Source: Gammaproteobacteria bacterium
GTDB taxonomy: Bacteria; Pseudomonadota; Gammaproteobacteria; Xanthomonadales; Wenzhouxiangellaceae
Assembly (NCBI GenBank): GCA_018819105.1
Contig: JAHJQV010000030.1
Span: forward strand, 1-63,654
Reading direction: 5' to 3'
Length of the DNA: 63,654 nt
Shown: piece by piece, positions 1 to 63,654 of the stretch
How the letters are laid out: every line of letters starts with the position of its first letter
How positions within the stretch are numbered: position 1 is the first letter of the stretch
Program-made: the position numbers and the translations under genes
Notes under the pieces: generated by a model
Database searches by the model: none
What the model was told of the DNA's origin: nothing
Seen by the model: only the letters and a program-made list of their open reading frames with translations

Positions 1-68
1 CTGGATATGATTTTTTTCAGCAGTTTAATTTCATCTTTACTTAAATTGATCTTTATAGGTGCTGGCAT
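1..68 (-). CDS. N-terminal fragment, possibly an IS630-type transposase
   Basis: Reading leftwards from an ATG at 68-66, 22 codons stay open to the window edge and begin MPAPIKINLSKDEIK. A TGA lies in frame just upstream, so this ATG is the likely start. The short, lysine-rich, helix-forming N-terminus resembles the start of IS630-family transposases, but 22 residues are too few for a firm call. The rest lies outside the window. A small DNA-binding protein is an equally possible reading. Confidence 0.3.
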   Translation of the reverse strand, partial: MPAPIKINLSKDEIKLLKKIIS

Positions 69-401
69 ACTGGGCTCGGTTGGTCATTGAGTATGCCGAT
101 AGTATAACATTTCTTGATTAAGTTTAGGACACTACACTAGGTTACGAAGGAAAACTCGTAAGCAGAGCTACGGCTCAATGCAGCAAAGGGCGCATCGTTT
201 CATGCTCGCATCAGCGTGACAATGTTTGATCATTGCAGCTGAACATCTATTCAGTGCCTGTTCAAGATCAGTTGCGCATCATGTGTACATAGACGCGTGC
301 ATCTAGTGCCGCAATACAATCAGTTTACTGAAGTGGGTGCCATAAGGGTTTACTCGAACAATTTTACATTCGTGGCTGCAATCAAAGGAGTTGAAAGCGC
401 T
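69..401. other. Intergenic stretch between possible IS edge and glycosyltransferase gene
   Basis: About 330 bases with no supported gene. It contains an AT-rich part near 100-140 that could be the outer end of an insertion sequence if the fragment at 1-68 is a transposase. The opposite end of such an element cannot be seen, so its boundary is unknown. A ribosome-binding site for the next gene lies at 384-390. Confidence 0.4.
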
Positions 402-1280
402 ATGTCTGCTAATCCGTATTTGACGAACACCGTCAGGGCAGTGGTGATCAATGTCGATACCGGCCCGGTCACCGCATTGGCGGTGTTAAGTCTGCAGCGT
501 TACTACCAGTTTCCGATCACACTCGTTGACTGCAGCAGAAAACTCGATCAACAGCAATATGCCCGCGAGCTGGCGCAACATCTGCAGCTAGAGTTGGTGT
601 TACAGCCCTTGCGTCCGCATGGTGAAACGCTGGATCAGTTGCTGCTGAAAACTGACGCCGAGCATGTGCTGCTGCTGGATTCAGATGCTGAACTGCTGGG
701 AGAAGAAATGCTTGAGCAGATGATCGCCTGTACGTCGGACAGACAGTCGTTTGGCTCTGGATTTGTACAGCAGACCATGGACATGTCCAGCCACTCGATG
801 CCGTTCAACTGGTATTGCTCAAGAATGTGGATTCCTTGCTGCATGCTGCACACCAGTCCGGTGAAAGAGGCGCTGAATCGAGGTGTTTCATTTGCTGGTA
901 AAAAAATTTACAACGATTTGCCAAACTGGCCGAGACTCTCCAGGATACTGTCTTATCGCCAGCGACTGCCGGGTGGCAACAGGCTAAGGTTGACCATGCT
1001 TGACAGATTCCGAAACAACTATTTCGGCGTCAAGCCGACTGCTGTGGTCTACGATACCGGTGCCATCATCTTCAATGACTTGCTCGCGCGCGGCTATACA
1101 TTCCAGCAACTGGACTGGCGTCTGCAACAGCAATGTGTGGCGCATTATCATGGCGTGACACGTCATGGGCTGAACTGGTTTGATCACCAGGCCACCAGTC
1201 AGCGCTATGCCTTCGAGCATGCCATGCAGCGCATCCGTGAGCATTATCCAGGCAGTCTGCCGGCATCGTTGTTGCGCTGA
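402..1280 (+). CDS. Glycosyltransferase-like protein
   Basis: The 292-residue product has the look of a GT-A fold (family 2-like) glycosyltransferase: an N-terminal alternating strand/helix segment, then a hydrophobic strand running into an acidic DSD motif at residues 93-95 that would bind metal and nucleotide sugar. I see no signal peptide or membrane segment. An upstream in-frame ATG at 297 exists, but ATG 402 is preceded by AAAGGAG at 384-390 with good spacing, so 402 is preferred. It stands alone and converges with hslV, the stop codons being 13 bases apart. Acceptor and donor sugars cannot be deduced. Family assignment rests only on the DxD-type motif and general pattern. Confidence 0.5.
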   Translation: MSANPYLTNTVRAVVINVDTGPVTALAVLSLQRYYQFPITLVDCSRKLDQQQYARELAQHLQLELVLQPLRPHGETLDQLLLKTDAEHVLLLDSDAELLGEEMLEQMIACTSDRQSFGSGFVQQTMDMSSHSMPFNWYCSRMWIPCCMLHTSPVKEALNRGVSFAGKKIYNDLPNWPRLSRILSYRQRLPGGNRLRLTMLDRFRNNYFGVKPTAVVYDTGAIIFNDLLARGYTFQQLDWRLQQQCVAHYHGVTRHGLNWFDHQATSQRYAFEHAMQRIREHYPGSLPASLLR

Positions 1281-1293
1281 TGTGGCTTGTGCC

Positions 1294-1839
1294 TCAGCTG
1301 GCAGAGGCCAGCGTCTCCACGCTGATGTGGTTGTTGGTATAGATACAGATCTCGCTGGCGATCTGCAGCGCTTTGCGCACAATCTCATCGGCAGCCAGAT
1401 CGGTGTTGTTCAGCATGGCGCGGCAGGCGGCCTGGGCGAACGGACCGCCGGAGCCCATGGCGATCAGGCCGTGCTCGGGCTCGATGACGTCTCCGTTGCC
1501 GGAAATCAGCAGTGAGGTATGCCGATCGGCCACCGCCAGCATCGCTTCCAGGCGTCTGAGCATGCGGTCGGTGCGCCAGTCCTTGGCCAGCTCCACCGCC
1601 GATCGCACCAGATGTCCGCTGTGCTTTTCCAGCTTGCCTTCGAAGCGTTCAAACAGCGTGAAGGCATCGGCTGTGCCGCCGGCAAATCCGGCCAGCACCT
1701 GATCCTTGTACAGGCGCCGGATCTTCACCGCATTGCCTTTCATCACCGTGTTGCCCAGTGTCACCTGGCCGTCACCGCCCAGGGCAACCACGCCGCCCCG
1801 GCGCACGGCAACAATGGTGGTACCTTCAAACTGTTGCAT
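1294..1839 (-). CDS. hslV: ATP-dependent protease peptidase subunit HslV
   Basis: This is the threonine peptidase of the cytoplasmic HslVU (ClpQY) protease. The 181-residue product begins [14 protein letters not shown], so a six-residue propeptide is expected to be removed to expose the catalytic Thr7. The core blocks [28 protein letters not shown] and [10 protein letters not shown] are family-typical. A longer reading frame upstream is possible, but AAGGA eight bases before ATG 1839 fixes this start. Unusually, the unfoldase gene hslU, which normally follows hslV directly, is absent: downstream lies only the converging glycosyltransferase gene. HslU must be encoded elsewhere for the enzyme to work on folded proteins. 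Confidence 0.95.
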
Positions 1840-1991
1840 GGCTTTGTTCCTTGTGCATTGACTGCAGAGTTGGGGCTTGTCTTGGTGCATGCAAGATATT
1901 CCCGCATGCAGATGCTGTCATCTCCGCGCGGCAGAGGTGCCCGTGACAGCACATTGCGACCCCGAACAGCTATGGGATCAGGGTGACAGAT

Positions 1992-2064
1992 TGCCGGATG
2001 CGCTGCGCTTATCCGGTCTACATTGATCAGGCTTGTAGGCCGGATAAGCGCAGCGCATCCGGCA
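1992..2064. repeat. REP-like palindromic repeat pair
   Basis: Two 30-base arms, 1992-2021 and 2035-2064, are reverse complements with a single mismatch, around a 13-base spacer. Each arm (TGCCGGATGCGCTGCG at its outer end) resembles the repetitive extragenic palindromes of enterobacteria. It sits between hslV and the stop codon of the oligopeptidase gene, so the transcript could fold into a very stable hairpin that protects or ends mRNA. A related single arm recurs at 60673-60702. Confidence 0.8.
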
Positions 2065-2067
2065 TGA

Positions 2068-4275
2068 TCACCTGGCCGACGCCAGCCCCAGCTGCTGCAG
2101 CACAAAGGCAAATTCGCGGGCGTAATCGCGCTGGCGCTGAAAGCGGCCGGAATTGCCACGGTGGCCGGCGTTCATGTCGGTGTACATGACCAGGGTATGG
2201 TTGTCGGTTTTTGTGTGTCGCAGTTTGGCCACCCATTTGGCCGGCTCCCAGTACTGCACCGCCGAGTCCCACAAGCCGGTACCGACGTAGATGTTGGGGT
2301 AGTCCTGGGCGCGAATGTTGTCATAGGGTGAGTACGACAGCATGTAGTCATGGTATTCGCGCTGGTTGGGGTTGCCCCATTCATCGTACTCGTAGGTGGT
2401 CAGCGGTATGCTTTCATCCAGCATGGTGGTGACCACGTCGACAAACGGCACCCCGACCACGAGTGTATGAAACAGCTCCGGAGCCATGTTGGCGACCGCG
2501 CCCATCAGCAGTCCGCCGGCGCTGCGGCCACTGCCAACCAGCTTGTCGGGATGCGACCAGCCCTGCTCGATCAGCGCCTGCGCCACATCGATGTAGTCGG
2601 TGAAGGTGTTTTTCTTCTGCAGCAGGCGACCCTGATCGTACCAGTCGCGGCCTTTTTCCTGACCGCCGCGAACATGGGCCAGGGCAAACACGAAGCCGCG
2701 ATCGACCAGGCTCAGCATGTGGCTGAAAAAGCCGGCATCGTAGCTGTAGCCATAGGAACCATAGCCGAGCAGAAACGCCGGCTGGCTGCCATCGGCCTGG
2801 GTGCCGCGCCGGTACAGCAGTGTCACCGGCACCTCGGCGCCATCGCGGGCGGTGACGTGCAGACGCTGAGTCTGATAGCGCTCGGGCGCAAAATCATCGC
2901 CGGCATAAGACTGCTTCAGCAAACGCCGCTGGCCGGTGTTCAGGTTCATTTCGTACCAGCGTGTCGGCGTGGTGGGGGAGGCATAGGTAAACACCAGGCG
3001 CTCACTGTCGACCTGCAGATTCGTGCCGAGGGCCGCCGTATAGGCCGGTTCATCCATCTCGATACTGTGCTGCTGGCTGCCGTCCAGGCGCATGATTTCC
3101 AGTTTGCTGTTGGCGTCTTCGGTGATCTGCGCGACCAGGTGTTCGCGGAATACCGCCAGATTGTCAATCAGCGCCTGTGGCTGCTCCGGCAGCACCTCAA
3201 CCCAGCTGGCACGGTCCTCGGCACGATCAACCGCTGTGCGCACAATGCGGAAATTTTTTGCGCCCTCATTGCTCAGCAGATAGACCTGATCGTGGTGGAA
3301 GTCGGCGCTGTATTCATGCTGCGATGTGCGCCTGATCAGCGCCTGCGGTGGCCGCTCGGGATGGTCAGCAGGTATCAGCTGCAACTCGGAGCTGCTGGTG
3401 CTGTGGTGTTCCAGCACGATCCAGCGGTCGTCGCGGCTGCGGCCGACGCTGTTTTGAAACGCGCTGTCGGTTTCTTCATAGACCAGCACATCGCTGTTCG
3501 GGTCGGTGCCCAGTGTGTGCCGCCAGATTTGCCATGGAATCAGTGTTTCCGGCTGCAGTTTGAGGTAGAACACGGTGCGGTTGTCGTTGGCAAACACCAC
3601 ATCATTGCTTACCCCTTCGATGACTTCGGCAAACGTCAGCTCGCCATGCAGGTCGCGAAAGCGCAATTGATAGATGCCGCGGCTGACGCGGTCTTCGCTC
3701 CAGGCCAGAAAGCGTCCGTCGGGACTGACGTCATACTCGCCGATGCTGTAGTACTCCAGCTCACCCTTGAGCTGGTTTTCATCCAGCAGCACTTCCGGCT
3801 CGCCTTGCGGCTGTTCATCACCCTGGCGCCAGCGCACATGAATCGGCAACTCCAGCCCTTCCCGATACTGCCGGGCAAACCAGTCGCCGTGGTAGCGAAA
3901 CGGCACCGACTCGTCGTTGTCGGGAATGCGAGCGATCAGCTCCGCATAAAGCGTTTCCTGCAGCGTTTCGGTGCTCGCCATGCGTTGCGTCAAGTAGTCA
4001 TTTTCGGCCTGCAGATAAGCCAGTACCTCGGCATCCTCGCGCTCATCGTCGCGCAGCCAGTAATAGGGATCAACACGTTGCTGGCCATGCGCGCTCAGCA
4101 CCTGCTCGCGGGGTTGGGCAACAGGTGCCGGAATGGCCGCAGTGCTGGCGGTGGCAGAGGGGTCTGTCATGGGCTCGTTGTCTGGTTTTGTCGATGCTGG
4201 GCCATTGCAGCCGCACAGGGTCATCAGCAGCAGGATCGCACCGCCGCATGACGGTACGAAAATCATACGATGCAT
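2068..4275 (-). CDS. ptrB: Oligopeptidase B-like S9 peptidase, predicted lipoprotein
   Basis: A prolyl-oligopeptidase family (S9A) serine peptidase of 735 residues, expected to cleave peptides after basic residues. The N-terminal beta-propeller is followed by an alpha/beta-hydrolase domain with GYGSYGYSYD, nucleophile Ser585 in GSGRSAGG, Asp670 in LWDSAVQYWEPAKW and His705 in NAGHRGNSGR; the spacing of 85 and 35 residues equals that of E. coli OpdB. Unlike the cytoplasmic enterobacterial enzyme it starts with a hydrophobic leader ending LCGC, which suggests lipid attachment at Cys23 and a periplasmic location. Start ATG 4275 follows GGGGTG by eight bases; ATG 4329 is possible but lacks such a site. 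Monocistronic. Confidence 0.88.
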   Translation of the reverse strand: MHRMIFVPSCGGAILLLMTLCGCNGPASTKPDNEPMTDPSATASTAAIPAPVAQPREQVLSAHGQQRVDPYYWLRDDEREDAEVLAYLQAENDYLTQRMASTETLQETLYAELIARIPDNDESVPFRYHGDWFARQYREGLELPIHVRWRQGDEQPQGEPEVLLDENQLKGELEYYSIGEYDVSPDGRFLAWSEDRVSRGIYQLRFRDLHGELTFAEVIEGVSNDVVFANDNRTVFYLKLQPETLIPWQIWRHTLGTDPNSDVLVYEETDSAFQNSVGRSRDDRWIVLEHHSTSSSELQLIPADHPERPPQALIRRTSQHEYSADFHHDQVYLLSNEGAKNFRIVRTAVDRAEDRASWVEVLPEQPQALIDNLAVFREHLVAQITEDANSKLEIMRLDGSQQHSIEMDEPAYTAALGTNLQVDSERLVFTYASPTTPTRWYEMNLNTGQRRLLKQSYAGDDFAPERYQTQRLHVTARDGAEVPVTLLYRRGTQADGSQPAFLLGYGSYGYSYDAGFFSHMLSLVDRGFVFALAHVRGGQEKGRDWYDQGRLLQKKNTFTDYIDVAQALIEQGWSHPDKLVGSGRSAGGLLMGAVANMAPELFHTLVVGVPFVDVVTTMLDESIPLTTYEYDEWGNPNQREYHDYMLSYSPYDNIRAQDYPNIYVGTGLWDSAVQYWEPAKWVAKLRHTKTDNHTLVMYTDMNAGHRGNSGRFQRQRDYAREFAFVLQQLGLASAR

Positions 4276-4384
4276 GATCAATTCACCCCGTTGATGACAT
4301 AGAATGGCCATGATAACACTGTCCCGCAAGGCGGTTCGACAGCATCAGGTCACTGACGGCTTGCGTCAACAGCAAGCCTGCAGA

Positions 4385-4460
4385 TGGTGCCGGCACACGG
4401 ATTCGAACCGCGGACCTACTGATTACAAATCAGTTGCTCTACCAGCTGAGCTATACCGGC
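4385..4460 (-). tRNA. tRNA-Thr (anticodon TGT)
   Basis: The reverse strand folds as a 76-nt tRNA: acceptor GCCGGTA paired with TGCCGGC (one G-T), D arm GCTC..GAGC, anticodon arm ACTGA-TTTGTAA-TCAGT with anticodon TGT, T arm closing TTCGAAT, and an encoded CCA end at 4385-4387. It lies between the oligopeptidase gene and the sigma factor gene. Confidence 0.96.
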
Positions 4461-4539
4461 TTAGGGTATTCATACTGATGAAATATTATAAGCCAATCCG
4501 GGAATAACTTGTGGATCACGTTCGTTATAGGAGTACAAG

Positions 4540-5025
4540 TTGAAACTGTCCGAAGCTGAGCTCAAACAAGCGTTGATCGCACATCTGGAGCCATTGCGCA
4601 GATTCTGCTACGCCCTGACCGGCAGCGCAGCCGATGGCGATGATCTGGCGCAGAACACGGTGGAGCGCTTGCTCGACAAAGGTGTCCCGGTCGATGTGGT
4701 GTTTGCCGCCTGGATGTTCCGGGTATGCAAGAACCTCTGGATCGATCACATCCGCAAGGACGCAAGGTGCAGCACGCCGGGAGACGACGTGGTGTTCGCG
4801 AAGCAGGATGCCGTGGATGGGACAGCAGTTGTTGAACAGCATCTGCAACTGGATGAAATCGGCGCTGCCATGCAGCAGCTCGACAGTGATCAGCGACTGG
4901 TGATGGCGTTGGTGGCGGTGCAGGGTCACAGCTATCGCGAGGCGGCAGAGATCATGGAAGTGCCGATCGGCACGGTCATGAGCCGGCTGGCCCGAGCCAG
5001 AAGCCGATTGCTCGACTTGATGTAG
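4540..5025 (+). CDS. ECF-type RNA polymerase sigma factor
   Basis: A 161-residue sigma-70 family protein of the extracytoplasmic-function class. Region 2 (LRRFCYALTGSAADGDDLAQNTVERLL, then FAAWMFRVCKNLWIDHIRK) binds core polymerase and the -10 element; region 4 (LDSDQRLVMALVAVQGHSYREAAEIM..GTVMSRLARAR) is the -35-binding helix-turn-helix. It starts with TTG at 4540, supported by TAGGAG six bases upstream and by absence of a suitable ATG. The next gene encodes a membrane protein with anti-sigma features, the usual partner arrangement. The signal it answers to is not evident. Confidence 0.88.
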   Translation: MKLSEAELKQALIAHLEPLRRFCYALTGSAADGDDLAQNTVERLLDKGVPVDVVFAAWMFRVCKNLWIDHIRKDARCSTPGDDVVFAKQDAVDGTAVVEQHLQLDEIGAAMQQLDSDQRLVMALVAVQGHSYREAAEIMEVPIGTVMSRLARARSRLLDLM

Positions 5026-5052
5026 CAACCCGACCTGAAGCAGGCGGGTGCA

Positions 5053-5928
5053 ATGATCAACACACCGCTTGGCGGTAATGGAATGAATGACATGAACCAC
5101 ACAGCACAGCAGATCGATGACGCCGCCCTGTCAGCCTGGCTGGACAATGCGCTGGACGCTGCCAGCATGGCCCAGATCAGCGCTGCATTGCAGCAGCAGC
5201 CTGAGCTGCAACAGCGGCTGACCGCAATGATGTGCAACGAGCGCAAGTTGCAGCAGCACTACACACAGATGGCGCAGCAGCCGGTGCCGGCTGCACTGCA
5301 GGCGCTGCTGCATCCTGGCAGCAGCGCGCAGGCCAGCCCTGCGGCGGGCCCGGTAAAGTCTTTGGCAAAGCAACGTAAGATGGCATGGCAACAGCGTCTG
5401 CTCAACTGGCTGGATGCATTGCTGCCACGCCCGGTGCTGGCGGCAGCTGGTCTGCTGGCAGCCCTTGGGCTGGGCATGGTGCTGGGTGAGCAGACCCTGC
5501 AGCGCGGCCCAGTTGCCGGGCTGTCAATGCCACTGGCGAACGTCGCCCCGGAGCAGCCACTGCACACATTGCTGGAATCTGCCGCCGCAGGTGTCCAGCA
5601 GCGGCTGGATGCACACACCGATGCCGTGGTTGATCTCACCTTCAGAAACAAAAACGGCGAGTTCTGTCGTCAGTTCCGCATCCAGGACACTCAGGCCGGG
5701 CGCGGCAGCATCGCGGTGGCCTGTCGTCAGCAGCAGGGCTGGCAAATGCAGCTGGCCCAAAGCAGCCAGGCTGCGTTGCTGCCGGATGCGACATACCGTG
5801 CCGCCAGTGGCCCGGACACCGGCTTGATTGATGCCTTCATCATGGAGCATAGCATCGGTGATATCATGGCCGGCAACGCCGAGCAGCGCTTGCTTGATAA
5901 CGACTGGCGCGGCGCTGAGCAACAATAA
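5053..5928 (+). CDS. Probable membrane-anchored anti-sigma factor
   Basis: The 291-residue product has a cytoplasmic N-terminus (LSAWLDNALDAASMAQISAAL..) like the sigma-binding helical domain of anti-sigma factors, one transmembrane helix around residues 129-147 (PVLAAAGLLAALGLGMVLGE), and a periplasmic C-terminal domain with two cysteines. It begins 27 bases after the sigma gene, so the pair is probably co-transcribed and the protein would hold the sigma factor inactive. Later in-frame ATGs at 5083 and 5092 are alternative starts; none has a strong ribosome-binding site. Assignment rests on topology and position rather than clear sequence signature. Confidence 0.6.
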   Translation: MINTPLGGNGMNDMNHTAQQIDDAALSAWLDNALDAASMAQISAALQQQPELQQRLTAMMCNERKLQQHYTQMAQQPVPAALQALLHPGSSAQASPAAGPVKSLAKQRKMAWQQRLLNWLDALLPRPVLAAAGLLAALGLGMVLGEQTLQRGPVAGLSMPLANVAPEQPLHTLLESAAAGVQQRLDAHTDAVVDLTFRNKNGEFCRQFRIQDTQAGRGSIAVACRQQQGWQMQLAQSSQAALLPDATYRAASGPDTGLIDAFIMEHSIGDIMAGNAEQRLLDNDWRGAEQQ

Positions 5929-5955
5929 TCATTCCATCAGACTGCGGGAAGCAAC

Positions 5956-6996
5956 GTGTACAAAAATCGATTGAGCATCAGCATCAGAGGGTGCTGGCTG
6001 GTTCTGTTTTTGACCGCCCTGGGCATGCCGGCGGTGCAGGCCGATACCGGTGGCGACACTGAATCTTCGCAGGCCACTGAAACATCGCAGGCCGACATCG
6101 TCGCTGCAGGTCTGGCAAATGATGTCGAGGGTAGAGCTGAGCGAGATCCATATGAATTTCCGGTACAGCTCACGCTCGCGGCCGGACTGCAGTATGACGA
6201 CAATGTCACCGTCGATGAACTGGATGAAACCTCCAATGTAAGCGATACGGCAGCATTGTTCGATTTTGATGCCGACTATAAAAAACGCTTTAATCAAGGT
6301 ACGGATCTGAGTGTGGGTTATAGTCTGGCCCAGCGCACATTTTTCGAGGAGTCAGAATTCGATCTGCAGATTCACAACGGCAAGTTGGGTCTGAAACAGA
6401 ACTTTGATGGTTTTGATGTCGGTGCCGATTTCTACACCATCCATGCCCGGCTGGATCGGGATGGCCTGCTTAACATCCAGCAGCTGGCCCCGTATTTCAC
6501 CACCTTCCTCACCGAAAAGCTGTATTTGCGCAGCAGCTACCGCTATCAGGACAAGAGCTTCAAGGAAAACAAGGATCGTAACGCGCACACGCACGCCATT
6601 GACAACGACCTGTATTATTTTCTCGACAGCACACGCGAATATTTTGTCGCCGGTTACCGTTTCGAGAGCGAAGACACCCGTGCCGACCAGTTTGACTACA
6701 ACGCTCACCAGTTTGTCGTGCGCTATGCCAGGCGCTGGAATCTGTATGGCAACCGGCCTTTGCGCATGCGTCTGGACTGGCGTTTTGAAATGCGCAACTA
6801 CGAGTCCATCACACCCTCCATTGGTGAAATCCGTGATGATGATCGTCATCGCCTGCGCGCGCGCTTTGATGTCCCCATCAGCAAAACCCTGACCGCACTG
6901 CTGAAGTATGAATACCGCAACCATGCCTCGAATCTGGAGACGGTGGATTTCACCGACAACCGCGTTGAGGCGCAGCTGCAGATGGTGTTGTTCTGA
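5956..6996 (+). CDS. Outer-membrane beta-barrel protein
   Basis: A 346-residue exported protein with a signal peptide ending near PAVQA (about residue 29). The mature part is made of alternating-residue strands with many aromatic girdle residues (LTLAAGLQYDDNV, LSVGYSLAQRTFF, LYLRSSYRYQDKSF) and ends in a terminal phenylalanine (QLQMVLF), the classic signal for barrel insertion by the Bam complex. It starts with GTG at 5956 after GGGAAG. It follows the anti-sigma gene by 27 bases and is probably the third gene of that operon, hence a candidate product controlled by the sigma factor. Substrate or function unknown. Confidence 0.7.
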   Translation: MYKNRLSISIRGCWLVLFLTALGMPAVQADTGGDTESSQATETSQADIVAAGLANDVEGRAERDPYEFPVQLTLAAGLQYDDNVTVDELDETSNVSDTAALFDFDADYKKRFNQGTDLSVGYSLAQRTFFEESEFDLQIHNGKLGLKQNFDGFDVGADFYTIHARLDRDGLLNIQQLAPYFTTFLTEKLYLRSSYRYQDKSFKENKDRNAHTHAIDNDLYYFLDSTREYFVAGYRFESEDTRADQFDYNAHQFVVRYARRWNLYGNRPLRMRLDWRFEMRNYESITPSIGEIRDDDRHRLRARFDVPISKTLTALLKYEYRNHASNLETVDFTDNRVEAQLQMVLF

Positions 6997-7245
6997 AGTC
7001 AGTATTTGGCTGATTTTTGGCTGTTTTTGATCCACCGATTACACCGATTGCACAGAATGTGCGCCGGGTACATCAGCACAGAGCAAAATCTGCTTTATGC
7101 CAATCGGTGAAATCTGCGTAGTCTGTGGCTGAGCCCGTCTGTGGATAAACCCGCTTTAGGTCGGGCTGGCAACGCATGATTGCAAATGCATGTGGCAGCC
7201 AAACGATCCCCGGCCAATGGCCGCAGGCAACGCCGGTGGCATGGG

Positions 7246-10023
7246 CTACTGCAATCTCAGCATGGCCTGCTGCTGCTCGCGCAGCTGTTCCAGCAAGGCG
7301 CTCCTGTCGGCGTGTTTTTCGCGCTCGGCGGCCACCACCGCTGCTGGCGCATTGTTGATGAATTTCTCATTCGCCAGCTTGGCCGCAAGCGCCTGCTGCT
7401 CGCGTTCGGTTTTCTGCAGTTGCTTGTCCAGTCGCGCCAGCTCCGCGTCCACGTCAATCAGTCCGGCCAGTGGTATGAACATCTGCATGCCGCCGGCTGT
7501 GGCGCTGGCACATTCCTGCTCCACCTCGGGCCGCTGCAGCCATTCTATGTTGCCAACTCTGGCCAGCCGTTCCAGCCAGGGCAGAAATGCCTGCACGCGC
7601 GTCCGGGCGGGCTGATCAGCAAACACCAGCAGCGGCATCGGTTTGCCCGGTGCCAGATTCAGTTCGGTGCGGGTGCTGCGGATGGCCATGATCACGGCCT
7701 GCAGCCATTCGATGTCGGCCACGGCAGCGGTATCGCCGTCGGCATCTGTCGCTGCTGCGACCTGGGGAAATTCGCGCACACTGATGCTGATCGCGGTTAG
7801 GCCAAGCGGCTCGCGCAGTCGCTGCCAGATGTCTTCGGTGATGAACGGAATCAGCGGATGCAAAAGGCACAACAGCTGCTCCAGCACATGTGTCAGCGTG
7901 CTCAGGGTTTCTAGTTCATGGGCGGTGTGCTGGTCGCCGCTGAGCAGCAGTTTGCTCAGTTCCAGATACCAGTCACAGAATTCCGACCAGGTGAATTCAT
8001 ACAGGGTCTGGGTGGCCAGATCAAAACGGTAACCGTCAAAGTGCCGCCGTACTTCACCCACCGTGTGCTGCAGTCGGGCCAGAATCCAGCGATTGACCGG
8101 ATGCCGGGCCTGCTGCCAGGCGTCGGCTTGCAGGGTGCGACCTTCCTGTTGCATGAGGGCAAAACGCGAGGCATTCCACAATTTGTTGCAGAAATTGCGA
8201 TAGCCCTGAATGCGGCTCAGATCCAGGCTCATGTCGCGGCCCTGGGTGGCCAGCGAGGCCAGTGTGAAGCGCAGAGCATCGGTACCAAAGGCCGGTATGC
8301 CGTCGGGGAACTCGGCGCGGGTGGCCTGTTCGATGGCTGCTTTCATCTGCGGCTGCATCAGGGCGCGCGTGCGCTGGCGCAGCAGTTCATCCAATTCGAT
8401 GCCGTCAATCAGTTGCAGCGGATCCAGCACATTGCCTTTCGATTTGGACATTTTCTGGCCGTGGGCGTCGCGGATCAGGCCGTGTACGTAGACCTCGCGA
8501 AACGGCACTTCGCCGGTGAATTTCAGGCCCATCATGATCATTCTGGCGACCCAGAAAAAGATGATGTCAAAGCCGGTCACCAGCACCGAGGTCGGGTAGA
8601 AAGTGTTGAGACGTTCGCCAGGCTCGGGCCAGCCTAGAGTAGAGAATGGCCACAGCGCGGAGGAAAACCAGGTGTCCAGCACATCCTCGTCCTGCCGCAA
8701 CGGCAGTGACGGCGGCAAATCCTGCTGTGCACGCACGCTGGCCTCGTCCTCACCAACATAGATGTTGCCAGCATCGTCGTACCAGGCCGGAATGCGGTGC
8801 CCCCACCACAGCTGACGACTGATGCACCAGTCCTGAATGTTGTTGAGCCAGTCGAAATAGGTCTTGTTCCAGTTTTCCGGCACAAAGCGGATGCGGCCGT
8901 CGCGCACTGCGGCAATGGCCGGTGCGGCCAGAGTTGGCATGCTGACAAACCACTGGTCGGTGAGCAGCGGTTCCAGCACGGCACCACTGCGGTCGCCGCG
9001 GGGAATTGCATGCTGGTGTGTCTGCGTGCGCTCCAGCAGACCAAGCTGTTCCAGTTCGGCGACAATGCGCTGGCGTGCCTCGAAGCGATCCAGGCCGATG
9101 AATCGGGCCGGCACGGTGTCGTTCAGGCTGGCATCGTGGTTGAGGATGTTGCGCACTGGCAGATCATGCCGCTGGCCCACATCCCAGTCGTTGAAATCAT
9201 GCGCCGGGGTGATCTTCACGCAGCCGGAGCCGAATTCAGGATCGACATAGTCGTCGGCGATGACCGGAATCTCCCGCTCGCACAGCGGCAGCTGCAGTCG
9301 TTTGCCGATCAGCTCGGCATAGCGTTCGTCCTCAGGATGCACGGCCACGGCGGCATCGCCGAGCAGGGTTTCCGGACGCGTGGTGGCGACCACCACGTGA
9401 CCCTGGCCATCGCTGCGTGGGTAGCGGATGTGCCACAGCTGACCGGGTTCCTCCTGATTGATCACCTCCAGATCACTGAGTGCGGTGTGCAGGACCGGAT
9501 CCCAGTTCACCAATCGCTTGCCGCGATAGATCAGGCCCTCGCGATACAACTGAATGAACACTTCGCGTACCGCTTTGGACAGCCCTTCGTCCAGCGTGAA
9601 GCGTTCACTGTCCCAGTCGGGGCTGGTGCCGAGGCGCTGCATCTGGCGGCGGATGTTGTCGCCGGACTCGGCCTTCCAGGCCCAGACTTTTTCCGTGAAC
9701 GCTGCGCGACCGATGTCGTGCCGGCTGATGCCCTGCTCGGCCAGTTGTCTTTCCACCACCATCTGCGTGGCAATGCCGGCATGATCGGTGCCGCACTGCC
9801 ACAGGGTGCGCTCACCGCGCATGCGGTGATAGCGTGTGAGCAGATCCATGATGGTGTCCTGAAAGGCGTGCCCGATGTGCAGGCTGCCGGTGACGTTCGG
9901 TGGCGGCAGCATGATGCAATAGGCTTCACGGTCGGAGTTTTCCGCTGGCGCAAACAGCTTGTGCTGCAGCCAGTAGGGGTACCATCGGGCTTCGATCTGT
10001 TCCGGATTGTAGGTGGTTTGCAT
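7246..10023 (-). CDS. valS: Valyl-tRNA synthetase
   Basis: Cytoplasmic class I aminoacyl-tRNA synthetase charging tRNA-Val. The 925-residue product carries the HIGH signature at 49-52 within [14 protein letters not shown], the KMSKS loop near residue 524 (QKMSKSKGN), the CP1 editing domain in between with [12 protein letters not shown], and a C-terminal coiled-coil arm rich in Glu/Gln/Lys. Length matches bacterial ValRS. It is the last gene of a pepA-holC-valS run, the usual gammaproteobacterial order, 17 bases after holC. Confidence 0.98.
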
Positions 10024-10040
10024 GATGACCAGGGTTTCGC

Positions 10041-10469
10041 TTACAGCTTGTGAATGTGAAGATCAGAGGTGTACTGCTGGTAGTGCCGATAGCGCTGGCG
10101 TCCATGCTGTCGCAGCGGCTCGCCGGGGCCGATGACATCCAGTATGCGCTGATACTGATCCAGTCTGGCAGCTTCCGGCACCTCGGCGTGCAACTGGATC
10201 AGCATGCTGGCTGCGCCCGGCTCTGTGCTGATCTGTACCGGTGCCTGCTCGGCACTGTCGCTGCCGCTGATGCCATGCGCGATAAACCGCCCGGCGGGCA
10301 GCTGCCAGAGCAGCTCATCAAGTTGCGCCTGCTGCGGTGGCGGACAGCAGATGCTGATGCGCCGGTGCTGTGGCCAGGCTTTGCCCACCAGTTGACAGGC
10401 CAGTCGCAGCGCTGCGTCATCCGTCGCCGGCTGATCCGGCAGCAGATACATGTCAATGCGCACTGGCAC
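10041..10469 (-). CDS. holC: DNA polymerase III chi subunit
   Basis: The 142-residue product fits HolC: it starts [10 protein letters not shown], has the [11 protein letters not shown] helix, and a strand-rich Rossmann-like fold ending in a long C-terminal region ([23 protein letters not shown]). Chi links the clamp loader to single-strand binding protein during replication. It lies 16 bases downstream of pepA and 17 bases upstream of valS, its classic genomic site, and identity rests on that context as much as on sequence. Confidence 0.88.
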
Positions 10470-10485
10470 CGGCCCGGCAGCTTGA

Positions 10486-11991
10486 TCAGTGAGCAGCAGC
10501 GTTGCTGCGGTCCAGCAGCCACTGCGTCAGCAGTCGCACAGGTCTGCCGGTGGAGCCTTCGTTCTTGCCCCATTCCCAGGCGGCACCGGCAATGTCCAGA
10601 TGCGCCCAGCGCTGGCCTTCGGTGAAGCGCGACAGGAAACAGCCGGCGGTGATGCTGCCGGCCGGAAACCCGCCGACGTTTTTCATGTCGGCGAATTTGG
10701 TGTCCAGCTGTTTCTGGTACTCGTCCCACAACGGCAGTTGCCAACAGCGATCCAGGCTGTTCTGGCCAGCCTCCAGCAGTTCCGCGGCGAGGTCATCATG
10801 CTTGCTCATGACCGCGCTGGCGTGGTGGCCCAGCGCGACCACGCAGGCGCCGGTCAGGGTTGCCACGTCGACCATGGCCGCAGGTTTAAGACGCTGACTC
10901 CAGGTCAGTGCATCGCACAGCACCATGCGACCTTCGGCATCGGTGTTGAGCACCTCGATGGTTTTGCCGGACATGCTGGTGATGACATCGCCGGGACGGT
11001 AGGCGCGGCCATCGGGCATGTTTTCGGCGGCGGCCACCACGCAGCTGATGTTCAGCGGCAGTTGCAGCCGTACGGCGGCAAAAAACGCACCGATCACGGT
11101 GGCCGCGCCACACATGTCGTACTTCATCTGCTCCATGTTGGCACCAGGCTTGATGCTGATACCGCCGGTGTCGAAGGTGATGCCTTTGCCGACCAGCACA
11201 TAGGGTTGTGCATGGCTGTCGCTGCCGCGATAGTGCATGGCGATCAGTCGTGGCGGTACCGCGCTGCCCTGGCCAACGGCCAGCAGTGCGTTCATGTTCA
11301 GCGCCTGCATCGCAGCCACGTCCAGCACTTCCACCTCCACGGTGGCAAACTCGCTGGCCGCGTCGGCCAGCTCCTGCGCATGTTCGGCCAGAAACACCGG
11401 GTGGCAGATGTTCGGTGGCAGATCGCCCAGATTGCGGGCCACGTCAACCCCATAGGCGATGGCGCTGGCCTGCTGCAGCACCGCAGACGGGGCGCTACTG
11501 ATGAAGGCGACTTCATCGCTGGACGGTGCGGCATCGTCGGCGGGCTTTTTGGTGTGCGTGTAGCGGTAGTCGGCGTGGGCAAACTCCAGTGCCGCCATGC
11601 GCAGCTGCCAATCCGGCTCAGCCTGACAGGGTGCCAGATCGGTCAATGCGCACAAGGCGCTGCGGGCGTGACTGTTGCGCAGGGCCTGGGCTGCGCCCTG
11701 GCAGGCCTGGCGGAATTTGCGCTGGTCAAACTCATCGCTGTTACCGCAACCGGTCAGCAACAGTTTGTGCGACACGCCAGCTAGACTCAGCAGCCAGGTG
11801 GTCTGGCCCGGCTTGCTGCTGATGTCACCCTGGCGCAGCAAGTTGTGCAGTTGCCCGCCACTGGCCTGGTCCAGTTGCTCAAACAGCTCGCTCTGTGTGG
11901 CTTTGCTGCTTGCCGGGATGCTGAACACGGGAACGATTAGACAGTCACCGGAATAATCGTTGGCGGCTTGCTGATACAGGCTGAATTTCAT
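10486..11991 (-). CDS. pepA: Leucyl aminopeptidase (cytosol aminopeptidase)
   Basis: M17 metallopeptidase releasing N-terminal residues from peptides in the cytoplasm. The 501-residue product shows VGKGITFDTGGISIKPG with metal-binding Lys/Asp, the catalytic block MKYDMCGAA, and the family signature NTDAEGRMVLCDAL. The N-terminal domain is variable as expected. ATG 11991 (MKFSLYQQ) is preceded by GAGGAAACC; a longer upstream frame has no such site. It heads the pepA-holC-valS operon and diverges from lptF, with a transposon-like element inserted in the shared upstream region. E. coli PepA also binds DNA in Xer recombination; whether this one does cannot be told. Confidence 0.96.
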   Translation of the reverse strand: MKFSLYQQAANDYSGDCLIVPVFSIPASSKATQSELFEQLDQASGGQLHNLLRQGDISSKPGQTTWLLSLAGVSHKLLLTGCGNSDEFDQRKFRQACQGAAQALRNSHARSALCALTDLAPCQAEPDWQLRMAALEFAHADYRYTHTKKPADDAAPSSDEVAFISSAPSAVLQQASAIAYGVDVARNLGDLPPNICHPVFLAEHAQELADAASEFATVEVEVLDVAAMQALNMNALLAVGQGSAVPPRLIAMHYRGSDSHAQPYVLVGKGITFDTGGISIKPGANMEQMKYDMCGAATVIGAFFAAVRLQLPLNISCVVAAAENMPDGRAYRPGDVITSMSGKTIEVLNTDAEGRMVLCDALTWSQRLKPAAMVDVATLTGACVVALGHHASAVMSKHDDLAAELLEAGQNSLDRCWQLPLWDEYQKQLDTKFADMKNVGGFPAGSITAGCFLSRFTEGQRWAHLDIAGAAWEWGKNEGSTGRPVRLLTQWLLDRSNAAAH

Positions 11992-12325
11992 GGTTTCCTC
12001 AAACTTGTGTGGGTACGTGCAGTGTGCTTGCAGTTTTCCTCGCCGATTGCCTCGCCGATTGCCTGGGCTCAATGGTGCCGCATGGCAGCGATGGATCATC
12101 GCGCTGGTCGGTAGCAGTGCATCGCTCAGGCGGGGTGGCTGGCACCATGGCATGCGCACAGTGACCAGCGGCCATTCTAAGCAACCTGGACTGAATTATC
12201 CATGCTTGGCGGATCTGTCTCTGCCATTCCCGTGCCGCCGGTTGCACTACAATGACGCAATCTCTGGCACCTGTTGTGGTCAGTCAGTGTAACCCCGTCG
12301 GAACATGAGCAAGCTGCAATGAACC
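11992..12325. other. Divergent upstream region of pepA and lptF
   Basis: About 330 bases without a gene. It must hold the pepA promoter and, before insertion of the adjacent element, probably the lptF promoter. The only structure I see is a perfect 12-base tandem duplication, CTCGCCGATTGC, at 12039-12050 and 12051-12062. No confident -35/-10 pair was found. Confidence 0.5.
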
Positions 12326-12539
12326 CCTTAGCCCGGATGATTCATGCCCCGACCGTCGCGAGACGGATCCAGTGCCCGCCCCGGACTGGATCCGGGGTTC
12401 TGTAGCCGTGGCGTTTCGCGACCCAGGGCGCCGGAAACGAACTCGCCTGTACGGTGAGGATGCGCGGCCGAACGAAACGCTGCGCATGTGGGCTTGGGGT
12501 CATCGCACTAGGTTGGGTCATGAATAATCCGGGCTTAGG
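12326..12539. mobile_element. MITE-like element, copy 1
   Basis: A ~214-bp segment bounded by terminal inverted repeats of about 27 bases: the left end reads CCTTAGCCCGGATGATTCAT and the right end, reversed, CCTAAGCCCGGATTATTCAT. The interior matches, in reverse orientation, the segment at 24008-24222, with roughly nine in ten bases identical. It has no convincing gene, so it looks like a non-autonomous miniature element moved by a transposase elsewhere. It lies between pepA and lptF and its right end supplies the TTAGGA that precedes the lptF start. No clear target duplication is visible. Confidence 0.82.
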
Positions 12540-12546
12540 AATATCG

Positions 12547-13662
12547 TTGCCGGGATCACCCTTGTTGGTGCGCTATTTGCTGCGCCGCTGGTGGCGCATG
12601 TCGCTGGCCTTTGCGCTGGTGTTTGTCGCTGTACTCATGCTGTTGTATGCGGCAGAAGTGATGGGTGACATCGCCGGCGGCGAGATTCCGGTATCGATGC
12701 TGGGCTGGCAGTTGCTGCTGCATCTGCCGGAGGTGCTGACCACGGTGTTGCCGCTGGCAATGGTCATGGCTGTGCTGCTGACCCGCCAGCAGATGCAGCG
12801 TGATCGTGAATGGGCCATGCTCACCGTGGCCGGACTGCGCCCGCAGCAGCTGCGCAACGGTCTCGGCCGCTTTATGCTGGGCGGCTTTCTGCTGTTGTTG
12901 CTGATTGGCGCATGGCTTGATCCTGCGGCCAAGTCCATGCAGGCAAAATTGTATCAGCGGGCGGCCAATTCGGCCGAGTTCTGGGGCATCCTGCCGGGAC
13001 GCTTCAACACGCTGCCGGATCAGGGTGGTGTCATCTATGCAGAAGAAATGAACCGCTATGGTGATGCAGTCAATGTTTTTCTGCGCCTGCAGGACGAGGT
13101 CGGAACCCAGATTCTGAGCGCCGCAAGGGGGCGTTTCCGCATGCAGGCTGATGGCGATCGCTATGTCACGCTGGAGCAGGGCAGACGCAGTTACGAGGAT
13201 CAGGATGGCACACTGCAGTTGCTGGATTTTGCGCTCGCGGAAGTCCGCTTGCCGGTGCCGCAGCAGATCGCGATGGATGCCAACCCGCGCAGTTGGGGCT
13301 GGCTGCGCTTGTGGCGCAACCTGGATGCTGCAGCGCAGGCGGAAATGCAGCGACGCATGGCGCACGCTCTGATGTTGCCGGTGCTGCTGGTATGGCTGTA
13401 TGGCATGGTGCGCTCGGATCGCAGGCGTGGTGGCCAGGGCGAGACGCGGGCGGGCGGACGTGACCTGCTGATGATGGCGCTGATATTTGTGCTCTACATG
13501 AACACGATCAATCTGTTCACGGTGTGGATCGACAGCGGCAAGCTGCCAGTCTGGCCGGGCTTCTGGTGGTTGCATGGCCTGCTGCTGCTGGCCGGGTGGG
13601 CGTGGCAACAGGTCAGGTGGCCGCAGCGGTGGCGCAAACCTCACCTCGGACAGGCCGTCTGA
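12547..13662 (+). CDS. lptF: LPS export ABC transporter permease LptF
   Basis: Inner-membrane permease which, with LptG and the ATPase LptB, pulls lipopolysaccharide out of the membrane towards LptA. The 371-residue product has the YjgP/YjgQ layout: paired N-terminal membrane helices (LVRYLLRRWWRMSLAFALVF), LPLAMVMAVLLT, a periplasmic jellyroll (about 130-260), then membrane helices near the end. TTG 12547 is chosen because TAGGA lies six bases upstream; ATG 12520, inside the adjoining transposon-like element, is in frame and possible. The stop overlaps lptG by one base. Confidence 0.88.
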   Translation: MPGSPLLVRYLLRRWWRMSLAFALVFVAVLMLLYAAEVMGDIAGGEIPVSMLGWQLLLHLPEVLTTVLPLAMVMAVLLTRQQMQRDREWAMLTVAGLRPQQLRNGLGRFMLGGFLLLLLIGAWLDPAAKSMQAKLYQRAANSAEFWGILPGRFNTLPDQGGVIYAEEMNRYGDAVNVFLRLQDEVGTQILSAARGRFRMQADGDRYVTLEQGRRSYEDQDGTLQLLDFALAEVRLPVPQQIAMDANPRSWGWLRLWRNLDAAAQAEMQRRMAHALMLPVLLVWLYGMVRSDRRRGGQGETRAGGRDLLMMALIFVLYMNTINLFTVWIDSGKLPVWPGFWWLHGLLLLAGWAWQQVRWPQRWRKPHLGQAV

Positions 13663-14762
13663 TGCTGGACGCGCTGCGCAGCCTGCTGCCGGGGCAGTTT
13701 GATCGCTATCTGCTGCGTCAGGTGGTGTGGCAGATCATGCTGGTGTGGACGCTGATGCTGCTGGTGTTCAGCAGTCTGCAGCTGATCGGTGAACTGCGTG
13801 ACATGCGCGCCGACTACCAGCTCTTACAGGTGCTCTGGCACAGTGTGCTGACCATGGCTTACCGCGCTTATATCCTGTTTCCGTTTGCCGCCCTGGCGGG
13901 AGCGCTGCTGGCCGTGTCCAGACTGGTGGCGCAGCATGAAATCACGGTCATGGGCAGCGCCGGTCGCTCGCAGCAGCGGCTTATGCTGCCGGTGATGCAG
14001 GCGGTGCTGGTGCTGTTGCTGCTGGCGGTGATGCTGGGGGAATTGGCCGGGGGCTGGCTGGAGCCCGCCGCCCGCGATTATCGCGTGCAGCGCATCACCG
14101 GACAGGTGAGCCTGTCCTATACCGGTGGCTTGTGGCTGCGCGATGGTGAGGACATCATGCATGTGGCGTGGCCGGCCATGGACGCGGCGGCGCAGGCTGA
14201 CTTCAGCGGCATCAATGTGTATACATTAATAGATGGTCGATTGTGTGGATGGCTGCAGGCCGATCATGGCAGTCATGCTCGCGGCCAGTGGCAATTGCAG
14301 GGGGTGCGGCAGCTGACCCTGTGTGTCGACCCGGTGCAGACCCAACGCCATGCGGCGCTGCCGCATGCCAGCCAGCTGTCCAGCGATCTGCTCATGACCA
14401 TGGCACTGCGTCCCAGTCTGTTGTCGATGGCGGACCTGCATGCCTACATGCGGTTTCTCCAGCGCAGCGGCCTGGACGCCACGCGCTACCGCATTGCCCT
14501 GTTTCAGCGCAGATATTATCCATTCACGGTGTTGACGCTGGTCTGGCTGGGACTGCCGCTGGTGCTGAATGAGGCGCGGGCAAAAAGTCGCGGACGACAG
14601 CTGCTTGCCGGTATGGCGAGCGGGATATTGCTCTATATCTGCTACGAAATGACCGAAAGCATCACCGGTGTGTATCGTTTTAACCCGGCAATCAGTCTGC
14701 TTATCCCGGCTCTGCTCAGTCTGGTCTTCGCCAGTTGGCTGTATCGGCGTCGCGGAGTCTGA
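13662..14762 (+). CDS. lptG: LPS export ABC transporter permease LptG
   Basis: Partner permease of LptF in the LptB2FG complex. The 366-residue product starts MLDALRSLLPGQFDRYLLRQVV, with conserved membrane segments including FPFAALAGALLAVSRL, EITVMGSAGRS (the coupling-helix region touching LptB), a periplasmic domain, and C-terminal helices with RRYYPFTVLTLVWLGLPLVL. It starts at ATG 13662 overlapping the lptF stop (TGATG), so translation is coupled. Lineup lptF-lptG opposite pepA is typical for gammaproteobacteria. Confidence 0.93.
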   Translation: MLDALRSLLPGQFDRYLLRQVVWQIMLVWTLMLLVFSSLQLIGELRDMRADYQLLQVLWHSVLTMAYRAYILFPFAALAGALLAVSRLVAQHEITVMGSAGRSQQRLMLPVMQAVLVLLLLAVMLGELAGGWLEPAARDYRVQRITGQVSLSYTGGLWLRDGEDIMHVAWPAMDAAAQADFSGINVYTLIDGRLCGWLQADHGSHARGQWQLQGVRQLTLCVDPVQTQRHAALPHASQLSSDLLMTMALRPSLLSMADLHAYMRFLQRSGLDATRYRIALFQRRYYPFTVLTLVWLGLPLVLNEARAKSRGRQLLAGMASGILLYICYEMTESITGVYRFNPAISLLIPALLSLVFASWLYRRRGV

Positions 14763-14777
14763 AGCAGGACTTTCTAT

Positions 14778-15203
14778 TTAAGACCTTTTGCTGCACACCA
14801 GCCAGGTGCCGCTGGCCAGATCGTGCCAGGTCAGGTGGCCGGGATGCAACGCGGCAGAAAAATATCCCAGACCAAAACTCGCCAGCGACACACCAGCGAT
14901 CAGGAATCGTATCAGGCTTTGCCACCAGCTCACCGTGCCCTGGCGGCTGCGGATATGCACCTGCCATGCGCGCATGCCCAGCGTCTGCCCACCGACTCTC
15001 CAGCTGTAGGCGAAATACAGCCAGGCACACATGAGCAGAAACAGCTGATAAGCAAGATTTCCCGGCGCAATGGCAGCGCCACCACGCAGCGCCAGGGTGA
15101 TGGTGGTGATGGCAAACAGTATCGCAGCCAGTATCATCGTGTCGTAGATGACACAGCCCAGCATGCGACCGATAGAACAGGGCTTTTCGTCTCGATTCGG
15201 CAT
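14778..15203 (-). CDS. RDD family membrane protein
   Basis: A 141-residue protein with three to four hydrophobic helices and the RDD-type pattern: an N-terminal CSIGRMLGCVIYDTMIL (Arg and Asp in the first helix), YFAYSWRVGGQTLGMRAWQVHIRSRQG between helices, and a C-terminal helix. RDD proteins are integral inner-membrane proteins of mostly unknown role, sometimes linked to ion transport. It converges with lptG (15 bases apart). ATG 15203 is the best start by homology; a TTG at 15251 would add 16 residues. No strong ribosome-binding site. Confidence 0.78.
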   Translation of the reverse strand: MPNRDEKPCSIGRMLGCVIYDTMILAAILFAITTITLALRGGAAIAPGNLAYQLFLLMCAWLYFAYSWRVGGQTLGMRAWQVHIRSRQGTVSWWQSLIRFLIAGVSLASFGLGYFSAALHPGHLTWHDLASGTWLVCSKRS

Positions 15204-15425
15204 TATGCTGGTCTCATGGCGGTGGCTGTTGCGGGGAAGGTACGATTGCAAAGCAGGTGAGTTTGTGCTTTCATTTTAACTTTACACTCGCTATGCTTAC
15301 TGACAACATTGTAGTGAACCATTGCGTTGCACTGGTTTGTGATTCATACTACGATTAGTTTCCTAGTTCGGATGTCGATACATTCGGGATGCATTTTCAA
15401 CACTGGCAAAAAGGTTGCAGAATCT

Positions 15426-16208
15426 ATGCTTAACTCGACCATTTCATTATTCAGTGCCGTCCGCAGACGGCTTCCCGTCGCCGTGGTCTTCGCCTGTTTT
15501 TGCGCCAGCACCCAGGCGCAGGTGCTGGATTCCACCATCAGCATGCAGAACAGCAGCAACAACCAGTCTGCCCAGTCGCAGGAGCGCATAGACAACCTTG
15601 CCGATCAGACGGAAAATCTGCTCAACGACTACCGTCAGGTGGTCAGCGAAACAGACAGCCTGAAAATCTACAACGCCCAACTGCGTCGGCTGGTGGAAAA
15701 CCAGCGCGCGGAACTGGCTTCGATTGAACAGCAGCTCACCGAACTGGAAGCAACCGATCGCGCGGTGACGCCACTGATGATTGACATGACCGACACGCTG
15801 GCCGAAATTGTCGAACGTGATGTGCCCTTTCGACTGGAGCAGCGGCGCAACTCGGCACAGGATCTGAAAGCGCTGCTGGATGACCCCAACGTCACGGTTT
15901 CCGAGAAATTTCGCCAGATCCTTGCCATGTACCAGGCCGAGATCAATTATGGCCGCACCACGTTCGCCGAGCAGGGCAAGCTGCCCTCAGGCGAAGCGGT
16001 CAATTTCCTTCGGGTTGGTCGCACATTGCTGATGTACCAGAGCCTGGACGGTGAAACCACCGGCTGGTGGAACCCGAGTACGCGCGAATTCGAGACACTG
16101 GGAAGCGAGTACCGGATTCCGGTCAAGGATGGCATTGCCATTGCCCAGTCAAGACGCGCGCCGGACCTGGTCAAGTTGCCAGTGCCAGCACCTGTTGATG
16201 CCCAGTAA
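15426..16208 (+). CDS. DUF3450 family periplasmic coiled-coil protein
   Basis: A 260-residue exported protein with a signal peptide (LPVAVVFACFCASTQAQ) followed by a long coiled coil (about residues 40-110, IDNLADQTENLLNDYRQVV..) and a C-terminal globular part containing YGRTTFAEQG and DGETTGWWNPSTREFE. This is the DUF3450 protein that regularly precedes TtpC in TonB2-type clusters of Vibrio and Shewanella relatives. It presumably acts in the periplasm with TtpC and TonB, but its biochemical role is not established. ATG 15426 places the signal peptide correctly; an upstream frame extension to 15327 lacks support. First gene of the operon. Confidence 0.82.
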   Translation: MLNSTISLFSAVRRRLPVAVVFACFCASTQAQVLDSTISMQNSSNNQSAQSQERIDNLADQTENLLNDYRQVVSETDSLKIYNAQLRRLVENQRAELASIEQQLTELEATDRAVTPLMIDMTDTLAEIVERDVPFRLEQRRNSAQDLKALLDDPNVTVSEKFRQILAMYQAEINYGRTTFAEQGKLPSGEAVNFLRVGRTLLMYQSLDGETTGWWNPSTREFETLGSEYRIPVKDGIAIAQSRRAPDLVKLPVPAPVDAQ

Positions 16209-16245
16209 GTCCATATTGGCCAGCCAGTTTTATCGGAAATCAGTC

Positions 16246-17589
16246 ATGAAAAAAATCATTTTTGTACTCTCAATGTCACTGTCTGCGCTGGTCATGGCGC
16301 AGCAAAGTCCGCTGGATCAGTTGGCTGACAAGGTGCGTCAGGATTCGGCCAGACAGGGCCAGATCAATCAGGAACGTGAAGCCAAATTCGTGCGCGAACG
16401 CAACAACCAGCAGGAGTTGCTGCGCCAGGCGCGTGCAGAATTGGCCGAACAACGACGTATCAGCGATCAGTTGCAGACCGAATTCGATGCCAACGAACAG
16501 AAGCTGGTGGAACAGGAAACCGTGCTGGACGAGCGCATGGGCAACCTCGGTGAGCTGTTTGGCGTGGTGCGTCAGGTTGCCGGTGATCTGCAGTCCATCT
16601 TTGATGACTCGCTGACCTCAGCGCAATTCCCCAACCGTGGCGAGTTTTTTGGCGATCTGGCACAGCGTCGCGAACTGCCCACCGGCCGTGAGCTGGGACG
16701 CATGTGGTCGGAAATGGTGCGTGAGATCGCCGAGCAGGGCAAGGTGGTCACTTTCAACGCCACCGTGGTTGAAGAAGGTGTGCCAGTGAGCAACGAAAGC
16801 GTGACCCGCGTCGGCGTGTTCAACGCGGTACTCGACAACAAGTTTCTTACCTGGAACAGCGGCTCGCAGGAACTGCTGCTGCTGCCCAGACAGCCGGCCG
16901 GACGATATCAGAGTATGGCCGACGACCTGACCAGTGCCGCACCCGGCGTAGTGGTGCCAATGGCCGTGGACTTCACCCGTGGTGCCATCCTCAGCCAGGT
17001 GGTGCAGGCACCGACGCTGGCTGAGAAAATCCGCCAGGGCAAAACGGTGGGTTACGTGATCATCGCCATCGGTCTGTTCGGACTGTTGTTCTCCCTGTAC
17101 AAGGGAATCATGTTGCTGCTACAGGGCAGTGCCATCAACAGCCAGTTGAAGAAATCCGAGGCGAGCAAGAAGAATGCGCTGGGCCGCGTCATGTCGGTGT
17201 ACACCGACTCGCCGGATATCGATATCGAAACGCTGGAACTGAAGCTGGATGAAGCCATCCTGCGTGAAACTTCGCCGATTGAATCGGGGCTGAGCTTTAT
17301 CAAAGTGCTGTATGTGGTTGCCCCGCTGCTGGGTCTGCTTGGTACCGTGGTCGGCATGATCGACACCTTCCAGCAGATCACGCTGTTTGGTACCGGTGAT
17401 CCGCGCATGATGGCGGGTGGTATCTCTACCGCACTGGTCACCACGGTTCTGGGTCTGGTGGTGGCGATCCCGCTGACCATCCTGCACAGCCTGTTGCAGA
17501 GCAAGGCGCGCACGCTGATCCAGGTGCTGGAAGAGCAGGCGGCCGGCATCATCGCCAGAATGGCGGAGCGACAGAATGCTGGCGCTTAA
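16246..17589 (+). CDS. ttpC: TtpC-like MotA/TolQ/ExbB proton channel protein
   Basis: A 447-residue fusion-type ExbB relative: a signal sequence (MKKIIFVLSMSLSALVMAQ), a periplasmic coiled coil and domain up to about residue 255, then a membrane helix (VGYVIIAIGLFGLLFSL) and the MotA/TolQ/ExbB domain with LSFIKVLYVVAPLLGLLGTVVGMIDTF and GISTALVTTVLGLVVAIP. This is the arrangement of TtpC, the extra component that Vibrio TonB2 systems need for iron-siderophore uptake. It overlaps the next gene, exbB, by 14 bases. ATG 16246 follows CGGAA. Confidence 0.88.
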   Translation: MKKIIFVLSMSLSALVMAQQSPLDQLADKVRQDSARQGQINQEREAKFVRERNNQQELLRQARAELAEQRRISDQLQTEFDANEQKLVEQETVLDERMGNLGELFGVVRQVAGDLQSIFDDSLTSAQFPNRGEFFGDLAQRRELPTGRELGRMWSEMVREIAEQGKVVTFNATVVEEGVPVSNESVTRVGVFNAVLDNKFLTWNSGSQELLLLPRQPAGRYQSMADDLTSAAPGVVVPMAVDFTRGAILSQVVQAPTLAEKIRQGKTVGYVIIAIGLFGLLFSLYKGIMLLLQGSAINSQLKKSEASKKNALGRVMSVYTDSPDIDIETLELKLDEAILRETSPIESGLSFIKVLYVVAPLLGLLGTVVGMIDTFQQITLFGTGDPRMMAGGISTALVTTVLGLVVAIPLTILHSLLQSKARTLIQVLEEQAAGIIARMAERQNAGA

Positions 17590-18103
17590 TCAGTTCTTCG
17601 AAACCATCAATGGTTTCATCGAGCTCGGCGGCAATGTGCTGTGGGCCATCATGGCGGTGCTGTTCTTCATGTGGCTGCTGATACTGGAACGCTACTGGTT
17701 CATGTATCGCAGCCTGCCCGCACATCGCAATGCGATGTTGCAGGACTGGGATGCCCGCCGTGATACCGGCTCCTGGTATGCCAAGCGGATTCGTGACGAG
17801 ATGATTTCGATCACCTCGGCTGCAACCCATCGCAATCTCAGCATGATCAAGACGCTGATCGCCATCTGCCCGCTGCTTGGGCTGCTGGGCACGGTCACCG
17901 GCATGGTCGGCGTGTTCGAAGTGATGGCGGTGGCTGGTACCGGTAATGCCAGGGCCATGGCGGCAGGTGTGTCCAAGGCCACGGTGCCAACCATGGCCGG
18001 CATGGTGGCGGCACTCAGTGGTGTTTATTTCAGCACCCATCTGGAACACAAGGCCGACGCCGAGACCGAGCGGCTGGAAGACATGCTGCAGTACCATGAC
18101 TGA
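17576..18103 (+). CDS. exbB: Biopolymer transport protein ExbB
   Basis: Inner-membrane proton channel subunit that, with ExbD, energises TonB. The 175-residue product has three membrane helices; the second and third carry the family core KTLIAICPLLGLLGTVTGMVGVF and SKATVPTMAGMVAALSGVYFS. It is short, as in the ExbB2 type found in TtpC clusters. The start lies inside the end of ttpC, implying coupled translation. Confidence 0.93.
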   Translation: MLALNQFFETINGFIELGGNVLWAIMAVLFFMWLLILERYWFMYRSLPAHRNAMLQDWDARRDTGSWYAKRIRDEMISITSAATHRNLSMIKTLIAICPLLGLLGTVTGMVGVFEVMAVAGTGNARAMAAGVSKATVPTMAGMVAALSGVYFSTHLEHKADAETERLEDMLQYHD

Positions 18104-18170
18104 ATGCATCAGCATGACCTCGGGCAGTATTGATTTGCGCAGCTTGTCACAGCAACGGAGTTACTGAACC

Positions 18171-18578
18171 ATGGCCAGAAGACACGCCAAAAAAGACGAT
18201 GCAGACATCAACATCACACCGATGCTGGACATTGTCTTCATCATGTTGATCTTCTTTATCGTCACCACTTCGTTCACCAAGGAAACCGGTGCCGACATCA
18301 CCAAACCGGCCGCAGAAAGCACCGAGCGCAAACCGCGGGGCAACATTCTGGTCGGTATCCGGTCCAACGGAGACATATGGATGAACGGTGGTGAGATCGA
18401 ACTGCGCCAGGTCAGAACACTGGTTGAGCGCGCCGTGGCCGAAAATCCCGAGGGTGAAGTGGTGGTGATCGCCGATCGCGGTACCAAAACCAGCGATCTG
18501 GTCAAGGTCATGGATCAGATCAAGGCCGCAGGATTTGAAAAACTGACCATTTCGGCGGACGAGCCGTCAGGAGTCTAG
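18171..18578 (+). CDS. exbD: Biopolymer transport protein ExbD
   Basis: The 135-residue product has a short cytoplasmic N-terminus, one membrane helix containing the essential aspartate (ADINITPMLDIVFIMLIFF, Asp20), and a periplasmic domain ending with VMDQIKAAGFEKLTIS, all typical of ExbD/TolR. ExbD couples proton flow through ExbB to TonB motion. It lies 67 bases after exbB and five bases before tonB. Confidence 0.95.
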   Translation: MARRHAKKDDADINITPMLDIVFIMLIFFIVTTSFTKETGADITKPAAESTERKPRGNILVGIRSNGDIWMNGGEIELRQVRTLVERAVAENPEGEVVVIADRGTKTSDLVKVMDQIKAAGFEKLTISADEPSGV

Positions 18579-18582
18579 AACC

Positions 18583-19218
18583 ATGAACACAGGTTATCGT
18601 TATGTCGTCGCTGGTGCCGCTGCTGTGGTGGTTACACTGCTGACCTTTTATTTCATGAATCTGCTGATTTCCGGTGGCGGCAACCAGCCGAACGATTCTG
18701 ACCGGCCACCCACAATCAATTTCGCGGATGTGGACATTCCTGACAACGTGCAGGAGAAGGTGCGCAAGAAGCCACCACCACCACCACCACCCAAAGAGCC
18801 GCCGCCACCACCCAAGATGCAGATTGATCAGCCCGATCAGGTCACTGCCAATCTGGATCTGGACATGCCCAGTCTGGATGTGCCGATGGGCGGCACCGGT
18901 GGTCCGTTTCTGGGAACATTCCGCCGCCCGGATCCGAACGAGGAAGGTGATATCATTCCGCTGGTGCGTATCCAGCCGCAGTTTCCGCGTGAAGCCGCCA
19001 TTCGTCGAATCGAGGGCTGGGTAAAGGTCGAGTTCACCATCACCCCGGCCGGTACCGTATCCAGTCCCCGTGTGGTAGACGCCGATCCGCCGCGGGTGTT
19101 TGATCGCGAGGCCATCCGCGCCATCCTGAAATGGAAATTCAAGCCACGTGTGATTGATGGCCAGGCTGTTGAGCGTCGGGCGACGCAGACCATTGACTTC
19201 AAGCTGGCGGAAAACTGA
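18583..19218 (+). CDS. tonB: TonB energy-transducing protein, paralogue 1
   Basis: A 211-residue TonB2-type protein: N-terminal membrane anchor (YVVAGAAAVVVTLLTFYFMNLL), proline/lysine-rich periplasmic spacer (KKPPPPPPPKEPPPPPK near residues 64-80) and a C-terminal TonB domain (PQFPREAAIRRIEGWVKVEF..ILKWKFKPRVIDGQAV). It transmits energy from the ExbBD/TtpC complex to outer-membrane receptors. A second TonB follows, about half identical by eye. No TonB-dependent receptor gene is present nearby. Confidence 0.93.
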   Translation: MNTGYRYVVAGAAAVVVTLLTFYFMNLLISGGGNQPNDSDRPPTINFADVDIPDNVQEKVRKKPPPPPPPKEPPPPPKMQIDQPDQVTANLDLDMPSLDVPMGGTGGPFLGTFRRPDPNEEGDIIPLVRIQPQFPREAAIRRIEGWVKVEFTITPAGTVSSPRVVDADPPRVFDREAIRAILKWKFKPRVIDGQAVERRATQTIDFKLAEN

Positions 19219-19421
19219 TCGCCAAACAGCACATCGGCAATGCCAGACAATGCTGATCTGGATGACAGGAGAACCTGGGGTTATTGAACCAGGCTCAGGA
19301 TCGCGACATCATCGCTGAGGCATGTGAGCACAGGCTAGGCGAGGACACCAGAGCTTTAGAGATCAGGCTGCCATGGCATGAGTGTCAACAGCATCACCGC
19401 ATCGGTTGCAGGAGAATGAAT

Positions 19422-20054
19422 ATGAACGCAATGCTACGTTATGTCTTCACTGGATCGGCTGCGGTCGCTGTGACCATGCTCATGTTTTATGTCATGACTT
19501 TGCTCATTGCCACTGACCACAGCATGCCACGGCCGAGTTCCGAGCAGTTGCACATCGCTTTTGAAGACGTCGATGTGCCGGAACCACCCAAGCGGAAAAA
19601 ACCGCCACCGCCGGAGCGTCCTGTACCCAAAGAGCTACCGCAGCCAAAGATGACGATTAATACACCGCAGCCGGAGTTGATCCCGGAACCCCTGAACATA
19701 GACACCAGCTTGCTGCGCAGCGGCCCCGGCACCAACATCATTGCCGGCACCATGCCGCCTGCTGCAGGTGGTCAGTCAGATGGCGAACCGTTTGCGCTCA
19801 CCACCATCGCGCCACCGTATCCGCGCAATGCAGCACTCAACCGCATTGAAGGCTGGGTGACGATAGAGTTTGTCGTCACTGCCAGTGGGCAGGTCAGTGA
19901 TGCGCGCGTGGTGGCATCACAGCCGCCGCAGGTGTTTGACGATGCCGCACTCAAAGGCATCAGAAAATGGAAATTCAAACCAGCCATGCGCGAAGGCCAG
20001 CCGGTGGCGCGACGGGCGAGTCAGACACTGACTTTCAGCCTGGAACAGGACTGA
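19422..20054 (+). CDS. TonB energy-transducing protein, paralogue 2
   Basis: A 210-residue paralogue of the preceding TonB, with the same membrane anchor (MLRYVFTGSAAVAVTMLMF), a shorter basic/proline spacer (PKRKKPPPPERPVPKELPQPK) and the same C-terminal domain (PPYPRNAALNRIEGWVTIEF..IRKWKFKPAMREGQPV). It probably arose by tandem duplication and may serve a different receptor set. ATG 19422 lies seven bases after AGGAG; ATG 19416 is only one base from it, so 19422 is preferred. About 200 bases separate it from the first tonB, enough for its own promoter. Confidence 0.9.
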   Translation: MNAMLRYVFTGSAAVAVTMLMFYVMTLLIATDHSMPRPSSEQLHIAFEDVDVPEPPKRKKPPPPERPVPKELPQPKMTINTPQPELIPEPLNIDTSLLRSGPGTNIIAGTMPPAAGGQSDGEPFALTTIAPPYPRNAALNRIEGWVTIEFVVTASGQVSDARVVASQPPQVFDDAALKGIRKWKFKPAMREGQPVARRASQTLTFSLEQD

Positions 20055-20146
20055 TCCAACTGCAGCGTCCTGGCCGACTGAGTAAACGACAAGGCATTGA
20101 CGTATGATCCATAGCCAGGATCTGATCCCAGCAATCTGAACCATTG

Positions 20147-21430
20147 ATGATTATGAACCAGAACTTACTGCACACCACATTACCCGTTTCAGTGTTGGCG
20201 CTGGCTGCACTGCTGTCTGCAGGCCAGGTGGCGCAGGCGCAGGATCCGTGCCCTCCATACGAGGAGCGTGAAGTCAAGGCCCAAGCGCTGAGCGAGGCGA
20301 CCTACAACAAGCTGTCGGGCATTTATGAGGACATCGGCGAAGAGAATTACAATGAAGCCGCTGCTGAACTGCAAAAACTGCTCAACAAGGCCGATGACGC
20401 AGGCTATGAAAGAGCCATCATTCTGCAGGCATTGGGTCACACCGATTCATCACGCGAACGCTATGATTCGGCATTGAAGTACTTCAAGGAATCAGTCGCC
20501 ATTGATGCACTGCCGAATATGCAGCAATTCCAGATGATGTTTGCCATTGCCCAGCTGGAAATCATGAATGAGCGTTATCGTGATGGACTGGCGACGCTCA
20601 ACGAGTGGTTCTGCAAGGTTCCGCCGGAGCAGATCAAGGCCAACGCCTATGTGCTGCGTGCCAATGCCTACATCGAACTGAAAGATTACCGGGCCTCACT
20701 GCGCGCCATCACCAAAGCAATAGAGATGTCCGAAGAGCCAAAGAAAAATTACTACCAGGTCAAGCTGGCATCGCATTACGAACTGGATCAGATGGGTGAA
20801 GCGGCCACCACGCTGAAGACCATGATCGAGCTTTGGCCTGAGGATGAATCCTTGTGGAAGCAGCTGTCATCGGTATATCTGAATCTCAAGCGTGAAAGCG
20901 ATGCGCTGTCAGTGCTGGAGCTGGCCTACAAGCGTGGCTATCTGGATAAAGCCAATGAAATCGAGCAGCTTTCCAGCCTTTATCAGCTTAAGGACATTCC
21001 CTATCAGGCCGCTTCGGTGCTGGAAAAAGGCATTAATGACGGCATTCTTGAAGCCAACGAAAAATTTTGGGAGCGCACTGGCAATGCCTGGTATCAGGCG
21101 CGCGAGCTGGAAAAAGCCCTGGCTGCCTACGAAAAGGCAGGACGTTTTTCCGATGACGGCAAGCTCGATCTGCGTCGTGGATTCATTCTGATTGATCGTC
21201 AGGACTGGGACGCGGCCAAATCATCATTGAGTCGCGCCATTGAAAAAGGTGGCATTACCGACAACGAAACCGGCAATGCCTGGCTGCTGATCGGCATGGC
21301 AGAAATGAATCTGGAGCGATTCAGTTCCGCCATAGAAGCGTTCAACAATGCACAACGCTTTACATCAAGCAGACAGGCGGCAAGACAATGGATTGAACAG
21401 GTCAGGGAGCGACAAGAAGCTGCGTCATGA
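20147..21430 (+). CDS. TPR-repeat periplasmic protein of the TonB2 cluster
   Basis: A 427-residue exported protein: signal peptide (VLALAALLSAGQVAQA), then a run of tetratricopeptide repeats, for example ALGHTDSSRERYDSALKYFKES and YVLRANAYIELKDYRASLRAI, and a final RRGFILIDRQDWDAAKSSL. TPR proteins regularly end TtpC-type TonB clusters and are thought to aid assembly or receptor interaction. The start is uncertain (TTG 20144, ATG 20147 or ATG 20153), none with a good ribosome-binding site. Probably last gene of the cluster. Confidence 0.82.
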   Translation: MIMNQNLLHTTLPVSVLALAALLSAGQVAQAQDPCPPYEEREVKAQALSEATYNKLSGIYEDIGEENYNEAAAELQKLLNKADDAGYERAIILQALGHTDSSRERYDSALKYFKESVAIDALPNMQQFQMMFAIAQLEIMNERYRDGLATLNEWFCKVPPEQIKANAYVLRANAYIELKDYRASLRAITKAIEMSEEPKKNYYQVKLASHYELDQMGEAATTLKTMIELWPEDESLWKQLSSVYLNLKRESDALSVLELAYKRGYLDKANEIEQLSSLYQLKDIPYQAASVLEKGINDGILEANEKFWERTGNAWYQARELEKALAAYEKAGRFSDDGKLDLRRGFILIDRQDWDAAKSSLSRAIEKGGITDNETGNAWLLIGMAEMNLERFSSAIEAFNNAQRFTSSRQAARQWIEQVRERQEAAS

Positions 21431-21481
21431 TCAATATTGCGTTATTATGACAACCATTATCCGCGTGTTAGAGGACTAGCA

Positions 21482-22108
21482 ATGACTGAAGACATCATGA
21501 TGGAAGATGCGGCAGGCGACAACGAAGCCGCATCCACCGAATCCGGTCAGGAAAAAGCCAGCACCACAGCTGCCGGTAAAAAGGCCAGCAAGAAGAAAGT
21601 TGGCAAGAAAGGCCGACCGAAAAAGGCTGGTAAGAAAGGCCGCCCGAAAAAGGCCGGCAAGAAAGGCAGACCGAAAAAGGCCGGTAAGAAAGGACGGCCG
21701 AAAAAGGCCGGTAAGAAAGGTCGGCCCAAGAAGTCTGCCAGCAAAACAGTAAGCACCGACGTTGCTGCTACGCCTGGCAAGAAAGGCCGTCCAAAGAAGG
21801 CAGGCAAGAAAGGTCGGCCGAAAAAAGTCGGCAAAAAAGGCCGGCCGAAAAAGGTTGGCAAGAAAGGCCGGCCGAAGAAAGCCGCCAGCAAGGTAGCAAC
21901 GACTGAACTGAGCGCACACAGCGCGGCCATTGCACAACACCTGCAGGCAGCCGTGGATGAGATCATGGCTTTGCTGACTCAGCAATTGCATGAGCGCACC
22001 AGTGAAATTGTCAGTCGCGCCCATGAACTGCAAAGTTCGGCTGAACAGCAGCTGAGCAGTGTGGAGACTGCCGCCAGGAACACCCTGAAAGCATTGCGCC
22101 GGAAATGA
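21482..22108 (+). CDS. Multi-AT-hook, histone H1-like basic protein
   Basis: A 208-residue protein in three parts: an acidic N-terminus (MTEDIMMEDAAGDNEAA), a basic middle with nine copies of the nine-residue unit GKKGRPKK[A/V/S] split 5+4 by SASKTVSTDVAATP, and a C-terminal helical segment (AIAQHLQAAVDEIMALLTQQLHERT) that may oligomerise. GRP flanked by lysines is the AT-hook core that inserts into the minor groove of AT-rich DNA, so this is probably a nucleoid-associated or chromatin-like regulator. ATG 21482 follows AGAGGA. It appears monocistronic with a strong terminator downstream. I do not recognise a named gene. Confidence 0.75.
   Translation: MTEDIMMEDAAGDNEAASTESGQEKASTTAAGKKASKKKVGKKGRPKKAGKKGRPKKAGKKGRPKKAGKKGRPKKAGKKGRPKKSASKTVSTDVAATPGKKGRPKKAGKKGRPKKVGKKGRPKKVGKKGRPKKAASKVATTELSAHSAAIAQHLQAAVDEIMALLTQQLHERTSEIVSRAHELQSSAEQQLSSVETAARNTLKALRRK
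21602..21883 (+). repeat. 27-bp tandem repeats encoding AT-hooks
   Basis: Five 27-base units at 21602-21736 and four at 21776-21883, each encoding GKKGRPKK plus one residue. The units differ mostly at third codon positions (for example GGC/GGT, CGA/CGC/CGG), showing selection for the protein sequence after the duplications. Such an array is prone to copy-number change. Confidence 0.9.
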
Positions 22109-22117
22109 TGCATGAGT

Positions 22118-22147
22118 GGTGGCATGCTGCCAAGTCAGCATGCCACC
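22118..22147. other. Perfect 12-bp hairpin after the AT-hook gene
   Basis: GGTGGCATGCTG at 22118-22129 and its exact complement at 22136-22147 enclose a six-base loop. No T-run follows, so it is more likely an mRNA-stabilising stem than a terminator by itself. It starts nine bases after the stop of the AT-hook gene. Confidence 0.6.
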
Positions 22148-22176
22148 CGTTCGTGAGTCAAATCAGGTGACTGGTC

Positions 22177-23115
22177 ATGGGCAATACCGACCAGCAAACA
22201 GCAAACGCCGCCGAAGATAAACTGTCTCCGGCGGCGTTTTCTTTGTGGGAGGCATTTCTGGACAGTTGCTGGGCAGAACGTGGGCTGGCCGAAAACAGTC
22301 TCAGCAGCTACCGCCACGATCTGCTCAGTCTGCACCGCTATCTGCAGCGGCAGAAGCTGATGCTGAACGAGGTCAGCCACGCAGTATTACAGGATTATCT
22401 GCAGCAGCAGTTTGCGCGCGGACAGACGGCGGCTTCGGTTATCCGCGCCGTTTCCACCTTGCGCCAGTATTTCCGTTGGGCTGAAGAGCAGCAGCATATC
22501 GACGCCGACCCCACGGCGCTGATCGGTTCCCCGCACAACCGCAGAAATCTGCCCAAGGCCATGAGTGAGCAGCAGGTCTCAGCCTTGCTGGATGTGGATA
22601 CCACCAGCCGGCTGGGCTGGCGTGATCGTGCCATGCTGGAACTGATGTATGCGGCAGGCCTGCGCGTCAGCGAGCTGATTGCCGTGCGCATGCATGACAT
22701 CAGTCTGCAACAGGGGGTGATTCGGGTGATTGGTAAAGGTGGCAAGGAAAGGCTGGTGCCGTTGGGAGAGCAGGCGCTGCAAGCGGTGCTGGATTACCTG
22801 CAGCAGCAGCGCACTGAGCTGTTGCGCGGAATGCATTCCGATCTGCTGTTTCCCGGACGTCAGGGCAAGATCATGAGCAGACAGTCCTGCTGGCACATGA
22901 TCCGCCGGCGTGCGCGCCAGGCTGGCATCCAGACCAGCGTATCGCCACACATGCTGCGCCATTCCTTTGCCACCCACCTGCTGGATCATGGTGCCGATCT
23001 GCGCGTGGTGCAACTGCTGCTGGGGCACAGTGATCTGGCCACCACGCAGATCTACACCCATGTCGCCAAGGACAGCCTGAAAAGCCTGCACGGCAAGCAT
23101 CATCCCCGGGCCTGA
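22177..23115 (+). CDS. xerD: Tyrosine recombinase XerD
   Basis: Site-specific recombinase that resolves chromosome dimers at dif together with XerC. The 312-residue product has an N-terminal SAM-like DNA-binding domain and a catalytic domain with Arg163 (GLRVSEL), Lys187, His258/Arg261 (HMLRHSFATHLL), His284 (LLGHSDL) and nucleophile Tyr293 (TTQIYTHV), ending in HHPRA exactly like E. coli XerD. Being followed by dsbC also favours XerD over XerC. The start is doubtful: ATG 22177 has AGGTGA upstream, but a terminator-like hairpin lies in codons 9-21, and homology begins only around residue 20, so TTG 22243 is an alternative. Confidence 0.93.
   Translation: MGNTDQQTANAAEDKLSPAAFSLWEAFLDSCWAERGLAENSLSSYRHDLLSLHRYLQRQKLMLNEVSHAVLQDYLQQQFARGQTAASVIRAVSTLRQYFRWAEEQQHIDADPTALIGSPHNRRNLPKAMSEQQVSALLDVDTTSRLGWRDRAMLELMYAAGLRVSELIAVRMHDISLQQGVIRVIGKGGKERLVPLGEQALQAVLDYLQQQRTELLRGMHSDLLFPGRQGKIMSRQSCWHMIRRRARQAGIQTSVSPHMLRHSFATHLLDHGADLRVVQLLLGHSDLATTQIYTHVAKDSLKSLHGKHHPRA
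22203..22244 (+). terminator. Intrinsic terminator-like hairpin inside the 5' end of xerD
   Basis: AAACGCCGCCG (22203-22213) pairs with CGGCGGCGTTT (22229-22239), 11 pairs around a 15-base loop in which AGA can also pair with TCT, followed by TTTTCTTT. This is a textbook rho-independent terminator. It probably ends the AT-hook gene transcript; it overlaps the first codons of xerD as drawn from ATG 22177. Confidence 0.75.
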
Positions 23116-23161
23116 TCAGCCCAGTCAGGCAATCAGTGAACCATTGGCCAGAACGCTGTCT

Positions 23162-23167
23162 TATAAT
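23162..23167 (+). promoter_or_regulatory. Possible -10 element for dsbC
   Basis: A perfect TATAAT at 23162-23167, 45 bases before the dsbC ATG. The upstream -35 is poor (TGAACC at 23137-23142, spacing 19). Its position supports the start at 23213 rather than an upstream in-frame ATG at 23144. Confidence 0.35.
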
Positions 23168-23212
23168 CTGTTTCTGCATTACCACACACCAACTTCAGCA
23201 GCGGATGTCTCC

Positions 23213-23968
23213 ATGACCAACTATGATTCCGGAAACCACAGCGTTTCACGATCTTTCACTTTGCTTGTCAGCGCTATGTTGTGGGCGCTGCTTGCGAGCG
23301 CCAATGCACAGGATTATCCGGCAGTGAGTTCGGCCATGAAGAAGCTGATCCCCACTGCCAGTGACATCGCCATCGCGGACACGCCGATCAATGGTCTGCT
23401 GGAAGTGACCGTGGGCGGTGACATTTTCTATGTCAATGAGTCGGGCGAGTATCTGTTGCAGGGCAAACTGTTTGATCTGGACAAGCGCGAGGATCTGACC
23501 GAAAGAGCCCGCGGCAAGATCCGCAAGCAGGTGTTGAGCCAGGTCAACGGTGACAGTCAGATCGTCTTCGCCGGTGACCGCATCGAACACGATGTGACCG
23601 TGTTCACCGACATCGACTGCGGCTACTGCCGCAAACTGCACAGCGAAATCGAAGAATACAACAAGCTGGGTATTGCCATTCACTACATGATGTTCCCGCG
23701 CGCCGGCATTCCTTCTGACTCCTATGACAAGGCGGTGTCGGTATGGTGTGCCGAAGATCAGCATGCCGCGCTGACCAGCGCCAAGCAGGGTGCAACACCC
23801 AAGCCCCGGCAATGCGACAATCCGGTGCGTGAACAGTACGAGACCGGTCGCGACATGGGTATGAGCGGCACCCCGGCCATCGTCACCAAGTCCGGTTATC
23901 TGATCCCCGGCTACATGCCGCCGGCCGACCTGAAGGCGCGGCTGGATCAGCTCGCAGCAGCCGAATAG
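23213..23968 (+). CDS. dsbC: Thiol:disulfide interchange protein DsbC
   Basis: Periplasmic disulfide isomerase. The 251-residue product has a signal peptide (LLVSAMLWALLASANA), an N-terminal dimerisation domain (GLLEVTVGGDIFYVNESGEYLLQG) and a thioredoxin-fold domain with the active site CGYC at residues 136-139, plus the cis-Pro motif GTPAIV. Its usual reductant is DsbD. It follows xerD, the conserved gammaproteobacterial order. Type II secretion substrates, which fold in the periplasm before export, are natural clients given the secretion operon nearby. Confidence 0.94.
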   Translation: MTNYDSGNHSVSRSFTLLVSAMLWALLASANAQDYPAVSSAMKKLIPTASDIAIADTPINGLLEVTVGGDIFYVNESGEYLLQGKLFDLDKREDLTERARGKIRKQVLSQVNGDSQIVFAGDRIEHDVTVFTDIDCGYCRKLHSEIEEYNKLGIAIHYMMFPRAGIPSDSYDKAVSVWCAEDQHAALTSAKQGATPKPRQCDNPVREQYETGRDMGMSGTPAIVTKSGYLIPGYMPPADLKARLDQLAAAE

Positions 23969-24007
23969 TCAAGCCATTTAGTGCTGCCGCAGTTCTCGGC
24001 CAGCATG

Positions 24008-24222
24008 CCTTAAGCCCGTATGATTTATGACCGAACCTACTGCGACGGCCCCAAGCCCAGCATCCGCGCCATTTCGTTCGGTCGCGCATCCTCACCGTAC
24101 AGGCGAGTACGTTTCCGGTGCGCTCGGTCGCGAAACGCCACGGCTACAGAGCCCCGGATCCAGTCCGGGACGGGCACTGGAACCGTCTCGCGATGGTCGG
24201 GTCATGAATAATCCGGGCTAAG
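24008..24222. mobile_element. MITE-like element, copy 2
   Basis: Inverted copy of the element at 12326-12539. Left end CCTTAAGCCCGTATGATTTA, right end (reversed) GCTTAGCCCGGATTATTCAT; the interior is the reverse complement of copy 1 with only scattered differences. It has no gene. It fills the space between dsbC and purL and its right end stops three bases before the purL ATG, so purL must use signals inside or across the element for transcription and translation start. Confidence 0.82.
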
Positions 24223-24225
24223 CTG

Positions 24226-27200
24226 ATGCAAAGACTGCTGTTGTATGGGAGTCAGGCGCTGCCTGACTTCCGCTTGCACAACCTGCGGCAGAAGCTCATC
24301 GCTGAGTGCGGCCTGCCGGTGAGTGCGGTGTCGGCCACCACGGTTTACCTGCTGGATTACCAGCAGGACACGAGCAGTGCTGATGTCCCCGAGTGGTTGC
24401 CAAGACTGCAGGAACTGCTCGCGGCAGACGCGGAGACTGCGCTGCCGACTGCGCAGGGCTGGTTGAGCGCACCAAGACCCGGAACCCGCTCGGCCTGGTC
24501 GTCCAAGGCCACGGACATCACCCGTCGTTGCGGTTTTACCGCCGTGGCAGGTATCGAGCACGCCGTGCTTTGGCTGCTCTACGCGCAGCAGCAAGATGGG
24601 CATGACAGCGAGACGCTGCAGACCCTGCCGGAGTCAGCCAGGCGACTGCTGCATGACCCGATGCTGCAACAGCTCAGTCAGGGAATCCGTACTGCGGCGA
24701 TGGCGCCTGCTGACCTGCCGCAGCGCCCATTGCGGCAGTTTGTGTTGCCGGATCCTGCGGGCGAACCTGCTGCTGGACAGCAGACGCTGGAGCAATTGAA
24801 TCAGGACTTGGCGCTGGGTTTGCAGGCTGCTGAGCTGGACTGGCTGCGCCAGGGTTATGCCAGTCTTGGACGCGGTCCCACGGACGCCGAACTGCTGATG
24901 TTTGCGCAGGCCAATTCAGAACACTGCCGGCATAAAATCTTCAATGCACAGTGGCTGCAGGATGGCCAGATACTGCCGCAAAGCCTGTTTCAGATGATCC
25001 GGCACACCCATGCGCAGCATAGCGCGGGGGTGCTCTCTGCGTATCACGACAACGCAGCGGTGGTGCAGGGTCTTGCCGGGCAGGCTCTGGAGCCCGATCT
25101 CGGGCATGAGTACCGGTTTCAGCCCGCCCAGCCGATTCCATTTCAGATCAAGGTCGAAACCCACAATCACCCTACAGCCATATCGCCGTGGCCAGGTGCA
25201 GCCACCGGCAGCGGCGGAGAAATCCGCGATGAGGCGGCCACTGGTCGCGGCGCCCAGCCGCGCGGCGGGCTGACCGGGTTCAGCGTCTCGGAGCTGCTTA
25301 TCCCGGGTCAGCAACAGCCCTGGGAGCATGGTCTGGAAACACCGTCTCGACAAGCCACTGCATTGCAGATCATGCTGGAAGCCCCACTGGGCGCGGCGGC
25401 GTTCAACAACGAATTCGGTCGGCCTGCTCTGGGCGGCTACTGGCGCACACTGACGCTGCCGGTCGCTGCCACGGATGCGGCGGCCGAGAACGTCAGCCAA
25501 CAGCGCTGGTGGGGTTATCACAAGCCAATCATGATTGCCGGTGGCTGCGGCCAGATGCGCGAGGGGCAGGTTGACAAGCTGTCACTGCGACCGGGCGACA
25601 TGGTCATCGTACTTGGTGGTGCGGCGATGCTCATCGGTCTTGGTGGCGGCTCGGCCTCATCGCAGCATGGCGGATCGGCCAGCGAGGCGCTGGATTTCAG
25701 CTCCGTACAGCGTGGCAATCCGGAAATGCAGCGGCGCTGCCAGGAAGTCATCAACCGCTGCTGGATGCAGGGTGAACAAAACCCGATCCGCTCCATCCAT
25801 GATGTCGGTGCCGGTGGACTCAGCAACGCTGTTCCGGAATTGCTGCACGATGCCGGTTGTGGCGGTGAGCTGCAGCTGCGCGACATCCCCTGCACCGACC
25901 CGTCCATGTCGCCGATGGAAATCTGGTGCAACGAATCACAGGAGCGTTACGTCATCGGCATGGCTGCTGAGGACGTGCAGCGCTTCGCCGAGCTGTGCCA
26001 GCGTGAGCGCTGCCCGTTTGCCGTGATCGGCGTGGCCAGCAATGCAGACCGACTGCGACTGCACGACGCCTGGCATGACAATGATCCGGTGGACATGCCG
26101 ATGTCTCTGCTGCTGGGCGACCTGCCACGCATGCAGCGCGAGTATCTTCCCGTCCTGGCAGCACCGTCCGCAACCGGCGGCAACGACTCGGGCTGCTGGC
26201 ACGGTATCGACCTAACCCACGCCATCGAGCGCGTACTGGCATTGCCCAGTGTGGGCAGCAAGCAGTTTCTCATCACCATCGGCGACCGTCATGTCGGCGG
26301 GCTGACCTGTCGCGAGCAGATGGTGGGGCCGTGGCAGGTTCCAGTGGCCGATCATGCCCTGATGCTGAACGATTTTCACGGTAGCGCCGGTGTTGCCATG
26401 AGCATGGGTGAGCGCAGTCCGGTGGCCATTCGCAACGCCCCGGCAGCGGCCCGGCTGGCCATCGCCGAGGCGGTGCTGAACCTGGCCGGCGCAGGCGTTG
26501 CCGATTTATCGACGATCAAACTGTCGGCCAACTGGATGGCCGCATGCGGTCGTGATGATCAGGCTGCCGCGCTGTACGACAGTGTCGCGGCGGTGGCGCT
26601 GGAGATGTGTCCGGCACTCGGGCTGGCCATTCCGGTGGGCAAGGATTCATTGTCCATGCAGGTGCAATGGCAGCAAGACCAGAACGGTGGCAGCGCGCAG
26701 CACTGTGAGGTGGCGGCACCGGTGTCCCTGATTGTCTCGGCGTTTGCCGCAGTGGCTGATGTCGAGCTTGCGGTGACACCGCAGCTGCAGCAGCTGGCAG
26801 ACACCCGCCTGTGGCTGATCGCACCCAACGGTCGGCAACAGCGGCTGGGCTGCTCGGCGCTGGCGCAGGTGTATGCCCGTGAGCTGGACAGCAGCGGGCA
26901 GGCGGTGGCCGACGTGGATGACAACAATGCTTTCCGCAAGTGTTTCGAACTGGTACAGCAGGCGCTGCAGGCCGATACCGTGCTGGCCTGTCATGATCGC
27001 TCCGATGGCGGTTTGCTGTGCACGGCGCTGGAAATGGCATTTGCCGGTCGTGCCGGCATCACCCTGCATGCCCCTGAGGAGGACCTGATCGGCTGGCTGT
27101 TCAACGAGGAACCGGGGCTGCTGCTGCAATTGCATGACGCGGCAGCCGCACAACTGAAAAAGCGCTTTGCCGACGCTGGTCTGGACCAGTGCATGCAATT

Positions 27201-28230
27201 GGCCGGCACGGTCGAGGCGCATCAGGATCTGCGCATCGTTCGCACCAGTGCCGCTGACGATGACGTCATCAATCCACAGCCGCTGTGGACATTGCAGCAG
27301 CAATGGGCCAGAACCAGCCATCTGTTGCAGCGTCTTCGCGACAACCCGGACTGCGCCGACGAAGAGTTTGCCAGCATCACACAATGGCGCAATCCGCCCC
27401 TGTGCAGTGAGCTGACCTTCACCCCGCCAGCAGCGCCGATGATCCAGACCGGCGCCAAACCCAGGGTGGCAATCCTGCGCGAGCAAGGGGTGAACTCGCA
27501 AACCGAACTGGCGGCGGCGTTCATGCATGCCGGTTTCACTGCCGTGGACGTGCACATGAGCGACGTGCATGCCAATCCACAGCTGTTGCAGGGCTTTCAG
27601 GGACTGGCCGCCTGCGGAGGGTTTTCCTATGGCGATGTGCTGGGTGCCGGTCGTGGCTGGGCCCGCTCGATACTGTTCAACGCCCAGCTGCGCCGCGCGT
27701 TTGCGGATTTCTTTGCCGATAAACAGCGCTTTGCCCTGGGCATCTGCAATGGCTGTCAGATGCTGGCCAGTCTGCGCGAGCTGATCCCCGGTACCGGACA
27801 CTGGCCGGATCTGGTGGCCAACCGCAGTGGCCAGTACGAGTGCCGCATGAGTCTGGTGGAGGTGCAGCCGGGCCCGTCTCTGTTTTTCCAGGGCATGCAG
27901 GGCAGTGTCATGCCCATCGTCAGCGCGCACGGTGAGGGTCGCATGCGATTTGCCGATGACCAGGCGCAGCAGGCGGTGGCGGTGAGCATGCGTTATGTGT
28001 CGGCACCGGGGCAGGTGGCAGAGCTGTATCCATACAATCCCAATGGCTCGCCACAGGGCATCTGTGCGGTCAGCAACAGCGATGGCCGCATCACCATTTC
28101 CATGCCGCATCCGGAGCGTCTGTTGCGGCGGCAGAATGCCGGTTGGTTGAGCGCTGCGGCGATGCGCCAGGCACCGCAGTCGTCGGCATGGTTGCAAATG
28201 TTTCATAATGCACGCAACTGGTTGCAATGA
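24226..28230 (+). CDS. purL: Phosphoribosylformylglycinamidine synthase
   Basis: Large single-chain FGAM synthase of purine biosynthesis: converts FGAR, glutamine and ATP to FGAM. The 1334-residue product contains the N-terminal PurS-like and linker parts (GPTDAELLMFAQANSEHCRHKIF), two ATP-binding/AIRS-like halves (KVETHNHPTAISPWPGAATGSGGEIRDE; PVGKDSLSMQVQW) and a C-terminal glutaminase domain with GGFSYGDVLGAGRGWA, nucleophile Cys1174 in GICNGCQM and the His/Glu pair in PHPER. Length matches the proteobacterial long form. ATG 24226 aligns with the E. coli N-terminus, but no good ribosome-binding site precedes it because of the abutting element. Confidence 0.97.
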   Translation: MQRLLLYGSQALPDFRLHNLRQKLIAECGLPVSAVSATTVYLLDYQQDTSSADVPEWLPRLQELLAADAETALPTAQGWLSAPRPGTRSAWSSKATDITRRCGFTAVAGIEHAVLWLLYAQQQDGHDSETLQTLPESARRLLHDPMLQQLSQGIRTAAMAPADLPQRPLRQFVLPDPAGEPAAGQQTLEQLNQDLALGLQAAELDWLRQGYASLGRGPTDAELLMFAQANSEHCRHKIFNAQWLQDGQILPQSLFQMIRHTHAQHSAGVLSAYHDNAAVVQGLAGQALEPDLGHEYRFQPAQPIPFQIKVETHNHPTAISPWPGAATGSGGEIRDEAATGRGAQPRGGLTGFSVSELLIPGQQQPWEHGLETPSRQATALQIMLEAPLGAAAFNNEFGRPALGGYWRTLTLPVAATDAAAENVSQQRWWGYHKPIMIAGGCGQMREGQVDKLSLRPGDMVIVLGGAAMLIGLGGGSASSQHGGSASEALDFSSVQRGNPEMQRRCQEVINRCWMQGEQNPIRSIHDVGAGGLSNAVPELLHDAGCGGELQLRDIPCTDPSMSPMEIWCNESQERYVIGMAAEDVQRFAELCQRERCPFAVIGVASNADRLRLHDAWHDNDPVDMPMSLLLGDLPRMQREYLPVLAAPSATGGNDSGCWHGIDLTHAIERVLALPSVGSKQFLITIGDRHVGGLTCREQMVGPWQVPVADHALMLNDFHGSAGVAMSMGERSPVAIRNAPAAARLAIAEAVLNLAGAGVADLSTIKLSANWMAACGRDDQAAALYDSVAAVALEMCPALGLAIPVGKDSLSMQVQWQQDQNGGSAQHCEVAAPVSLIVSAFAAVADVELAVTPQLQQLADTRLWLIAPNGRQQRLGCSALAQVYARELDSSGQAVADVDDNNAFRKCFELVQQALQADTVLACHDRSDGGLLCTALEMAFAGRAGITLHAPEEDLIGWLFNEEPGLLLQLHDAAAAQLKKRFADAGLDQCMQLAGTVEAHQDLRIVRTSAADDDVINPQPLWTLQQQWARTSHLLQRLRDNPDCADEEFASITQWRNPPLCSELTFTPPAAPMIQTGAKPRVAILREQGVNSQTELAAAFMHAGFTAVDVHMSDVHANPQLLQGFQGLAACGGFSYGDVLGAGRGWARSILFNAQLRRAFADFFADKQRFALGICNGCQMLASLRELIPGTGHWPDLVANRSGQYECRMSLVEVQPGPSLFFQGMQGSVMPIVSAHGEGRMRFADDQAQQAVAVSMRYVSAPGQVAELYPYNPNGSPQGICAVSNSDGRITISMPHPERLLRRQNAGWLSAAAMRQAPQSSAWLQMFHNARNWLQ

Positions 28231-28273
28231 AGGCAGCGCCACAGACAATTCAGCACAGCTAAGGTGAAAACCC

Positions 28274-28927
28274 ATGGGAGAGCAGTCAAAACCAGCGCAG
28301 AAAACCAGCGCGCAGCGTGACGCGCTGAATGCCCGACGTGCTGCACGCGAGCTTTTCCTGCTCGCAGCACTGTGGCTGCCGATGGGCTTTTTTCTCTGGT
28401 TTTATCTGGCCGACTGGCTGGTTTGGCCGGTGGGTCGCATTGCCGATCTGATCCTCACCGCGCTGATGCCGGATGCCATCGATGGTCTGCAGCAGGTGCG
28501 TCACAGCTTTGATGTGTACACCCTGATCCCGGCGGAAAGGCTGGTGGAAGGCCGCGTGGCGCTGCTGACCTGGAGCGTCAACCCGATGATCTACGGCTAT
28601 GGTGTGCCGTTGCTGTTCGGCCTGATCATGGCCACCCCCGGGCTGAGCCCGTGGCGCCGAATCCTGCAGATGCTGACAGGCTATCTGGTGCTGGTGCTGG
28701 TGCAGGTCTGGGGCGTCTGCTGGGAGGTGCTCAAGGACATGGCGCTGAAAACCGGCCCGCTGGCGGCGCGTGTGGTCAGTGAACTGGGTCTGCCTGACAA
28801 TCTCATTGCGCTGTGCTACCAGCTCGGTTATCTGATCATGCCGGCGGTGCTGCCGCTGATGCTGTGGATACTGATGAACCGTCGCTTTCTTGATCAGTAC
28901 ATTGCGCGTCCGGCGCGTGCGGGCTGA
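28274..28927 (+). CDS. Membrane protein resembling exosortase H-associated proteins
   Basis: A 217-residue protein with a basic N-terminus and about four membrane helices (ELFLLAALWLPMGFFLWFYL; YGYGVPLLFGLIMATPG; LTGYLVLVLVQVWGVCWEVL; LIMPAVLPLMLWILM). The block VNPMIYGYGVPLL and the QVWGVCWEVLK helix recall the small membrane proteins annotated with exosortase H, but no exosortase or sorting-signal protein lies in the window, so this is a tentative resemblance. It sits 43 bases after purL and just before the secretion operon. Role unknown. Confidence 0.4.
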   Translation: MGEQSKPAQKTSAQRDALNARRAARELFLLAALWLPMGFFLWFYLADWLVWPVGRIADLILTALMPDAIDGLQQVRHSFDVYTLIPAERLVEGRVALLTWSVNPMIYGYGVPLLFGLIMATPGLSPWRRILQMLTGYLVLVLVQVWGVCWEVLKDMALKTGPLAARVVSELGLPDNLIALCYQLGYLIMPAVLPLMLWILMNRRFLDQYIARPARAG

Positions 28928-28965
28928 ACTTGCCGTAGCAGCAGGGTTCACACTGACACAAGCGC

Positions 28966-28971
28966 TATAAT
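28966..28971 (+). promoter_or_regulatory. Possible -10 element of the type II secretion operon
   Basis: A perfect TATAAT seven bases before the gspE ATG at 28978. A transcript starting at the usual distance would begin at or beside the start codon, and no ribosome-binding site is present, which would fit a leaderless mRNA. The -35 match is poor, so confidence is low. Confidence 0.35.
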
Positions 28972-28977
28972 GCAACC

Positions 28978-30813
28978 ATGACAGAGGAAACCGAACAAGT
29001 GCAAACTGATGCGGGCGAGCACAGCGCCGACAGCGCTGTCGACTCGGCTGCGGGCAATCCGGCTGCTGTGATGTCGCTGCAACCGGAGCAGGCCGCACAG
29101 ATGCTGGCTGACCAGAGCCTGCTGCAGGTGGATGCCGGGGCAGAAGCCATCTGCGCCGACCTGCTCGAGCATCAGCGCCTGCGCGAGACCGATCTGCACA
29201 AGGCCCAGCAATACCAGCAACAGCATGGTGGCCAGCTCATCACGCTGCTGGTGCGCCTGGGCCTGGTGTCCGAGCGCGATGTGGCGGAGGCGCAGGCGCG
29301 GCTGCTGCAACTGCCGCTGCTCGACAGCAAGGATTACCCGGAAGCGGCCCCGGAACTGGAACACGTTTCGGTGCGCTACATGAAGCACAGCCAGCTGGTG
29401 CCCATTCGCGTGGACGAAGATCAGCTGCAGGTGGTCATGACCAACCCGCAGGACGAGTTTGCGCTGAAATCCCTGCACATGGCCACCGGACTGCAGATCA
29501 GGCCGCTGGTTGGCGTGGCATCCGAGATCGATGACGCCATCGAGCGTTATCACGGCGGTGGCAAATCACAGATGCAGCAGCTGCAGGAGTCGCTGGGCAG
29601 CGAGGGCGTGGACGACGACGACGTCGAACATCTGCGAGATCTGGCCTCGGAAGCACCGGTCATTCGGCTGGTCAATCTGATTCTGCAGCGTGCGGTGGAA
29701 TCGCGCGCTTCAGACATACACATCGAACCGTTCGAAAACCGCCTCAAGGTGCGCTATCGCATTGATGGCGTGCTGCGCGAGGTCGAGTCGCCGCCGGCCA
29801 GCTCCACCTCGGCGGTGATCAGCCGCGTCAAGATCATGGCCAAGCTGAACATCGCCGAACGGCGCCTGCCGCAGGACGGCCGCATCATGCACCGGGTCCA
29901 GGGCAAGGAGCTGGATCTGCGTGTGTCCACCGTGCCCACCGCGCATGGCGAGAGCGTGGTCATGCGTATTCTCGACCGTGAAAGCGTGGTGCTGGATTTT
30001 GCCGCACTGGGCTTTGATGATTTTCATCAACAGCGCTTCGAAAAAGTGCTGCACATGCCGCACGGCATCATACTGGTCACCGGTCCCACTGGTTCCGGCA
30101 AGACCACAACCCTGTACACCGCGCTGTCCAGCATCAACACGCCGGACCGCAAGATCATCACGGTGGAGGACCCGGTCGAGTACCAGCTGGAAGGGATCAA
30201 CCAGATTCAGGCCAAATCCTCCATCGGACTGGACTTCGCCAGCGCCTTGCGTGCCATCGTGCGCCAGGACCCGGACATCATCATGATCGGCGAAATGCGT
30301 GATCTGGAAACCGCCAAGATCGCCATCCAGTCGGCGCTGACCGGCCATCTGGTGCTTTCCACCATCCACACCAACTCGGCCGCCGGCGGCATCACCCGCA
30401 TGCTCGACATGGGGGTTGAGGATTACCTGCTCACCTCCACCGTGAATGCCATCATGGCGCAGCGGCTGGTGCGCCGACTGGATCCGAAAACGCGCATTCC
30501 CTATCAGGTGGATCGCGAGTTCATGCAGGAAGTTGGTCTCACCGATGTGGCCGACGGGGATCAGGTCACGTTGTACAAACCGGGTACCAGTGAAACCAAT
30601 CCAACCGGTTTTCGTGGCCGTCTCAGCATCATGGAACTGTTGCAGGTGAATGAGCCGATCCGCCGCCAGATCATGAAGCACGCCGATGAAGCGGACATCC
30701 ATCAGCTGGCGCTGGATCAGGGCATGCGCAGCATGTACGACGACGGCCTGATGAAATGTCTGCAGGGGCTGACCACGATTGAGGAAGTCCTGCGTGTCAA
30801 CCAGGAGGGTTGA
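28978..30813 (+). CDS. gspE: Type II secretion ATPase GspE
   Basis: Cytoplasmic motor ATPase that drives pseudopilus assembly. The 611-residue product has an N-terminal domain that would bind GspL, then the ATPase core with Walker A GPTGSGKTTTLY (Lys375), Asp box (VESRASDIHIEPFENRLKVRYRIDGVL), Walker B PDIIMIGEMRD and His box STIHTNSA. The zinc-binding tetracysteine of most GspE proteins (CxxC..CxxC) is lost: the segment reads LDPKTRIPY..YKPGTSETNPTGFRGR with none of the four Cys. First gene of the E-to-D operon. Confidence 0.95.
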   Translation: MTEETEQVQTDAGEHSADSAVDSAAGNPAAVMSLQPEQAAQMLADQSLLQVDAGAEAICADLLEHQRLRETDLHKAQQYQQQHGGQLITLLVRLGLVSERDVAEAQARLLQLPLLDSKDYPEAAPELEHVSVRYMKHSQLVPIRVDEDQLQVVMTNPQDEFALKSLHMATGLQIRPLVGVASEIDDAIERYHGGGKSQMQQLQESLGSEGVDDDDVEHLRDLASEAPVIRLVNLILQRAVESRASDIHIEPFENRLKVRYRIDGVLREVESPPASSTSAVISRVKIMAKLNIAERRLPQDGRIMHRVQGKELDLRVSTVPTAHGESVVMRILDRESVVLDFAALGFDDFHQQRFEKVLHMPHGIILVTGPTGSGKTTTLYTALSSINTPDRKIITVEDPVEYQLEGINQIQAKSSIGLDFASALRAIVRQDPDIIMIGEMRDLETAKIAIQSALTGHLVLSTIHTNSAAGGITRMLDMGVEDYLLTSTVNAIMAQRLVRRLDPKTRIPYQVDREFMQEVGLTDVADGDQVTLYKPGTSETNPTGFRGRLSIMELLQVNEPIRRQIMKHADEADIHQLALDQGMRSMYDDGLMKCLQGLTTIEEVLRVNQEG

Positions 30814-30906
30814 TTCACTGTGTACCACAACGTCCCACACACCATCAGTTCAGCGCAATCGCCTTGCCTGGCTCGCAGAACGGCGGTCCCGGTGAGCGAC
30901 TGAGCC

Positions 30907-32121
30907 ATGGCCACCTATCAGTACAAGGCGGTCACGCCCACCGGTGAAACCATTCGCGGAGAACTGGATGCCAGCAGCGCCGAGGATGCTGCACGCATCT
31001 TGCAGGAGGCGGGCAACATTCCGCTGCAGGCGCGCGCCACCAGCGAAGGCGGCGGGCTGGATCTGCGCGCCCTGCTGGTGCGTTCCGGCAAGCCGGGGGC
31101 GCGTGAGGTGGGCCAGTTCACCCAGCAGATGGCGACCTTGCTGCAGGCTGGTCTGCCACTGGATCGTTCCCTGCAGGTACTGATTGACCTGGCGGAAAAC
31201 GAGCGCACCCGGCGCATGGTGGAGAAGGTGCGCGATCACGTGCGTGAGGGTGGCACGCTGTCGGATGGGCTGGAGGCCCAGCATGGCGTGTTCAACCGGC
31301 TGTATGTGAACATGGTGCGGGCCGGTGAGCTGGGTGGCACGCTGGAGGAAACCCTGGCCCGGCTGTCCGATTATCTGCAGCGCAGCAAGGAGTTGAAGGA
31401 CAGCATCGGCTCGGCGCTGGTGTATCCGATCATGCTCATGCTATTGGCAGCCGGTTCGCTGATCCTGCTGCTGACCTACGTGATCCCGCAGTTCACGCCA
31501 ATCTTTGAAGACATGGGCGCCGACCTGCCGACATTGACCAAGGTTGTGCTCGGTGCTGGCTCTGCATTGCAGAACTACTGGTGGTTGATGATACTCACCG
31601 GTGCGGCGGTGGTGTGGTTTTTTCGCGCCCAGTTCGCCAATCCGAAAACCCGGCTGCAATGGGACAAGCGCATCCTGCACATGCGCTGGATCGGTGATCT
31701 GGTGGCGAAAATGGAAACGGCGAAACTGGCACGCACCACCGGCACCCTGCTGGTCAATGGCGTGCCGCTGCTTGGTGCCCTGTCCATTGCCCGCAATGTC
31801 ATGACCAACACCGTGCTGCAGGCGGTGGTTGCCGATGCGGCCAATGAGGTTAAGACAGGGCACTCGCTGGCGCGCACGCTGGCCAGGGACGACAGCTTCC
31901 CGCGGCTGGCGCTGCAGATGATCAGCGTGGGTGAGGAAACCGGCCAGCTGGACCAGATGCTGTTGCGCGTGGCCGATACTTTTGATCGTGAGGTGCGAAC
32001 CACTGTCGACCGTCTGATGTCACTGTTTGTGCCGCTGATGACCCTGGTGCTGGCAGTGATGATCGGTCTGATCGTGATGTCGGTTCTGGTCGCGATACTG
32101 GGCATCAATGAACTGGTCTGA
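30907..32121 (+). CDS. gspF: Type II secretion inner-membrane platform protein GspF
   Basis: A 404-residue polytopic platform protein. It starts MATYQYKAVTPTGETIRGELDA and carries two GspF domains (QFTQQMATLLQAGLPLDRSLQVL and AKLARTTGTLLVNGVPLLGALSI), three membrane helices, and the conserved MISVGEETGQLDQML. It contacts GspE and GspL and helps extract pseudopilins. It begins 93 bases after gspE. Confidence 0.96.
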   Translation: MATYQYKAVTPTGETIRGELDASSAEDAARILQEAGNIPLQARATSEGGGLDLRALLVRSGKPGAREVGQFTQQMATLLQAGLPLDRSLQVLIDLAENERTRRMVEKVRDHVREGGTLSDGLEAQHGVFNRLYVNMVRAGELGGTLEETLARLSDYLQRSKELKDSIGSALVYPIMLMLLAAGSLILLLTYVIPQFTPIFEDMGADLPTLTKVVLGAGSALQNYWWLMILTGAAVVWFFRAQFANPKTRLQWDKRILHMRWIGDLVAKMETAKLARTTGTLLVNGVPLLGALSIARNVMTNTVLQAVVADAANEVKTGHSLARTLARDDSFPRLALQMISVGEETGQLDQMLLRVADTFDREVRTTVDRLMSLFVPLMTLVLAVMIGLIVMSVLVAILGINELV

Positions 32122-32199
32122 TGTGCCTCCGGCGACCACCCATCACAGCATCATTGAGCACTGACGTACACAACGGAAACCATTGAACGGGAAATTGCC

Positions 32200-32667
32200 A
32201 TGAACAAGTTAACCAATCGCATTGCATCATCCACAGCTGCTGTGCTGTCACGGCGCACGGTGGCCGCGCGCAGCGGATCCGGCTTCAGTCTGATCGAGCT
32301 GCTGGTGGTGCTGGTCATCCTGGGTCTGATCGCCGGTCTGGTGGTGCCCAACATCATCGGCCGCACCGAGGTGGCCAAATCCAGAGCGGCCAAGGCTGCG
32401 GTGCAGCAGTTGTCCAGCGCCGTGGATGGCTATTATCTGGATGTCGGCAATCCGCCGGACAGCCTGGAAGATCTGGTCAAGGAGCCGGGCGGCGTGGACA
32501 ACTGGCGCGGACCCTATGCCAAATCCAGCCTCATCACCGATCCCTGGGGCAATCCCTACCAGTACATCTACCCGGGCGAGCACGGTGAGTACGACATTGT
32601 TTCCTATGGGGCCGACAAGACCCAGGGCGGTGAAGGCAAAAACGCCGACATCAACAACTGGGAGTAA
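32200..32667 (+). CDS. gspG: Major pseudopilin GspG
   Basis: A 155-residue class III prepilin with a long basic leader (28 residues) cleaved in SGSG|FSLIELLVVLVILGLI by the prepilin peptidase; Glu5 of the mature form is present. The globular part has the GspG calcium/ C-terminal block RGPYAKSSLITDPWGNPYQY and YDIVSYGADKTQGGEGKNADI. It polymerises into the pseudopilus. The leader is longer than the usual 6-10 residues; an alternative start closer to the cleavage site is not evident. Confidence 0.96.
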   Translation: MNKLTNRIASSTAAVLSRRTVAARSGSGFSLIELLVVLVILGLIAGLVVPNIIGRTEVAKSRAAKAAVQQLSSAVDGYYLDVGNPPDSLEDLVKEPGGVDNWRGPYAKSSLITDPWGNPYQYIYPGEHGEYDIVSYGADKTQGGEGKNADINNWE

Positions 32668-32683
32668 GCCATCCGGCCTCATC

Positions 32684-33145
32684 ATGATGCATGGTTCGCA
32701 GCGGCAGCTTGGCTTCAGCCTGATGGAAATCATGCTGGTGCTGACCATCATTGGCCTGATGTTCGGTCTGGTGGCCATTTCCATGGGGCGTGGCGTCAGC
32801 AATGCCGAAATCCGCAATGCCAATCGCGAAGTGGCGGCGGCGCTGCGCTATACCCGCAGTCTGGCCATGCGCAGTCACAGCGAGCAGGTGTTCAGTGTGA
32901 ACATCGAGGACAAAAGCTGGCAGGCGGCAGACCGGCGTCCGGTGCAGATCCCGCGAGACATGGACATCACCATTGACACGGCGCGTTCGGAGATGACCGG
33001 TGAAAACACCGCCGGCATCCGCTTTTTTGCCGATGGCTCTTCTACCGGCGGCCGGGTCAAGCTGAGCAGCGCCGGGCGTGACTGGGTGGTCGGGGTGGAA
33101 TGGCTGACCGGTGAAATCACCCGCGGCGAGTTGCAGGACATCTGA
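32684..33145 (+). CDS. gspH: Minor pseudopilin GspH
   Basis: A 153-residue pseudopilin: short leader then G|FSLMEIMLVLTIIGLMFGLV, with Glu5 present, followed by a helix (NREVAAALRYTRSLAMRSHSEQV) and a beta-rich GspH domain (IRFFADGSSTGGRVKL..WLTGEI). It forms the pilus tip complex with I, J and K. Two adjacent ATGs (32684, 32687) are possible. The stop overlaps gspI. Confidence 0.88.
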   Translation: MMHGSQRQLGFSLMEIMLVLTIIGLMFGLVAISMGRGVSNAEIRNANREVAAALRYTRSLAMRSHSEQVFSVNIEDKSWQAADRRPVQIPRDMDITIDTARSEMTGENTAGIRFFADGSSTGGRVKLSSAGRDWVVGVEWLTGEITRGELQDI

Positions 33146-33597
33146 TGCGGCTGCAGCAAACAACTGCACGGCCTGGCCGGCTGCGCAGTCGCGGCTTTAC
33201 GCTGATCGAGATCCTGGCCGCGTTTCTGGTGTTTGCCCTGTCGTTTGCGGTCATCATGCAGATCATGAGCTCCAGCCTGCGCAACACGCGTGTGGCCGGT
33301 GATCTGACCCAGGCGGCACTGTATGCACAGTCAAAAATGGACATGCTGGGCATTGATGCGCCGGTGGAAGAGGGCGCTGACAGCGGCGAGTTTGATCAGC
33401 GTTATCGCTGGGAAATGCAGACCGAGTTGTATACCGTGGACGATGAGCGTGGCATCGACCCCGAGACCATTCCGGTGGACATGTACCGCATCATGCTGAC
33501 GGTCTACTGGCAAAAGGGCGGGCGAGAGGAAAGTGCCGATTTCACCACCTTGTATGCCCAGGACAGAAATTACCAGACGCGGGCATTCGGGCGCTGA
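33145..33597 (+). CDS. gspI: Minor pseudopilin GspI
   Basis: A 150-residue pseudopilin with leader cleavage at RSRG|FTLIEILAAFLVFAL and the GspI-like QAALYAQSKMDMLG segment. The start ATG overlaps the gspH stop (TGATG), and gspJ begins one base after its stop. Part of the tip complex initiating the pseudopilus. Confidence 0.9.
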   Translation: MRLQQTTARPGRLRSRGFTLIEILAAFLVFALSFAVIMQIMSSSLRNTRVAGDLTQAALYAQSKMDMLGIDAPVEEGADSGEFDQRYRWEMQTELYTVDDERGIDPETIPVDMYRIMLTVYWQKGGREESADFTTLYAQDRNYQTRAFGR

Positions 33598-33598
33598 C

Positions 33599-34276
33599 AT
33601 GCACCGCCACCAGGGATTTACACTGATCGAGCTGCTCTTGGCCATCACTCTGCTCGGACTGGTCATGGCGCTGGCCTATGGTGGTCTGCGCTCGATCACC
33701 CGATCCACCGACAGCGCCGACGAGCTGATGCAGCAGCAGACTCATATGCGCGCCACACAACAGTTCATTCATCGCCAGCTGGTGCGGGCTTTGCCGCTCA
33801 GTTACTGGGTTGACAACGACGACCAGCGGCTGATGTTCGAAGGTGAGCGCGACTGGATCCAGTTTGTCGCACCGATGCCGGGCTATCTGGGGGCAGGTGG
33901 GCCGCAGGTGCAGCGACTGGAACTGGCGCGCGATGCCGGTGGTGCCTACCAGCTGCAGCTGTCACATGTGCCCTTGCTGGCCTATGAGGATGGCAGCATG
34001 CGTGATGCCGAGCCGTTCGTGCTGTTGCGCAACATTGAAGATGGCGGGTTTGAGTTCAAGGGCCAGGATGATCAGGGCGAGCTGACCGATTGGGAGTCCG
34101 GCTGGGAAACCCCCACCACGTTGCCGGTGGCCATCAACCTGCGTCTGAGCATGGCCGATGACGCCAGGGTGAGTTGGCCGCAGCTGTATGCCGCGTTGCG
34201 CATCGACAGCACCTCCGGCAGGCTACAGCAGACCGACGGGCGTGATGCGGTGTTGCGCTCACTGCTGAACCAGTGA
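33599..34276 (+). CDS. gspJ: Minor pseudopilin GspJ
   Basis: A 225-residue pseudopilin: HQG|FTLIELLLAITLLGLVMALAYGG, then the GspJ domain with FIHRQLVRALPLSYWVDND and ERDWIQFVAPMPGYLGAGGPQ. ATG 33599 is preferred over an upstream in-frame start because it puts the prepilin cleavage site six residues in. Its stop overlaps the GTG of gspK. Confidence 0.9.
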   Translation: MHRHQGFTLIELLLAITLLGLVMALAYGGLRSITRSTDSADELMQQQTHMRATQQFIHRQLVRALPLSYWVDNDDQRLMFEGERDWIQFVAPMPGYLGAGGPQVQRLELARDAGGAYQLQLSHVPLLAYEDGSMRDAEPFVLLRNIEDGGFEFKGQDDQGELTDWESGWETPTTLPVAINLRLSMADDARVSWPQLYAALRIDSTSGRLQQTDGRDAVLRSLLNQ

Positions 34277-35193
34277 ACAGCGCAGCGCCAACAGTCCGCC
34301 ATAGCGCGCCACGTCAGCAGCGTGGTGTGGCGCTGCTGATTGTGCTGTGGGTGCTGGTGCTGCTGAGCATCGTCTCCGGCACACTGGCCTTGCTGGCCCG
34401 CGCCGAGAACATGGAGGCGAGAACGCTGTTTGATGGCACGCGGGCACGCATGGGAGCGATAGCCGGGATCAACCGGGCGGTGTTTGAAATGCGCAATCCG
34501 GATCAGGCCAGCAAATGGATTGCCGATGGGCGTGGTTATGAGTTCCAGCTGGATGACGTATTGGTCACGGTCGAGGTGACCGATGAATCCGGCAAGCTGG
34601 ATCTGAATGCGGCCACGCCGGAACTGCTCTACAACCTGCTGTTCAATCACAGCAATGATGCCGAGCTGTCGGCAGCGCTGGTGGACGCGATTCTGGACTG
34701 GCGTGATCCCGACGATGCCACCCGGCCGCTGGGGGCTGAGGCGGATGCCTACGACGCATCAGGTCTGAGCTGGATACCGCCCAATCAGCCCTTTGTCACG
34801 GTGGAGGAGTTGCAGCAGGTGCTGGGCATGAGTTATCCGCTGTACCGGCAGATCGAGCCGGCGCTGACGGTGTTTTCCGGGCGCGCCGATGTCAATGCGG
34901 GATTTGCCTCCGTGGAGGCCTTGCTGGCTCTGCCGCAGATGGATTTGGCAGCCGCAGAAAATCTGGTCGCAGAACGCCGGCAGCAGACCGGCACCGATCG
35001 CCAGCCACTGGTGCTGCCGGATGGCAGCACGGCGCTGGCACAAGGCGGGGGCTTGACGTATAGTGTGCGCTCTCGCGGCACATTGAACAATGGTGCCTTT
35101 GCACAGGTCGAAGCCACGTTCAGGCTGGGCACTGATCTGCTTGGTCGGCCATTTCGCGTTGTGCGTTGGCGTGAAGGCGTCGGTTCCGGCTGA
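34273..35193 (+). CDS. gspK: Minor pseudopilin GspK
   Basis: The largest tip pseudopilin, 306 residues. The leader is cut in RQQRG|VALLIVLWVLVLLSIV; as is normal for GspK the position-5 glutamate is missing. The alpha domain with helix-hairpin-helix-like segments (GKLDLNAATPELLYNLL; VNAGFASVEALLALP) and the ILDWRDPDD block are typical. It starts with GTG 34273 overlapping gspJ by four bases. Confidence 0.92.
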   Translation: MNSAAPTVRHSAPRQQRGVALLIVLWVLVLLSIVSGTLALLARAENMEARTLFDGTRARMGAIAGINRAVFEMRNPDQASKWIADGRGYEFQLDDVLVTVEVTDESGKLDLNAATPELLYNLLFNHSNDAELSAALVDAILDWRDPDDATRPLGAEADAYDASGLSWIPPNQPFVTVEELQQVLGMSYPLYRQIEPALTVFSGRADVNAGFASVEALLALPQMDLAAAENLVAERRQQTGTDRQPLVLPDGSTALAQGGGLTYSVRSRGTLNNGAFAQVEATFRLGTDLLGRPFRVVRWREGVGSG

Positions 35194-35242
35194 CCCCCTG
35201 ATTTTCTGACAGCAACACATCTGAGATCATACCGGTAAACTC

Positions 35243-36604
35243 GTGTTCGAAGCTCTAGGCAAATACGGCGCCATCGTGCGAACCCGCTACCAGGCATCCG
35301 GACTGCCGCGTTTTCTGCAATGGTGGACAGGTGAGCTGCGGCCGTTGATCCCGGACCGGGTGATGGGCTGGTTCGAGGTGCCGGGAGAGAAACTGCTGAT
35401 CACCTCATCTGCCAGCGAATGGCTGCTGTGGCGCTCTGGCAAGGATGGTGAGCAGTTGCTCGATCGGCTGGCCATGGACGCTGAGCCGGATCAGCTGCGC
35501 GAGCGCTTGCAGGCCTGTCTGGATCGGTTCCAGGAAGCCCTCACTGCGGTCATCTACTGCCTGCCATCGGCACAATTGCTGAGCAAGCGCCTGCGTCTGC
35601 CGCTGGCGGCCGAGGCCAATCTGCAGCAGGCGGTGGGCTTTGAGCTGGATCGGCAAACACCTTTCAAGGCCGATGAGGTTTATTACGACGTCAAGGTGGT
35701 GCAGCGCGATGCACCTTTCATTGAGGTCGATCTGTATATCATCCTGCGCAGTGAGGTCGATGCCAGGCTGCAGCAGCTGGCTCGACTGGGTCTGACCCTG
35801 CAGGGCGTGGACATCAACCAGGCCAGCGATGAGCAGAGCAGTACGCCGTCGCCACCCAGGCCCCTGCACATCAATCTGTTGCCGGCAGACAAGCGCGGTC
35901 GACGCAGCAACCGGCGGGTGCGCATCAACTGGGCGCTGGCGACTGCAGCGCTGCTGCTGCTGGCACTGCTGATGGCAGAGACCCTGTATCTGCGCGGCAA
36001 CACCCTGCAGCAGTTGCAGCAGCAGCGTGATGCCTTGCGCGCCGAGGCGATGCAGGTCAGCAAGCTGGAGCAACAGCTTGAAGAAGCCATCGAGGCGGCC
36101 AATTTTCTTGCCGAGCAACAGGCGCAGACGCCAATGATGCTCGACGTGATTGCCGAGGTGACCAGTCTGCTGCCACAACACACCTGGATCCAGCGCATGC
36201 AAATGACTGGCAAGGAGCTCGAGTTGCTGGGGCTGTCGGACAGCTCGCAGCAGATGATCGAGCTGTTGGATCAGTCGGCCATGCTGGAAAACACTTCATT
36301 CAAAGGCACCATCGCCACCGACCGCCGACTCAACAAGGAGCGCTTCACCGCCACCGCACAGATTGATCCGGGCAGTCGATTCAGCCCTTCTGTGTCGACG
36401 GCAGAGCCTGCTGTCGATGCAGATGACGGGGGCACTGTGGAGGACGCCGGCGATGAGCTGCTCCCCGTGGACGACGCAGAGGACATTGATGCCGGGGAGG
36501 AGTCGGATGAGCTTGCCGATGGGGGCGCCAATGAGTCTGCAACCGGCATGCCATTGACCGGCAGCGGCAACCAGACAGGAGACGGTCATGCAGCTGTTGC
36601 CTGA
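35243..36604 (+). CDS. gspL: Type II secretion protein GspL
   Basis: A 453-residue bitopic inner-membrane protein: cytoplasmic actin-like domain (to about 220) that recruits GspE, with PilM/PilN-type motifs GFELDRQTPFKADEVYYDV, one membrane helix (INWALATAALLLLALLMAETLYL), then a periplasmic coiled coil and ferredoxin-like domain. The final ~80 residues are an acidic, low-complexity tail (VDADDGGTVEDAGDELLPVD). GTG 35243 is the start. Confidence 0.88.
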   Translation: MFEALGKYGAIVRTRYQASGLPRFLQWWTGELRPLIPDRVMGWFEVPGEKLLITSSASEWLLWRSGKDGEQLLDRLAMDAEPDQLRERLQACLDRFQEALTAVIYCLPSAQLLSKRLRLPLAAEANLQQAVGFELDRQTPFKADEVYYDVKVVQRDAPFIEVDLYIILRSEVDARLQQLARLGLTLQGVDINQASDEQSSTPSPPRPLHINLLPADKRGRRSNRRVRINWALATAALLLLALLMAETLYLRGNTLQQLQQQRDALRAEAMQVSKLEQQLEEAIEAANFLAEQQAQTPMMLDVIAEVTSLLPQHTWIQRMQMTGKELELLGLSDSSQQMIELLDQSAMLENTSFKGTIATDRRLNKERFTATAQIDPGSRFSPSVSTAEPAVDADDGGTVEDAGDELLPVDDAEDIDAGEESDELADGGANESATGMPLTGSGNQTGDGHAAVA

Positions 36605-37217
36605 TCGCGAGCAGTCACGTCCGCTGGCGCTGGGATTGGCCGGGCTGCTGCTGGTGCTGGTCTATCTCTTGTGTTTTCACTGGTTCGTCATGCGTCATCT
36701 GGCCTTGAGTGATGAGATCGGCCGCCTGCAGGAAGATCTGCAACGTTTTGCCGAGGTGGTGGCCAGACGCGATGCCATCGAGGCCAGCCTGCAGCAACTC
36801 AACAGCGAAGACCGCAACGACGAGCTGTTTCTGCGCGGTGACAGTTTTGATGTCGCCGCCGCCGAGCTGACCCAGCGGCTGAAGCAGATCATTGCCACCC
36901 AGGCCGATCATGAATCCGGCTGTCAGGTGATCAGCAACCGCAATGTGCGACCGCGCGAGGTGGAGCGGTTTGAACAGGTCAAGGTGGAGGTGCGCATGCG
37001 CTGTAACCTGGGTGACTTTGTCAAATCCATGCACACGCTGAGTGCGTCATCGCCGATGGTGCTGATTGATGGCGTCAACATCTACCAGCGCTATGTGCCG
37101 GTACCCGGGCGCGAACTGCGCAATCAGAACACTGCGGAACTGGACATCCGGTTTGAAATGTTCGGTTATCTGGCGGGCGCTCGCGAGTTGGCGGACAGCT
37201 CAGGCAGGCGCTCATGA
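36588..37217 (+). CDS. gspM: Type II secretion protein GspM
   Basis: A 209-residue bitopic protein with a single N-terminal membrane helix (LALGLAGLLLVLVYLLCFHWFVM), a coiled coil (LQEDLQRFAEVVARRDAIEASLQQL) and a small periplasmic domain, as expected for the GspL partner. It overlaps gspL by 17 bases and gspN by four. Assignment relies on topology and position. Confidence 0.8.
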   Translation: MQLLPDREQSRPLALGLAGLLLVLVYLLCFHWFVMRHLALSDEIGRLQEDLQRFAEVVARRDAIEASLQQLNSEDRNDELFLRGDSFDVAAAELTQRLKQIIATQADHESGCQVISNRNVRPREVERFEQVKVEVRMRCNLGDFVKSMHTLSASSPMVLIDGVNIYQRYVPVPGRELRNQNTAELDIRFEMFGYLAGARELADSSGRRS

Positions 37218-37969
37218 AAAGCGATCTCTGGACCGGACTGACCGCCCTGCTGGGTACCGTCTGCCTGCTGCTGCTGGTTGTGGCTGGCATCAGTGCCGTC
37301 CTGCTCGGTGAAGCCCCCGCCATCAATCCGGCGGATGTCAGCGGGCAGCGTCTGGCAGCGCAGCTGGAGGACCTGAAATCGGTCAGCTTCAATGAACGCA
37401 GCAGCGAACTTTACACCGCTGCAATTCTGCAGCAACCGCTGTTTTTTGCTGATCGCAGCCTGCCGGAAATCATCGACGAGGAAGCCGCTGCGGCACTGGC
37501 GGCGGCGGAACAGGCAGAGCAGGAAACCAGCATAGAAAAGCTGGATGCGCGACTTGCCGGCATCATCATTGCGCCCGATCAGCGTCTGGCCATGGTCGCC
37601 GACAACAAGTCGAAAAAAACCATGGTGCTGTCCGAAGGCATGACGCTGGAAGGCGAGCAGGCGGCCTGGCGTCTTGATCGCATTGCGGAACGTATGGTCA
37701 GTTTTGCTGCCGGAGACGAGTCGGCTGAACTGGAGCTGGAAGTCAACACCAAGGGACTGCAGGCACCTGCTGCGGCGGCTCGCCAGCAATCTGCCAACAG
37801 TCAGGACAGGCCGCAGCAGTCGGCTGAGGAGATCGTCAGCAATGCCAGAGATGCTGCCGCCCAGCGCGAACAGACGGCTGCAGAAATTCGCCGGCGCATT
37901 GCCGAGCGGCGGGCACAATTAAGAGCGGAGCGTGCCAGACAGGCACAAGATGGAAACAACAATGATTGA
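37214..37969 (+). CDS. gspN: GspN/GspC-like type II secretion protein
   Basis: A 251-residue protein with one N-terminal membrane helix (LTALLGTVCLLLLVVAGISAVLL), a homology-region-like periplasmic domain (LDARLAGIIIAPDQRLAMVADNKSKKTMVLSEG) like that of GspC, and a C-terminal basic coiled-coil tail (QREQTAAEIRRRIAERRAQLRAER). The place between GspM and GspD matches XpsN of Xanthomonas, which takes the role of GspC in linking the platform to the secretin. No separate gspC is present. Confidence 0.72.
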   Translation: MKSDLWTGLTALLGTVCLLLLVVAGISAVLLGEAPAINPADVSGQRLAAQLEDLKSVSFNERSSELYTAAILQQPLFFADRSLPEIIDEEAAAALAAAEQAEQETSIEKLDARLAGIIIAPDQRLAMVADNKSKKTMVLSEGMTLEGEQAAWRLDRIAERMVSFAAGDESAELELEVNTKGLQAPAAAARQQSANSQDRPQQSAEEIVSNARDAAAQREQTAAEIRRRIAERRAQLRAERARQAQDGNNND

Positions 37970-40316
37970 AAACCACAACACGCATGCGGGCAGGTGGGTC
38001 AGTACAACACTGCTGCTGGTGTTGCTCGTCGGCTGTGCCGGCAATGAGCCCAAAGACACCCGCGGCAAATCCAGTGCAACCTATACCGAGGCGCGCGAGC
38101 GCATCGAGGTGCCGATGCAGCCGGACGCGGAAGCCGATGCAGCGGCTGCCGTTCGCGGTGAGATCCCCAAAGTGGAAAAGATCGCCGGCAGCGGCAGCTT
38201 CATCAACGAAGAGGTGGCACGCAGCCAGCCGCGTCAGGTGCTGGCTGAGGACGGTGAAATCAGTTTCAATTTCGAGGCGCTGCCGGTGCAGGAAGTGGTG
38301 CGCGCGGTGCTGGGCGAAATGCTGGGCGAGAACTATGTCATCGCCCCCGGCGTCAGCGGTGAGGTGACCTTTGCCACCGCCAAGCCGGTCAACCGTGAGC
38401 AGATCATGCCGATTCTGGAAATGCTGCTGCGCTGGAACAATGCGGCCATGGTCTATCGCGACGGGCAGTACCAGATTCTGCCGGTCAATCAGGCCATACC
38501 CGGCAACCTTTCGCCCCGGCTGGCCAAAGCCGCAAGCGTCAAGGGTTTTGAAGTGCTGGCGGTACCATTGCAGTATATCGCTCCGGCGCAGATGCAGATC
38601 ATTCTGGAGCCTTATGTGCGCGAGGGCGCCATTGTCAGCGCCGACAACGCGCGCAGTCTGATGGTACTGGCCGGCACCCGCGCCGAACTGGCCAGCTATC
38701 TGCGCACGATCGAGATTTTCGATGTCGACTGGCTCGACGGCATGTCGGTGGGGATTTTCCGCCTGGAGCTGGTCGAGGTGGCCGATGTCATCGCAGAGCT
38801 GGAGGCGGTGTTCGGCGAGGGTGCGGAAACGCCGCTGGCCGGGATGTTCCGCTTTATGCCGATCGAGCGACTCAATGCCATCATGGTGATCACGCCACAG
38901 GAAGAATATCTGAACCAGGCCGAAACCTGGATCCAGCGGCTGGATCGGGGCCAGGCCGGTGCCGCCAACCGGCTGTATGTGTATCGGGTGGAAAACCTGG
39001 AAGCTGGAGTGCTGGCCGATTACCTGCTGGACATCTTCGGTGGCAGCCGCAGCCAGAGCCAGAGTGGTGGTGATCGCAATAACCTGACCGCCGGTTCGAT
39101 CGGGCCGGGGCTGGAGCCGGTGTCGCTGTCGTCGGTGAATCAGGAGGCCGAGCTGACCGCGCGTGGGCAGTCTGCCGCACGCAACGACAACATCGGCGAA
39201 GACAGCCGCCAGGGTGCGGTCATCGGCGACAACGAAAATGTGCGCATCACCGCCGTTGAGGAAACCAACTCGCTGCTGATCCAGGCCACGCCCAGTCAGT
39301 ATGGCAGCATCCTCAATGCCATTGAGAACCTTGACATCGAACCCTTGCAGGTACTGATCGAGGCGCATGTGGTGGAAGTCACGCTGAATGAAAATCTGGA
39401 ATATGGCGTTAACTACTTCCTGTCCAACTTTGATCCCAATGCCGATGGCGTGAACATCGGCGATGGTGGTGATGGCGGTGACGATGGCGACACCGGAGGC
39501 AGCGTCGGTGGCGATGGCACATCGCTGAATGCGCCAGGCTTTATCTCGCGCTCGGCCGGCTTTGATGGCAGCAACACCCTGCTCACCTATGTCAGCAACC
39601 CGTTGAATGCTTTCGGCGATTTTTTCAGCGCCACCATCAATGCTCTGGAGTCGGTCAGTGATGCGCGCACGATCTCCTCGCCAACACTGCTGGTGCGCAA
39701 CAACACCGAATCCTCAATCAATGTCGGCACCCAGGTGGCGATCGCCAACACCAGCTTCAACGGCATTGGCGGAGTCGGTGGCACCGGCACCATCGCCAGC
39801 ACGCAGTTTGTGCAGACCGGTACCACGCTGACGGTCACGCCGCGGGTCAATCCCGGTGGTCTGGTCTATCTGGAGCTGAACCAGGAAGTCAGTTCCCCGG
39901 GAGCACGCCCCACCGGTGGCGGCAACCCGGACATCAACACCAATACGCTGACCACCAATGTGGCGGTGCAGTCCGGCCAGAGCATCATTCTTGGTGGTCT
40001 GATTCGTGATTCCATGTCAGAAACCGAAAGCGGCATACCGTTTCTGCGGCGCATCCCGCTGCTGGGGCGTGCATTCGAATCCACCACGCTTTCCAGTACC
40101 CGCAGTGAGATCGTCGTCATCATCAAGCCGACCGTGGTCGAGACCATTGATAACCTGCAGGGGGTCTCGGATGAGTTCAGCCGCAAGTTCCGGGGTCTGA
40201 AGCCATTGCAGCGGCCCATACTGATGCCCAACGAAGCCATCCCGCGCGAAGTGGACATCAATGCGACATTGCGGCCTGGCACATCAGCTGACGACATGCA
40301 GCAGCAACAACCCTGA
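37962..40316 (+). CDS. gspD: Type II secretion secretin GspD
   Basis: Outer-membrane secretin, here a predicted lipoprotein (TLLLVLLVGC, lipobox LVGC) of about 784 residues. N0/N1-N3 domains (ISFNFEALPVQEVVRAVLGEML; VAVPLQ..QMQIILEPYVREG) precede the secretin core (VLIEAHVVEVTLNENLEYGVNYF; LQVQSGQSIILGGLIRDS-like) and the end PLLGRAFESTTLSSTRSEIVVIIKPTVV. A Gly/Asp-rich insert (about residues 501-520) lies between core strands. Lipidation suggests self-piloting without a separate pilotin. ATG 37962 overlaps gspN; ATG 37950 is an alternative. Confidence 0.95.
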   Translation: MIENHNTHAGRWVSTTLLLVLLVGCAGNEPKDTRGKSSATYTEARERIEVPMQPDAEADAAAAVRGEIPKVEKIAGSGSFINEEVARSQPRQVLAEDGEISFNFEALPVQEVVRAVLGEMLGENYVIAPGVSGEVTFATAKPVNREQIMPILEMLLRWNNAAMVYRDGQYQILPVNQAIPGNLSPRLAKAASVKGFEVLAVPLQYIAPAQMQIILEPYVREGAIVSADNARSLMVLAGTRAELASYLRTIEIFDVDWLDGMSVGIFRLELVEVADVIAELEAVFGEGAETPLAGMFRFMPIERLNAIMVITPQEEYLNQAETWIQRLDRGQAGAANRLYVYRVENLEAGVLADYLLDIFGGSRSQSQSGGDRNNLTAGSIGPGLEPVSLSSVNQEAELTARGQSAARNDNIGEDSRQGAVIGDNENVRITAVEETNSLLIQATPSQYGSILNAIENLDIEPLQVLIEAHVVEVTLNENLEYGVNYFLSNFDPNADGVNIGDGGDGGDDGDTGGSVGGDGTSLNAPGFISRSAGFDGSNTLLTYVSNPLNAFGDFFSATINALESVSDARTISSPTLLVRNNTESSINVGTQVAIANTSFNGIGGVGGTGTIASTQFVQTGTTLTVTPRVNPGGLVYLELNQEVSSPGARPTGGGNPDINTNTLTTNVAVQSGQSIILGGLIRDSMSETESGIPFLRRIPLLGRAFESTTLSSTRSEIVVIIKPTVVETIDNLQGVSDEFSRKFRGLKPLQRPILMPNEAIPREVDINATLRPGTSADDMQQQQP

Positions 40317-40438
40317 ACCGAAGGCGTGGATACCGGTCACAAAGCATTCTCCCGGGCAGGACAGACAACAGACAAGGCCGTGGCACAGCAGGTGTCGCTG
40401 ACTATTGTGCAACCACAACAGCATTGGAAGAGCAAACA

Positions 40439-40870
40439 ATGAACAGAATGAAACCATCATCAGTGGCCGTCCTGTGGGGCATGATTCTGCTGCTGGGGGG
40501 CTGCAGCCAGCAGACCACCAGGCCGGATGACGGCCGCGCCGAAGACCTTGTCGAGCAGCGCGCCAAAGCGCGCTGGGATCTGATCGTGCAGAAGCAATAC
40601 ATGGATGCCTATGCCTATCTGACGCCCGGCTACCGGGCCACCACGCCGATAGACGTTTACTCGGTCACCATGCGACGCTCAGCAGTGCGCTGGAAGTCGG
40701 CCGAATTCAAGTCGGTGGAATGCCGGTCCGAGAGCGTCTGTATCGCCACATTTGATGTCGATGCCACCGTGGTGGGGCAGCTGCGCGGTGCTGACAGGGT
40801 TCCCATTACTAAGCTGGTGCACGATGAATGGCTGCTGGTGGATGGGCAGTGGTATTATGCAATGCCATGA
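40439..40870 (+). CDS. Small predicted lipoprotein
   Basis: A 143-residue protein with a lipoprotein signal (SVAVLWGMILLLGGC, lipobox LGGC) followed by a helical stretch (LVEQRAKARWDLIVQKQYMDAYAYLTPGYRAT) and a beta-rich C-terminus ending DGQWYYAMP, a pattern seen in NTF2-like or DUF4878-like folds. ATG 40439 follows GGAAGAG. It lies downstream of gspD by about 120 bases and may accompany the secretion system, but no function can be assigned. Confidence 0.65.
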   Translation: MNRMKPSSVAVLWGMILLLGGCSQQTTRPDDGRAEDLVEQRAKARWDLIVQKQYMDAYAYLTPGYRATTPIDVYSVTMRRSAVRWKSAEFKSVECRSESVCIATFDVDATVVGQLRGADRVPITKLVHDEWLLVDGQWYYAMP

Positions 40871-41070
40871 GCCGGTAGTCCGCCTGTCTCCAGTTCCGGT
40901 ACCGATCCAATCATGTCGAAGAAGCTTCACATGGAAGCGATTTTGCGCTTGCGTTCAGCGTTAATATGACGTAACATTCTCCCTAGTCGGATCGCTGTGC
41001 GTGGCTTGTAGCCCGCAAGCTGCGTGATCTGGCCGTGTTTTTTGCCCGTTAACAACCAATGGAGTGTTCC

Positions 41071-42633
41071 ATGAACAAAAAGACCTTAACAACCGCAGTG
41101 TTGGCTGGTCTTACCGGTATTGCCGGTATTGTCAGCGTATCCAACGCGGTACATATCAATCCGGACGGTACCGGACAGGTACTCGTCTATCCTTACTACA
41201 CCACCCGTGCCGACAACGTCACCCTGATTTCTATCGTTAACACGACAGAAGACGGCAAGGCGGTGAAAGTACGCTTCATCGAAGGCATGAACAGCCGCGA
41301 AGTGCGCGACTTCAACTTGTACATGTCACCGTTCGATGTATGGACCGCTGCCATCAGCGACAACGGCACCGGCGGTGCTGGCTTTGTCACCACTGACAAC
41401 AGCTGTACCGCACCGTACTTCTTCAACAACGGCACCGTCGACGGCAGCAGTGCCGGTGCGCCGGGTTCCGAGTTCAGCACCTTCCTGTTCAACGACGTGG
41501 TTGGCGGTGCTGGCCCGACCAGCGGTCTGGATCGTACCCGTGAAGGCTACGTCGAAATGATCGAAATGGGCACGCTGACCAATGCAGTGGAAGATTCACT
41601 GGCTGCAGCGACCCACACCGGTCCTGACGATGTCAACGGCAACCCGACACCTGCTGACTGCCAGCAGCTGGTTGACGCATGGCGTAACCCGGGTCCGAAC
41701 CCGTACTGGATTCTGGACGCGCAGACCGACATGGCTCCGCCTACCGGCGGCCTGTTTGGTGATGGTACCATCGTGAATGTGGCCAATGGCCGCGCCATGG
41801 GTTACGCTGCGACCGCTCTGGACGGTTTCTACGTACCTGGTGAACTGGATCCGGTTTCCCTGCACGAACTGCCGGCTTCTCCGCAGCCGGATCTGACCGA
41901 CGTGCTGCCGACCACCAGTTACAGTGTGCTCGCCACCGGTGCTGGTGCTCCGGTTGTGGTTTCTGACGACTGGGCCATTGCTCCGCAGGCAGTGACCGCT
42001 GTATTCATGAGCAACCAGGTCATGAACCAGTACGCAGTGGAAGATGCCACCAACGCCGTGACCGAGTGGGTTGTTACTCACCCGACCAAGCGTTTCCACA
42101 CCTTCGACCAGCTGCCTGGTCCGGCCGTGGCTCCGTTCACCGTTCAGTGGAATCCGGAAACCGGTACCGCCTGTGAGCCGATCGATATCCGTATCTGGGA
42201 TCGCAACGAGCAGGAAAGTGGCACCGCACCGGGTGATGTTGAGCCTTCACCGGCACCGCCTCCGGAAATCGTTGGCAACAACTTCTGCTGGGAAGTGAAC
42301 ACCGTTGGCTTCAACAATGGTCAGGACATCGTAGATGCCGGCCAGACTGCAGCCCTGGGTTCCAAGCTGTCCATCAACTTCGACGTTGACAGCGCTACCC
42401 ACATTCCGGAAGCCTTCAGTTCTGGTTGGGCTCAGGTCTCATTCCCACAGACCATGGTCAACGACCTCGGTACCCGTGAGTATGTAGGTCTGCCCGTGAC
42501 CGGTTTCGCGGTTCGTACAGCCAACGCTGACGGCGGCGATGACGATGCCACCAACGACATCCTGTTCGGTGCGGCATTTGATCATGCTTATGCCCGCGTC
42601 ATCCAGGCTCCGGCCCCGGTACCGGCTCCGTAA
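41071..42633 (+). CDS. Secreted protein of unknown function, probably abundant
   Basis: A 520-residue exported protein with signal peptide (LTTAVLAGLTGIAGIVSVSNA) and mature start VHINPDGTGQVLVYPYYTT. It is acidic, cysteine-poor, rich in Asn/Gly/Thr and beta-strand pattern, and ends APAPVPAP. Codons are biased toward GGT, CGT and similar forms more than in neighbours, and a strong ribosome-binding site (TGGAGTG) and strong terminator flank it, all signs of high expression. It follows the secretion operon, so it may be a secreted or surface-layer substrate. I do not recognise a named family beyond similar hypothetical secreted proteins. Confidence 0.7.
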   Translation: MNKKTLTTAVLAGLTGIAGIVSVSNAVHINPDGTGQVLVYPYYTTRADNVTLISIVNTTEDGKAVKVRFIEGMNSREVRDFNLYMSPFDVWTAAISDNGTGGAGFVTTDNSCTAPYFFNNGTVDGSSAGAPGSEFSTFLFNDVVGGAGPTSGLDRTREGYVEMIEMGTLTNAVEDSLAAATHTGPDDVNGNPTPADCQQLVDAWRNPGPNPYWILDAQTDMAPPTGGLFGDGTIVNVANGRAMGYAATALDGFYVPGELDPVSLHELPASPQPDLTDVLPTTSYSVLATGAGAPVVVSDDWAIAPQAVTAVFMSNQVMNQYAVEDATNAVTEWVVTHPTKRFHTFDQLPGPAVAPFTVQWNPETGTACEPIDIRIWDRNEQESGTAPGDVEPSPAPPPEIVGNNFCWEVNTVGFNNGQDIVDAGQTAALGSKLSINFDVDSATHIPEAFSSGWAQVSFPQTMVNDLGTREYVGLPVTGFAVRTANADGGDDDATNDILFGAAFDHAYARVIQAPAPVPAP

Positions 42634-42968
42634 TTCAGAGTCTGAATTAGCAATCGCTTAACAGCGTATTTGCTTAAATACACGGGCTGCCCACTGGGCA
42701 GCCCTTTTTTGTTGTGGACACTGGTTGCTCGTTGTGTATCATCATTGTCGCACTCACAGCGGCAACAGCGATTGGATCGCCAGGATATGAGTGATTGCAC
42801 AGGCTCCCTCGCACGGTAACAGCTGGCTTTCACAAAAGTCTTACTTGCGCCTTTGAGGAAATCGCTGCTAATATGATCACATCATCAGATCAGGTGATTA
42901 TGGCCAAAAGTTGAGAAATCGGATTAAATCATGGACGATTGATCAACATCGACTTGCTTGGAGATTTT
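42634..42968. other. Intergenic stretch with terminator and candidate promoter
   Basis: 335 bases without a gene. It contains the terminator at 42684-42710 and, nearer the next gene, TTGCGC (42845-42850) and TAATAT (42869-42874) separated by 18 bases, a weak sigma-70-like pair. The same TAATATGA string occurs upstream of the preceding secreted-protein gene at 40962-40969. Confidence 0.4.
42684..42710 (+). terminator. Strong intrinsic terminator
   Basis: GGGCTGCCC (42684-42692) and GGGCAGCCC (42696-42704) form a nine-pair stem with a three-base loop followed by TTTTTTG. It ends the transcript of the large secreted-protein gene 50 bases upstream. Confidence 0.93.
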
Positions 42969-44447
42969 ATGAACAACCGGATTGCTGCTGTAGTGGCCTC
43001 ACCTGCAGACATAGCACAATGCACAGCCACCAAACGGATCTTTATTATGCGTCACTCTTTCACTGGTATGCTTGCACTGTTGTTGCTGCTTTCTACTGCC
43101 GCTGTGCAGGCGCAGACACTGCCGCGCATCAACTTTCAATTGCCCAGCAACAACACCAGAGATGTCTGCATTGAGTCTGGCAGCCTGCTGGACATCAGCA
43201 GTGACAACGGTGACATCATACTGCTTGCCGATGCGCTGGCAGAGGATCTGAGTTGTCCCGGCGTTGATCCGGTGATCAACGGCTTTACCGTTACCCCAAA
43301 CCCACTGGACATCAGCAGCCTGAATTGTGATACGGATGACGATGGTACCAACGATACCACCTGCCTGAACGTGTCCTGGGATGTGGTCCCAGGTCTTAAT
43401 GCCACCACCTGCATCATCGATCAGGTCATTCCGACCAGCAAGTCATCCATGCTGCCGAGTTTTTTCATCAACCCGTCTGCCTTTGTCGAGCCGTTGAACC
43501 CGAGCGTTTTCCAGCCTGCTGTGAACGACCTGATCTGGCCAGTTAATACCGGCACCAACGGTGCGACTGCAGGGCAGAAACAGTTTCGTATGCGCTGCAA
43601 CAGCGTTGGAGGCACTGGTGACGTGATCCAGACGGTCAATGCCACCTTCCAGGACGGCAGTTCGCCGGTGGTGACCATCAACAGTTTCAACATTGCGCAG
43701 ACATCAGCAGCCCAGGGCAGCACGATCAATTTTGACTGGAATGTCTCGTTTGCCAACAATCCCAGCAATCCGACCTGCAGCCTGACTGCAACCGGTGTCA
43801 TCAACACGGTAACGCAGTCGGTGTCTTCGGGTGCTGGCAGCAATACAGCCACCATCCTGGCCTCTGCGCCGGTCGGCAATCGCACCTTCACCTTCTCCTG
43901 CCAGCCAGATGTCACCACCGGTACCACGGATTTCTCCACCGATCAGGTGCTGATCACGCAATCCGGGGGTGCATCATGTCCGCCACCACCGGCTGGCAGA
44001 GACACCCGTGAGACCACTTTTGTGGGTCAGTTTGATCCGCCTTCAGGCACCTGGCCCGGCAACAATGGAATGAGCAGGACTGTCGGGGTACTGCGCAACC
44101 AATACAAGGCTCTGGAGTTCAATACCAGCCCTGGGGGTAATAACTTCCTTGCTGGTGAATACGGTTTCGGCAAGTCCACTAGTGGACTGGATCCGAGTGA
44201 GGTGACCATCAGTGAGTGTGCCGGGGACTTCGGTGACGGCGGCGCCTTCCCGCCACTGGGACAGTTCTGCAAATTCGATGGCACTTCGGGTACCTTGAGG
44301 TGGGCGTTCAGCGAGAGTGGCGTAACCAATCGCTGCCTGCTGGAGCGCAACCGCACCTATTTCATGAATGTGCGCTTTCCGGTTTGCCCAGTGACGCAGT
44401 CACAGTGCTTCCATCTGAATACGATTCAGAACATACCACTGCCCTGA
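42969..44447 (+). CDS. Secreted protein of unknown function
   Basis: A 492-residue exported protein; the hydrophobic core MLALLLLLSTAAVQAQ is a signal peptide. The mature part is acidic and rich in Thr, Asn, Ser and Gly, with about a dozen cysteines likely forming disulfides and a beta-sandwich-like pattern in the middle (SPVVTINSFNIAQTSAAQGSTINFDWNVSF). ATG 42969 has the better ribosome-binding site (TTGGAGA, five bases) but gives a long n-region; ATG 43047 (MRHSFTG) gives a conventional signal peptide. Candidate type II secretion substrate by context. No family recognised. Confidence 0.62.
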   Translation: MNNRIAAVVASPADIAQCTATKRIFIMRHSFTGMLALLLLLSTAAVQAQTLPRINFQLPSNNTRDVCIESGSLLDISSDNGDIILLADALAEDLSCPGVDPVINGFTVTPNPLDISSLNCDTDDDGTNDTTCLNVSWDVVPGLNATTCIIDQVIPTSKSSMLPSFFINPSAFVEPLNPSVFQPAVNDLIWPVNTGTNGATAGQKQFRMRCNSVGGTGDVIQTVNATFQDGSSPVVTINSFNIAQTSAAQGSTINFDWNVSFANNPSNPTCSLTATGVINTVTQSVSSGAGSNTATILASAPVGNRTFTFSCQPDVTTGTTDFSTDQVLITQSGGASCPPPPAGRDTRETTFVGQFDPPSGTWPGNNGMSRTVGVLRNQYKALEFNTSPGGNNFLAGEYGFGKSTSGLDPSEVTISECAGDFGDGGAFPPLGQFCKFDGTSGTLRWAFSESGVTNRCLLERNRTYFMNVRFPVCPVTQSQCFHLNTIQNIPLP

Positions 44448-44551
44448 GGCTGGACATGGCAGCGAGCAAAGATGGCTGAAACCATATTGCTGAGTAGCCA
44501 TCCAACCACCTGATACCAGGCTGGTGAGCCTGACAACAGGAGTTCCATACA

Positions 44552-45514
44552 ATGAGTAAAAGTTTTTTCGTGGTTGCCATGCTCTGCATGGCAACTTTCG
44601 TTGTTGCCGAGCAAAATGAATCGGCCAATGCCACAGCCGGGAGTGTTGCCAGCGACAGCGATGTGCTTGCCGAATGGCGCAGTGGCCGTCTCACGCGTGA
44701 GGACATGGAGATCTATCTCAGTGGCCTGAGTCTGAACGACAAGGCGGCGTTTCTGCTCAATCGCAAGCGCGCAGCCGAAGCACTGCAAGACCAGTTGCTG
44801 CGCAGTCTGGTGATGGCAGACGCTGATCTGACTCCAATACTGGCAGACAAAACGGTGCAGATGCAGCTGGAAAAAGCGCGACGCAAGATTCTGTTTGAAG
44901 CCTACCGGGATCAATATGTGGAGCAGCGCCTGCTGGACGATTACGAGCCATTGGCGCGTGAGAGATATCTGCTCAACGAGGCAAATTTCGTGGAGCCTGA
45001 GACACGCACGGTGACGCATGTGCTGATCAACAACACAGATCGCAGCGATGAAGCTGCCAGCAAGCTCGCGCAGCAGATACATGAGCGCATTGTGGCGGGT
45101 GAACTCACGCTGGAGGAAGCGGTGGAGCAGTATTCCGATGACCCCTCTGCGGCCAGCAATCAGGGACAACTGGACATCGCCCCCGGTGGCACTGTACCGT
45201 CATTTGAGCGTGCCAGTTATGCCCTGACTGAGCAGGGTCAGCTGACCGCGCCGGTGAAGACAGCTTATGGGTATCACATCATTCGTCTGGAAGCGATCAC
45301 GCCACCGCGGACCGTACCCTACGAGGAGGTGCGTGGCCGATTGATCTATGAGGCCAGGGTTGATCACAAGGAAAAAATCTGGGCAAGATATCTGAGCAGC
45401 GTACAGCAGGCTGCTGGAACCGCAACGGTCCATCAGGACAATGTCAGTGATTTCATTGCCAGTTATCTGGCGCAGGTGGAAGACTTGCAGATGCTCAGCA
45501 ACCGTCAGCAATAA
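44552..45514 (+). CDS. PpiC-type peptidyl-prolyl isomerase
   Basis: A 320-residue exported protein: signal peptide (FFVVAMLCMATFVVA), an N-terminal helical chaperone-like region, and a parvulin (rotamase) domain at about 150-250 (TRTVTHVLINN..EEAVEQYSDDPSAASNQGQLD..GYHIIRL). Parvulins of this build (PrsA/SurA-like) help exported proteins fold. AGGAG precedes the ATG. It follows two genes for secreted proteins and may assist their folding. Confidence 0.85.
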   Translation: MSKSFFVVAMLCMATFVVAEQNESANATAGSVASDSDVLAEWRSGRLTREDMEIYLSGLSLNDKAAFLLNRKRAAEALQDQLLRSLVMADADLTPILADKTVQMQLEKARRKILFEAYRDQYVEQRLLDDYEPLARERYLLNEANFVEPETRTVTHVLINNTDRSDEAASKLAQQIHERIVAGELTLEEAVEQYSDDPSAASNQGQLDIAPGGTVPSFERASYALTEQGQLTAPVKTAYGYHIIRLEAITPPRTVPYEEVRGRLIYEARVDHKEKIWARYLSSVQQAAGTATVHQDNVSDFIASYLAQVEDLQMLSNRQQ

Positions 45515-45582
45515 TGGCGACAGCGGCAAGGCCTGATCTGCGCAGCACTTCGACTGGCCGCTGCCACAGAGCATAATCCGGC

Positions 45583-46350
45583 ATGGATCTGGCCCTGTTC
45601 CAACGGCAGTATCGTAAAGATCTGACCGATCAGTCAAAAAATACGCTGGCAGGCTCCCTGTGGCTGTTGATTGAGCCGGCAATCATGCTGCTGGTGTACA
45701 GTTTTGTGTTCAGCGTCATCTTTACCGCGCGTGCCGGTTCCGGCCATGACAGCCCGTTCATTGTGTACCTGGCGGTGATGATGTGGCCCTGGTTTGCCTT
45801 TTCGCAAGCACTTAGCCGCAGTCTGTCTGTGCTGGACGAGAACATGGGCTTGATGCGGAAAATGGCGCTGGACAAACACGCTCTGGTGGCGGCCAGGGTC
45901 TGTTCAGTGTTCACGCTGCAAAGTCTCGCCTACCTGCTGGTCCTGTTGGTGCTGCTGGTGCTCACCGGCGGAGTCGATTTCACCCGCATCTGGATAGTTT
46001 TGCTCAGTGTGCTGCAACTGCTGCTGGCTGCGCTGGGCCTGGCATATCTGTTTTCTGCACTGGCGGTGTTCGTGCGCGACATCAAGCTGGCCATGCCCAT
46101 GCTGATTATGCTGATGTTCTTCTGCTCACCGATCATCTGGACCGTGGAGATGATTCCGCAGCAGTATCGGCATCTGCTCGATTACAATCCGCTGACCCAT
46201 GTCGCCACCGCCGTGCGTGGCGCATTGTTGCAGGGTGAAACCTTACTCTCCGGCGGTTGGTGGTGGAACTGGCTGCTGGCTGCAGTGCTGCTGCTGTTGG
46301 GGTGGTGGGTGTTTTCGCGCCTGGCGCCATGGTTTGAGGAATACGCCTGA
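45583..46350 (+). CDS. wzm: Polysaccharide ABC exporter permease (Wzm type)
   Basis: A 255-residue ABC-2 permease with six membrane helices and the re-entrant C-terminal motif MFFCSPIIWTVEMIPQQYRHLLDYNPLTHV, characteristic of O-antigen and capsule exporters (Wzm/KpsM). It would move undecaprenyl-linked polysaccharide across the inner membrane with the ATPase encoded next; the two genes share one base. Confidence 0.9.
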   Translation: MDLALFQRQYRKDLTDQSKNTLAGSLWLLIEPAIMLLVYSFVFSVIFTARAGSGHDSPFIVYLAVMMWPWFAFSQALSRSLSVLDENMGLMRKMALDKHALVAARVCSVFTLQSLAYLLVLLVLLVLTGGVDFTRIWIVLLSVLQLLLAALGLAYLFSALAVFVRDIKLAMPMLIMLMFFCSPIIWTVEMIPQQYRHLLDYNPLTHVATAVRGALLQGETLLSGGWWWNWLLAAVLLLLGWWVFSRLAPWFEEYA

Positions 46351-47534
46351 TGTCCGCGCTGCTGCTGCGTGCTGAGAATCTGGGCAAATCCTATCCTGCC
46401 ATTGGCCACGCCGGCGGCAGGCTGCGCGCCATGCTGCAAATTCTCGCCGGGCGTGCGCTCGCCAGCGGCAGTGGCGTGCAGGTGCTGCGCGATGTCAACC
46501 TGTCGGTACACGCCGGACAGTCCATCGGCATCATCGGCGAAAACGGTGCCGGCAAATCCACTCTGCTGAAACTGTTCAGCGGCGTCATCATGCCCAGTAG
46601 TGGCTCCATAGAGCGTCATGGCAGCATGGCCGCACTGATAGAACTCAGTGCCGGGTTTGATCAGGAACTCAGCGGCATGGACAACATATTCCTGAAGACC
46701 GCGCTGATGGGCATGAGCCGACGACAGACCCGGCAGCATCTGGATGCAATCATAGAATTTGCCGACATCGGCGATGCACTCTGGCAGCCGGTGAAGACCT
46801 ATTCATCCGGCATGGTGGTGCGCCTGGGCTTTGCCATCGTGGCAATTCAGAACCCGCAGCTGCTGATGACCGATGAAGTGCTGGCGGTAGGGGATGAGTC
46901 GTTCCAGCGCAAGTGCATCGCCTGGCTGGACAACTACCTTGCGCACGGCGGTACGTTGCTGATGGTGTCGCACAGCACCTATCAGATCAAGCGGCTGTGT
47001 CCGCAGACCATCTGGATTCATGATCACAAAGTGGCCATGCAGGGAGATTCAGACCGTGTCATCAATGCTTATCTGGACTGGCATGCCGAAAAGCAGAGAC
47101 AAAACGAGCAGCCTGCCCAGCGTGCGATGAATCCAGAGCATTACCAGGTGCTGTCGATGCAGCTGCTGGATGCCCGGCAGCAAGTCGTGCAGGAGATTCG
47201 CAGTGGCCAGGCACTGAGCATAGAAATGCGATTGAGCACACCCGATGGGCGTCAGCCAGTCGCTGGATTCGGCATCATTGATCGAGGTGGTTTGCCTGTT
47301 TATGGTGTGGCCAGCAGCAATGTTGCCAATGCCGGTGAGCAGCTCAGCGAGCAGGAGTGGCGCTATCGCGTGGAGTTTGCGGACTTGCCGCTGCTGCCCG
47401 GCAGCTATACCGTGCGCAGCCACGTGCTGGATCCCGAAGGGCTGCGCGTTTGTGACAGTCTGGAAACCAGGTTGGCAGTCACCGGCAGTACACTGGAGCT
47501 GGGCAGCGTACGTCTACAGCACAAGTGGCAGTAG
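46350..47534 (+). CDS. wzt: Polysaccharide ABC exporter ATPase (Wzt type)
   Basis: A 394-residue ATPase. The nucleotide-binding domain (to about 250) has Walker A GENGAGKST at 63-71, the signature helix with KTYSSGMVVRLGFA, Walker B QLLMTDEVLAVGD and the switch His in MVSHSTYQI. The additional ~140-residue C-terminal domain (EIRSGQALSIEMRLSTPDGRQPVAGFGIIDRGG) is the carbohydrate-recognising Wzt C-domain found where the polymer carries a terminating modification. That fits the methyltransferase gene two positions downstream. Confidence 0.93.
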   Translation: MSALLLRAENLGKSYPAIGHAGGRLRAMLQILAGRALASGSGVQVLRDVNLSVHAGQSIGIIGENGAGKSTLLKLFSGVIMPSSGSIERHGSMAALIELSAGFDQELSGMDNIFLKTALMGMSRRQTRQHLDAIIEFADIGDALWQPVKTYSSGMVVRLGFAIVAIQNPQLLMTDEVLAVGDESFQRKCIAWLDNYLAHGGTLLMVSHSTYQIKRLCPQTIWIHDHKVAMQGDSDRVINAYLDWHAEKQRQNEQPAQRAMNPEHYQVLSMQLLDARQQVVQEIRSGQALSIEMRLSTPDGRQPVAGFGIIDRGGLPVYGVASSNVANAGEQLSEQEWRYRVEFADLPLLPGSYTVRSHVLDPEGLRVCDSLETRLAVTGSTLELGSVRLQHKWQ

Positions 47535-48403
47535 TGGCATCACCATATCAGACCGCAGCAGCGCCGCCGATAGCGTTGATCATCCCGGTCTACAATGCCT
47601 ACGACTGTTTGCCGGCGCTGCTTGCATCGGTCCGAAAACTGGATCCGCCGCCGACCCAGGTGCTGCTGGTTGAGGATGCCTCCAGCGACGCCCGCGTGCG
47701 GCCGGCGCTGCAGCAGTATATCCAGGCGCAGCAGCTGGACTGGACCCTGCTGCTGCACAATCAGAATATGGGTTTTGTGGTCTCAGTGAACGCAGCCATG
47801 CAGCGCGTTTCAGCGCACAGCAGCGACCACTGCCTGCTGTTGAATCAGGACACCGTCTGCGAGCGTGCACTGCTGGCCAAGCTGGGACGTGCCCTGCAAC
47901 TGGTGCCCGATGTCGCCACCATTACCCCATTCAGCAACAATGGCGAGATTGTCTCATTGCCGCAGGTCTGCCAGAACAATCCAGCGCCGGCAGACATCGA
48001 GCTGATGGCTAGCGCCTGTGCTGCGGCTGGCCCGCCGCAATACCCGGAGTTGCCCACCGCCGTGGGTTTCTGCATGCTTATCAGCCGCGCTGCGCTCAGC
48101 AGGCTGGGTTATTTTGATGCACAGCGTTTCGGCCACGGTTACGGTGAGGAAAACGATTACTCCTGCCGCGCACGTGCCGCCGGCATGCGCAACATACTTT
48201 GTGACGATGCCTATGTTGCCCACATCGGCAACCAGTCGTTCGCCGATCTGGCCATGCAGCCCAATGCCCAGGCGCTGCAACGTGTGCTGGAGCTGTGGCC
48301 TGATTACCTGCAGCGGGTGCAGCAGTTCATCAGCGCAGACCCGCTGCGTGCGCGGCGTGATGTTATTATCGGTCACTATCAAGCGTTGACAGCAGGCAAC
48401 TGA
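47525..48403 (+). CDS. Family 2 glycosyltransferase
   Basis: A 292-residue GT2 enzyme: nucleotide-binding start IALIIPVYNAYDCLPALLASV, LLVEDASSD, the sugar-nucleotide/metal loop LLLNQDT, and catalytic-region EENDYSCRARAAG near residue 215. It starts with GTG 47525 overlapping wzt by ten bases, so it belongs to the export operon and probably builds the exported glycan. Specificity unknown. Confidence 0.86.
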   Translation: MAVVASPYQTAAAPPIALIIPVYNAYDCLPALLASVRKLDPPPTQVLLVEDASSDARVRPALQQYIQAQQLDWTLLLHNQNMGFVVSVNAAMQRVSAHSSDHCLLLNQDTVCERALLAKLGRALQLVPDVATITPFSNNGEIVSLPQVCQNNPAPADIELMASACAAAGPPQYPELPTAVGFCMLISRAALSRLGYFDAQRFGHGYGEENDYSCRARAAGMRNILCDDAYVAHIGNQSFADLAMQPNAQALQRVLELWPDYLQRVQQFISADPLRARRDVIIGHYQALTAGN

Positions 48404-48426
48404 CGACAGCGTCAGCAGACACCATC

Positions 48427-49386
48427 ATGGCCAACAAGCAACCAGTGCTGGAGTTTACCGGCGAGCGCTTCACCCCGGAGTGCGTGCGGGAAATCTGGTA
48501 TGAACACATGCACCGCTATGCCTTTGCCAGCCGACTGGCTGAGGGCAGGACGCTGTGTGATGCCGCCTGTGGTGAAGGCTACGGCACGGCTTTGCTGCGC
48601 CAGGCCGGTGCCGAGGCGGTTGGTGTGGACATCGATGCCGACACTGTGGCGCACGCCTGCCAGCGCTATGGCAGCCACTATGTCTGTGCCAGTGTCACCG
48701 CGCTGCCGTTTGCCGGCGACAGCTTTGAGGTGCTGACCTCGTTTGAAACCATCGAGCATCTGGCCCAGCAGCAGGCCATGCTGGCAGAGTTTCACCGCGT
48801 GCTGCGAGCCGACGGCTTGCTGATCATTTCCTCGCCGGACAAGGCGCAATACAGTGACGCCACCGGTTATCAGAATCCGGATCATGTCTGTGAGCTGTAC
48901 CGGCAGGAATTTGTCGCCTTGCTGGAGCAGCAGTTCAAACACGTGCGCCTGTTCGGGCAGCGGCTGCAGTTTGCCTCCCTGCTGGCGGCCGAGGACGTCA
49001 ACGGTGCTCCGGGCGCGGCGTCAAACGGACACTGTCATCATCATTATCTGACCGGCAGCATGCAGCTTATCACCGGCATCGCGCAGCCGGCCATGTACTG
49101 GATCGCGCTGTGCAGCAACGATGCCAGTCGCCTGCACGAACTGGATTGCACGCATGACCTGTTCTGTGATGAACCGCAATCGGTGTATGCCCATTACAAT
49201 GACCAGGTGCGCAAAAACATCCAGGCCGGGCACGATCTGCAGGCCCGTGACAGCCGCATCGCCGAGCTGGAGCAGCGCCTGCAGGCACTGCAGCAGACCA
49301 GTACAGCGCCGGACGATGTGCAGCGTCATGCTGCCAGCGGCTGGTGGCAACGCCTGACCAGGCTGTTTCAGCGCAGGCAGCGATGA
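48427..49386 (+). CDS. SAM-dependent methyltransferase with C-terminal coiled coil
   Basis: A 319-residue class I methyltransferase: motif I LCDAACGEGYG near residues 43-53, acidic motif VGVDIDADTV, and motif LTSFETIEHL. The last ~60 residues form a short coiled coil (RIAELEQRLQALQQ) and a basic tail. In Wzt-C-domain systems a terminal methyl group on the glycan stops chain growth and is recognised for export; this gene is a candidate for that step. Overlaps the next gene by four bases (ATGA). Confidence 0.82.
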   Translation: MANKQPVLEFTGERFTPECVREIWYEHMHRYAFASRLAEGRTLCDAACGEGYGTALLRQAGAEAVGVDIDADTVAHACQRYGSHYVCASVTALPFAGDSFEVLTSFETIEHLAQQQAMLAEFHRVLRADGLLIISSPDKAQYSDATGYQNPDHVCELYRQEFVALLEQQFKHVRLFGQRLQFASLLAAEDVNGAPGAASNGHCHHHYLTGSMQLITGIAQPAMYWIALCSNDASRLHELDCTHDLFCDEPQSVYAHYNDQVRKNIQAGHDLQARDSRIAELEQRLQALQQTSTAPDDVQRHAASGWWQRLTRLFQRRQR

Positions 49387-50243
49387 CGCCCCAGCATGCC
49401 GGCAGCCGCGATGTTGCCGTCATCATGGTCAATCACAACGGCGGCGAGCTGTTGCGCGCTGCGGTGCAGGCAGTGCTGGCCAACCGGCCTGGCCGGCTGC
49501 TGCTGGTGGACAACGCCTCCAGCGATGGGTCGCTGCGTCTGCTCGAGGATCTGCTGCCGGCTGACAGCATCGTCAGCAATGCCAAAAACCTTGGTTTTGC
49601 CGCCGCCTGCATGCAGGCAGCCGCTCGCTGTAACCAGCCTTATCTGCTGTTGCTGAACCCCGATTGCCTGCTGCCGGCCGGCGCGCTGGATGCGCTGGTG
49701 GATGCCATGCAGACCCACCCGCAATACGCCCTGCTGGCACCACTGGTGCGAGACGAGCACGGTGACGAGCAATCCGGCAGCCGCCGCCGCCTGCCGACCC
49801 CGTGGCGCTTGCTGGCTTATGCCGCTGGTCGCCGTGACTGCATGGATCTGCGCCAGCAGCCGCTGCCTGACGAGGTGCAGGCGCTGCCAGCGGTCAGTGG
49901 TGCCTGCATGCTGCTGCGGCAATCGGCCTGGCAGCAGGTGGGTGGGCTGGATCGCGGTTATTTTCTGCATTTTGAGGATCTGGACCTGATGCTGCGATTG
50001 CAGCAACGCAACTGGCTGGTGGGCATCCTGCCGGGGTTGGCCGTCACCCACACCGGCGGTCACTCCTCGGCGGGCAAAAGCCTGTTTGTCGCCCGCTGCA
50101 AACACCGCAGCCTGATGCGCTATCTGCGCCGGCATCATCGCTGGCATCCGCTCACCTGGACACTGCTGCCGGTGCTGAACTGGGGGCATTATGCCTGGCT
50201 CTGGCTGCGCCACCGCGACCGCAATGGCGACGTGCGGACATGA
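49383..50243 (+). CDS. Family 2 glycosyltransferase (rhamnosyltransferase-like)
   Basis: A 286-residue GT2 enzyme with VAVIMVNHNGGELLRAAVQAVL, LLVDNASSDGS, LLLNPDC as the metal-binding loop, GACMLLRQSAWQQVGGLDRGYFLHFEDLDLMLRLQQ and a C-terminal amphipathic/basic segment that may lie on the membrane. The pattern is that of WbbL-type rhamnosyltransferases. ATG 49383 overlaps the methyltransferase stop; an earlier in-frame ATG at 49344 is less likely. Confidence 0.84.
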   Translation: MTPQHAGSRDVAVIMVNHNGGELLRAAVQAVLANRPGRLLLVDNASSDGSLRLLEDLLPADSIVSNAKNLGFAAACMQAAARCNQPYLLLLNPDCLLPAGALDALVDAMQTHPQYALLAPLVRDEHGDEQSGSRRRLPTPWRLLAYAAGRRDCMDLRQQPLPDEVQALPAVSGACMLLRQSAWQQVGGLDRGYFLHFEDLDLMLRLQQRNWLVGILPGLAVTHTGGHSSAGKSLFVARCKHRSLMRYLRRHHRWHPLTWTLLPVLNWGHYAWLWLRHRDRNGDVRT

Positions 50244-51151
50244 GCCATTGCCTGCTCACCGGTGGCAGCTCGCAGATTGGCCATTTTCTGCTGCCACTGC
50301 TGCTGGCTGGCGAGCCTGCGCAGCAGATCGTGGCACTGGCCCGGCGACCCCGCCCGCCCCATCTGCCGGACGACCCGCGACTGCACTGGCGACTGACAAG
50401 TGGTGGCACAGTTGATCTGCCACAGCCGCAGCAGATCACGCAAATCATCTCACTGGGGCCATTGTCGCTGACGCTGGCGGTGCTGCCGCAGTGCAGCGAG
50501 GTGCGGCATGTGCTGGCGGTCACCAGTAGCAGCATTCTGAGCAAGCAAAGCTCCGCCGATGGCGCAGAGCGCGAGCAGATCCGTGCCCTGGCGCAGGCCG
50601 AGCAGGCCCTTATCGAACAATGCCGGCAGCGCGGCATCATCTGCCAGGTGTTGCGGCCAACGCTGATCTATGGTGCCGGATTGGATGCCAATGTCTGCGC
50701 GCTGGCAAACCTGGCCAGGCGTTTTGGCGTGATCCCGGTGGCCGGCCGCGCGCCCGGGCTGCGTCGCCCGGTGCATGCCGCCGATCTGGCCACGGCCATC
50801 GTGCAACTGCAAGCGCTAAACCTCTCCGGTGTCTGGACGCTGGCCGGCGGCAGCACGCTGAGTTACCGGCAGCTGGCGGAAGCAGTGTGTCAGGCACTGC
50901 AGCGCGGACGTGTGCTGGGCGTGCCGCAGGCGCTGTTGACGACCATGTTGTGGCTTGCACACAAAGCCGGACGAATGCGAGACGTCAATGCCGCCATGAT
51001 TCAGCGCCAGCAGCAGGATCTGCTGTTCGATGATCACCCGGCACGCAGCGACTTCGGCTGGTCTCCGCGACCACTGCAACTGACCGCAGCCATGCTGCAA
51101 GCACCGCAGCAGCCAGCCAGGCTGGCCGACATCACGGCTTGCAGGCGGTAG
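50240..51151 (+). CDS. NAD-dependent epimerase/dehydratase-like protein
   Basis: A 303-residue extended short-chain dehydrogenase-like protein: nucleotide-binding start CLLTGGSSQIGHFLLPLLL, a serine-rich strand VLAVTSSSILSKQ, RPTLIYGAGLDANV and a substrate domain. The usual catalytic YxxxK is not visible after the serine strand, so it may be an atypical or inactive member. It overlaps the preceding glycosyltransferase by four bases and closes the polysaccharide operon, suggesting a role in nucleotide-sugar supply. Confidence 0.72.
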   Translation: MSHCLLTGGSSQIGHFLLPLLLAGEPAQQIVALARRPRPPHLPDDPRLHWRLTSGGTVDLPQPQQITQIISLGPLSLTLAVLPQCSEVRHVLAVTSSSILSKQSSADGAEREQIRALAQAEQALIEQCRQRGIICQVLRPTLIYGAGLDANVCALANLARRFGVIPVAGRAPGLRRPVHAADLATAIVQLQALNLSGVWTLAGGSTLSYRQLAEAVCQALQRGRVLGVPQALLTTMLWLAHKAGRMRDVNAAMIQRQQQDLLFDDHPARSDFGWSPRPLQLTAAMLQAPQQPARLADITACRR

Positions 51152-51361
51152 ACAGCCGCGGAATGAGTCAGCGCAATGTGGGCGTACTGCGGGCTAGCCT
51201 TGTGTTAAGCCTGCTTGTGGCTGAAGTGAATTGTAGTCAGCCGGGACACAAGCGCAAACAAGCCTTGTGCCAGAACGTCATACCAGACTGTCATGCCGGG
51301 CGGGCGCAGCGAATCGAGGTGTATTTACAACACCCGGCTGCATCCGCAGTCGTCCTGTGAC

Positions 51362-53032
51362 TCAGGCATCAATGCGGCGATATTTGATCCGGTGCGGTTG
51401 CACGTCATTGCCCAGTCGCTTCCTGCGGTCGGCCTCGTATTCACTGAAGTTGCCCTCGAACCAGGTCACCTGGCTGTCGCCTTCGAACGCCAGCACATGG
51501 GTGGCGATGCGGTCGAGAAACCAGCGGTCATGCGAGATCACCAGTGCGCAACCGGGGTAGGCCAGCAGGGCTTCTTCCAGCGCGCGCAGCGTTTCCACGT
51601 CCAGATCGTTGGTGGGCTCATCCAGCAGCAGTACGTTGGCACCGGATTTCAGCAGCTTGGCCAGATGCACGCGATTGCGTTCACCGCCGGACAGATCGCC
51701 GATGCGCTTTTGCTGATCCGCCCCCTTGAAGTTGAAGCGGCCCACGTAGGCGCGCGATGCGGTGACGTAGTCACCCACCTGGATGTTGTCCAGGCCGTCG
51801 CTGATTTCCTGCCACACGGTGTGGTCGTCATTGAGGCTGTCGCGGCTCTGGTTGACGTAACCCAGTTGCACCGTGGGGCCGATGCGCAGTTCGCCGCCAT
51901 CCGGCTGTTCCAGACCGCTGAGCATGCGAAACAGCGTTGATTTGCCGGCACCGTTGGGGCCGATGATGCCAACGATGCCGCCTGGCGGCAGGGTAAAACT
52001 GAGGTCCTCGATCAGCAGGCGGTCAGCGAAGCCCTTGCGCAGATGCTCGGCTTCGATGACCAGATCGCCCAGCCTTGGTCCCGGCGGTATATAGATCTGC
52101 CGGGTTTCATTGCGTTGCTGGTATTCCTTGCTCATCATTTCGTCAAAGCGTGCCAGACGGGCCTTGGATTTGGTCTGCTGGCCTTTCTGGTTGTGGCGCA
52201 CCCATTCCAGTTCGGCTGCGATGGCTTTCTGGCGTGCCTTTTCCTGACGCTCTTCCTGTTGCAGACGCGCATCCTTCTGCTCCAGCCAGGACGAGTAATT
52301 GCCTTCCCAGGGGATGCCGTGGCCACGATCCAGCTCCAGAATCCAGCCGGCGACGTTGTCGAGAAAATAACGGTCATGGGTCACCGCCACCACGGTGCCG
52401 GGAAACTCGGCCAGATAACGCTCCAGCCAGGCCACCGACTCGGCATCCAGATGGTTGGTCGGCTCGTCCAGCAGCAGCATGTCCGGTGCAGTGAGCAGCA
52501 GTCGGCACAGCGCCACGCGCCGGCGCTCGCCACCGGAGAGGTGCTTGATGGGCGCATCCCACTCCGGCAGCCGCAGGGCCTCGGCGGCCACTTCCAGCTT
52601 GCGCTCCAGCTCCCAGCCGCCCTGGGCTTCGATCACTTCCTGCAGTTCAGCCTGACGCGCCAGCAGTTCGTTCATCTCGTCATCGCTCATCGGTTCGGCG
52701 AAGCGGTCGCTGACGGCGTTGAACTCATCCAGTGCCGCCTTCACCCCGCCAACCGCTTCCTCGACCATTTCGCGCACGGTCTTGTCGTCGTCCAGCTGCG
52801 GCTCCTGTGCCAGATAGCCGATGTCGATGCCCGGCTGTGGTCTGGCCTCGCCATCGAATTCCTGATCAATGCCGGCCATGATGCGCAACACGGTCGATTT
52901 TCCGGAACCGTTGAGCCCCAGCAGGCCGATCTTGGCACCGGGAAAAAACGACAGCGAAATGTCCTTGATGATGGTCTGCTTCGGTGGCACCACCTTGCTC
53001 ACACGCAGCATGGAATAGACGTATTGACTCAT
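51362..53032 (-). CDS. ettA: Energy-dependent translational throttle protein EttA
   Basis: An ABC-F protein of 556 residues that binds the ribosomal E site and gates the first elongation steps according to the ATP/ADP ratio. Two ABC cassettes carry Walker A GLNGSGKST (about 39-47) and GPNGAGKST (about 355), signatures LSGGERRRVALCRLLL and LSGGERNRVHLAKLL, joined by the P-site tRNA-interaction linker rich in Lys/Arg/Gln (KARLARFDEM). It ends RIKYRRIDA, as in EttA. Monocistronic, divergent from glyA. Confidence 0.95.
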   Translation of the reverse strand: MSQYVYSMLRVSKVVPPKQTIIKDISLSFFPGAKIGLLGLNGSGKSTVLRIMAGIDQEFDGEARPQPGIDIGYLAQEPQLDDDKTVREMVEEAVGGVKAALDEFNAVSDRFAEPMSDDEMNELLARQAELQEVIEAQGGWELERKLEVAAEALRLPEWDAPIKHLSGGERRRVALCRLLLTAPDMLLLDEPTNHLDAESVAWLERYLAEFPGTVVAVTHDRYFLDNVAGWILELDRGHGIPWEGNYSSWLEQKDARLQQEERQEKARQKAIAAELEWVRHNQKGQQTKSKARLARFDEMMSKEYQQRNETRQIYIPPGPRLGDLVIEAEHLRKGFADRLLIEDLSFTLPPGGIVGIIGPNGAGKSTLFRMLSGLEQPDGGELRIGPTVQLGYVNQSRDSLNDDHTVWQEISDGLDNIQVGDYVTASRAYVGRFNFKGADQQKRIGDLSGGERNRVHLAKLLKSGANVLLLDEPTNDLDVETLRALEEALLAYPGCALVISHDRWFLDRIATHVLAFEGDSQVTWFEGNFSEYEADRRKRLGNDVQPHRIKYRRIDA

Positions 53033-53136
53033 GGGAATACCAGATCAGAAAACCCGCTATTATGCTGGATTCAGACAGCTTTGACCACCATATCAAACTG
53101 CGGCAAGGCGTTTTGACGATGCCGGCAGTCCACTGC

Positions 53137-53145
53137 TGGTAAAAT
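53137..53145 (+). promoter_or_regulatory. Possible extended -10 promoter of glyA
   Basis: TGGTAAAAT at 53137-53145 fits an extended -10 (TGn plus TAAAAT). It lies in an imperfect palindrome CTGGT-AAAA..TTTT-ACACCAG spanning about 53135-53159, which could be a regulator site. TTGACG at 53113-53118 is too far for a standard -35. Confidence 0.35.
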
Positions 53146-53187
53146 GCTTTTTACACCAGTGTCATTGCTTGAATTCAGGAAACAGAC

Positions 53188-54462
53188 ATGTTCTCAGCCT
53201 CCATGCGCATCGATGGTTTTGATCCCGAACTGGCCGCCGCCATCGCGGCAGAAAACCGGCGTCAGGAACAGCACATCGAACTGATCGCCTCGGAAAACTA
53301 CGCCTCGCCACGGGTGCTCGAGGCGCAGGGCTCGGTGCTCACCAACAAGTACGCCGAGGGCTACCCCGGCAAGCGCTACTACGGCGGTTGCGAACACGTC
53401 GATCAGGCCGAGCTGCTGGCCATCGAGCGGGCAAAACAACTGTTTGGTGCGGGCTATGCCAACGTGCAGCCGCATTCCGGCTCGCAGGCCAATCAGGCCG
53501 TGTTTCTGGCGCTGTTGCAGCCCGGTGACACCATTCTCGGCATGGATCTGAGTGAAGGTGGCCACCTTACTCATGGTGCCAAGGTCAATTTCTCCGGCAA
53601 ACTCTTCAATGCGCTGCATTACGGTCTGGATCACGCCACCGGTCTGATCGACTACGAACAGATCGAACAACTGGCCAATACGCACCAGCCGAAAATGATC
53701 ATTGGCGGTTTCTCCGCCTACTCCCGCACAGTGGACTGGGCGCGCATGCGCGCCATTGCCGACGCGGTCGGTGCCTGGTTTGTGGTCGACATGGCCCATG
53801 TCGCCGGACTGGTGGCGGCCGGCCTGTACCCGAACCCGGTGCCGCACGCGCATGTGGTCACCTCGACCACGCACAAAACCCTGCGCGGGCCGCGCGGTGG
53901 CATCATCCTGTCCGACAGCGACGATGAAACGCTGCTGAAAAAACTCAATTCGCTGGTGTTTCCCGGCTGTCAGGGCGGTCCGCTCATGCATGTCATTGCG
54001 GCCAAGGCGGTGGCCTTTCTGGAAGCGCTGCAGCCGGAATTCAAAAGCTATCAGCAGCAGGTCATCGACAATGCACGTGCTTTGAGCGCGGCGATGGCAG
54101 CGCACGGCTTTGACATCGTTTCCGGCGGCACCGACAACCACCTGTTTCTGGTCAGCCTGATTGGCAGGGAACTGACCGGCAAGGACGCCGAAGCGCTGCT
54201 GGGCGAGGTCAACATCACGGTGAACAAGAACACCGTGCCCGGCGAGCCGCTGTCGCCGTTCGTCACCTCCGGTCTGCGCATCGGCACCCCGGCCTGCACC
54301 ACGCGCGGCTTTAATGAGGCCGATTGCACGCTGCTTGGCAACATCATCAGCGAGCGTCTGCTGCAGCCCCACGATGCGGCAGTCCGGCAGCGCGTCGCCG
54401 AGGCGGCGGCTGAGCTGTGCCAGCGCTACCCGGTCTATCGTCAGTTGGACACGGCCGCCTGA
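53188..54462 (+). CDS. glyA: Serine hydroxymethyltransferase
   Basis: PLP enzyme converting serine and tetrahydrofolate to glycine and methylene-THF, the main source of one-carbon units. The 424-residue product has [20 protein letters not shown], the [15 protein letters not shown] loop, and the PLP-binding Lys230 in [23 protein letters not shown] precedes ATG 53188. It is followed directly by nrdR, the usual order. Confidence 0.98.
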
Positions 54463-54469
54463 GCCGCCG

Positions 54470-54976
54470 ATGCACTGTCCGTTCTGTCAACACACCGACA
54501 CCCGTGTGATCGACTCGCGGGTGACCGTCGATGGTCTGCAGATTCGCCGTCGCCGTGAGTGCGAAAGCTGTCGGGCGCGTTTCAACACCTATGAATCGGC
54601 GCAGCTGAAAGCACCGAACGTGATCAAGGTGAACGGCACCAGAGAGCCATTCGATGAACAGAAAATCCGTCGCGGCATGCTCAAGGCGCTGGAAAAACGG
54701 CCGGTGCCGACCGCCGATGTGGATCGTGCCATCCGCCAACTCCTGCGCCATCTGCTGACCCTGGACGAGGCCGAGATCAGCAGCCGCCGCATCGGCGAGT
54801 GTGTCATGCACACGCTGGCGCGGCTGGATGAGGTGGCCTACATACGTTTTGCCTCGATTTACCTGCGCTTTGATGACCTGCAGGCGTTTCGGGATGAGAT
54901 CGAACGTCTGGAGCGGGAAGATTTCGGCGCGCTGGATTTCAAGCAGATTTCCTTGCTGAAACAAAACCGGGCATGA
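54470..54976 (+). CDS. nrdR: Transcriptional repressor NrdR
   Basis: A 168-residue repressor of ribonucleotide reductase genes. The zinc ribbon has Cys3, Cys6, Cys31 and Cys34 (MHCPFCQH..ECESC), followed by an ATP-cone domain (VIKVNGTREPFDEQKIRRGMLKALEKRPV) that senses ATP/dATP. ATG 54470 lies eight bases after glyA. Overlaps ribD by four bases. Confidence 0.97.
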   Translation: MHCPFCQHTDTRVIDSRVTVDGLQIRRRRECESCRARFNTYESAQLKAPNVIKVNGTREPFDEQKIRRGMLKALEKRPVPTADVDRAIRQLLRHLLTLDEAEISSRRIGECVMHTLARLDEVAYIRFASIYLRFDDLQAFRDEIERLEREDFGALDFKQISLLKQNRA

Positions 54977-56208
54977 CGCCGCCGCCGGCCATGGGCATGC
55001 ACGACAGCGACAGCCATTACATGCAGGAAGCACTGCAGCTCGCCGAGCAGGGGCTGTACAGCAGCGATCCCAATCCGCGTGTGGGCTGCGTGCTGGTGAA
55101 AGACGGTAAGGTGGTGGGTCGTGGCGCGCATCTTGCCGCAGGCCAGCCGCATGCCGAGGTGCATGCGCTGCGTGAGGCCGGTGCCAGTGCCCGTGGCGCA
55201 CACGCTTACGTCACGCTGGAACCATGCTGTCATCATGGCCGCACCGGGCCGTGTGCCGAGGTCCTGATTGCAGCCGGTGTCAGCAAGGTCAGCTATGCGC
55301 TGGAGGATGCCGATCCCAAGGTCAGCGGTGGCGGCGCGGCGATGTTGCGCGAAGCCGGCATTGAGGTTGCAGCCGGCATGCTGGCGACCCCGGCGCTGCA
55401 GCTTAATCGCGGGTTTTTTTCCCGCCACCGGCGCGGACGGCCCTGGCTGCGACTGAAGCTGGCGATCAGTCTGGATGGCAAAGTGGCCGCCGCCGATGGC
55501 AGCAGCCAGTGGATTACTGGCAGCCAGGCGCGTGCCGACAATCAGTTGTGGCGCGCCAGGGCATCGGCGATCATGACCGGAGCCGGCACCGCCAACACCG
55601 ACAATCCGCGCCTGAACGTGCGCCGTGATGAGTTCGAACAGGCGGCCACGCGGCAGCCGCTGCGGGTGGTGTTGAGCACGGATTTCTCGCTGCCGACCGA
55701 CGCCGAGATGCTGCAACTGTCGGCCGGGCAGGTGCTGGTGCTGGGTTGCCGCCACAACCTGCAGGCGCAGCGACTGCGCGCCGCCGGGGCGCACACTGCT
55801 GTGCTGCCGGAAGCGACCGACGGTACCGGCGTCGATCTGCATGCAGCGCTGGCCTGGCTGGCGCAGCAGCAGCAGGTCAATGAGTTGCACGTGGAGTGCG
55901 GACCTAGACTGGGCGGCAGCCTGCTTGCCGCCGGGCTGGTGGATGAACTGCTGATCTATCAGGCCAATTGCCTGCTCGGTGATCGCGGCCTGCCCATGCT
56001 GCATCTGCCGCACATCAACAGCATGTCTGAGCGCTTGCAGCTGGCGTCTGCACAGCAGCAAAGCTGCGGTGATGATCGCCGCCTGCTGTACCGGCTGACC
56101 GCGCTGGAACAGCTGCACGTCAACACTGCGGCCACAACGTCGCCATTGCGGCAAAACCTGAACTCAACCACACCATTGGCCAGCGGAGCAACATGTTTAC
56201 CGGACTGA
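54973..56208 (+). CDS. ribD: Riboflavin biosynthesis deaminase/reductase RibD
   Basis: Bifunctional enzyme for steps two and three of riboflavin synthesis. The N-terminal deaminase domain has zinc ligands His60 (HAE), Cys85 and Cys94 (PCCHHGRTGPC); the C-terminal reductase begins near RPWLRLKLAISLDGKVA and contains ADNQLWRARASAIMTGAGTANTDNP. The 411-residue product carries a slightly extended, low-complexity C-terminal tail that runs 16 bases into ribE. Start overlaps nrdR (ATGA). Confidence 0.96.
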   Translation: MTPPPAMGMHDSDSHYMQEALQLAEQGLYSSDPNPRVGCVLVKDGKVVGRGAHLAAGQPHAEVHALREAGASARGAHAYVTLEPCCHHGRTGPCAEVLIAAGVSKVSYALEDADPKVSGGGAAMLREAGIEVAAGMLATPALQLNRGFFSRHRRGRPWLRLKLAISLDGKVAAADGSSQWITGSQARADNQLWRARASAIMTGAGTANTDNPRLNVRRDEFEQAATRQPLRVVLSTDFSLPTDAEMLQLSAGQVLVLGCRHNLQAQRLRAAGAHTAVLPEATDGTGVDLHAALAWLAQQQQVNELHVECGPRLGGSLLAAGLVDELLIYQANCLLGDRGLPMLHLPHINSMSERLQLASAQQQSCGDDRRLLYRLTALEQLHVNTAATTSPLRQNLNSTTPLASGATCLPD

Positions 56209-56807
56209 TACGTTATCGCGGCGAAATGCTGTCGCGTCAAGGCAACATCAACGGCGAGCGCATCGTCATCGCCCTGCATGATGCCATCCCCGATCTGGAA
56301 GAAGGCGACAGCCTGGCCGTGAACGGCGTCTGCCTGACCGTGCTGGACATCTCGCCGCAGCGTTTCTCGGCCGATCTGTCTCGGGAAACCCTGGCGCTGA
56401 CCACGCTGGGCCAGCTCTATGCCGGCGAGGAGCTCAACCTGGAGCCCTCGCTGCGGCTGGGCGATACCCTGGATGGTCATCTGGTCAGCGGCCACGTCGA
56501 TGCCATCGGCCATGTGCGCCGCATCGAACTGCAGTCGCTCAGCGCCAAGGTTTGGGTCAACGCCCCGGCGCGGCTGTTGCCGCTGATCGCGGTCAAGGGC
56601 AGCATTGCCATCGACGGCGTCAGCCTGACCGTGAACGAGGTCGATGGCGAGGGTTTCTGCGTGCAGCTGATCCCGCACACTCGCCAGCACAGCACGCTGG
56701 GGGCGCTCAAGGCTGGGCAGGCGGTCAATCTGGAAGCCGATCTGTTGGCCCGCTATGTCACCCGTTACCTGGCTGCGTCCCGCCATGATGATAAAATAAG
56801 CGAATGA
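56193..56807 (+). CDS. ribE: Riboflavin synthase alpha subunit
   Basis: A 204-residue protein with two tandem lumazine-binding barrels: MFTGLI at the start, then [14 protein letters not shown] and, in the second barrel, [15 protein letters not shown], plus GHLVSGHVD. It dismutates two 6,7-dimethyl-8-ribityllumazine molecules to riboflavin. Overlaps both neighbours, so it is translated within the rib operon. Confidence 0.97.
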
Positions 56808-57985
56808 ACGAACTTTCCGTGAATGCCGGCATCAGCGAGCGCACTGATGGCTGCGAAGATGAGTTGATGCATGACATCGCCGAGCTGCTGGAGGACATCC
56901 GCCAGGGCCGCATGGTGATCATGATGGACGATGAGGATCGCGAAAACGAAGGCGATCTGATCATGGCGGCCAGCATGGTGCGTCCCGAGGACATCAACTT
57001 CATGGCCCGCTATGGCCGCGGTCTGATCTGTCTGCCGCTGACCCGCGAGCGTTGCCGCCAGCTCAATCTGGGGCTGATGGTGTCCGACAACATGGCCCGC
57101 TTTGCCACCAATTTCACCGTCTCCATCGAGGCCGCCGAAGGCGTTACCACCGGCATCTCGGCGTATGATCGCGCCCACACTATCCGCACTGCGGTCAAGC
57201 CCGATGCCGATGCCGCCGACCTTACCCAGCCCGGCCACATCTTCCCGCTGATGGCGCAACCCGGTGGCGTGCTGACCCGCGCCGGGCACACCGAGGCTGC
57301 GGTCGATCTGGCGCTGCTGGCTGGTCTGGAACCGGCTGCCGTGCTGGTGGAAATCCTCAACGAGGACGGCACCATGGCCCGGCGCAAGGATCTGCACCGC
57401 TTCGCCGCCGAACACCAGTTGAAAATCGGCACCATCGCCGATCTCATCCGCTATCGCCTGCACAACGAGCGCAGTGTCGAGCCGGTGCACAGCCAGCCGG
57501 TGAGCAATGCCTATGGCGATTTCCAACTCATCACCTACCGTGACAGCATTCACAAGTGCCTGCACTGGGCGCTGCTCAAGGGCGAGCCGGATCCCGAACA
57601 GGCGTTTTTGGTGCGCGTGCATGTGCAGAACATGCTCGGCGACGTGCTCGGCCTGCATGAACCGTCCTTTGGCCTGCCGCTGCAGGTGGCGATGCGTGAA
57701 ATCCAGCAGCATGGCGCCGGACTGGTGCTGGTGCTGGCCAACCAGGAAAACGACGAGCAGCGGCTGGCCGCGCTGCAGCAGCGTGCGCCCGCCGCCCACG
57801 AGGCCGGCGACAACGCCGCCGCCAGTGAGCTGCGCACCTATGGCATCGGCGCGCAGATCATTCACGATCTGGGCATCCGCAAGATGCGCGTGCTCAGTGC
57901 GCCAAAACGCTTTCTCGGCCTGTCCGGATTTGGTCTGGAAGTGGTCGAATACGTCGACTCCACGCCGCAAGACCACCTTTCATGA
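56804..57985 (+). CDS. ribB: DHBP synthase with degenerate GTP cyclohydrolase II domain
   Basis: A 393-residue RibBA-type fusion. The N-terminal domain is a full 3,4-dihydroxy-2-butanone-4-phosphate synthase ([47 protein letters not shown]). The C-terminal domain aligns with GTP cyclohydrolase II but has lost the zinc cysteines: the usual CLTGDVFGSxRCDC stretch reads [15 protein letters not shown]. It is therefore the RibBX form, expected to make only the four-carbon unit; a separate ribA should exist elsewhere. Confidence 0.92.
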
Positions 57986-58482
57986 GCGGTTCTGCTGGCA
58001 CTCCGCAAGCGGTCGACGCCAGTGCCCTGCAGGCCCGCTATGTGCTGCTGGCCGCACGTTTCAATGCGGCGATTGTCGAGCAGCTGCTCAGCGGTGCCCG
58101 CGAGGCGCTGTTGCAGGCCGGTGTGGCCGCCGCACAGATCGAAGTCATGCATGTGCCCGGCGCGTTCGAGTTGCCACAGGTGGCCGCCGCCGTGGTCGGC
58201 AGTGGCCGTGCCGATGCGGTGATCGCACTGGGCACCGTGATCCGCGGTGAAACCGCACACTTCGAATACGTCTCATCCAGCTGCGCACACGGACTCAGCC
58301 GTGTCGGCGTGGAATACGGCGTGCCCGTGCTGCTGGGCGTGCTCAACACCGAAAACGAAGCCCAGGCACGGCAACGCGCCGCCATCGACGGCGACAACAA
58401 GGGCGCGGAAGTGGCCCAAGCAGCGCTGCAGATGGTGTCGCTGTACGCACGCCTGGACGCCGCCGAACTGGCTGCGACATGA
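57982..58482 (+). CDS. ribH: 6,7-dimethyl-8-ribityllumazine synthase
   Basis: A 166-residue lumazine synthase forming the penultimate riboflavin intermediate. Motifs ARFNAAIVEQLLSGA, VPGAFELPQVA and ALGTVIRGETAHFEYV with catalytic His93 are typical, as is FGVLNTENEAQA-like VLLGVLNTENEAQARQRA. Coupled by four-base overlaps to ribB and nusB. Confidence 0.97.
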   Translation: MSGSAGTPQAVDASALQARYVLLAARFNAAIVEQLLSGAREALLQAGVAAAQIEVMHVPGAFELPQVAAAVVGSGRADAVIALGTVIRGETAHFEYVSSSCAHGLSRVGVEYGVPVLLGVLNTENEAQARQRAAIDGDNKGAEVAQAALQMVSLYARLDAAELAAT

Positions 58483-58925
58483 GCCGGGTTGCCGCCGAGC
58501 ATCGGCCCCGTCACATCGCCCGGCAGCGCGCTGCGCAGGCGCTCTACCAGCTGCAGATCAACCCGGATACCCCGCGCGCCGTGGTCGAGCAGTTTCTCGC
58601 CACGCAGGATTTCACCAGCGTCGATGCCGAATACTTCCGCGAACTGGTGATCCGCGCCGGCAACCAGCAGGAAGCCATCGTCAACCAGTGTGCACCGCAC
58701 ATGCACATCCCCTGGGGCCAGCTTGATGCCATGGAACGCGCCATTCTGGCTCTGGCCTGGGTGGAACTGGCCGAACAGATGCAGATACCGGTCAAAGTGG
58801 TCATCAACGAGGCGGTGGAACTGGCCAAGCGCTTCGGCGCCGAGCAAAGCCACACCTTCATCAACGGCGTGCTCGATCGGCTCGCTCGCCAGTTGCGCGC
58901 GCTGGAAGCGGCCAGCCTGCGCTGA
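58479..58925 (+). CDS. nusB: Transcription antitermination factor NusB
   Basis: A 148-residue all-helical RNA-binding protein that joins NusE/S10 on boxA for rRNA antitermination. Recognisable parts are RQRAAQALYQLQIN, AMERAILALAWVEL, VVINEAVELAKRFG and HTFINGVLDRLAR. It follows ribH, as in most proteobacteria. Confidence 0.96.
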   Translation: MSRVAAEHRPRHIARQRAAQALYQLQINPDTPRAVVEQFLATQDFTSVDAEYFRELVIRAGNQQEAIVNQCAPHMHIPWGQLDAMERAILALAWVELAEQMQIPVKVVINEAVELAKRFGAEQSHTFINGVLDRLARQLRALEAASLR

Positions 58926-58952
58926 GCGATTCTGCACAGCGTCTCCGGCCAC

Positions 58953-59933
58953 ATGACATTCACCGAATTCGACCTGATCGCAGCCATACAGCAAGGTCTG
59001 CCGCAGTCCAACGACGAGCAGTTGCTGTTGGGTATCGGCGACGATGCCGCCATCGTCCAGCCTACTGTCGGTGAGCAACTGGTGATCAGCACCGACACCA
59101 TGAACGCTGGCGTGCACTTTTTCCCCGACGACAACGCTGCCGACATCGGCCACAAGCTGGTTGCGGTCAATCTCAGCGATCTCGCCGCCATGGCGGCCAC
59201 ACCACGCTGGTGCCTGCTCAACCTGAGTCTGCCCGCAGACTGGTCGGCCAGTCAGCGCAGCAACTGGCTGTGCGCGCTCATCGATGGTCTGCTGCCGATC
59301 ATGCAGCAGCATGCCATGACACTGATCGGCGGCGACACCACCAGCGGCACGCTGAGCCTGACGCTGACAGCCATCGGCAGCGTGCCGGCTGGCAGCGCCG
59401 TGACCCGCGCCGGGGCCGCAGCGGGAGACCACATCCTGCTCAGTGGCCATGTCGGTGATGCCGCCGCCGCACTGCATGGGCTTAAGCATGGTGCCGTTGT
59501 CAGCGCAGCACTGCTGCACAGACTGCGACGACCAACGCCACGGCTGGAATTGGGGCAGGCACTGCGCGGTCTGGCCAGTGCCATGATCGACGTCTCCGAC
59601 GGCCTGCTGGCAGACCTGCAGCACATCCTGCAGGCCTCAGCGGTGGGTGCCAGTGTGTGCGTTGAAGACGTGCCCATGTCCCCGGTGCTGGCGGCTGCCG
59701 GAATGGACAATGCAGAAATGCAGCGCTGTGCGCTCAGCGGTGGTGACGATTACGAACTGTGCTGCTGCGTGCCGGACAGACACCTGGCCGCGGCACTGCA
59801 GGCCGCACAGCACTGCTCGATAAAGCTCAGTTGCATAGGCCGCATCGAAGCCGAGCCCGGCCTGCGCTGTATCGACGCCGCTGGTGAACCCATCAAGCTG
59901 CCGCAAGGCGGCTGGCAACATTTCCATGACTGA
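58953..59933 (+). CDS. thiL: Thiamine-monophosphate kinase
   Basis: A 326-residue PurM-fold kinase making thiamine diphosphate from the monophosphate with ATP. Motifs GIGDDAAIV, ISTDTMNAGVHF, VAVNLSDLAAMAATP, MTLIGGDTTSG and IDVSDGLLADL are all present. Sits between nusB and pgpA, overlapping the latter by eight bases. Confidence 0.97.
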   Translation: MTFTEFDLIAAIQQGLPQSNDEQLLLGIGDDAAIVQPTVGEQLVISTDTMNAGVHFFPDDNAADIGHKLVAVNLSDLAAMAATPRWCLLNLSLPADWSASQRSNWLCALIDGLLPIMQQHAMTLIGGDTTSGTLSLTLTAIGSVPAGSAVTRAGAAAGDHILLSGHVGDAAAALHGLKHGAVVSAALLHRLRRPTPRLELGQALRGLASAMIDVSDGLLADLQHILQASAVGASVCVEDVPMSPVLAAAGMDNAEMQRCALSGGDDYELCCCVPDRHLAAALQAAQHCSIKLSCIGRIEAEPGLRCIDAAGEPIKLPQGGWQHFHD

Positions 59934-60474
59934 ACCCAAACCAGGCCCATGCCCACACCGTCACGGCCGCCAGCAACGCCAGCAGCTGTGGCAACTGGCC
60001 TGGCGCACACCGGCTGGCTGGCTGGCGCTGGGGCTTGGCAGTGGCCTCAGCCCCATTGCACCGGGCACCGCCGGCAGTGCCATGGCGCTGCTGCTGGCCT
60101 GGCTGTGGCTGCAGTTGCTGGCCATGGCAGGATGGCCGATACTTTGGCCATCACTGGGCATGATTGCACTGGTGTTCGTGCTCGGCGTGTTGGCATCAGA
60201 CTCAGTTTGCAGGCAACTCAAAACCCACGACCACGGCGCCGTGGTGGTGGATGAATTCGTCGGCCAATGGCTGGTGCTGCTGCTGGTGCCGATGTCCATC
60301 GGCGGCTGGCTGGCAGCATTTCTGCTGTTTCGCCTGTTCGACATCATCAAACCCTGGCCTGCCCGCGCCGCCGACCGCCACATCCACGGCGGCATCGGTG
60401 TCATGCTCGACGACGTGCTCGCCGCCGGCTATGCCATGCTGGTGGTGCTGGCATACCAGCAGCTGATGCCATAA
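59926..60474 (+). CDS. pgpA: Phosphatidylglycerophosphatase A
   Basis: A 182-residue membrane phosphatase of phosphatidylglycerol synthesis. After a basic N-terminus it shows LGSGLSPIAPGTAGSA, then membrane helices with HDHGAVVVDEFVGQWLVLL and FRLFDIIKPWPARAADRHIHGGIGVMLDDVLAG-like sequence, all hallmarks of PgpA. ATG 59926 is preferred over an upstream in-frame ATG because of homology. Last gene of the glyA-to-pgpA run. Confidence 0.94.
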   Translation: MTEPKPGPCPHRHGRQQRQQLWQLAWRTPAGWLALGLGSGLSPIAPGTAGSAMALLLAWLWLQLLAMAGWPILWPSLGMIALVFVLGVLASDSVCRQLKTHDHGAVVVDEFVGQWLVLLLVPMSIGGWLAAFLLFRLFDIIKPWPARAADRHIHGGIGVMLDDVLAAGYAMLVVLAYQQLMP

Positions 60475-60672
60475 CGACGTCCCATTGCCAACATATCTGT
60501 GCTCAAACAAAAAGCCGCCTCGCAGACGAAAAATGCGCTAAAAACCCAAGTAAATCAGAGTCATGCAGGAGCCTGCTTGCAGGCGAAAAACCCATAAGAT
60601 GCCCTAGTAGAACGAAGCCGACTTGTAGCCTGTTGAAGGTGAATCATTGACAAAATACATGGTCAGTACCTC

Positions 60673-60702
60673 GTAGGTCGGACAAGCGAAGCGCATCCGG
60701 CC
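60673..60702. repeat. REP-like single arm
   Basis: GTAGGTCGGACAAGCGAAGC and the following ten bases match the right arm of the palindromic pair at 2035-2064 at about 27 of 30 positions. It indicates that this sequence is a dispersed extragenic repeat in the genome rather than a unique hairpin. Confidence 0.7.
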
Positions 60703-60760
60703 AAGTCAACCACCAGCGCAGCAACAAACACCAAAGTCTTGCGCTTTGCCCTAATAGTAA

Positions 60761-60822
60761 GGCTCGGGATCGGCTCGGGGCACCCATCATCCGTAGCGTT
60801 CAGAGTATTGGTATCCCATCCC
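60761..60822 (+). repeat. Left imperfect direct repeat flanking the toxin-antitoxin pair
   Basis: About 62 bases beginning GGCTCGGGATCGGCTCGGGG match 61598-61659 at roughly four in five positions in the same orientation. The two copies bracket the vapBC-like genes. Confidence 0.7.
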
Positions 60823-60851
60823 ATTATCCCTGAGAAGACCCTGTCTCTGGA

Positions 60852-61310
60852 TTAGCATCCGTCGTGAATTCGGTGGCTCGTGGTGTCAACCGGATTGATC
60901 AGCTGGGTAAATCCATAGTCCTCGAAGCCTCGGGTATTGCGGGTGGCGAATTCGGTGATGCCGTGGTATCGCAGGGTCAAGGCGATACGGGCGTCAAAAA
61001 CTGCCCGTCGCGCGATGTCGGGACGTTGCGCAATGACCCAGACTTTGTCCATGATCGGCGCGTTTTCTATCATTGCCCAACGAGGATTCTCACGCCACTG
61101 CAAGCAGACTGCGGCCGCATCCGCTGCATTGAGGGGAAAATTCAAAACTGCTCGGTTTCGTAGCAGTTGATAGAGTTCAACCAGCACCAGGTCGCAGATT
61201 GCAACATCGTCGCGTGATCCACATTCCTCGATAAATGCTCGTGCCGGTCGGTGCTCCGGACAGTCCTCGTTCTGTGCGTAGAGAAGGATATTGGAGTCGA
61301 TGGAAAGCAC
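60852..61310 (-). CDS. PIN-domain toxin (VapC-like)
   Basis: A 152-residue PIN-domain ribonuclease, presumably cutting RNA (often initiator tRNA or rRNA) until bound by its antitoxin. Acidic active-site residues are visible in LSIDSNILLYA (Asp), LVLVELYQLLRN (Glu) and FDARIALTLRYHGITEFATRNTRGFEDYGF (Asp residues). GTG 61310 is chosen as start because AAGGA lies seven bases upstream; a TTG immediately before is possible. The start is 10 bases from the antitoxin stop, as is usual for two-gene toxin operons. Confidence 0.85.
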   Translation of the reverse strand: MLSIDSNILLYAQNEDCPEHRPARAFIEECGSRDDVAICDLVLVELYQLLRNRAVLNFPLNAADAAAVCLQWRENPRWAMIENAPIMDKVWVIAQRPDIARRAVFDARIALTLRYHGITEFATRNTRGFEDYGFTQLINPVDTTSHRIHDGC

Positions 61311-61320
61311 CAATGAGTCC

Positions 61321-61548
61321 TTAGCTATTCGCGAGTTCGCGCCAGTCGTCCTCCTGGGCCTGGAACGCTCCCAGGCTGATGGGCGCGGGCGGCCGCCAGG
61401 GGCGCTGGTCAGGACGAGGCGGATAGATACGCTGCATGTGCTCCAGTCCCCGTCGCAGCACTTCTGCCAGGCTGATCTCCTGTTCAGCAGCAATCCGCTT
61501 GGCTTCGCGATAAAGCTCGTCAGGTAATTGAATTTGGGTTCTGATCAT
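61321..61548 (-). CDS. Ribbon-helix-helix antitoxin (VapB/CopG-like)
   Basis: A 75-residue protein whose N-terminus [20 protein letters not shown] and following helix [17 protein letters not shown] form a ribbon-helix-helix DNA-binding domain; the proline-rich C-terminus ([20 protein letters not shown]) would wrap the toxin. It precedes and presumably neutralises the PIN-domain toxin and represses the operon by binding the repeats just upstream. Confidence 0.85.
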
Positions 61549-61589
61549 GATGTAGATCGTACACCGATGTAGAAACGATGTCTAGATCG
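61549..61589 (-). promoter_or_regulatory. Candidate autoregulatory operator of the toxin-antitoxin operon
   Basis: Three related boxes lie immediately upstream of the antitoxin start: GATGTAGATCG (61549-61559), GATGTAGA (61566-61573) and GATGTCTAGATCG (61577-61589). Closely spaced repeats here fit cooperative binding by a ribbon-helix-helix antitoxin. Confidence 0.5.
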
Positions 61590-61597
61590 TCGGCGGT

Positions 61598-61659
61598 GGC
61601 TCGGCAGCGGCTCGGGACACCTATCATCAGTAGCGTACAGATTTTGGGTGTTCCATCAC
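61598..61659 (+). repeat. Right imperfect direct repeat flanking the toxin-antitoxin pair
   Basis: Starts GGCTCGGCAGCGGCTCGGGA and matches 60761-60822 with about 51 of 62 bases identical. It lies just beyond the operator region, so the repeats delimit a ~0.8-kb module that may have entered or been duplicated as a unit. Confidence 0.7.
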
Positions 61660-61887
61660 TTCCTGATCAACCAGCCAAGTCATGGCGAAACTACTTACTG
61701 ATGTCCATAAATCGCTGTGATGACAGGGTATATCAGTCAATCGTGTACTGACTTGTGTGATGATCTCGCAGGATGGCATTGTGTTCTGCGAACGACAATC
61801 TTATTTGCTTGAACGATAGTGATTTTACGCAAAGGGTTTGCGAATTCAGATCAAATCAGGTACAAATGGATGGGGAGTGAGGGTGGT
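61660..61887. other. Intergenic stretch between toxin-antitoxin module and tracrRNA
   Basis: About 230 AT-richer bases without a gene. It has a small inverted repeat CGCAAA-GGG-TTTGCG at 61828-61842 and one copy of an 11-base word GGGAGTGAGGG (61873-61883) that recurs at 62000-62010 just before cas9. No CRISPR repeats are present here. Confidence 0.4.
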
Positions 61888-61985
61888 TTAGGGGATGTCC
61901 GGTCTTGCGACCGGACAGTGACCCCACGGCACATCAAATGAATGACGGCCTTATTGTAGCAACGGCTCTCACCCCGATTGGCTAC
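61888..61985 (-). ncRNA. tracrRNA of the type II-C CRISPR system
   Basis: The reverse strand contains the block CCGTTGCTACAATAAGGCCG (ending near 61946), then GATGTGCCG (61935-61927), the same core and order as the Neisseria meningitidis tracrRNA. Upstream lies an anti-repeat region (TACATGTAGCCAATCGGGGT) and downstream a strong hairpin: TGTCCGGTC/GACCGGACA with a GCAA loop (61917-61896), extended by an outer GGGG/CCCC stem. About 98 nt. It lies directly upstream of cas9 and is transcribed away from it. Ends are estimated from the promoter and hairpin; no U-run follows. Confidence 0.85.
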
Positions 61986-61991
61986 ATGTAG

Positions 61992-62020
61992 ACTATACAG
62001 GGAGTGAGGGCAAAAGTGAA
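61992..62020 (-). promoter_or_regulatory. tracrRNA promoter
   Basis: On the reverse strand, TTCACT (62020-62015) and TATAGT (61997-61992) are separated by 17 bases, a good sigma-70 pair. Transcription would start near 61985, just where the anti-repeat begins. The -35 overlaps the cas9 start codon region. Confidence 0.7.
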
Positions 62021-63551
62021 CACATCTGATAAAGAAATTTCTCGCCAGTACGTGCTGGGTCTGGATATAGGCATTGCTTCTACCGGCTGGGCTGTGTTGA
62101 ACAGTGATGACGGCAGCACTGTAGATGGCATCATTGATCTGGGTGTCAGAACCTTCGAGCGCGGTGAAACCGCCAAAGAAGGAGAGTCGCTCAATCTGGC
62201 CAGAAGGCTTGCCAGAGGCACCAGAAGGCGATTGCGCAGGCGTGCTCATCGCATGTTGCGTTTGAAACGATTGCTATTGCGTGAAGGACTGATCAAGCAT
62301 GACCAGTTGGATACAAGTGGAAACATCAAGTTCAGTGCTGATCCATGGCGCTTGCGTTCAGACGGTCTCGACAGACTGTTGACGCCTTTTGAATGGGCTG
62401 AAGTGATCTATCACATCATCAAACATCGCGGCTATCTTTCGACCCGAAAAGCAGATAAAAACACCTCGGACGATGACACCGGCAAGGTATTGGTGGCGCT
62501 GAAGTACATGAATGAACGCCTGCAAAATGGTGGCTGGCGTAGCATAGGTGAAATGGCATATAAAGACGATGTCGAGTTTGGTCATTCGATTCGTAACAAG
62601 CAGGGAGATTACCGCCACTGCTTTGATCGCAAGATGTTGATGAAAGAGCTGCAGCTACTGGCTGTGAAGCAGAGAGAGTATGGTAATCCGCATACGGATG
62701 ATGCTTTTGTTGACCAGATCACAACACTGCTGATGCAGCAACGACCTGCTTTGTCAGGTAAGAATCTGCTCAAAATGCTTGGTAAATGCACCTTCGAAAA
62801 ACATGAATACCGTGCGCCAAGGTCAAGCTATAGTGCAGAGCGCTTCGTTTGGCTGACAAAACTCAACAACCTGCGTTTGCTCAACAGTGATCGCACCAGG
62901 CGGGCATTGACTGCAGCAGAAAGGCGGACAATCATCGACATGCCTTATGAGCGAAGCACAGTCAAATATGCGCAAGTACGCAAGATACTGGATCTGCCGG
63001 ATGATGTCTTGTTTGTTGGTCTGCGCTATCGAGATGACAAAAATGCCGAGAACGAAAAGCTGATTGAGCTGAAGTCATGGCACAAACTGAAAAAAACGCT
63101 CACCGATGCCGGACTTAAAACTGAATGGCAAGGCATCGCCACCAGGCCTGATGAACTGGACAAGCTCGCCTACGCACTCAGTGTGTTCAAGGACGACAAG
63201 GAAATAACAGATTACTTGCGTGCAGAAGGATTTGATGATGCCATCATTGATGCGCTGTTGCCTGTCAGTTTCAGTAAATTTTCTCATCTTTCGCTGCTTG
63301 CCTTACGCAAGTTGATGCCACATCTGGAAGCTGGCATGCGTTATGACGAGGCGTGCACCGAAGCTGGCTATGATCACAGTCTGCCAGTCAATATTGACCA
63401 ATCCGAACTGCTGCCGCCGATCAACCCTGAAGATGTCCGCAACCCGGTTGTATTACGTTCGCTGACTCAGGCGCGTAAGGTGATCAATGCGATTGTTCGA
63501 GAATACGGACAACCTAAAGTGGACCCCATAGTCAAGACAAAATCCACTTGA
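62016..63551 (+). pseudogene. cas9: Type II-C Cas9, N-terminal half, interrupted
   Basis: CRISPR RNA-guided DNA nuclease. Visible parts: RuvC-I with Asp17 (YVLGLDIGIASTGWAVL), the arginine-rich bridge helix (LARRLARGTRRRLRRRAHRMLR), and the recognition lobe through IIKHRGYLSTRK and RNPVVLRSLTQARKVINAIVREYGQPK. Homologues continue with the RuvC-II motif (HIE.AR), HNH and RuvC-III; here the frame instead reads VDPIVKTKST and stops. The open frame is 511 residues, about half of a ~1080-residue type II-C protein. GTG 62016 has GAGGG five bases upstream; GTG 62004 is also in frame. Whether the remaining half lies beyond the insertion cannot be seen. Confidence 0.88.
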
Positions 63552-63654
63552 GTTTAAGCTCCACATTCCACACCACATGCAGCTGCACGGCGCTGCCCCG
63601 AATCTGCCTTGATCTCTGCTCCAGAGACCTTCTCGCTGAATTTGTCCACTATCC
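63519..63654. mobile_element. Foreign DNA interrupting cas9, partial
   Basis: From about GTGGACCCCATAGTCAAGAC at 63519 the sequence no longer encodes Cas9. The abrupt switch and the GTGGAC end suggest the terminus of an insertion sequence. On the reverse strand a frame stays open from the window edge to a TAA just before 63555 (reading ..VDKFSEKVSGAEIKADSGQRR..), possibly a transposase C-terminus. I cannot name the family; the far end is outside the window. Confidence 0.55.

Follow-up and report, generated by a model that had tools for sequence, protein, structure and literature searches.

A predicted Nme1Cas9-group tracrRNA gene beside a probably interrupted cas9 in a gammaproteobacterial genome

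In characterised type II-C CRISPR-Cas9 systems, the tracrRNA pairs with the crRNA, the RNA is trimmed, and Cas9 is loaded (PMC3936727, PMC7708072). The published sgRNA of Nme1Cas9 from Neisseria meningitidis contains the core CCGTTGCTACAATAAGGCCGTC (PMC6594998), and the same letters are found in the sgRNA of the AcrIIC1 paper (PMC9674691). With >50% identity as the working definition of the Nme1Cas9 group, PMC9433092 describes 29 Nme1Cas9 orthologs (59.6–70.4% identity) tried with the Nme1 sgRNA, 25 of which worked, with diverse PAMs. These orthologs come from Neisseriaceae, Suttonella and, in many cases, the gammaproteobacterial Pasteurellaceae; those whose residue aligned with H1024 is H or N favour R at PAM position 5 (PMC9433092).

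The window analysed here is the whole 63,654-nt contig JAHJQV010000030.1 (assembly GCA_018819105.1), which is contig C19 of a genome, G000, assembled into 68 contigs and 98.7% complete. It very likely carries a tracrRNA gene belonging to an Nme1Cas9-group type II-C CRISPR-Cas9 system. This gene lies next to a cas9 that has probably been cut, so that the tracrRNA and its repeat array are probably left with no working nuclease (Table 1). The original prediction, made from the sequence alone, had placed an exact N. meningitidis tracrRNA core on the reverse strand; the 22 nt of CCGTTGCTACAATAAGGCCGTC are indeed present there without a mismatch to the published sgRNA, as is GATGTGCCG further downstream. 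In both systems the repeat begins with GTTGTAGCTCCCT and the guide RNA ends in two 3' stem-loops. Compared with the published sgRNA, the upper repeat:anti-repeat stem reads CACCCCG here rather than CATTTCG, and stem-loop 2 differs. The system had been described as close to Nme Cas9; its Cas9 is truncated, and the N-terminal half is ~50% identical to Nme1Cas9 (246/488 aligned residues). The locus is a new Nme1Cas9-group type II-C case, and in the assembly its own copy lacks a complete nuclease (HNH, RuvC-II/III and PI domain) as well as a II-C cas1.

Table 1 Features of the locus and of two viral contigs (positions are those of the window unless a viral contig is named).
Feature	Position	Strand	Remarks
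tracrRNA gene, predicted, ~101 nt	61887..61987	-	anti-repeat, lower stem, stem-loop 1, stem-loop 2
Anti-repeat	61953..61986	-	complementary to the C60 repeat; two-sided base-pair changes among relatives
Anti-repeat, upper pairing TGTAGCCAATCGGGGTGAGAG, 21 nt	61986-61966	-	
Anti-repeat, lower stem GCTACAAT	61960-61953	-	
-10 hexamer TATAGT of the putative tracrRNA promoter	61992..61997	-	identical hexamer in the sister locus
-35 hexamer TTCACT of the putative tracrRNA promoter	62015..62020	-	overlies the cas9 GTG; kept in the sister locus
cas9, N-terminal half, ~500 codons	62016..63514	+	TIGR01865, 378.8 bits, profile positions 1-511 of 1070
Repeated insertion-element-like end, TAAAGTGGACCCC...	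63515..63654	.	interrupts cas9; contig ends within it
Solitary repeat GTTGTAGCTCCCTCTCTCACCCCGGATAGCTACAAT, viral contig L125 (IMGVR_UViG_2710723518_000003)	717-752	-	between genes
Solitary repeat, viral contig L126 (IMGVR_UViG_3300042453_004886, 194.6 kb)	886-921	+	between genes

The tracrRNA and its repeat array

Read 5' to 3', the predicted tracrRNA opens with the anti-repeat, followed by the core CCGTTGCTACAATAAGGCCGTC, then by a stem-loop GGCCGTC...GATGTGCCG, and last by a strong hairpin; its predicted fold with the genome's own repeat contains both 3' stem-loops. The conserved block measures 101 nt, close to the ~98 nt originally proposed, and closes with a G+C-rich hairpin, GGGG...CCCC. 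A scan of the locus for an intrinsic terminator found no hairpin with a U-tract 3' of this last hairpin; by eye, the tracrRNAs of two other genomes (G567 and G406), Pasteurella multocida and Acidovorax continue into U-rich tails. A covariance-model search had been proposed as a check; no Rfam tracrRNA family fired at 61888-62020. At gathering score, the window gave a single match, a tRNA (4388-4460), and within 61800-62100 the sole match up to E 1 was a chance-level sRNA (E 0.4).

Searching G000 with the locus brought up a CRISPR array that lies at one end of contig C60 (147936 onwards) and contains 28 units of GTTGTAGCTCCCTCTCTCACCCCGATTGGCTACAAT; the first and the fifth unit each depart from it by a single letter. 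Its spacers are 30 nt long, except for one of 29 and a last one ended by the contig end. The repeat had been anticipated from the anti-repeat, as starting with GTTGTAGC and ending near GATTGGCTAC, and a genome without any complementary repeat, together with the lack of a transcript from this strand, had been named as the outcome that would count against the tracrRNA; the 28 complementary copies on C60 bear out the predicted repeat and contradict the first half of that outcome. All 28 matches in G000 to the first 20 nt of the repeat (≤3 mismatches) lie on this contig. The anti-repeat segment TGTAGCCAATCGGGGTGAGAG is fully complementary to repeat positions 14–34 (21 bp), and GCTACAAT pairs with the repeat start GTTGTAGC over 8 bp, one of them G-U. 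The resulting duplex was calculated at -54.6 kcal/mol, compared with -33.4 for the strongest duplex among 5000 40-mers drawn at random from the window.

These elements suggest a pathway in which a promoter overlying the cas9 start codon would drive the tracrRNA in the direction away from cas9, and the 5' anti-repeat of this RNA would pair with the repeat part of crRNAs from the C60 array. By analogy with the characterised relatives, RNase III would then trim the RNA and Cas9 would be loaded. As judged by eye, a CopG-like small protein adjoins the C60 array (L009 9509-9850), and frames resembling a PIN-domain toxin and a small antitoxin (60852-61550, minus strand) lie just upstream of the tracrRNA region.

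A sister locus and more distant relatives

When named genomes were scanned with the Cas9 fragment, three loci came up, and only the one in the metagenome-assembled genome OFTM86 (JAJFKZ010000107.1; G149 in the order-wide search) was close, at 83%. OFTM86 belongs to the window's genus and is labelled Gammaproteobacteria, in line with the gammaproteobacterial host guessed from the sequence. Its locus is intact, with the tracrRNA on the minus strand, cas9, and cas1 and cas2 alone as additional cas genes (these two named by position and by eye), followed by an array of the identical 36-nt repeat, whose strand is opposite to that of the cas genes. The two II-C loci thus share genus, repeat, tracrRNA and an N-terminal Cas9 half at 83% identity, whereas OFTM86 differs from the window in having uninterrupted cas9, cas1 and cas2, an adjacent array and other spacers.

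The tracrRNA is identical between the window and OFTM86 at 101/101 nt. Past it, an ungapped comparison of the following 150 nt gives 38 matching positions, as unrelated DNA would. The cas9 DNA is 77% identical overall and 53% identical at third codon positions; at the protein level, 415 of 500 residues agree, with dN 0.104 and dS 1.74, a value at which synonymous sites are saturated. The dN/dS of ~0.06 points to purifying selection on the remaining half, which contains no frameshift. An unchanged tracrRNA next to a Cas9 half that has diverged by 17% means that the RNA is tightly held.

The distribution of the system is narrow. Allowing ≤2 mismatches, the core was found in 3/398 genomes of the order: the window's own, OFTM86 and a third (G127), where the match has two mismatches, sits in an ABC-transporter-like frame and was rejected as chance. 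The G+C content of the window falls from ~65% around 58-60 kb to 49.5% in the cas9-bearing end, and this drop together with the narrow distribution suggests horizontal arrival. This puts an Nme-type II-C system, along with its guide RNA, its repeat and a sister Cas9 that is complete, in a gammaproteobacterial genus represented by two species in our sample.

In a class-wide sample, a Cas9 match at E ≤ 1e-40 was obtained in 9/369 genomes, the window's own included; three of the other eight are Nme-like (48–52% over the match) and five lie at 32–37%. A divergent tracrRNA directly upstream of cas9 is also present in G567, G406, the Acidovorax temperans plasmid pEP1 and one P. multocida record. For a covariation analysis we used the four distinct repeat:anti-repeat pairs available, a small set comprising own/sister, G567, P. 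multocida and pEP1; G406 was left out as having no array on its contig, as was G726, where a repeat is present and an exact-motif search did not find the core. Across these four sequences, 98.3% of 116 cells are paired, and 7/29 base pairs have changed on both sides, a count equalled by 2 of 500 shuffles; the covariation score itself was equalled by 0/500.

The P. multocida record (NZ_CP020346.1, L115 9757-13061) resembles the window in its gammaproteobacterial origin, shared with the Pasteurellaceae and Suttonella orthologs of Nme1Cas9, and in its divergent tracrRNA upstream of cas9, cas1, cas2 and an array; its repeat is CATTTCGCAGTG, as against CACCCCGATTGG in the window's genome. The gene table of this record does not contain cas9. 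The corresponding frame is open for 903 aa, but the start beside the tracrRNA is not part of this open stretch, and so this cas9 may be broken too. The plasmid pEP1 (NZ_CP117194.1, L133 2879-13103) likewise carries an Nme-like II-C locus with a tracrRNA-like anti-repeat before a short cas9 (476 aa), and Tn3 and ISL3 transposase genes lie between cas9 and a 129-aa cas1. It differs from the window in being plasmid-borne, in having another insertion and in showing, behind cas2, one repeat-like unit. Insertion of mobile elements into cas9 may be a recurrent event in the Nme-like II-C group.

The probably interrupted cas9 and its overlap with the putative tracrRNA promoter

The window's Cas9 exceeds the cut-off of the TIGR01865 family, and its best PDB matches are Cas9 chains, which we take to be Nme1Cas9. 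The half that remains presumably comprises RuvC-I, the bridge helix and the REC lobe. Alignments to the sister protein and to the PDB chains place the break before a conserved HIE.AR stretch, which we assume to be RuvC-II, and before the HNH half; everything beyond ~residue 500, the HNH and PI domains included, is lost. The reading frame continues through the element as far as 63551. We consider it likely that the repeated element disrupts cas9, in which case the insertion would have cut the gene just before its RuvC-II/HNH part. The element end occurs with identical first bases at 8 contig ends of G000, the window's among them, and the flanks differ at the other 7; a search of plasmids with it gave no match. 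Many contig starts of G000 carry common repeated sequences of several families, the 63515-63654 stretch included, indicating a genome with an abundance of repeated elements, which break up the assembly.

The missing parts were sought in the rest of the genome. A query with the C-terminal half of the sister Cas9 gave 0 matches in G000 and matched 4/4 other genomes. No II-C cas1 was found in this 98.7%-complete assembly, its only Cas1 being a Cas4-Cas1 fusion below the family cut-off. A PF18541 search of G000 also gave no match, and was discarded as evidence since its control was positive nowhere. G000 has a second CRISPR locus at the start of contig C54 (L023 383-6245), with a Cas4-Cas1 fusion identified by eye and an array of 48 copies of CCTTTCCCCGCTGACAAAGCGGGGCCTCATTGAAGC. 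With the nuclease half missing, the tracrRNA and array are probably without a working partner, and interference in the window's host is probably dead unless a piece went unassembled. A perfect tracrRNA and an array, in other words, need not mean working immunity. The purifying selection visible in the remaining half, taken with the perfect conservation of the tracrRNA, suggests that the break is recent.

The same conservation would also be expected of a system that is still intact in the organism or in most of its cells, with the insertion polymorphic or the junction an assembly product and the rest unassembled or unbinned. C60 ends inside its array, on the side where the sister genome has cas2, so that C19 and C60 may lie on either side of a gap of ~3 kb or more; their orientation agrees with the sister layout, and both facing ends, a repeated element and a CRISPR array, are typical assembly breaks. 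Because the array stops at the contig end, the missing piece could have been lost in assembly or binning. Against this, the cas9 flank joins the element end just as the flanks do at the 7 other sites, and the C-terminal query, positive elsewhere, found nothing in a nearly complete assembly. The lengths of all 68 contigs add up to the full genome size, and an intact piece of ~3 kb would also exceed the smallest contig present; with the smallest contigs at 2046, 4129, 4464 and 4864 bases, a length filter alone would not have dropped it. We regard an intact system as somewhat unlikely and retain disruption of cas9 as the preferred reading.

The region where the two genes diverge was examined for promoters. 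The likelier cas9 start is the GTG at 62016-62018, with GAGG just upstream (62006-62009); an alternative in-frame GTG lies at 62004. Within 61700-62200 a promoter scan found one sigma-70-like site, on the minus strand, whose two hexamers are separated by 17 nt. This is the well-spaced promoter overlapping the cas9 start that had been described from the sequence, and both hexamers and their spacing are retained in the sister locus. The site matches 9/12 positions, a weak score, and shuffled sequences average 0.6 such sites, so that the site is not beyond chance and by itself proves little. From the layout, interference between the tracrRNA and cas9 transcripts is possible. The overlap could even be regulatory, with a cas9 mRNA started further upstream running antisense to the tracrRNA, polymerase sitting on the cas9 start, and each transcript limiting the other. 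The -35 hexamer covering the GTG, its retention in OFTM86 and the lack of any plus-strand site in the scanned region fit such a scheme, but the tracrRNA of G567 and that of G406 begin ~30 nt away from the cas9 ATG, so the arrangement could be merely compact. A regulatory role for the overlap is, on balance, unlikely.

Two further readings fare worse. The truncated Cas9, a recognition lobe without HNH and PI domain, might still bind tracrRNA:crRNA as an RNA-binding regulator, as its 500 open codons, strongly conserved relative to OFTM86, would allow; yet conservation that predates a recent insertion is uninformative about the time since, and the HNH and PI domains are gone after ~residue 500, making this very improbable. 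Least probable of all is a chance or decayed tracrRNA-like stretch without function in the lineage, which the broken cas9 might invite, but which is at odds with 101/101 identity at saturated synonymous divergence and with 28 matching repeats.

PAM preference, spacers and solitary repeats in viral contigs

The original prediction had also raised interchangeable guides combined with a different PAM. For the Nme1Cas9 group this is already established in print (PMC9433092), but the window's own cas9 is truncated, leaving no usable Cas9 there. At 50% identity its N-terminal half stands at the edge of the >50% definition, and judging by sequence, guide exchangeability is likely for its own branch. 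The OFTM86 enzyme should be competent and is a candidate addition to the exchangeable-guide group. In our by-eye reading of the PI-domain alignment, its residues aligned to Q981, H1024, T1027 and N1029 of Nme1 are A, N, T and A, which suggests a PAM with R at position 5.

Searches of phages with either the window's own array or the sister array gave a best match of E 2 and nothing convincing. Against plasmids, the best matches of the own array (E 0.003 and 0.04) were CRISPR repeats of P. multocida and Acidovorax, and the rest lay at E 0.04–0.5. When the window's own spacers A01–A27 were compared with 43 genomes of the family, 18/43 matched at E ≤ 0.1, own array included, the best match outside the own array reaching E 0.002. 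The seven loci inspected in family genomes (L118–L124) had 5–8 mismatches, and all of the matches outside the own array were taken as chance; spacer A22 recurs among them, its match lying in what we take to be an lpxC-like gene.

Viral contigs were scanned with exact 20–21-nt pieces of spacers A17 (its 5' end), B16, A27, B12, B15, A23 and A09, and 1/7 matched. This was the sister spacer B16, which agrees at 28/30 positions with viral contig L113 (10854-10883, minus strand), followed by the 3' flank AATTACTT. The protospacer-like match has A at PAM position 5, in agreement with the predicted R. The target encodes the motif YESKSGERGI, presumably of a ribonucleotide-reductase-like gene, and as it lies within a conserved coding motif the match is weak as PAM evidence.

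The first 24 nt of the repeat matched two IMG/VR viral contigs (Table 1). In the stretches analysed, of 3981 and 1601 bases, each contig has one full 36-nt unit, and the next best match shows 17/36 mismatches. RNA anti-CRISPRs (Racr) consisting of solitary repeat units have been described in a study that searched IMG/VR3 (PMC10651486), and the two repeats may therefore already be in its list; the functional tests it names are of I-C, I-E, I-F and V-A, and nowhere in its main text does "II-C" appear. We consider the repeats on L125 and L126 candidate RNA anti-CRISPRs on the strength of their sequence and position. Phages might attack Nme-type tracrRNA:repeat pairing through transcribed RNA decoys that occupy tracrRNA and Cas9, and the host's tracrRNA and array might have outlived its nuclease; this is a tentative idea that we lean against more than for. 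If true, the two repeats would be a type II-C RNA anti-CRISPR.

The L125 repeat finds its best pairing partners in the G567, G406 and Acidovorax anti-repeats. By eye, the L126 repeat is preceded by TTGAAA-17-TATAAT, a site with no visible counterpart on L125, and is followed by a small gene (80 aa) and, downstream, an HNH endonuclease gene. PHROGs matches were obtained for 3/7 nearby frames: a Holliday junction resolvase and a transcriptional regulator on L125, and the HNH endonuclease on L126.
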